A stretch of 21,129 bases of DNA from a virus, in the IMG/VR virus record IMGVR_UViG_3300032020_000178, positions 1 through 21,129 of that record; one strand, 5' to 3'. The notes below the pieces were generated by a model, which made no database searches, was not told the DNA's origin, and saw only the letters and a program-made list of their open reading frames with translations. A program made the position numbers and the translations under genes. Positions 1 through 21,129 of the stretch are shown one piece after another (within the stretch, counting starts at the first letter, position 1; each line of letters starts with the position of its first letter).

Positions 1-242
1 ACCTCCAGCGGCATACTGTAAACGCGGCCCTCGGCAGCGCCCAGGAGAACGCGCCCGTCTTCAGTCACGCCCACCTCCCAATCGTCGGCGTGAGCGACGA
101 TGATGCAGCGCAGCACGGTCTCGCCGTCAATCTCCGACGCTGGGTACAAGTCGCTCCACACCGGATGAAGGACATCATTTGCGTCGTCGTGTTGAAGGAT
201 TGTCTTGTCCTCACCTATCTGGACTGTCCTGATCGCGCCCAT
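1..242 (-). CDS. Unknown virion-cluster protein, 3' part missing at window edge
   Basis: The frame is open from an ATG at 242 to the left edge, giving about 80 residues of an incomplete protein. The ATG abuts the TAG of the upstream 432-aa gene (243-245), consistent with translation coupling in the same leftward operon. The visible part is acidic and mixed alpha/beta in character, with several D/E-rich turns (for example around HDDAND, residues 18-23). It contains no motif I recognise. Its position at the distal end of the structural cluster, after receptor-binding candidates, suggests a virion or tail-associated protein, but that is inference only. A long opposing plus-strand frame covers this stretch and looks like a shadow of the minus-strand genes. 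Confidence 0.7.
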   Translation of the reverse strand, partial: MGAIRTVQIGEDKTILQHDDANDVLHPVWSDLYPASEIDGETVLRCIIVAHADDWEVGVTEDGRVLLGAAEGRVYSMPLE

Positions 243-1541
243 CTAGATCACCGCCTGTGCCGTCTGAATCTGAGGCCACCGTATGCGCGGCCGCCATCCG
301 CCCCGATGTTTCGCGTCCATAGCCCCAGCCTCGGCCCGCCACTGCTTGAGGAGCCCGCTCCACCTGTTCAGCCACTCGCCAGCCTTACGGTTCTTGTCCT
401 CAGCATCGTAGAGCCGCTGGAAGATGCGTCGGCAGGCATGGGCTACCACGTAGTCCAGGTCGCAGGTTGTGGTGGCTATGTCGGTACTGAGGCTGGCGTA
501 GTTCTGCCACTCCTCCGCGTAGACGGGCCAGGGGCTACCCAGAACACCATCAGGCAGGATCAGGTCGTACCCTTCCTGCACCTGCTCGTAGTCATATTCC
601 AGGTCTGGCCCCCGATAGAACTTGTCCACATCGCCGCCCATCCGCTGATAGACGCGTCCTATGCGATCCATCTCCGTGATGCGGGCTGGTAGGCTGATCC
701 GCCTGTCGCCGACACGGACGATGTGAACCGCCACCCAGTAGGTGTCTGCTGTCGCCAGCGCGCCGCCAAGGTGCGGCCTGATCTGGTAACACCCAGAAGG
801 AATCGTGAAGGCCGACTGGAGCATGACCCACTGCTTCTGCGTCGTGTCTGTCGCGCCGCTCTGGAGTGTGATGTTCGCCGAGTTCGTTACGTCGTAGACG
901 GCGAGTGTAGACGTGCCCACGGCTGCCCGTACCAGCACGTTGACGTAGTAGGTGTCGTTAGGCACAACGTTGATGGACGTGGCGGCGTAGGCGTACCCGG
1001 CGGCCCCAGTGTTGTCGGCGAATAGTGCCTGACGAGCGAAGCGCTGGGGGAAGCCTGTGGCATCTGTCTTGGTGGGGGTCACGCTTGAGCCCGTCCAGTA
1101 GGTCGCTATGTCGGCGTTCGCCGTCTCCATGTCGCCGTCCGTGACAAGGGTAAGGACAAACGGCACCCAAGCCCCGCAGTCCACCGTCAAGGCCAGGGCT
1201 ATGTCGTCGTCCACGTAGCTGACGTGGCCGACTTCCGGCAGCCATATCTCCACGATGTCGGCGGCAGCGGGTGTGACCACATCTAGGTCGGGCTCTAAGG
1301 TAACGTTGCCCGTAGCGGGGTTGTAGACATCCGTGAAGGTGTCCTCGTAGGGGTTGGTGGCCTCACTCACGTCCCGAAAGCGCAGGGGCGAGCCCCTGGG
1401 CACCAGCGAGGAAGGGTGTGGCCCCTTCAACACCTGGCTGTCGGTGACGCTCGTTACCGCCGCCGCCGTCGTGGTGTACTTCTTCGCCAGCGGCGTGCGG
1501 TCTATGATGGCGTCGCGGATGACCTCGCGGGTGCTGCTCAC
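243..1541 (-). CDS. Virion structural protein with inserted carbohydrate-binding-type jelly-roll
   Basis: 432 aa from a GTG start whose GTGA overlaps the stop of the 41-aa gene upstream. Three regions are visible: an N-terminal section (about 1-130), a beta-rich module (about 132-278) and a helical, tryptophan-rich C-terminal section (about 300-432). The middle module opens with DGDMETANADIATYW and closes with DTYWVAVHIVRVG. This resembles the start (NGDFE...W) and end strands of CBM4/9-type carbohydrate-binding jelly-rolls. The flanks read like a single structural protein into which the module was inserted. Such domains on virion proteins usually bind surface glycans. The exact role (adaptor, neck or tail protein) is not recognisable. 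The family assignment rests on pattern recognition alone. Confidence 0.75.
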   Translation of the reverse strand: MSSTREVIRDAIIDRTPLAKKYTTTAAAVTSVTDSQVLKGPHPSSLVPRGSPLRFRDVSEATNPYEDTFTDVYNPATGNVTLEPDLDVVTPAAADIVEIWLPEVGHVSYVDDDIALALTVDCGAWVPFVLTLVTDGDMETANADIATYWTGSSVTPTKTDATGFPQRFARQALFADNTGAAGYAYAATSINVVPNDTYYVNVLVRAAVGTSTLAVYDVTNSANITLQSGATDTTQKQWVMLQSAFTIPSGCYQIRPHLGGALATADTYWVAVHIVRVGDRRISLPARITEMDRIGRVYQRMGGDVDKFYRGPDLEYDYEQVQEGYDLILPDGVLGSPWPVYAEEWQNYASLSTDIATTTCDLDYVVAHACRRIFQRLYDAEDKNRKAGEWLNRWSGLLKQWRAEAGAMDAKHRGGWRPRIRWPQIQTAQAVI

Positions 1542-1663
1542 TTGTGAGTGCCCCTAATAGTTCCCTTCTTCTGGGAGGCATAGAAGACCTGCTTGCCCTT
1601 TTTCGCGCCGTAGTGCTTCTGCATAGCGCCCTTGATCTTGCGACCTTTCTTAGTGAGTGGCAT
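1538..1663 (-). CDS. 41-aa basic phage protein (MPLTKKG...KGxxxFYAS type)
   Basis: A short gene: ATG at 1663, TGA at 1538-1540, with GGGGATG upstream as a plausible SD. The product is 41 aa and strongly basic. It starts MPLTKKGRKIKGAMQKHYG and contains KKGKQVFYASQKKGTI. This layout (MPLTKKG, a helix with AMxxxYG, then KGxxVFYASxxKGxI) is one I associate with very small proteins often found next to phage structural genes. Function is unknown to me; the charge suggests nucleic-acid or virion-interior contact. The stop overlaps the GTG of the next gene by four bases, which supports a real coupled gene despite its size. Confidence 0.8.
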   Translation of the reverse strand: MPLTKKGRKIKGAMQKHYGAKKGKQVFYASQKKGTIRGTHK

Positions 1664-1690
1664 GTCTACATCCCCATCTTTACAGGCATC

Positions 1691-2473
1691 CTACGCTCCG
1701 TGCATCTCCATGTGCCGCAACAGCGACCTACGGGGCTGCTTCATCTTTCTCCTGGGCTTCCAGTCACAGTCTGGCCACGGGCAGTTGTACGGTGATAGGA
1801 CGATGTTCGGCGGCCACTCCTTCGGCTTGGTAAACTCCCTGCCATAGACCTCGGCGCTGTCAAGTTCGGGCTTGCCCACAACAGGGGTGCCGTACTCAAT
1901 CTCTCGGTCAACAGTCCCCGTCTCAACTTCGGGAGGGACAAGGGTTACGGTCTGCTGCAACGCATTGGTTACTGGCCCGTCTCGTGCCTTGCCTAGAAGC
2001 TCGCGCTGAAACTGGCGCTCCTCGTCCCGCCGCCGTTCCTGCTCCATGTGCTCTATGGCGTCAAACACGTCACCGTGCCGGTGCTTCATGTGACGGCGCA
2101 TCTGGTAGACGTTGCGTAGATGCGCCGACATGCAGACAGGGAAGCCGTAGCTGTCGTACTCAGGCTGCCTGGCGTCGGGGTGCAACATGCACTTGACGTT
2201 GCCCAACTGGGGCCGAAAGCCAGGGTCGTCAAGAGTATAGGCGGGACGGCCATCATCGAGCCGTTTACGGAGGTGGGAGAGGAGCATGTTGCGGTTACAC
2301 GGCGTAGGTTCCCCAGTGGCCGTGTGGTAGGTCGTCACCCTGCCCGCGCTGTTGATGGTCATGAGGCCAGCTTCAGTCATGCGGGTCTCTTGCGCCTCAC
2401 CCGCACCCAGCTTGGCTAGCTGCTCGATCTGCCGGTCTACCGCTGTCGGTACGTCTTCGGTTGTGGACACCAT
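1691..2473 (-). CDS. Protein with two C2H2-like zinc-finger motifs
   Basis: 260 aa from the ATG at 2473, preceded by AAGGAAC and overlapping the TAA of the upstream gene (TAATG). A longer frame reads further upstream but only as a shadow of that gene. Two putative zinc sites are visible. The first uses C95, C114 and a His-rich helix (H128, H131, H133). The second is a good C-x4-C-x17-H-x3-H pattern at C231, C236, H254 and H258, at the very C-terminus. Between them lies a charged helix (about 138-165, rich in E and R). C2H2 fingers usually bind DNA or RNA, so this could be a regulator or a packaged nucleic-acid-binding protein. Its location among late virion genes is unusual. No family could be named. 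Confidence 0.8.
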   Translation of the reverse strand: MVSTTEDVPTAVDRQIEQLAKLGAGEAQETRMTEAGLMTINSAGRVTTYHTATGEPTPCNRNMLLSHLRKRLDDGRPAYTLDDPGFRPQLGNVKCMLHPDARQPEYDSYGFPVCMSAHLRNVYQMRRHMKHRHGDVFDAIEHMEQERRRDEERQFQRELLGKARDGPVTNALQQTVTLVPPEVETGTVDREIEYGTPVVGKPELDSAEVYGREFTKPKEWPPNIVLSPYNCPWPDCDWKPRRKMKQPRRSLLRHMEMHGA

Positions 2474-2904
2474 TAGAAGTTCCTTTCCACCTTTCCTCTG
2501 GCTCCGAAGGTGCTGGCCCTCTTGCGCCAGCGCCAGTTCTCCTCTTTCTCTGCGAACCACTGGCCCCATAGGTCGGGTGGTTCAATCTCAGACAGGAATG
2601 GGGCTGGTCGGTCCCTTAGATCGTCCGCTATGTCCCGCAACTCCCCGACTGTGTGGAGCACTTCACAGTATCCCGTCCGCTCATTCTGAACGCCGCCTGG
2701 TATGCGGAACTGCGGCGCGGTGAAGTTCTCGACCGGCCCCATGTCCTCGCGGTACTCAGCCAACTTGTCACCCCGATTGACGTAGATGATCTGGTAGCGA
2801 TGCCAGCCCATACCAGGAAGGCCCGTCTGAAGGTTCACCTCCGACAGTTGGAAGGCGGGCTCGTCAGGCGTGATCTCTATCGTCGCTGCCAGGAGCTTCG
2901 GCAC
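2473..2904 (-). CDS. Hypothetical protein, 143 aa
   Basis: The GTG at 2904 is preferred: AGAGG lies six bases upstream, and the frame further upstream is a shadow of the overlapping 56-aa gene. The product begins VPKLLAATIEITPDEPAF and ends with an aromatic/basic tail (WGQWFAEKEENWRWRKRAS, then FGARGKVERNF). The first half looks beta-rich; the end is likely helical. I recognise no domain. It overlaps the 3' end of the 56-aa gene by 41 bases in another frame and shares a TAATG junction with the zinc-finger gene, so it belongs to the same late operon. It could be a small tail or head-completion component, but nothing in the sequence proves this. Confidence 0.75.
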   Translation of the reverse strand: MPKLLAATIEITPDEPAFQLSEVNLQTGLPGMGWHRYQIIYVNRGDKLAEYREDMGPVENFTAPQFRIPGGVQNERTGYCEVLHTVGELRDIADDLRDRPAPFLSEIEPPDLWGQWFAEKEENWRWRKRASTFGARGKVERNF

Positions 2905-3034
2905 TCGATACCTCTGGTTCCTGCTGCTGCCTTTCCAACTCGCGGCGCAGCATGGCGTTCTCCATTTCGAGCAGTCTGACCTTGACGACCTCTTCACCTA
3001 GGAACTGGAGCACCTGCTCAATGCTGACGTTCAC
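2864..3034 (-). CDS. 56-aa coiled-coil-type protein overlapping both neighbours
   Basis: The GTG at 3034 sits in a GTGA overlap with the stop of the S74 fibre gene, and the frame ends in TGA at 2864-2866. The product (starting VNVSIEQVLQFLGEEVVKVR) is mostly predicted helix with heptad-like hydrophobics and a run of E/R/Q (ENAMLRRELERQQQEPE), ending in an acidic tail (SDDRDHA). The last 41 bases overlap the start of the 143-aa gene in a different frame. The gene fills the only stretch of this operon that would otherwise be non-coding. A small coiled coil beside a trimeric fibre could be an assembly partner, but that is speculation. Confidence 0.6.
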   Translation of the reverse strand: MNVSIEQVLQFLGEEVVKVRLLEMENAMLRRELERQQQEPEVSSAEAPGSDDRDHA

Positions 3035-3654
3035 ACGGCTGCCTCAAGTGCCTCCACGCGACCAACCAGGGCCTTCAGCGCAAGTACCGTGTACCCGAAC
3101 GTATTGATCGGGTTAAGGATCGTACCCTTAAAGTGCATCGCCCAGGGTGCATCCTCTGAGACTACACCCGTGTAAACGGTGTCGTGGTCGCCAGTAGACA
3201 TGACATGCTCGCCGCCGTTGCTCCTCTTGTAGCGGAAGTCGTAGACAGGCGTGTTTACGATCTGTTCCAGCACCTTGTCGGCATCGTTACGGATGCCGAG
3301 AATGTTCTTAAACTTCAGCAGCGAAGCCGCAGCAGCCCAGTCACACTCAGCGGCAGCGCCCCCCGACGTAAGTTGCTCGCCGTCCGTGCCGACGCCATCC
3401 GCCCCAGCGGTGATGGTCGAGTTGAACTTCACATCCAGAGCAAAGTCGGCTATGCCGTCGATGTTCAGCGTACCAGCAACTACCTGTAGGCCGCCCGCCG
3501 TTACAGTCACCCCACCTGCCGTCACTGTCAGACCGCCAGCGGGAACCGTGAGATAGGAACCCGTGTCGTTAAGACGAGCAGCCACTGTGCCGTCTACATA
3601 GATGTCCAGGCGGCTGTTAGCCGCATCCCACTTGAATCCTCTTCTCAAGGCCAT
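3031..3654 (-). CDS. Short fibre protein with S74-type intramolecular chaperone
   Basis: 207 aa, ATG at 3654 with AAGGAGG five bases upstream. The N-terminal half carries short beta repeats (GGLTVTAGGVTVTAGGLQVVAG-type, residues 40-61) typical of triple-stranded phage fibres. The C-terminal half from about 111 resembles the S74/endosialidase-type chaperone. It has S111-LLKF-K116-NI in place of the usual S-x4-K-x-NI, then a VLEQIVNTPVYDFRYK segment, a YTGVVSEDAPW segment, and a closing amphipathic helix ALKALVGRVEALE. Members of this family trimerise the fibre and then cut themselves off at the Ser, with the Lys as partner. Both residues appear present, so self-cleavage would leave a spike of only about 110 residues. 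It probably takes part in host recognition or forms a head fibre. Confidence 0.8.
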   Translation of the reverse strand: MALRRGFKWDAANSRLDIYVDGTVAARLNDTGSYLTVPAGGLTVTAGGVTVTAGGLQVVAGTLNIDGIADFALDVKFNSTITAGADGVGTDGEQLTSGGAAAECDWAAAASLLKFKNILGIRNDADKVLEQIVNTPVYDFRYKRSNGGEHVMSTGDHDTVYTGVVSEDAPWAMHFKGTILNPINTFGYTVLALKALVGRVEALEAAV

Positions 3655-3693
3655 GTTTCCTCCTTAGCGGCTAGCGCCGCAGTTGATAAGAAG

Positions 3694-4062
3694 CTACCTC
3701 GGTGTCACCAGACAGTAGATTGCCACGGACGACGTAATAACCCCGCCCGCAGCCGGGGCCGTAACATCGATAGCATCAGCCGCAGCCAGGGTAAGGTTCC
3801 GCGTCGGCTGGTAGAGCGTAGCCTGGGCATTCGCCGTACCCGTGTTGAGCACGGCATCGAAGGCTGCCCCCAGACCACAGTTGAGTGTCGTGGTCACACC
3901 TGTCTGGGTCGGGGCCGCCGAGTAGTTGCAAACCGTGTGAAGCAACTTGTATGCCTGCTTCGCATCGGTGCTGCATGTCTGGGCCGTGTTGGCTGCGCTC
4001 GTCTGGCTGAAGATAACGAGGTTGCCCCAAGGGGTATGCTCTACAGTCTTGGTTATTGCCAT
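3694..4062 (-). CDS. Small beta-rich virion protein, possible capsid decoration protein
   Basis: 122 aa; ATG at 4062 with AAGGAGG a few bases upstream. The sequence is rich in Thr, Ala and Val with alternating patterns (for example ATLYQPTRNLTLAAADAIDVTAPAAGG), suggesting a compact beta-sandwich. It contains four Cys, unusual for this cluster. It starts MAITKTVEHTPWGNLVIF, a style often seen in small capsid or tail accessory proteins that follow the MCP. Together with the lectin-fold gene just upstream and the fibre just downstream, a virion surface role is likely. No specific family is recognised, and decoration protein is an inference from size, composition and position. Confidence 0.75.
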   Translation of the reverse strand: MAITKTVEHTPWGNLVIFSQTSAANTAQTCSTDAKQAYKLLHTVCNYSAAPTQTGVTTTLNCGLGAAFDAVLNTGTANAQATLYQPTRNLTLAAADAIDVTAPAAGGVITSSVAIYCLVTPR

Positions 4063-4083
4063 GAGCCCTCCTTTTGAGAGCTA

Positions 4084-4105
4084 GGGGGCGGTGTTACCCG
4101 CCCCC
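4084..4105 (-). terminator. Strong intergenic hairpin, weak or partial terminator
   Basis: An 8-bp all-GC stem (GGGGGCGG at 4084-4091 paired with CCGCCCCC at 4098-4105) with a six-base loop lies in the 51-base gap between two virion genes. On the minus strand it is followed by TAGCTCTCAAAAGG, which has no U-run, so an efficient intrinsic terminator is unlikely. It may set mRNA stability or lower expression of the downstream fibre genes relative to capsid genes. Confidence 0.5.
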
Positions 4106-4113
4106 AAACCTCA

Positions 4114-4869
4114 CTATCGCGTCCAATCGCGGCTGCCGTTCACCGCGAAGTAGTCGATCTCCAAGACGACAGCAGCAGCGGTGCGGTTCTCGACAAAGAC
4201 GACCGCGTGCTGCACGTCGGCTGGGTTGACGGCGACGCCGACATCCTTGATCAACTTCAGCTTGCCTGCGTCATCCTTCGTCGCCAGGTACACGCGCCCG
4301 CGCCCGTTGGGGTCGATCTCTACGCGGATCACGTCCCACTCATCGGCCACTGGTGCCTGGTAGGCCCTCGTACCGTTAGCGTCGGCGTCACCAGACTTAG
4401 CCGCTGCATCGCCACCCACGGCCCGCCAGTCGTCGGTCGTTCCATCGATGTCGAACTGGAGACCCACCATGCCGCCAGTACCGTTGTAGGTCATGGTGGC
4501 GGTAGCAAACTCCGCTGGCATGACCGGCGTGGTGGCGCTCAGCGTTTCGGTGAAACCCACATAGAGTGACGTTGTGGTGGTCACGTTCGCCAGCTTGACG
4601 CGGGCTTCCATCCAGCAGCCGCCGTCGGCTGGCTTGAACGGGCCGAGGTAGCCACACCAGTTGTCATCGTCCGCCGTGTCGGTCGTGACGGCCAGGATAC
4701 CGCCAGGCTCGTCTACCGTCTGAGCAAATGAACCTTCGTTGACAGACGTGAACATGATCTTGCCCACCATGCCCAGTCCAGTCTCGGCCCAAGCGGCGTT
4801 GGCCTTACCGATGCTCAGAAAGTCCTCAAACTCCCGGAGCCTACCGAAAGTTCCCTGTGAAATTGCCAT
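4114..4869 (-). CDS. Virion protein with concanavalin/LamG-like fold
   Basis: 251 aa; ATG at 4869 with AGGAGAGG upstream. The N-terminus (MAISQGTFGRLREFEDFLSI) looks like a virion anchor. From about residue 50 the sequence has the beta-strand rhythm of a lectin-type jelly-roll: WMEARVKLANVTTTTSLYVGFTE, then YNGTGGMVGLQFDIDGTTDDW, then EWDVIRVEIDPNGRGRVYLA, and a closing EIDYFAVNGSRDW. This order (variation on strand, tolerance to ligand, D-G-x-W turns, final beta-strand) is typical of LamG/concanavalin-like domains. It sits directly after the MCP apart from an HNH gene, so it may decorate the capsid or bind cell-surface sugars. I have not verified homology. Confidence 0.8.
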   Translation of the reverse strand: MAISQGTFGRLREFEDFLSIGKANAAWAETGLGMVGKIMFTSVNEGSFAQTVDEPGGILAVTTDTADDDNWCGYLGPFKPADGGCWMEARVKLANVTTTTSLYVGFTETLSATTPVMPAEFATATMTYNGTGGMVGLQFDIDGTTDDWRAVGGDAAAKSGDADANGTRAYQAPVADEWDVIRVEIDPNGRGRVYLATKDDAGKLKLIKDVGVAVNPADVQHAVVFVENRTAAAVVLEIDYFAVNGSRDWTR

Positions 4870-4882
4870 TGTTCCTCTCCTA

Positions 4883-5413
4883 TCACCCCCGGATAGGGGT
4901 TAACTGTTGCTCCTCAAGTTGACGTATCCGCGCCTCGTAAGGAGCCACGACAAGACGCGGGTTATGCCCATTTCTGGGCATGGCTGCTAGATTCTCAAGG
5001 CGGTTGTCGTCCTTGAGGCCGTTCAGGTGATGCACCACGTAGCCTTCGGGTAGCAAGCCGTGAGCCGCTTCCCAGACCAGACGATGCTCGGCGGTATAAG
5101 CGGCCCCGCCACCGTTACCAGTCTTCGTTCTCACGAAGGTGTAGCCCTGGGCGTGGGTGCGACCGTTGCGCCAGTTGCCATTGTTCTCCGCCCGACGCTT
5201 TTCACCGCGACGACGGTTGCTGCAACGCAGGCAATAGTCAGCGCGACGTACCATTGGCCTGCCGCAGTCTGGACAAGGCTCTCGGTGGTGCCTGTCGTAC
5301 TTTTGGCTCTTCTCGTTAACACGAACCAGTCGGCACGCGGAGCACCAGAGTGCATCGCTGCGCTTGGCCTCGAAGCCACTTCCACACCGCTGACAGAGCA
5401 AGGATGCTACCAC
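4883..5413 (-). CDS. HNH homing-type endonuclease with two zinc ribbons
   Basis: 176 aa from a GTG at 5413 with GAGG seven bases upstream; an in-frame TAG just 5' fixes the start. The N-terminus has two CxxC...CxxC zinc ribbons (C7/C10/C24/C27 and C47/C50/C61/C64). A basic linker leads to the HNH core: AEHRLVWEAAHGLLPEGY, then VVHHLNGLKDDNRLENL (H110, H128, H129, N131, N137, N141). This is the layout of free-standing phage HNH nucleases, which nick or cut DNA lacking the gene and so spread by homing. It interrupts the capsid operon between MCP and the lectin-fold gene. All the main HNH residues are present, so it is probably active. Confidence 0.9.
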   Translation of the reverse strand: MVASLLCQRCGSGFEAKRSDALWCSACRLVRVNEKSQKYDRHHREPCPDCGRPMVRRADYCLRCSNRRRGEKRRAENNGNWRNGRTHAQGYTFVRTKTGNGGGAAYTAEHRLVWEAAHGLLPEGYVVHHLNGLKDDNRLENLAAMPRNGHNPRLVVAPYEARIRQLEEQQLTPIRG

Positions 5414-5426
5414 CTACATACCTCGT

Positions 5427-6302
5427 TCACGAAGTAGGAACTGTCGCGTCCGACTGAATTTCAAACAACCAGTTGCCTGCACTCCGCTCGCCGTAGGCGT
5501 ACTCGTCGTACAGGATCAGCTCGTCGCCCCCACCGCCGCGCTTCTCGTTGCGGACGGTGACGGCACGCGGGCTGCGCCCTTGCACCAGGATGAGCGCCTC
5601 CTTGGCGAAGACCCCGCCCTTGGCGTCGGGCGTACTGTCAACGGTGATGTTCCCGTCCTCGAAGACCTGTGCGCCCCCGATCTGGCCCCGGAAGCCCTCG
5701 CGGAACACGCGGGCCGTCTCGCCCTCGCCCACGACGTAGGTGCCGATACCAGCCTTCAGCTCGTCCTCGATGTCCTTGATCTGATACCCGTGGAGGACGC
5801 AGCGGTAAGGCGGGTTGCCCGGCTCCGTCACGTTCGAGGATATGCGCCGCACCGCCGCTGCGATGTAGCCCGAACTAAGGGTCGTGCCGGTGCCGCACAG
5901 CGATGTGGTGGCACCGTCTATAGCCGTCAGGCCATCCTCGTCCTTCAGCCGCTGGATAGCCTTCTGCGCCAGTCCGCCCAACTGGGCTAGGCCCTTCGGG
6001 TTGATGCGGACCTTCACGCGGTCAGTGATGAAGGTGTGGATGCCTGTAACGGTCGGGGTGATGGTGAGCAGCGTGTCTGAGAGTTGCTGCGGGTTGTCAA
6101 GTTCGGTCTGTTCGGTGATCGCCATCGCTGTGAGGGCGGCGTAACTGATCTCCAGCCATGAGAGGCCGATGCCCTTGCCGAGCGTCTGCCTATCACAGAG
6201 GGCAGGAACCTCGCCCTCGTACTCACGCACACTCCTGGCAGACGACCGAACGCTGTCCAGGGAGTCTGCAAGAGACCCAGTGGTTGTCCATCCAACTGCC
6301 AT
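5427..6302 (-). CDS. Major capsid protein
   Basis: 291 aa; ATG at 6302 with AAGGAG six bases upstream, nine bases after the scaffold stop. Size, position directly after an acidic scaffold-like gene, and composition fit an HK97-fold major capsid protein. Supporting features are an N-terminal arm (1-40), mixed alpha/beta middle with a conserved-looking YRCVLHGYQIKDIEDEL segment (about 164-181), a GGAQVFEDGNI loop, and a C-terminal section reading KGGVFAKEALILVQGR...LILYDEYAYGERSAGNW. The motif of a strand with 'alilv' followed by an arm returning as 'yaygers' is typical of HK97-like capsids in which the C-terminal domain ends near the axial region. Which HK97 subfamily it belongs to cannot be told by eye. 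Confidence 0.85.
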   Translation of the reverse strand: MAVGWTTTGSLADSLDSVRSSARSVREYEGEVPALCDRQTLGKGIGLSWLEISYAALTAMAITEQTELDNPQQLSDTLLTITPTVTGIHTFITDRVKVRINPKGLAQLGGLAQKAIQRLKDEDGLTAIDGATTSLCGTGTTLSSGYIAAAVRRISSNVTEPGNPPYRCVLHGYQIKDIEDELKAGIGTYVVGEGETARVFREGFRGQIGGAQVFEDGNITVDSTPDAKGGVFAKEALILVQGRSPRAVTVRNEKRGGGGDELILYDEYAYGERSAGNWLFEIQSDATVPTS

Positions 6303-6312
6303 GTCTTACTCC

Positions 6313-7221
6313 TTATGCGAGTCCTAGCCGCCGACGCGCTGCCTGGACTTCCTTCTCGGACACGTCCTCGCCAGCGCCGTGTCGGCGTATGGTGTCTTCG
6401 TCGGTTGATGGCTTTGCGGCCGCCCCTTCGGGCTGCTTGGGCGGGATCGCAGCCTGTAGTTTGCGAAGCCCATCCTTCTTGCCCTCTAGGGCCGCCTGAC
6501 CCGCCGCCAACTTGTTCAGGTCCACTACCGCCATCTGATAACCCTGTTCAAGGGCCTTTTCGGTAAGGAGGCCGAACATCTCTTTGAGGAGTGGGGTGCG
6601 GCTGTTTGCGCGATTGCTGGCCTTCAGGGCAGTCGAGAGACGTTCGGCTTCGCCCTCGCCAAAGGTCGCCGTTACGATGTCTTGGCCGGTGAACGCTTCC
6701 TGAAGCTCGCGGTTCCAGGTCATCGCCTGGCCCGCGACCCAGGCATCGCGGTACTGGTCAATCGCCTTGTAAAGCGTGCCCGTGTCGAGGTGGGCTGTAC
6801 CGTCCTCTATGCCCTTCTGCGCGGCGTTCACGACGGAACCGATCTGCCCGATGGCGGCCCGACCGGCTTCCATGACGCGGCTCGTGTCCTCCTGTTGGGC
6901 ACGCAACCGCTCCTGCTCGCTTGCCACCGTGTCCGTTGCGCTCTGCCGTTCACGTCGCAGGAGTTCCTTGAACGTCTCTGACTCCTGCGCCCGCCTGCGG
7001 ATGATCTCGTCTATGACCTCTTGTGGAAGGTCGGCGATGACATCCTCTGGCTTCTCAGGCGGAGCCTCTTTGAGGTGCTCCTCTGCTTCCTCCGGGGCCT
7101 CTGCCTTAGTCTCCGGCGGCTCTGGTGCCTCAGTCCCCGCAGGAACCTCCGGCTCCTCGGTCTCCAAATCCTTCAGCATAGCCTCTGAAAGCTCTGGCAC
7201 TTCCGCTGCTACGTTGACCAT
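6313..7221 (-). CDS. Capsid scaffolding-like protein
   Basis: 302 aa from the ATG at 7221, which has GGGAGGAG directly upstream; a TTG four codons earlier overlaps that SD and is not the start. The N-terminus is very acidic and Pro/Glu-rich (about residues 7-60). A long charged helical region follows (about 65-120, e.g. RAQESETFKELLRRERQSA), then a globular-looking helical part, and a basic C-terminal helix ending VQAARRRLGLA. Acidic, helical, with a basic C-terminal tail that contacts the capsid, and located immediately upstream of the MCP: this is the classic scaffold profile. It is transcribed from, or just beyond, the promoter-hairpin cassette at 7238-7310. No protease domain is visible. 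Confidence 0.8.
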   Translation of the reverse strand: MVNVAAEVPELSEAMLKDLETEEPEVPAGTEAPEPPETKAEAPEEAEEHLKEAPPEKPEDVIADLPQEVIDEIIRRRAQESETFKELLRRERQSATDTVASEQERLRAQQEDTSRVMEAGRAAIGQIGSVVNAAQKGIEDGTAHLDTGTLYKAIDQYRDAWVAGQAMTWNRELQEAFTGQDIVTATFGEGEAERLSTALKASNRANSRTPLLKEMFGLLTEKALEQGYQMAVVDLNKLAAGQAALEGKKDGLRKLQAAIPPKQPEGAAAKPSTDEDTIRRHGAGEDVSEKEVQAARRRLGLA

Positions 7222-7237
7222 GACTCCTCCCAAATAG

Positions 7238-7273
7238 AAAAGAGGCCGGTCCCCGAAAGGACTGGCCCCCTTC
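7238..7273 (-). terminator. Hairpin with U-tract at the 5' end of the scaffold-capsid transcript
   Basis: On the minus strand the stem GGCCAGTCC (7267-7259) pairs with GGACCGGCC (7252-7244) with one G-U pair. The loop contains UUCG, and TCTTTT (7243-7238) follows. It can end transcripts coming from the portal-HNH region. It also begins one or two bases after the predicted start of the promoter at 7282-7310, and it closely resembles the hairpin at 18845-18874. Confidence 0.7.
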
Positions 7274-7281
7274 TGACGGAT

Positions 7282-7310
7282 ACTCTACGGTAGTAGTGCT
7301 ACGCTGTCAA
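7282..7310 (-). promoter_or_regulatory. Sigma-70-type promoter for scaffold-capsid operon
   Basis: Minus-strand TTGACA (7310-7305), a 17-base spacer and TAGAGT (7287-7282). Seven bases lie between the -10 box and an A at 7274, the expected first base, giving a transcript starting AGAAGGGGG. The -35 box lies inside the 3' end of the upstream HNH gene. It shares perfect -35, spacer length, TAnnGT -10 form and CAG start region with the promoters at 18883-18911 and, less fully, 20066-20094. Confidence 0.65.
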
Positions 7311-7619
7311 TCCCTGATGGCGACGTGCCCAAGCCCGACGCTGACCGAGACTGATGCGCTGATTCCAACCCTCATGATGTGGCCCGCGCGGCTTACCTGC
7401 CTCAAGACGAGCGTGCAACACGTAGTTCAGGAGCTCCAAATTCTCAGGCCGGTCATCGTCCCTAACTGCGTTTATGTGATGGCAGACCTCACCTGGCACT
7501 AAAAGCCTACCGACCTTCTCCTCCAGTACCATGCGACCCCTGAGACGCCAGCGACCATCGGGACATTTAACCCGAGCATGACCGTGGACAAAATGCGTCG
7601 TCCCGATAGATTCCGTCAT
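7299..7619 (-). CDS. Small HNH endonuclease
   Basis: 106 aa; ATG at 7619. The core reads GRWRLRGRMVLEEKVGRLL, then EVCHHINAVRDDDRPENLELL (H47, H48, N50, N60). This is the common small-phage HNH pattern of an EExxGR helix followed by HH-x-N and an ENL helix. The His usually seen just before the first helix (HRxVxE) is replaced (GRMVLEE), so activity may be altered. A basic C-terminal tail (RRAWARRHQG) probably contacts DNA. There is no SD, and a strong promoter 8 bases upstream of the ATG would begin transcription on the start codon itself. The gene sits between the 1424-aa gene and the scaffold gene as a separate homing-type insertion. Confidence 0.85.
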   Translation of the reverse strand: MTESIGTTHFVHGHARVKCPDGRWRLRGRMVLEEKVGRLLVPGEVCHHINAVRDDDRPENLELLNYVLHARLEAGKPRGPHHEGWNQRISLGQRRAWARRHQGLTA

Positions 7620-7626
7620 CCATTAG

Positions 7627-7656
7627 AGTATAACGTATTCCCAAACTAGGTGTCAA
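7627..7656 (-). promoter_or_regulatory. Strong sigma-70-type promoter, likely leaderless start of HNH gene
   Basis: Minus-strand TTGACA (7656-7651), 18-base spacer and TATACT (7632-7627), matching eleven of twelve consensus positions. It occupies the 40-base gap after the 1424-aa gene. Seven bases downstream of the -10 box the next base is the A of the HNH ATG (7619), the same offset as in the other promoters here. Confidence 0.7.
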
Positions 7657-7659
7657 TTC

Positions 7660-10600
7660 CTACCGTACCTGTGGCAGCGTTAGGGGCTGCAACCCTTCCG
7701 TACCGATACCTTCTGGCATCGTGAGCGGCGTGAGACCTGGAAGACCGCCACCGCCACGCTCACGGGCTATATCCGCCTTGCTCGGCGGCTTGTAGCCCAA
7801 CTCGATCAGCAGTTTGGTCTTGTCGGGATTCCTCCTGCGGTAGCGCTCCTTCTCCCGTTCGATCAGGTCTTGAAGTCGGCTGTACTCTCGCGGGTAGTCA
7901 CGGTCGCTAACGTACTCAGGTCCCAAGCCCTTAGCCGCCGCATTTGCCTGGGCCTCCTGCGTGGCCTGTGTTCTGTAGGCCGAGTAGGACGGCGCGGTGA
8001 GCCTCAGGTGCTCTTTGTTCGCCTCGTACACGGTGTCGGGGATGTCAAAGTACTCCTGAAGCTGCTTCATCTGTTCTCGGCGTTCTTTGACCCAAGGAAC
8101 TGTTAGCCGTAGGCCAGTGTTATCGTCCAGCGTTTTGAGATCGGCATCGCTGAGTCCACCCTCCCAAGCATTAAGCGCCTCGTTGAGAGCGTGCTGATCC
8201 GTGACCTGGCCCATCGGACCACGGTAGGTATCGTATAGCTGAGCCCGTTGAGCCAGCAACAACTCAGCCCGATTGTAGGGTTCAATCGTGCCAGCTAGAA
8301 GACCAGCGTCGCGCTCCTTCCGCTGGCTTATGATCTCAGCGAATCGCGGGTCTTGCTCAATCCTATAGAGAGACGCCGAAAGGGCGATGCGAGCGTTTGT
8401 CAGGGCGTCGCGTTTCTCCTCACCAGTGGCAGTCGCAGGGACAGCCGCCAAGACCTCGTTGTAGTCGTTATAGATGTCCGTGTACTCCGTCCGATACAAC
8501 GCCCACGGTTCGCCTCGCTCGACGCCCTCTTTAGTCACACGATCTGTCTCTGCCTGCAACTCAGGATGATTGAGGTAGAACTGTTGGGCTTCCTCTGGTG
8601 TCAGTTGACGGAACTCCTTGCCGTTAAACTCTCGCCGCGACACTGCGTTTCTCAGCTCACCCAGTCTTTGCGGGGAGACGTTTAGGCCAAGAGCTTGAAT
8701 GATCGCTCCTGGTATCCCAATCCGCTGCTGCTCGCCCCAGAACCCCGCCGCAGGGATAGGGCTGACCTGTTCCGCTAAGAACGTGCCAACCTGCGCGGGC
8801 GTCTGTAGAGTCTCGCCACCGAAGGCTTCCTCACCAGCGATGATCTGCCCACCAACCGAGGGTATCTGACCGAGACGGCTGGCGAGTGCGAACTTAGGAT
8901 CGCCGATCATCCGCAGTGGCGTGTCGGCCTGACCAAGCAGGTCCAGGTACTCAGTCCTGCCCTGTGGCCCCTTGAACGGGAGTTCAGGACGCAGAAAGGC
9001 CGTGTTATACCCGCCGCCCATAAACGGCAGATACTCCTGTGGGGGCCTCGGCTTGCCCGTGACAGGATCGATGCGACCCTCCTTCGGAGCAAACGGTATG
9101 TAGGAACTGAGCGGCAACGGCTTGCCGGTTACGAGCAAGTTCACCATGTTCGATAGGGCAATAGTATTGATGAGGATCGCACCAAAGAACGCCTTTTGGC
9201 GGAAGGGCATCCTAATCCAACTCTCCTGTTCAGCCATAGAAAACAGACCCGTCCGCACCACGTCTCTAGTGGTGGGGTTCCTCAATACACTCTGCCATGC
9301 GGGCAAAGAGGAAAACCGCTCGTTCATATCTAGGGCGACCTTCACCGCAGCATCATCGAGCGACATGCCGCCCTTCATGTGACTCTTGACCAGCTTCTCC
9401 CCGATGTCCAGCATGTACTCGCGGTGGGCATTAACAAAAGTGCCCGAACCAAAAGCCTTCAACATCCTGCCAACGAAGGGGATGCGGTATAGAAAGAACT
9501 CCTTTGCCATCGCCGCATACTCAGGGCCGATGAATTGTAGACCAGCCTGGGTGTTGATGCCGTGTTTGATGAGAGCCTGCCGCACAGGATTAGCCAAATC
9601 CCACCGACGCATCTTCGCGTCAAGGCCAGGTATAAAGCCCCTGCCGAACGCCTTTGGGATGGTTGCGACCATGCTTACATCCCGTGCCTTTGTGGCAGTC
9701 GCCAGCACACGCATACTGTAGTCGAAGTGCTGAAAGAGGCCACCAAAGGTCTTGACAAACTTGAGGGCGGCTACACTCTGCCGCAGGACATTCAGGGGCA
9801 CGTTGGAGGAGAAGGCAGAGATACCGAAATGATCCTCTAGCGCCTTAGCTATCTCATCGGGGACAACCAAGCGGTCCTTGCCGCCCATTCCCACAACACC
9901 CTTCGGCGTCCGCCAGCCAGCCAAATCCTCAAGGCTGGATGCTGGACGAAGAAGGTTACGGGACTTCAGGTTATCAATCATCACCCGTTGTTGGCGGTAG
10001 AGGATGCCTTGATAGATGCGCCGTTGCGCCATCGCAATAGGATCGCCTGTGTAGAGGGCCAGGTCAGGCTTCTCATAGATGATGTCGGCCAGCGTACCCT
10101 CTAGCTTGCGCGTCTTGGTAAAACCAGGCTTCAGGCCAACAGGTCTGCCGCGAAATAGCCGCGAAGTGGGGCGCACAGGAGCCCTGACGAACTCATGGGG
10201 CCAGTAGTATTCACGGAAACTGAAGTCTGGGACTGCCTGACGGAGAAGCGCGGTCTCCTGATCCATGATGCCCCGTAGCCCCCGCGCAAGGGCTTCCTCT
10301 TCGGGAGACAGTTGCAGCAGTCGAAGAGCGTCGTCCAGCGGCCCCTCATAGTCCAGGGCGAGGACAACGCCTGGGATGTCCCGCGTAGGACCAGGAGCGA
10401 ACTTCAGACCAGACGCATTTGCCTGCTCCTGCATCTGGCGTACCGTCTGATCAAGAGAGTCAAGATCAGCATTCACACGCCCGCTGTACTCACGCACCAC
10501 CGTTCGCTGGGCCTTCTCAGATTTGGGTGCGCTCGCCCAGTAGTCCAGCACCTCATCCGCTGTCGTAACCGGTGCAGGCGGGGTCATGGCCTCTTCTGGC

Positions 10601-11934
10601 ACGGCCATCTCTGCGCCCGCCACTGGCCGTACACGCGCCCTGGCTAACTCTTCGGCAGGTGTTAGCGGTTTTACCGCGGGCGCTTCTGGGATAGCGACCC
10701 TTGCGTCTGCGGCGGCTTCGGGTCCCTCCCGCCCCATCGCCTGCGCGGCCTGTTTCTCGCGGGCAATCAGTTCGAGGTTCTTCGCACCTGCTGTAAGATC
10801 GTTAACCAGCCACGTTGCTGGTTCATCACCGTGAGCCGCAACGAACTCGACCTCGAACTGGCGGTCACGGTAACGCTGTTGCAAGGTTCTGGCGAGCGAT
10901 TCTGCATCGGCCTGTCCGGTCTCAGGGAATTGCTGGACGAGTTTCCCCCAGCGCGGAACCTCTGGCATAGCCGCCTGCGCGGCCTCCTCTGGGACGAGGG
11001 CACCCATGCGGAGACTCGGCACAGCCTCTTTGATAATGCGGGTAGCACCCTCTCTCGTGATCTTCCCACCTGGTACAGCCAACCTAAAAGCCTGCCCGAT
11101 CCTCTGGAAGTCCCCTGGCAGTAGTGGGATCGCCATCTCCGCGAGAACCTGCGTCGCCATGGGCTGCGTTTGCAGAAACTCCCGTGCCTCCTCCGTAGTC
11201 ATGGTGAAGGCTTTGGCGAACTTAGCGGGTGATGGCTTCTGAAACTCCCACTCACCAGGTCGGAAGCCCAGGGCTTCGCCGATCATCACGCCACGTCCAG
11301 CCAGGGGCGCTATGGCCTGTTCCTCTAGACCCGCCGCTGCCTCTAAGACAAGGGGCGGGACGAACGCCTGCGGCTCGCCACTGAGGAACCTGGGCAGCCA
11401 GCCCTGCGGCGGCGCGGGGTCAAGGACGGTGATCTCATCGAGTAACGCCCCACGATCCGTACCCCGTTCGCTCTCAGAGGCCATCCGCCAGTAGTCATCG
11501 GGACGTAGGTTGCCGCGTTCTCTAAGGTGAGCGGCGGCGATAGTCAGGCCGTCATACCGCTTGGCGGTGGCCTGCCCGAAGGGATCGTCCTTGATGATGC
11601 CCTGGTCAATGGCCGTCTGGAATGTCTTTTCTAGATGTCCAGGGTCAGCGTACTCGGTGAGGAAGTCGGCAAAGGTGTCTGGCGACACCGGCTGGTCGGG
11701 GTAGGTCTGCGAGAAGTCGGTGTAGGCCCTGTTGAGCGCAACAAGACCCGCCTCGTCCTTGACCTGGCGCACCACGCCTGTCGTCGCCCACTCTGGGACG
11801 AGGGACAGGAGGTTGTTCATGGAGCCGAGACTGCGGGCGCGGGCTTCCTCGGCCTTACGTTTCTCCTCGTCTTTGTCCGCCTTTAGGCGCTGGGCCAGGA
11901 TCAGGTCCACCGTTAACATGGTATACTTACTCAC
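7660..11934 (-). CDS. Very large virion protein, candidate internal/ejection (polyvalent-type) protein
   Basis: 1424 aa; starts at GTG 11934 or, equally possible, ATG 11919; neither has a clear SD. N-terminal 1-45 is a charged helix; 400-460 is an Ala/Pro/Glu linker. A long helical core spans about 540-1080. It includes KFVKTFGGLFQHFDYSMRVL (725-744), DAAVKVALDMNERFSSLP (861-878) and a hydrophobic helix (915-935). Regions 1080-1390 are charged and helical. The C-terminus has two related peptides, GLTPLTM (1400-1406) and GLQPLTL (1414-1420). No lysozyme, protease or polymerase motif is visible. Size, helix content and virion context resemble ejected internal proteins or the large 'polyvalent' phage proteins of the LPD38 type. 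The resemblance to LPD38 is an impression, not a match. A tape measure is less likely because of the short linkers and low coiled-coil content. Confidence 0.85.
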   Translation of the reverse strand: MSKYTMLTVDLILAQRLKADKDEEKRKAEEARARSLGSMNNLLSLVPEWATTGVVRQVKDEAGLVALNRAYTDFSQTYPDQPVSPDTFADFLTEYADPGHLEKTFQTAIDQGIIKDDPFGQATAKRYDGLTIAAAHLRERGNLRPDDYWRMASESERGTDRGALLDEITVLDPAPPQGWLPRFLSGEPQAFVPPLVLEAAAGLEEQAIAPLAGRGVMIGEALGFRPGEWEFQKPSPAKFAKAFTMTTEEAREFLQTQPMATQVLAEMAIPLLPGDFQRIGQAFRLAVPGGKITREGATRIIKEAVPSLRMGALVPEEAAQAAMPEVPRWGKLVQQFPETGQADAESLARTLQQRYRDRQFEVEFVAAHGDEPATWLVNDLTAGAKNLELIAREKQAAQAMGREGPEAAADARVAIPEAPAVKPLTPAEELARARVRPVAGAEMAVPEEAMTPPAPVTTADEVLDYWASAPKSEKAQRTVVREYSGRVNADLDSLDQTVRQMQEQANASGLKFAPGPTRDIPGVVLALDYEGPLDDALRLLQLSPEEEALARGLRGIMDQETALLRQAVPDFSFREYYWPHEFVRAPVRPTSRLFRGRPVGLKPGFTKTRKLEGTLADIIYEKPDLALYTGDPIAMAQRRIYQGILYRQQRVMIDNLKSRNLLRPASSLEDLAGWRTPKGVVGMGGKDRLVVPDEIAKALEDHFGISAFSSNVPLNVLRQSVAALKFVKTFGGLFQHFDYSMRVLATATKARDVSMVATIPKAFGRGFIPGLDAKMRRWDLANPVRQALIKHGINTQAGLQFIGPEYAAMAKEFFLYRIPFVGRMLKAFGSGTFVNAHREYMLDIGEKLVKSHMKGGMSLDDAAVKVALDMNERFSSLPAWQSVLRNPTTRDVVRTGLFSMAEQESWIRMPFRQKAFFGAILINTIALSNMVNLLVTGKPLPLSSYIPFAPKEGRIDPVTGKPRPPQEYLPFMGGGYNTAFLRPELPFKGPQGRTEYLDLLGQADTPLRMIGDPKFALASRLGQIPSVGGQIIAGEEAFGGETLQTPAQVGTFLAEQVSPIPAAGFWGEQQRIGIPGAIIQALGLNVSPQRLGELRNAVSRREFNGKEFRQLTPEEAQQFYLNHPELQAETDRVTKEGVERGEPWALYRTEYTDIYNDYNEVLAAVPATATGEEKRDALTNARIALSASLYRIEQDPRFAEIISQRKERDAGLLAGTIEPYNRAELLLAQRAQLYDTYRGPMGQVTDQHALNEALNAWEGGLSDADLKTLDDNTGLRLTVPWVKERREQMKQLQEYFDIPDTVYEANKEHLRLTAPSYSAYRTQATQEAQANAAAKGLGPEYVSDRDYPREYSRLQDLIEREKERYRRRNPDKTKLLIELGYKPPSKADIARERGGGGLPGLTPLTMPEGIGTEGLQPLTLPQVR
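11919..11927 (+). promoter_or_regulatory. Extended -10 promoter for the lone plus-strand gene
   Basis: Plus-strand TGGTATACT: a TG motif at 11919-11920, one base, then TATACT at 11922-11927. No good -35 box is present, as expected for extended -10 promoters. An A lies eight bases after the -10 end (11935), and the SD follows at about 11943. The element is inside the first codons of the divergent 1424-aa gene. Confidence 0.5.
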
Positions 11935-11954
11935 ACCCCGCCAGGAGGAATGTC

Positions 11955-12230
11955 ATGTGGCGTCCTGTTATCGGCCTGATCCTCATCTGTGCCGTAGCCT
12001 TCAGTTCCGGTGCCTTCGGTTACTTCATCTACCCTGGGCAATCCGAGACCGTGACTCAAGTGGCGGTTGAAGTAACCCCAGTGATGGAACGTTGCGAGCA
12101 CTTCTGGCTGATGGTGGTAAATGCCCAAACAGAGCGGGCAGTGGCGGACTTGCGCCGCAATCATCCCGACCGAGATTGCGCTCGACCAAACAATGATACA
12201 GCCGGACCACCGCCACTCGCGCTTCCATAG
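11955..12230 (+). CDS. Plus-strand 91-aa secreted or membrane-anchored protein (moron-like)
   Basis: 91 aa; ATG at 11955 preceded by AGGAGGAATGTC, an excellent SD. Residues 4-27 form one hydrophobic helix (IGLILICAVAFSSGAFGYF) with an early Arg, fitting a signal anchor or signal peptide with the rest outside the cytoplasm. The remainder (about 30-91) is polar and has two Cys (residues 47 and 75) that could pair, ending Pro-rich. It lies opposite to every neighbour, with its own promoter 20-35 bases upstream, and stops ten bases from the stop of the convergent 166-aa gene. A lone, autonomously expressed gene in a late operon is the classic 'moron' arrangement. Possible roles are lysis accessory, superinfection exclusion or host-surface change; none is provable here. 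No terminator is evident after it. Confidence 0.75.
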   Translation: MWRPVIGLILICAVAFSSGAFGYFIYPGQSETVTQVAVEVTPVMERCEHFWLMVVNAQTERAVADLRRNHPDRDCARPNNDTAGPPPLALP

Positions 12231-12240
12231 CTGTAGTACC

Positions 12241-12741
12241 TCAGATAAAGCTAGGCGCTGCCTGCACCCCCCTGGGCTGGAACCTACCTGCCTCAGCGAG
12301 GAAACTCGTCGGGTACAACCCCGCCGCCTCCAACAGCGCGAAGAAGTTGTCTGAGAGAAATTGGTCATTCGCCAGCGCCGCGAGCGTCTGCGGCGTCATG
12401 GTACGCGGCGCGGGCGTCTCCCCAGCCCCAAGGGCCGCCAGGTATTCCTGGGAGATGTAGGGCAGGCCGCGCATAGCGCCGTAGAGCAACTGTGATGTCT
12501 TCGCCCTAGCGGTAGCGTTCTGGGTTGCCGCATCGGTTGCGCCTTCAGCCATCGGCCCATAAGGGCCAGTATGCCCATAGGCAGCAGTGTTGAGATCAAC
12601 CCATGCGCCGCCCTGCAACATCCAGTAGCCGCCCCGATCATCGGTGATGGTCTCGCCGTCGTACCCGCGCCTACCGGAGAAGTAGCGGGTTCCCGCAGGG
12701 TAAGCCACACTACGCGGTATGTCCCCGAACGGCTCAGGCAT
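12241..12741 (-). CDS. Hypothetical structural-cluster protein, 166 aa
   Basis: ATG at 12741, one base after the TGA of the upstream gene (TGAGATG), with GGGG about eight bases upstream. The sequence opens MPEPFGDIPRSVAYPAGTRYF and is rich in Gly and aromatic residues up to about residue 65 (for example RGGYWMLQGGAWVDL). The rest is helical and Ala-rich (TARAKTSQLLYGAM; TMTPQTLAALANDQFL; FFALLEAAGLYPTSFL). It ends in an Arg/Gln/Pro tail. No recognisable domain. It is the fifth of five small genes between portal and the 1424-aa protein, so a virion-interior, connector or assembly function is plausible. Its 3' end is tail-to-tail with the plus-strand gene. Confidence 0.75.
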   Translation of the reverse strand: MPEPFGDIPRSVAYPAGTRYFSGRRGYDGETITDDRGGYWMLQGGAWVDLNTAAYGHTGPYGPMAEGATDAATQNATARAKTSQLLYGAMRGLPYISQEYLAALGAGETPAPRTMTPQTLAALANDQFLSDNFFALLEAAGLYPTSFLAEAGRFQPRGVQAAPSFI

Positions 12742-12742
12742 C

Positions 12743-13267
12743 TCACACCCCTAGCCTAGAGCGGATGATACCTGCTACCGGCGTTGTGCCTAGCAACGAC
12801 CGAAGGCGCGCCAACCGCGCCGCCTGAGAGGCAGGGACCTGAGTTGCCGCCAAACGCGTGGCAAGGTTCGTAGGTGGCTGTGGGGCGATTTTGAAGTCCC
12901 CGCCAGGGGTCAGTACGGGCTCCTCCGGTGGTCCTATCTTGAAGTCGCCACCGGGTTGTTGTGTAGGGTTCTCCCCACCGGGGCCACCCCAGCCTCCTGG
13001 TCTCCAGCGTGCCCGCAACTCCTGACCCATCTGCCCAACACCAGCCAGCCGCTCGATAAGGGTACGCGCCTGATCCGCACGACCAGCGGTAACTAACCTC
13101 TGGTATAACAGAGCAGCCGGATTGCCCTGAAGCGCCGTTAGGGCTGCGGCAGGATCGGCCTGCCCAAGAGCGTCCAGTACGGCCTGTGCGCCCTGCTGCA
13201 ATGGCCGGAGGTCAGGTAGGCGTTGAGTTAGGACGCCGCCTGGCGCAAGACCTGGATATGCCATCAT
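12743..13267 (-). CDS. Hypothetical Gly/Pro-rich protein with duplicated PGGDFKI motif
   Basis: 174 aa from the ATG at 13267, which has a near-perfect AAGGAGG eight bases upstream; a longer frame upstream is not needed. The next codon is also ATG. Residues about 10-75 are helical and Ala/Gln/Leu-rich (ALTALQGNPAALLYQRLV). A Gly/Pro/Trp-rich linker follows (RWRPGGWGGPGG). Then two copies of PGGDFKI[GA]P lie 16 residues apart. The C-terminus is basic and helical (LATRLAATQVPASQAARLARLRSLLG). No family is recognised. The pattern of helical ends joined by a flexible repeat linker fits a scaffold-like or internal virion component. The gene is in the run between portal and the large protein. Confidence 0.75.
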   Translation of the reverse strand: MMAYPGLAPGGVLTQRLPDLRPLQQGAQAVLDALGQADPAAALTALQGNPAALLYQRLVTAGRADQARTLIERLAGVGQMGQELRARWRPGGWGGPGGENPTQQPGGDFKIGPPEEPVLTPGGDFKIAPQPPTNLATRLAATQVPASQAARLARLRSLLGTTPVAGIIRSRLGV

Positions 13268-13280
13268 GTTGCTACCCTCC

Positions 13281-14063
13281 TTAACCTGCCAGTGTCCCAA
13301 TGAATCCCTCAAGCATGTCCAACCATCGTTGAGTTTCAGCACTTGGCCCCTGCGTCTGAGGCATCACGTCCCAGACCGGACTCGGCGTCATGCCCGCCGC
13401 AAGGTTCTGGGAGATGGCCGTCGGGCCGCCCCCAGCGTGTCCCAGGTACTCCATAAACCCCACACTCGAACGCGGGTCAGCGGCCAACTGCGCCACGCTC
13501 AGGGTAAGGTTCGCGCGGTTCATGTCGTTGGTCATCAAAGCCTGGCTCAAGGATTCGGCCAACTGGCCCTTCAGCCGTTCTAGGGCACCCTGGTTGGCAA
13601 TCCTCTGGGCTTCGAGTTGGGCTGCGGCAGACGTAGATGCGGCAGCCTGTTGAGCAGAGACCGAAAGTTGGGTGCGGGCCAGGGCGGCCTGATCCGCCGC
13701 AGCCTGCAAGGCTAGTTGCTGCTCAAAGGTATAGAGAGCAGGGTTCATAACACTAGCAGGAATACCCCCGGTATCGACTATCGGTGGTTGGAGGGTTGTC
13801 GGTGTACCCGTTCCTTGATAGACCGCTGGTTGCCCTGGGGTCATAGTCCAGCCGCTTTCAGGGTTGTAGCCCGTCGCGTAAGGAGGCGGCGTAGTCACGG
13901 GCTGAGCCGTCGGTGCCTCCGTGTAGAGCGGTATGTTGCTACCAGGCGTGGTGGCGTTGATCCACCGCACGGCATCGTTGTACTCGCTCAACGAGGGCGA
14001 GTGGCCCAGGTTCTTGACCAGCATGTTGTAGATGTCAGATCGTGTACCCAGTGGAAATGCCAT
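13281..14063 (-). CDS. Ala/Gln-rich virion-cluster protein, probable paralogue of the next upstream gene
   Basis: 260 aa; ATG at 14063 with GAGG six bases upstream, three bases beyond the upstream TAA. Three parts: a folded N-terminus (MAFPLGTRSDIYNMLVKNLG, residues 1-40), a Pro/Thr/Gly-rich linker (50-100) and a long Ala/Gln-rich helix (about 105-190, with LALQAAADQAALARTQLSV). The C-terminus ends in SAETQRWLDMLEGFIG. The order linker, then NPALYTFEQQLALQA, then helix, then -AETxxxL-terminal segment repeats that of the 14067-14882 product (DPALYRLQQQANLQA and APETDAALRYLQG). The two look like diverged copies. Long Ala/Gln helices are common in ejected internal proteins of short-tailed phages. 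Confidence 0.8.
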   Translation of the reverse strand: MAFPLGTRSDIYNMLVKNLGHSPSLSEYNDAVRWINATTPGSNIPLYTEAPTAQPVTTPPPYATGYNPESGWTMTPGQPAVYQGTGTPTTLQPPIVDTGGIPASVMNPALYTFEQQLALQAAADQAALARTQLSVSAQQAAASTSAAAQLEAQRIANQGALERLKGQLAESLSQALMTNDMNRANLTLSVAQLAADPRSSVGFMEYLGHAGGGPTAISQNLAAGMTPSPVWDVMPQTQGPSAETQRWLDMLEGFIGTLAG

Positions 14064-14066
14064 CTC

Positions 14067-14882
14067 TTACCTCAATCCTTGCAGGTAACGCAGGGCCGCG
14101 TCAGTCTCTGGGGCCAGGCCCTGCGTGAACTGCGAGAAGTCCACCGTACCAACCGGAGTCAGCGGTGGGGCGGTGTAGTTGTAACCAGCCTGTCCTAGAA
14201 TCTGGCTGACCGGCCCGCCTGGCTCCATGCCTGGCCAGTAGTCCATCCCTGGCGGAATGAGATACTCCACCATCTGGGAAAGCGCGTTGACCGCATTCTC
14301 CTTCTTCGCCGCCGCCAGTTGTTCGGCCAGAAAGGCCGAGTTGAAGGACTCCTGCGCCCTGGTGAACTGATCACTTAACTGGCGACGCTCCATCTCCTGC
14401 TCGTTGTACGCCGTCTCTCCAGCAAGGTTCGCCATCTGGAGCGGTTGCATCTCCGCTGCGCGCTGCTCCTCCCCAAGAGTTGCCTGGAGGTTTGCCTGTT
14501 GCTGGAGCCGGTAGAGGGCAGGGTCAGTCACGGTTCCCCCACCGCCCCCACCAACGGTGCCACCACCGGCGTCGGAGGCGACGGCAGTCCCGCCACCAAA
14601 GAGCAACTCCCACTGCCACTGGCTCAACTTGTTGCCAGTGGGCATCCAGGGACCAGTTTCACCGTAATCATAGAGGTTGCCAAGAGCATCGGTCGCCTGG
14701 TCCTCGCTGATCAGATAGAGACCTTCGGGAACGGGGTGCTGTTGCGATGTCTGCTCCCCTGGGGGCGGTTGCGACGGTACGCCTGGGGCGGCAAGGTAAT
14801 AGGGTGGGGCCTCAGGCGCAGCCTGAGGGTGCGGTTGGAGGACACCTTTTATCTGTTCCAGAATGTCACGTGCTCCTGCCAT
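14067..14882 (-). CDS. Gln/Gly-rich virion-cluster protein with long helix
   Basis: 271 aa; ATG at 14882 with GGAGG seven bases upstream, overlapping the end of the 112-aa gene by 17 bases. The N-terminus has a short helix (ARDILEQIKGVLQ) and then a Pro/Gln-rich linker (18-47). A section with several Trp (about 75-95, GPWMPTGNKLSQWQWELLFGGG) and a Gly-rich stretch (about 96-117) lead into DPALYRLQQQANLQA and a charged helix to about 200 (EMERRQLSDQFTRAQESF). The end is LAPETDAALRYLQGLR. No catalytic motif is visible. The composition and place after portal suggest an internal or connector-associated virion protein. It seems to be the partner of the following paralogue. Confidence 0.8.
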   Translation of the reverse strand: MAGARDILEQIKGVLQPHPQAAPEAPPYYLAAPGVPSQPPPGEQTSQQHPVPEGLYLISEDQATDALGNLYDYGETGPWMPTGNKLSQWQWELLFGGGTAVASDAGGGTVGGGGGGTVTDPALYRLQQQANLQATLGEEQRAAEMQPLQMANLAGETAYNEQEMERRQLSDQFTRAQESFNSAFLAEQLAAAKKENAVNALSQMVEYLIPPGMDYWPGMEPGGPVSQILGQAGYNYTAPPLTPVGTVDFSQFTQGLAPETDAALRYLQGLR

Positions 14883-15204
14883 AGTTTTCCTCCACTACCG
14901 TTTCGCTCAAAACCGCACGGGCCGCCGCAACGGCCACCTCTGGCTCACCACGCCTACGGGCCATATTGGCAAAGTCCCTCACGTCGTCCAGGGCCGTTTG
15001 AGGGTCGGTCTTTGCAATCCCGTGCCACTCCTCCAGCGGTCGCTGCATGTAGAGAATGTAGCGTATGTCGGGCAAGGGCGGGGCTGTGAAGGGCGAGTAG
15101 CCAGCGGCCATCGTTTTCTCAACGAGGTTCTCGATGACAGCCGCAAGTCGGTCTGCGACACGGGTTGTCATGTCATTCCAATAAGGCGCAGCCAAGATCG
15201 CCAT
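14866..15204 (-). CDS. Hypothetical protein, 112 aa, helical
   Basis: ATG at 15204 overlapping the portal TAA (TAATG). Mostly helical: TTRVADRLAAVIENLVEKTMAAG (12-34), then a short Pro-rich turn (PPLPDIRYILYMQRPLEEWHG) and a second helical half (TALDDVRDFANMARRRGEPEVAVAAARAVL). It ends EENYGRST. No domain is recognised. Its position directly after portal makes a head-completion or portal-associated role reasonable, but small helical proteins of this sort also include chaperones. The start is fixed by the stop/start overlap; the SD is only GGGGAG about ten bases upstream. Confidence 0.7.
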   Translation of the reverse strand: MAILAAPYWNDMTTRVADRLAAVIENLVEKTMAAGYSPFTAPPLPDIRYILYMQRPLEEWHGIAKTDPQTALDDVRDFANMARRRGEPEVAVAAARAVLSETVVEENYGRST

Positions 15205-17105
15205 TAGATTCTACTCCCCGGCCCCGTCTGACCGCCTGTTGGACCTACCGGCATGGGCTGGGGGCCTGGGGGCGCGGGCTGTGCGAGGGTCGCATCGATG
15301 CCTGGGCGCGCCGCGCCCAGTGGCGGGCCTTGCTGTTGGGGAATCCCAGGCCCAGAGATGGGTTCACCCGTAGGGCCAAGTATCGTAGGTGGGGTGGGCG
15401 TTCGGGCGGCGATCTTCTGCTGGATGATAGCGCGGGCAGTAGTGATGGCCTCCTCTATGAGGCTATCGTACATCTTCTGCTCGGTGGCCCGGCGCTGCAT
15501 CTCCACGCCGTCCTCGTAGCCGTAGAACTCCTCGTAGAGTTCGATATCGTCGATCTCCCCTGCGGCCCTAGCCCTGCGCCCTTCCTCGATGGCGGCGACG
15601 CGGGAACTGGGCGACATGGAGGACTGCCGGACGGTGATCTCGTAGTCGTCAATGTCATCGATCTTGAGTTCGAGGACTTCAGCCTCACGCCTACCGTCTG
15701 TGCGGTCTTCGCGGAGGTTGCGGACATACAGCCGGTCCACCGCGTCGTTTGTGAGTTTCTTGATGGCCTTTGCCCCGTCAAGGACAAGGCTCAGGATGTC
15801 CCTAATACCCTGGCTCTGAAGTTGAAGGGGCGGGTCAAGGTGAGTCATGGCGGCGTCGGCCACGAGGGCTTGCTGGTAGCCGGAGCTCACGCCTTCCTCA
15901 CGCCTGCCGACAAGGGCGGCAGGCGGCCGGTATCGGGCCATCTCCATCTCCATAGACGCCTCGGCCTTGTCGAGCGCGTTGGCCGCGTCTACGGGGAACT
16001 CGAACGGGCTGATGTCCCAACCCACGGGCACCGTCACGGTTCCGTCTTCATTGAACTCCAGTTCAGGCTTGGGCTCCTTGCCCACAGGGCCAAGACCCTT
16101 ATCCGACTGGCGCGTGAACCGATACCGCCAGAGGCCCGCGCTCACCCCCATGTTCACGCGGGCGGAGCGCAGCATGTTGATCTCCTGCCCGATAGAGTAC
16201 ATGTTGAGCACGAGGGGCTTCCACCGCTCCAGCGGGTCGGTGGAGTTGGAGAAGTCGCCAGGGATGAAGGCCCACGCTGGCCTGCCAAAGAGGTTAGGCC
16301 ACTTGCCCAATCCATACTCACGCCTCTTCCCCTCTTCGGGACCTTCAAGCAGGACGCGGTGAACAAAGTCACCGTCCTCGAAACTCGCCACCGTGACCAT
16401 CTCGCCGAAGGAACTCTCCCAGAGGTTATCGTAGGTGCGCGGCTCGGAGGACTTGGTGAGGTCTTTGTTGGAGGTGTCGTAGTCCAGCCAGTACTGGGAA
16501 CCATCGGAGTCCTGGTAGGGTTTGTTCACAAGGTCGCGGACGAATATCCGCTCAATCGTCACTACCCTTATCGGCCTCTTCTTGCGGTCGAAGTCCAGGT
16601 AGACGTTGAGAAGATCGGGCGTCTCTAGCGTGAAGGGAAGACCCGTGCGGCGCAGGAAGCCATCCAGGTCATCCGTCTTTAGGGCGGCGTCGATCCAGTC
16701 CTGATCCCACGTCACGTGTGCAGGCCAGCAACCGTCCGCCACCTGGGAGTCGGTGCCGTTGAAGTGGGCGGAGGGATAGCCGCTGTTGAGGTCAATCCAC
16801 ACCTTGTCCAGAAACCGCCGGACCCTAGAGGCTGACTCCTGGGCCTTCGCCTCACCGGATTTAGCGAATACTAAAATGGAGATCGGCGCGGCGACAAGCC
16901 GGTTGCGGAGTACGGTCACGGCATCGTCGATCTCGGCGGTCTTGTGCTTGATGTGGACGTTCTTAGACCAGCCCGGAGGAAGGGTCGGCTCCAGCTTCCG
17001 TTGCCTGAGTTCCCGCCGGGTCAGCCGCACCTTGTTGGCCGAGGCCCCCGCCGTCTCCATCTCGCGGGCCAGTTCCGCCACTTGCGTGTCTGTTAGGTCA
17101 GCCAT
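15204..17105 (-). CDS. Portal protein
   Basis: 633 aa; ATG at 17105 immediately after the terL TAG (TAGATG). Placed between terL and structural genes, with the portal-type layout: a Lys/Arg-rich N-terminus, a stretch with VHIKHKTAEIDDAVTVLRNRL (50-70), beta-rich clip/wing sections with several Trp (125-210; 225-285), a stem-like helix (LERWKPLVLNMYSIGQEINMLRS, 292-314) and a crown-like segment reading GVSSGYQQALVADAAM (405-420). The S-G-Y-Q and 'PPAALVG' section (394-400) before the channel helices is typical of large portals. The C-terminus from about 575 is Pro/Gly-rich and probably disordered. Portal forms the twelve-subunit DNA entry channel at one capsid vertex and docks TerL. Confidence 0.85.
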   Translation of the reverse strand: MADLTDTQVAELAREMETAGASANKVRLTRRELRQRKLEPTLPPGWSKNVHIKHKTAEIDDAVTVLRNRLVAAPISILVFAKSGEAKAQESASRVRRFLDKVWIDLNSGYPSAHFNGTDSQVADGCWPAHVTWDQDWIDAALKTDDLDGFLRRTGLPFTLETPDLLNVYLDFDRKKRPIRVVTIERIFVRDLVNKPYQDSDGSQYWLDYDTSNKDLTKSSEPRTYDNLWESSFGEMVTVASFEDGDFVHRVLLEGPEEGKRREYGLGKWPNLFGRPAWAFIPGDFSNSTDPLERWKPLVLNMYSIGQEINMLRSARVNMGVSAGLWRYRFTRQSDKGLGPVGKEPKPELEFNEDGTVTVPVGWDISPFEFPVDAANALDKAEASMEMEMARYRPPAALVGRREEGVSSGYQQALVADAAMTHLDPPLQLQSQGIRDILSLVLDGAKAIKKLTNDAVDRLYVRNLREDRTDGRREAEVLELKIDDIDDYEITVRQSSMSPSSRVAAIEEGRRARAAGEIDDIELYEEFYGYEDGVEMQRRATEQKMYDSLIEEAITTARAIIQQKIAARTPTPPTILGPTGEPISGPGIPQQQGPPLGAARPGIDATLAQPAPPGPQPMPVGPTGGQTGPGSRI

Positions 17106-18458
17106 CTACCACGCCCCGATAGCCTGCTTCTCCTTGCGAAGCATCTCATTTCGTACATCGTCTAGAGTGAGAGGTTGCAGGCCGCCCCAGTCGAAGAGTC
17201 CTGGTCCCTGCACGGCCCTCTTCTGCCTCTCTTCGGCGTAGAACCCACTCTCCTCATACCCCACAATCCCATACCTGAGAGCACTAGGATAGTGGTCGTC
17301 AGCGGGCACCAGGCTATCGGAAAACGACTCACCGAGATTCTGAGGCTTGTGTCGGTGGGATCGCAGTTCCCTCAGCCCGTTAGGGTTGCGTAGGGTGTCG
17401 ATGTGGATGAGGTTGTCGCGGAAGTATTGCTGGACGATCCTGACGCCCTGCTGCACGTCCTTAACCGGGCAGGGGCGCACGTCGAATCCCTGGGCGCGGG
17501 CCGTAAGGATGAACGACTCAGCCGTGGTCTCACAGAACCAGGCAGCGATGCCGTACTTCTCCTGAAATCCCTGCATGGCGATGAAGAGATCGGAGATGCC
17601 AACCCGTCGCTGGTAGAACTCCTCTGGCACCCATAACTGCCCCTTGTCGATCCCCATCGGCACGAGTACGGAGGGCGATATGTCGCCAAGGTCAATACCC
17701 CCTACTCCCAGGGAGAATGTCGGTGTCCTAAAGGGAGTCCAGAAGTTGCCCTCGTCAAACTGAGGATAGACCAACCCCTCGAACAGCGTGTACTTGCCGA
17801 GAAGTTCCTGCTCCTCAAAGTCCGTGCCCCGGTACTCGTCCTCCATGTCCTCGATGTAACCTTTAGGGAGATGCTTACGGTTCTCGTAGATTGAGGTCTC
17901 GAAGACCTTGTAGCCAGGTTTGCCCTCCTCACCAAAGACACCGAAGGACCAGTCATACCCCTGCGGGGTTCCAGTAGCCCACATACTGTTGTCCATGCCC
18001 TCCGGGGCTGGACGGCGCTTGGCACCGAGCGCGATCCTCCAGGTCTGGTAGGGGCAGTAGGCGTACTCGTCAAACCAGATGTCGTTGGCCTCCAGAGACC
18101 GCGTAACATTCGGGTCGGAGGCCGTGTAGAACTCCACGAACGAGCCGTTGACGAGTACGAGTTTCTGCGGGGGGCTGCGGCTGAAAGACTCGATGTGGTC
18201 TGGGTTCAGCCACTCAAGGACGGTCTGGATCACGCCGCCCTCAAGTTTGGGGTAATCGGGGGCGAGGATGAGGCCCTTCGTCATGGGCCAGTTCCATCTG
18301 CGTCTGAGCATCCGAGCCCACCCGGAGGTAGTCTTGGAGCACCCCCGTCCCCCGCGCCAGAGGAGAAACGGCGTCTCATTGTCCATCACGAAAGCCTCTT
18401 GCTTGGGAACGTCGCCCTCGCGCTCCCCTACATCTAGACGGAGGACCTTGGACTTCAC
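17106..18458 (-). CDS. terL: Terminase large subunit (ATPase-nuclease packaging motor)
   Basis: 450 aa from the GTG at 18458, in a GTGA overlap with the terS stop and with GAGG seven bases upstream. A longer frame upstream is a shadow of terS. ATPase motifs: Walker A-type WRGGRGCSKTTSG (34-46), Walker B DIWFDEY (126-132, D130/E131) and coupling motif WATGTPQG (160-167). RNase H-type nuclease: GIDLGD (D256), an acidic WFCETTAES segment (E310) and a final ADDHYPSALRYG (386-397) with D388. All are in the usual order and length for TerL. Walker A has Ser where Gly normally precedes the catalytic Lys. The C-terminal tail holds GLQPLTL (426-432), also found in the 1424-aa protein. It packages DNA through the portal. 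Confidence 0.95.
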   Translation of the reverse strand: MKSKVLRLDVGEREGDVPKQEAFVMDNETPFLLWRGGRGCSKTTSGWARMLRRRWNWPMTKGLILAPDYPKLEGGVIQTVLEWLNPDHIESFSRSPPQKLVLVNGSFVEFYTASDPNVTRSLEANDIWFDEYAYCPYQTWRIALGAKRRPAPEGMDNSMWATGTPQGYDWSFGVFGEEGKPGYKVFETSIYENRKHLPKGYIEDMEDEYRGTDFEEQELLGKYTLFEGLVYPQFDEGNFWTPFRTPTFSLGVGGIDLGDISPSVLVPMGIDKGQLWVPEEFYQRRVGISDLFIAMQGFQEKYGIAAWFCETTAESFILTARAQGFDVRPCPVKDVQQGVRIVQQYFRDNLIHIDTLRNPNGLRELRSHRHKPQNLGESFSDSLVPADDHYPSALRYGIVGYEESGFYAEERQKRAVQGPGLFDWGGLQPLTLDDVRNEMLRKEKQAIGAW

Positions 18459-18802
18459 TCTCCCGCCTCTTCGACTTCGGTTGCCTCGCCCTCTATGATG
18501 CCGGTCTTTAGCTGGTCCATAGGTCTTACGCGCGTGATGATACCCCTTTCCGCAACGGCCATGAGGATGAGGGGCGGCTGCCTCTCGCCCGTGTACTTGA
18601 TCTCCTGCGGCGGCCTCCCGTACAGTCTGTCCTCCGCTTCCTTCATGCACAGGTGGCAGCCCTTCTCCACGTGGGCGCGGCGCATCTGGGCGATCTTGTA
18701 GGCCACCGGCCCATAGTAGTCACGCACGATGTCGTGAACGTCCGCATCGCCATGCCGGAAGGGATTACCCGACCCTATGGGCCGTCCGCCTTTGTTCGTC
18801 AT
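18455..18802 (-). CDS. terS: Terminase small subunit
   Basis: 115 aa; ATG at 18802. The N-terminus reads MTNKGGRPIGSGNPFRHGD, a Gly/Arg-rich style common in small terminase subunits. It is followed by helices with VRDYYGPVAYKIAQMRRAHVEKG and then EAEDRLYGRPPQEIKYTGERQPPL, a segment typical of phage TerS-like proteins before the C-terminal acidic tail. It lies directly upstream of terL. TerS recognises and positions the genome for cutting. No good SD precedes the ATG; two hairpins fill the leader instead (18810-18844 and 18845-18874). Assignment rests on position and style, not on a scored match. Confidence 0.85.
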   Translation of the reverse strand: MTNKGGRPIGSGNPFRHGDADVHDIVRDYYGPVAYKIAQMRRAHVEKGCHLCMKEAEDRLYGRPPQEIKYTGERQPPLILMAVAERGIITRVRPMDQLKTGIIEGEATEVEEAGE

Positions 18803-18809
18803 ATTCAGG

Positions 18810-18844
18810 GGCGGGCCTGGGAGGGCCAGTCTCTCAGGCCCACC
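18810..18844 (-). ncRNA. Second hairpin in the terminase leader
   Basis: A 10-bp stem with one G-U pair: on the plus strand GGCGGGCCTG at 18810-18819 and CAGGCCCACC at 18835-18844, with a 15-base loop. It lies between the UUCG hairpin and the terS start, eight bases upstream of the ATG. It would form in the leader RNA and leaves no SD exposed. No equivalent sits at the capsid cassette. Confidence 0.5.
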
Positions 18845-18874
18845 AAAAAGAGGCCAACCGAAGCTGGCCCCTTC
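18845..18874 (-). terminator. UUCG-loop hairpin with U-tract ahead of terS
   Basis: Minus-strand GGCCAGC-TTCG-GTTGGCC (18869-18852), extended by AGAAGG/TCTTTT pairing, then TCTTTTT (18851-18845). It is a standard intrinsic terminator for the small-gene operon to its right. It is also at the predicted 5' end of the terminase transcript. Same design as 7238-7273. Confidence 0.8.
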
Positions 18875-18882
18875 TGGGGAAT

Positions 18883-18911
18883 ACGATACGGGGGTAGGGT
18901 TAGGTTGTCAA
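18883..18911 (-). promoter_or_regulatory. Sigma-70-type promoter for terminase-portal operon
   Basis: Minus-strand TTGACA (18911-18906), 17-base spacer and TATCGT (18888-18883); the predicted start is A at 18875, giving AGAAGGGGCCAGC. The -35 box touches the stop of the small membrane peptide gene. Its spacer shares CTA-C-CTAC--CCG with the promoter at 7282-7310. Confidence 0.65.
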
Positions 18912-19031
18912 GTCCCACCACACGATGGTCGTCAGGCCCAACACAACGAAGAGTACCGGGGCTACGAGGCCGCGCATCACTTCCCCGTCATCGGAGGCCC
19001 CGCCGATGCACAAAAGGTACGCCTTCGTCAT
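18900..19031 (-). CDS. Small single-helix membrane peptide
   Basis: 43 aa from ATG 19031 (GGGG six bases upstream), or 25 aa from ATG 18977 (GGGG five bases upstream, ten bases after the previous stop). Both give one strong hydrophobic helix, GLVAPVLFVVLGLTTIVWW, and a short DLTT tail. The longer form would overlap the preceding gene by 44 bases and its extra residues resemble a shadow of it, so the short form may be correct. A one-helix peptide of this size could be a holin-like or host-membrane peptide, but nothing identifies it. It is last in its operon, with the terminase promoter's -35 box just past its stop. Confidence 0.35.
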   Translation of the reverse strand: MTKAYLLCIGGASDDGEVMRGLVAPVLFVVLGLTTIVWWDLTT

Positions 19032-19215
19032 CCTCGTCCCCGTATCCCATCCGCCAGCCGTCACAAGTCTTGTCGCCGCAGTCGCATGGCCGTGGTCTCC
19101 GGCCACGCTCATGCAGAACCGCAACAGTGACTCCGCTTCGCCTCGCGTATGCCCTCTCGAACAGGGAGGCGGTGAGTAGACCACTCTTGAGACGACGCCA
19201 CCACATTCTAACCAT
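18988..19215 (-). CDS. Hypothetical Cys-rich basic protein, 75 aa
   Basis: ATG at 19215 is preferred: GGGGGAA lies five bases upstream; a GTG one codon earlier is possible. TGATG overlap with the upstream stop. The N-terminus is aromatic and basic (VRMWWRRLKSGLLTASLFERAYARR). The middle holds CDCGDKTCDGW, three closely spaced Cys that could bind zinc with one more ligand, followed by MGYGDEDDEG. The product resembles small accessory zinc-binding proteins. It is co-directional and coupled with the regulators upstream. I do not recognise a family. Confidence 0.6.
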   Translation of the reverse strand: MVRMWWRRLKSGLLTASLFERAYARRSGVTVAVLHERGRRPRPCDCGDKTCDGWRMGYGDEDDEGVPFVHRRGLR

Positions 19216-19451
19216 CACTTCCCCCGCAGACAGGGGAGAACCGTCGCATCAAATAGCCTCTGCGCCCTATCCTTCTCTGCCCGCCACGCCGCACGAGCAA
19301 CGGGACAGTTAAAGAACTCTGGGAGCCCTTTGAGAAATATACCCCAGTAGAAGGGGACGAAAAGCGGGGAATCGTTAGGGAACGTGTCGAGGCGGGCCGG
19401 GCGAACTGCCCGACAATCCCCACACCATAACCTGTGCCACCAGCCTCTCAT
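19215..19451 (-). CDS. Hypothetical Cys/Trp-rich small protein, 78 aa
   Basis: ATG at 19451 in an ATGA overlap with the upstream stop (19448-19450). The product begins MRGWWHRLWCGDCRAVRP, with a CxxC pair (C10, C13), and has two more Cys (C49 in FFNCP and C74 in VLPCL). These could form a zinc site. The central part is aromatic and Pro-rich (SPLFVPFYWGIFLKGLPEF), then a charged helix (ARAAWRAEKDRAQRLFDA). No family identified. Small Cys-rich products beside a ribbon-helix-helix gene suggest an accessory or regulatory role. Confidence 0.65.
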   Translation of the reverse strand: MRGWWHRLWCGDCRAVRPARLDTFPNDSPLFVPFYWGIFLKGLPEFFNCPVARAAWRAEKDRAQRLFDATVLPCLRGK

Positions 19452-19720
19452 GCCTTCCCCCTCTTCGAGTCGGGCGACGCGGTAAGAGTACGGCTCAGTT
19501 CATCACTCTCAGTCCACCCCGCAGGATTCTCGTCGTAGTCCATGCCCTGGACGTCGAGAGACGGGATAGTGCTGGGTGGCGCATATTCGCTCCCAGGTTC
19601 TCCTGTGACTTGCCGCAACCGGTGCAGAATATGACCGTGCAAGGAACGCCCATGCCGCTCCGCATCCTCTACCAAGACACGGTGCAGGTCATCGGGTAAC
19701 CGTAAGGTCATTGGTTTCAT
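19448..19720 (-). CDS. Ribbon-helix-helix-like DNA-binding protein
   Basis: 90 aa from ATG 19720, which forms an ATGA overlap with the upstream stop; ATG 19711 is an alternative with better SD spacing (AGGAG nine bases away). Either way the product opens with MTLRLPDDLHRVLVEDAERHG, then RSLHGHILHRLRQ. This is the pattern of Arc/MetJ-type ribbon-helix-helix proteins: a short beta-strand (TLRLPD) followed by two helices. They bind DNA as dimers and usually repress. The acidic, disordered C-terminal half (about 45-90) is not part of that fold. It is probably a regulator of this operon or of the divergent region; GGGTATACCC (20276-20285) is one candidate operator. Confidence 0.8.
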   Translation of the reverse strand: MKPMTLRLPDDLHRVLVEDAERHGRSLHGHILHRLRQVTGEPGSEYAPPSTIPSLDVQGMDYDENPAGWTESDELSRTLTASPDSKRGKA

Positions 19721-20046
19721 CTCCTCTTCCTCCGCGCCCGCGACGCCCGAACCCTGCACGCAGGACTGAAGTACACCGGCCTCACCACAACCATCTCCCC
19801 ACAGCCGCACGCACAGGGAACAGTGTCAGTCTGTCGCACCGTAGGGCCAGGAGTGTAACTAGCCGTTACAGACTCCCCCGCAGAACTGGATTCTGTAACG
19901 GAAGGCTTCACCTTGCTAACGCGGCGTTTCACCTTCGGGCGACCGACGGCAGGATCCCCCGCTCCTCCCGCAAGAGTAGACCCCCTGGGGCAGAATCGGT
20001 TGTGCTTGCCGTCCGCACATCCACACTCAGGACAGAGTAGCTTCAC
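19717..20046 (-). CDS. Zinc-ribbon protein with basic tail, probable DNA-binding
   Basis: 109 aa. The GTG at 20046 is chosen because the frame upstream runs through the promoter at 20066-20094, and transcription would begin near 20058. AGGG nine bases upstream is a fair SD. The N-terminus has CPECGC...FCPRG (C5, C8, C10, C19), a zinc knuckle. A basic, Ser/Thr-rich linker follows (20-75), then CACGCGE (C78, C80, C82) and SPACRVRASRARRKRR (C97 plus a basic helix). The last part matches a treble-clef style I associate with small DNA-binding zinc proteins in high-GC phages and hosts. It leads the small-gene operon. Confidence 0.75.
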   Translation of the reverse strand: MKLLCPECGCADGKHNRFCPRGSTLAGGAGDPAVGRPKVKRRVSKVKPSVTESSSAGESVTASYTPGPTVRQTDTVPCACGCGEMVVVRPVYFSPACRVRASRARRKRR

Positions 20047-20065
20047 ACTATACGCCCTGCAACGA

Positions 20066-20094
20066 ACCGTAACACCTGTAACGCTGCGTGTCAA
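20066..20094 (-). promoter_or_regulatory. Sigma-70-type promoter for the leftward small-gene operon
   Basis: Minus-strand TTGACA (20094-20089), 17-base spacer and TACGGT (20071-20066). An A follows seven bases after the -10 box (20058). Spacer length and offset equal those at 7282-7310 and 18883-18911, and all three -10 boxes fit TAnnGT. Unlike them, no terminator-like hairpin follows. Confidence 0.55.
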
Positions 20095-20510
20095 GAGGCT
20101 GAGTAAAATAGGGGGCGCGATGGTAATGACAATCCCATGGCTCGTGCGAGCGGGCCGCCTGCAAGCCCGAGGCTCTAGGGCAGCCCCAGGGGGGTTAACA
20201 TAAGTGCCGAAAGCGCAAGGCTAGCCAGCTAGGGCCTGAAGCCAGGGGCAGGGGGGCTGGCAGAAGGGCTTGGCCGGGTATACCCCTTTATTCTTACCCC
20301 ATGCTAACCTGCTGCATTAGGCCAACCTACTCCCCGCTCTGGCTGGCCGAGGCTGTACGTGCTGCTTACTAGAGCCGCGACAACGCGAGGCATTATAGCC
20401 TACGTCTATAGGTCAGCGTTTTGGTATCACACATTGCCTATTGACATGAAGCTGGAGGAGGTAGAAACTGGCATCAGTGAAGGGACGGCGCAAGGGGCGC
20501 GATTCCTATT
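20095..20510. other. Divergent intergenic region without a convincing gene
   Basis: About 416 bases between leftward and rightward genes. Contents I can see: GCTCGTGCGAGC inverted repeat (about 20139-20150); a G-rich plus-strand tract (about 20233-20270, with AGGGGCAGGGGGG) that could fold GGCC-TG-AAGCC against GGCTT-GGCC; and the palindrome GGGTATACCC. A plus-strand TTGACA at 20441-20446 has no convincing -10 box at 17 bases. This is where operators, a rightward promoter or an origin might lie. A 27-aa frame (20120-20203, AGGGGG-CGCG-ATG) and a 43-aa frame (20446-20577) are not strong enough to call. Confidence 0.4.
20276..20285. repeat. Perfect palindrome GGGTATACCC, candidate operator
   Basis: Ten-base perfect inverted repeat in the divergent region. 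A dimeric ribbon-helix-helix protein such as the 19448-19720 product usually binds short palindromes, so this is a candidate site. Only one copy is seen. The core GTATAC also occurs at 11921-11926. Confidence 0.3.
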
Positions 20511-20575
20511 GGCAGTAACCCCAGGTCCGGTCCGTTCCTTCACAAGAGCGACCGCCGGGACTGGGGTTATTGTTT
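20511..20575 (+). terminator. Long hairpin overlapping the leader of the first rightward gene
   Basis: Plus-strand AACCCCAG (20517-20524) pairs with CTGGGGTT (20561-20568). The stem extends inward with TCCGG/CCGGGA after one mismatch, and outward through GGCAGT with ATTGTT using G-U pairs. The 24-base loop is closed by inner pairs. It ends three bases before the SD TTTAGGAGGGG of the 20588 gene. It could terminate upstream transcripts or act as an attenuator; the U-run (ATTGTTT) is imperfect. Confidence 0.45.
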
Positions 20576-20587
20576 AGGAGGGGTAAG

Positions 20588-20803
20588 ATGAAGCCTGGGG
20601 AGTACAGAGTCAAGCAAGGGTGCAAGCCCCGAAGGGCCGCGGGGCGCAAGGCCATCGTGAACAGCGAACAGGAGTACACAGCCAGCGATGGCGTGTCAGC
20701 CCTGGTGCTAGCAGAGATACCATCGCTAGGCGACACCTACTGGCTGCGGCCCGAAGACTTGGAAGCTGCGAGTTCACAGCCGCCAGGTCTCATCACCAGG
20801 TGA
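20588..20803 (+). CDS. Small beta-rich protein, SH3-like, 71 aa
   Basis: ATG at 20588 with AGGAGGGG four to eight bases upstream; the upstream six codons of the longer frame are not needed. Short beta-strands (GEYRVKQG, KAIVNSEQEY, VSALVLAEIP) are followed by the ending GDTYWLRPEDLEAASS. The closing YWLRPEDLE phrase is one often seen at the end of small SH3-like phage proteins, so an SH3-like fold is suggested. Role unknown; such small proteins are commonly early genes. It is the first rightward gene, divergent from the late cluster, and preceded by the hairpin at 20511-20575. Confidence 0.65.
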   Translation: MKPGEYRVKQGCKPRRAAGRKAIVNSEQEYTASDGVSALVLAEIPSLGDTYWLRPEDLEAASSQPPGLITR

Positions 20804-20838
20804 CAGGGAGCCGGGGCCTAGTGTATGGAGGGGATACG

Positions 20839-21063
20839 ATGCGACAGTATCAGACACCACCGAGGTTATGGCCGGGAGTTCGACAGAGCTTACTAGGGAA
20901 GCGCGATCTAATCGTATTCAGGTGGCAGGACAAGGTACTATCGGGTGCCGTCAGCTTTGCGGACACAGACAGGATGTGGCGGCTAACCTGCGCGATAGAC
21001 GTAACCCTAGAAAGGCTCGCACTAGACGCGATGCTCAGGGAGTTCGAGACAGCTCACGCCTAA
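20839..21063 (+). CDS. Hypothetical protein, 74 aa
   Basis: ATG at 20839 with GGAGGGG five bases upstream, 35 bases after the previous stop, so probably the same rightward operon. The product starts MRQYQTPPRLWPGVRQSLLG, with a central strand-rich part (RDLIVFRWQDKVLSGAVSF) and an amphipathic helix at the end (VTLERLALDAMLREFETAHA). No cysteines except one in LTCAID. No family recognised. The end could mediate dimerisation. Position suggests an early-region accessory gene. Confidence 0.65.
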   Translation: MRQYQTPPRLWPGVRQSLLGKRDLIVFRWQDKVLSGAVSFADTDRMWRLTCAIDVTLERLALDAMLREFETAHA

Positions 21064-21091
21064 CAGCCACAAGTATGCGCCAGCCACAAGT
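21064..21091 (+). repeat. 11-base direct repeat at the window edge
   Basis: CAGCCACAAGT occurs at 21064-21074 and 21081-21091, with starts 17 bases apart, directly after the stop of the 74-aa gene. The remaining 38 bases to the edge hold no gene I can support. The unit could continue as iterons beyond the window. Confidence 0.4.
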
Positions 21092-21129
21092 TACTACGAT
21101 GGGATAGATCGTCCAATGCAGTGGCGTAG

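What the first reader, a model, noticed from the sequence alone, without database searches (positions are those of the whole stretch)
7238..7310. Promoter-plus-hairpin cassette, copy 1 (capsid operon)
Seen: TTGACA-17 bases-TAGAGT, then a terminator-like hairpin that starts one base after the predicted first base (7274, sequence AGAAGG). The same design is at 18845-18911. Aligned by eye, the two copies share TTGACA, CTA-C-CTAC--CCGTA in the spacer and -10, CAGAAGGGG at the start, UUCG in the loop and GGCCTCTTTT after the stem. Known: intrinsic terminators end transcription; 5' stem-loops can protect mRNA; some phage RNAs (HK022 put) near the promoter make polymerase ignore terminators. Inference: these are late promoters under attenuation or antitermination control, or simple back-to-back terminator and promoter for adjacent operons. 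The conservation of the whole unit, not just each half, favours a shared control system.
Basis: partly seen in the sequence, partly recalled or inferred. Interest (0 to 1): 0.62.

Follow-up and report, generated by a model that had tools for sequence, protein, structure and literature searches.

The report
Phage promoters with built-in start-site terminators
In an uncultured phage and its one known relative, the promoters in front of both the DNA-packaging genes and the capsid genes are each followed, almost at the first transcribed base, by a stop signal for transcription, so these genes may be held off until something lets RNA polymerase pass; this is a compact variant of a known kind of phage gate, and only its anatomy is shown here.

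Summary
On the minus strand, TTGACA-17-TAGAGT (7310-7282) is followed by a GC-rich hairpin (7273-7238) with a U-rich tail, beginning at the predicted first base (7274). A second copy lies at 18911-18842 before the terminase genes. The only relative found (G001, IMG/VR; TerL 69% identical) has the hairpin at both orthologous places: terminase (TTGACA-16-TATCAT, hairpin 8 nt after the -10) and scaffold (TTGACA but poor -10, hairpin about 14 nt further on). Searching both phages with copy 1 returns the other three copies as the best non-self hits. In the 21 kb window and the 40.7 kb relative these four hairpins are the only ones with a positive terminator score. Best reading: a boundary and gate. 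A consensus host-type promoter is blocked at once by an intrinsic terminator, which also stops upstream transcription. Because no RNA precedes the stem in three of four copies, leader-peptide or alternative-fold attenuation is excluded there; control would have to act on RNA polymerase (Q-, P7- or put-like). No antiterminator was identified. Rivals: plain compaction, or a 5' mRNA-protecting hairpin. Anatomy strong; mechanism about 0.42.

The parts
7305..7310 (-). -35 hexamer TTGACA, unit 1 (scaffold/capsid operon)
   Evidence: 6/6 consensus
7282..7287 (-). -10 hexamer TAGAGT, unit 1, 17-nt spacer
   Evidence: 4/6 consensus
7274..7274 (-). predicted transcription start (A of AGAAGG), 8 nt after the -10
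   Evidence: inferred from spacing; not mapped
7238..7273 (-). intrinsic-terminator-like hairpin, unit 1; core 7269-7242, U-rich tail TTTTCTAT from 7241
   Evidence: -22.8 kcal/mol, terminator score 16.2
6313..7221 (-). scaffold-like gene (ATG at 7221, preceded by GGGAGGAG), first gene downstream of unit 1
   Evidence: ORF; positional counterpart L005:4009-4890 in G001; no Pfam/PHROG match; name from gene order
5427..6302 (-). major-capsid-like gene
   Evidence: relative in G001; name from gene order
7299..7619 (-). HNH endonuclease gene upstream of unit 1; its stop codon TAG (7301-7299) lies in the promoter spacer
   Evidence: PF13392 1e-6
18906..18911 (-). -35 hexamer TTGACA, unit 2 (terminase operon)
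   Evidence: 6/6
18883..18888 (-). -10 hexamer TATCGT, unit 2, 17-nt spacer
   Evidence: 4/6
18847..18874 (-). intrinsic-terminator-like hairpin, unit 2; predicted +1 at 18875; U-rich tail TTTTTGGT from 18849
   Evidence: terminator score 16.1
18810..18844 (-). second leader hairpin GGGCCUG...CAGGCCC of the terminase operon, also present in G001
   Evidence: -25.2 kcal/mol, z -4.9 in window; -25.1, z -1.8 in G001
18455..18802 (-). small-terminase-like gene downstream of unit 2
   Evidence: ORF; positional counterpart L002:9715-10062; name from position
17106..18650 (-). terminase large subunit (ORF as listed; homologous part starts near residue 66)
   Evidence: phrog_5653 1.5e-10; 69% identical to G001
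18900..19184 (-). small upstream ORF with hydrophobic C terminus, stop codon TAA (18902-18900) in the spacer of unit 2
   Evidence: a small ORF with a similar ending lies upstream of ter in G001

Best explanation
Each unit is a boundary-plus-gate element for a structural operon. A consensus host-type (TTGACA/TATAAT-like) promoter sits in the short gap after the upstream stop codon, and an intrinsic terminator begins at, or in one copy shortly after, its first transcribed base. The terminator ends transcription arriving from upstream genes and should also stop most polymerases that start at the promoter itself within about 40 nt. The terminase and the scaffold/capsid genes would then be expressed fully only when polymerase is made resistant to termination, or by a basal read-through fraction. 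Shown: the promoter-then-hairpin anatomy, U-rich tail, two copies, conservation at both loci in a relative, absence of other strong terminators. Inferred: actual starts and stops, that transcripts from the promoter terminate, and that a polymerase-modifying antiterminator relieves it.
For: Anatomy and folds. Orthologous hairpins at both loci of G001; the scaffold hairpin keeps 15/15 pairs although six of them changed, one on both sides. Only positive-scoring terminators in either phage, all on the coding strand, all next to a promoter-like site before a structural operon. U-rich tails in all four (5-6 T in 8), not required for a merely protective hairpin. Promoters match host consensus, so without a block the late genes would be on constitutively: the logic of lambdoid PR'-tR' (PMC6606751) and of Xp10, where P7 lets host polymerase bypass intrinsic terminators preceding late genes (PMC6624301). 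Unrelated phage G002 has the same order (stop codon, TTGACA-17-TATAAT, hairpin, gene) before a tail gene.
Against: No antiterminator gene found in the proteins tested; the window is a 21 kb fragment. The G001 scaffold copy has a poor -10 and its hairpin starts about 14 nt further downstream. Spacer sequence, where a Q-like protein would bind, is not shared between the phages nor between the two G001 copies. Termination efficiency of a hairpin this close to a start was not measured or looked up. In unselected viral DNA terminators are not enriched for a promoter just upstream (4/97 against 11/291 at displaced places), so no general rule supports it. Only one relative exists in the collections searched.
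Confidence: 0.42

Rival explanations
1. Plain compaction: the hairpin is the terminator of the upstream gene, and the downstream promoter happens to occupy the stretch that must separate a stop codon from a working terminator. No regulatory link; the downstream operon lives on read-through.
For: Upstream stop codons lie at or just before the -35/spacer in the window copies and the G001 scaffold copy; stop-to-stem distance is about 25-29 nt in the window, close to the 27-30 nt beyond which a terminator escapes ribosome repression (PMC4824070). The order recurs in unrelated G002.
Against: The order promoter-then-terminator makes the promoter's own transcripts pay the cost, yet is kept at 4 of 4 loci; no other gene boundary in either phage has a strong terminator. 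In G001 ter the upstream gene stops about 51 nt before the stem.
Confidence: 0.32
2. 5'-terminal stem-loop that stabilises late mRNA: the transcript begins as a blunt, base-paired triphosphate end resistant to RppH/RNase E or RNase J; terminator likeness is secondary.
For: In three of four copies the stem starts within one or two bases of the predicted +1; base-paired 5' ends are poor substrates for RNase E, and the Bacillus RppH needs at least two unpaired 5' nucleotides (PMC3997798).
Against: U-rich tail kept in all four copies; in G001 scaffold the hairpin begins about 13 nt into the predicted RNA.
Confidence: 0.19
3. A source of short stable RNAs (35-45 nt) that act in trans, for example as decoys.
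For: Promoter and terminator together predict two short, similar hairpin RNAs.
Against: No target or partner seen; no Rfam family; units always precede structural operons.
Confidence: 0.04

Closest known systems
Lambdoid late promoter PR' with terminator tR' and Q antiterminator
   Same: Host-type promoter of the late operon followed by an intrinsic terminator, so that expression depends on termination resistance
   Different: Here the terminator is at about +1 to +40 rather than further downstream; no -10-like pause element in the first transcribed bases; no Q gene identified; two separate structural operons each carry a unit
Xp10 P7 system
   Same: Intrinsic terminators precede late genes and host polymerase must bypass them
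   Different: P7-like gene not found; terminators here are fused to their own promoters
HK022 put RNA
   Same: Hairpin RNA at the start of a phage transcript; terminase leader has two hairpins
   Different: Capsid leader has one hairpin; these hairpins carry U-rich tails; no Rfam match
5'-terminal stabilising stem-loops (ompA, papA type)
   Same: Stem begins at or next to the 5' end in three of four copies
   Different: U-rich terminator tail, and one copy is not 5'-terminal

Membership tests
Intrinsic (Rho-independent) terminator | GC-rich hairpin followed at once by a U-rich tract | tested here: met
   Scores 16.2, 16.1 (window), 20.8, 18.2 (G001); no other positive hairpin in either phage
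Intrinsic (Rho-independent) terminator | RNA ends mapped in the U-tract | not testable with these tools
   needs RNA 3'-end data
Lambdoid PR'-tR'/Q system | host-type promoter of a late operon followed by an intrinsic terminator | tested here: met
Lambdoid PR'-tR'/Q system | -10-like sigma-dependent pause element in the initial transcribed region | tested here: not met
   first transcribed bases are AGAAGGGG(G)CC in three copies; requirement from PMC6606751
Lambdoid PR'-tR'/Q system | Q binding element (direct repeat) between -35 and -10 | tested here: inconclusive
   window spacers share 11/17 bases but G001 spacers resemble neither these nor each other
Lambdoid PR'-tR'/Q system | Q gene | tested here: inconclusive
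   no Q family hit; G001 has a sigma region 4-like 127-aa protein (PF04545 1.9e-8), a lead only; AlphaFold model poor (pLDDT 46)
HK022 put RNA | two adjacent stem-loops, about 70 nt | tested here: not met
   capsid leaders have one hairpin; only the terminase leaders have two; definition from PMC9378689; no Rfam match
Leader attenuator (leader peptide or alternative fold) | RNA upstream of the terminator stem that can form an antiterminator or be translated | tested here: not met
   stem begins at predicted +1/+2 in three copies
5'-terminal stabilising stem-loop | stem within about 2-4 nt of the 5' end | tested here: inconclusive
   predicted for three copies, not for G001 scaffold; starts are not mapped
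Xp10 P7 antitermination | P7-like polymerase-binding protein | tested here: inconclusive
   not seen in family scans of the proteins tested; no direct P7 query was run and the window is a fragment

The most novel reading that the evidence does not exclude
A phage late switch in which the terminator is fused to the transcription start itself, so the same hairpin closes upstream operons, holds back its own promoter, and, once polymerase is modified (possibly by a sigma region 4-like phage protein), becomes a blunt 5' cap-like end that protects the late mRNA.
Probability: 0.1. Interest if true: 0.7.

Novelty: new variant of a known kind. Interest (0 to 1): 0.4.

Why it matters
If transcripts from these promoters really stop within about 40 nt, the two units would be an extremely compact form of a late-gene gate, one that leaves no room for leader-peptide or RNA-switch control and so points to a polymerase-modifying factor in an otherwise unannotated phage group. 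If not, they are a tidy case of how compact genomes overlap a stop codon, a promoter and a terminator.

Tried and rejected
Pattern scan of viral contigs for TTGACA-17-TANNNT-AGAAGGGG: 85 stretches, nearly all without a hairpin, so chance. Wider searches for relatives by TerL and portal (alignments and degenerate DNA patterns) returned only G001; L098 is a chance motif match; distant TerL contigs L092-L094 showed no unit. No relative in genome contigs and no portal match in phages. Chance co-occurrence rejected. L024/L062 promoter-hairpin rejected: the promoter-like site overlaps the end of a gene and the locus was selected by the pattern. A mutually exclusive pairing of the 5' arm of hairpin 1 with the loop CUGGCCC of hairpin 2 in the terminase leaders was considered but lies downstream of the terminator, so it cannot prevent termination as the RNA is made. 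Sigma region 4-like protein of G001: structure prediction too poor to compare folds. Literature searches for a promoter with a terminator at its start site in phages found no direct precedent in the open-access library; most subscription papers are not held, so this is weak evidence of novelty.

Full report
The window is an IMG/VR fragment of 21,129 bases, GC 0.61, from a tailed phage whose recognisable structural genes lie on the minus strand: small terminase-like, TerL, portal-like, a 1424-aa protein, an HNH endonuclease, scaffold-like, capsid-like. Most of these names rest on gene order and on a relative, because few proteins match any family.

The reported element is real. On the minus strand TTGACA (7310-7305), a 17-nt spacer and TAGAGT (7287-7282) are followed by AGAAGGGGGCCAGUCCUUUCGGGGACCGGCCUCUUUUCU, where A7274 is the expected start; the stem runs from 7273 to 7238. 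The second copy, TTGACA (18911-18906), TATCGT (18888-18883), hairpin 18874-18847, precedes the terminase genes. The promoter halves match at 75% over 44 ungapped bases.

Conservation. A search of 2.9 million viral contigs returned one close relative, G001 (IMGVR_UViG_3300032931_000221, 40,734 bases), with TerL 69% and portal 66% identical. Before its terminase genes lies TTGACA-16-TATCAT, seven bases, AGAAGGGGGCCAGCC GGCG GGCTGGCC TTCTTATA. Before its scaffold gene, directly after the stop codon of the 1424-aa-protein counterpart, lies TTGACA and a hairpin CAGGAAGGGGCCAGACC TTTA GGGGTTTGGCCCC TTTCATTT, but with a poor -10 and the hairpin about 14 nt further from the -35. Using copy 1 as query against both strands of both phages, the three best non-self hits are the other three units (scores 25, 22, 15; next 13). 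Between the two scaffold hairpins all 15 pairs are kept although six pairs changed, one of them on both sides; two sequences are few, so this supports rather than proves the fold.

Chance. With a d'Aubenton-Carafa-type score written from memory and implemented here, the only hairpins with a positive score in the window (both strands) are the two units (16.2, 16.1), and in G001 the two units (20.8, 18.2). In 40 dinucleotide-shuffled strands only two hairpins reached 16. Among 281 strong promoter-like sites in the window and about 90 viral loci, a terminator-like hairpin at 2-14 nt past the -10 occurred in the two window copies, G001 terminase, L024 (selected by the search pattern) and L079. Terminators in general viral DNA are not enriched for a promoter just upstream (4/97 against 11/291 at displaced positions), so four of four in these phages is specific to them. 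L079 belongs to an unrelated AT-rich phage (G002) with a perfect TTGACA-17-TATAAT followed by a terminator hairpin between two tail genes; the order therefore recurs independently at least once.

What it does. Because the stem begins at or next to the predicted +1 in three copies, there is no RNA before it for a leader peptide or for an alternative fold that could stop the terminator from forming. If read-through is controlled, it must be by a change in polymerase, as with Q, P7 or put, or not at all. The promoters resemble the host consensus and so would be active throughout infection unless blocked; a terminator directly after the start is the block. The same terminator would end transcripts from upstream: upstream stop codons lie at or just before the promoter, giving 25-29 nt from stop codon to stem in the window, near the 27-30 nt beyond which a terminator escapes repression by the ribosome (PMC4824070). 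I therefore prefer a combined boundary and gate, at 0.42, over plain compaction (0.32) and a 5' protective hairpin (0.19). Starts, stops and any antiterminator are inferred.

Comparison. Lambdoid PR'-tR' has the same logic, but the -10-like pause element needed for Q (PMC6606751) is absent here, and the spacer similarity of the window copies is not shared by G001. HK022 put is two stem-loops of about 70 nt (PMC9378689); only the terminase leaders have two hairpins. Xp10 P7 lets polymerase bypass terminators preceding late genes (PMC6624301), the nearest functional analogy. G001 encodes a 127-aa protein with a sigma region 4 domain (PF04545, 1.9e-8); the Q protein of phage 21 also folds like sigma region 4 (PMC6606751), but sequence comparison with solved structures did not find that Q and the model was poor, so this is a lead only.

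Limits. One relative; a fragmentary window; no transcript data; the terminator score is a recalled formula; the host is unknown.

Noticed in passing
window 7656-7619, minus strand: TTGACA-18-TATACT promoter whose expected start falls within a base or so of the ATG of the HNH gene, so its mRNA may be leaderless; in G001 no HNH gene lies between the 1424-aa-protein counterpart and the scaffold gene.
   Followed up: partly
window 18844-18810, minus strand; L002:9669-9708: A second strong hairpin GGGCCUG...CAGGCCC in the terminase leader of both phages, with a loop CUGGCCC that could pair with the 5' arm of hairpin 1.
   Followed up: partly
L006:5293-5676, minus strand (G001): 127-aa protein with sigma-70 region 4 domain, downstream of the endolysin gene; candidate late regulator.
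   Followed up: partly
L100:6313-6153, minus strand (G002, IMGVR_UViG_3300027906_000306): Unrelated AT-rich phage with stop codon, perfect TTGACA-17-TATAAT promoter, terminator hairpin and ATG of a tail gene in the same order.
   Followed up: partly
L002:5941-6780, minus strand (G001): Tyrosine integrase (PF00589), so at least the relative may be temperate.
   Followed up: no
window 7660-11934, minus strand: A 1424-aa phage protein without any Pfam match, possibly an injected virion protein.
   Followed up: no
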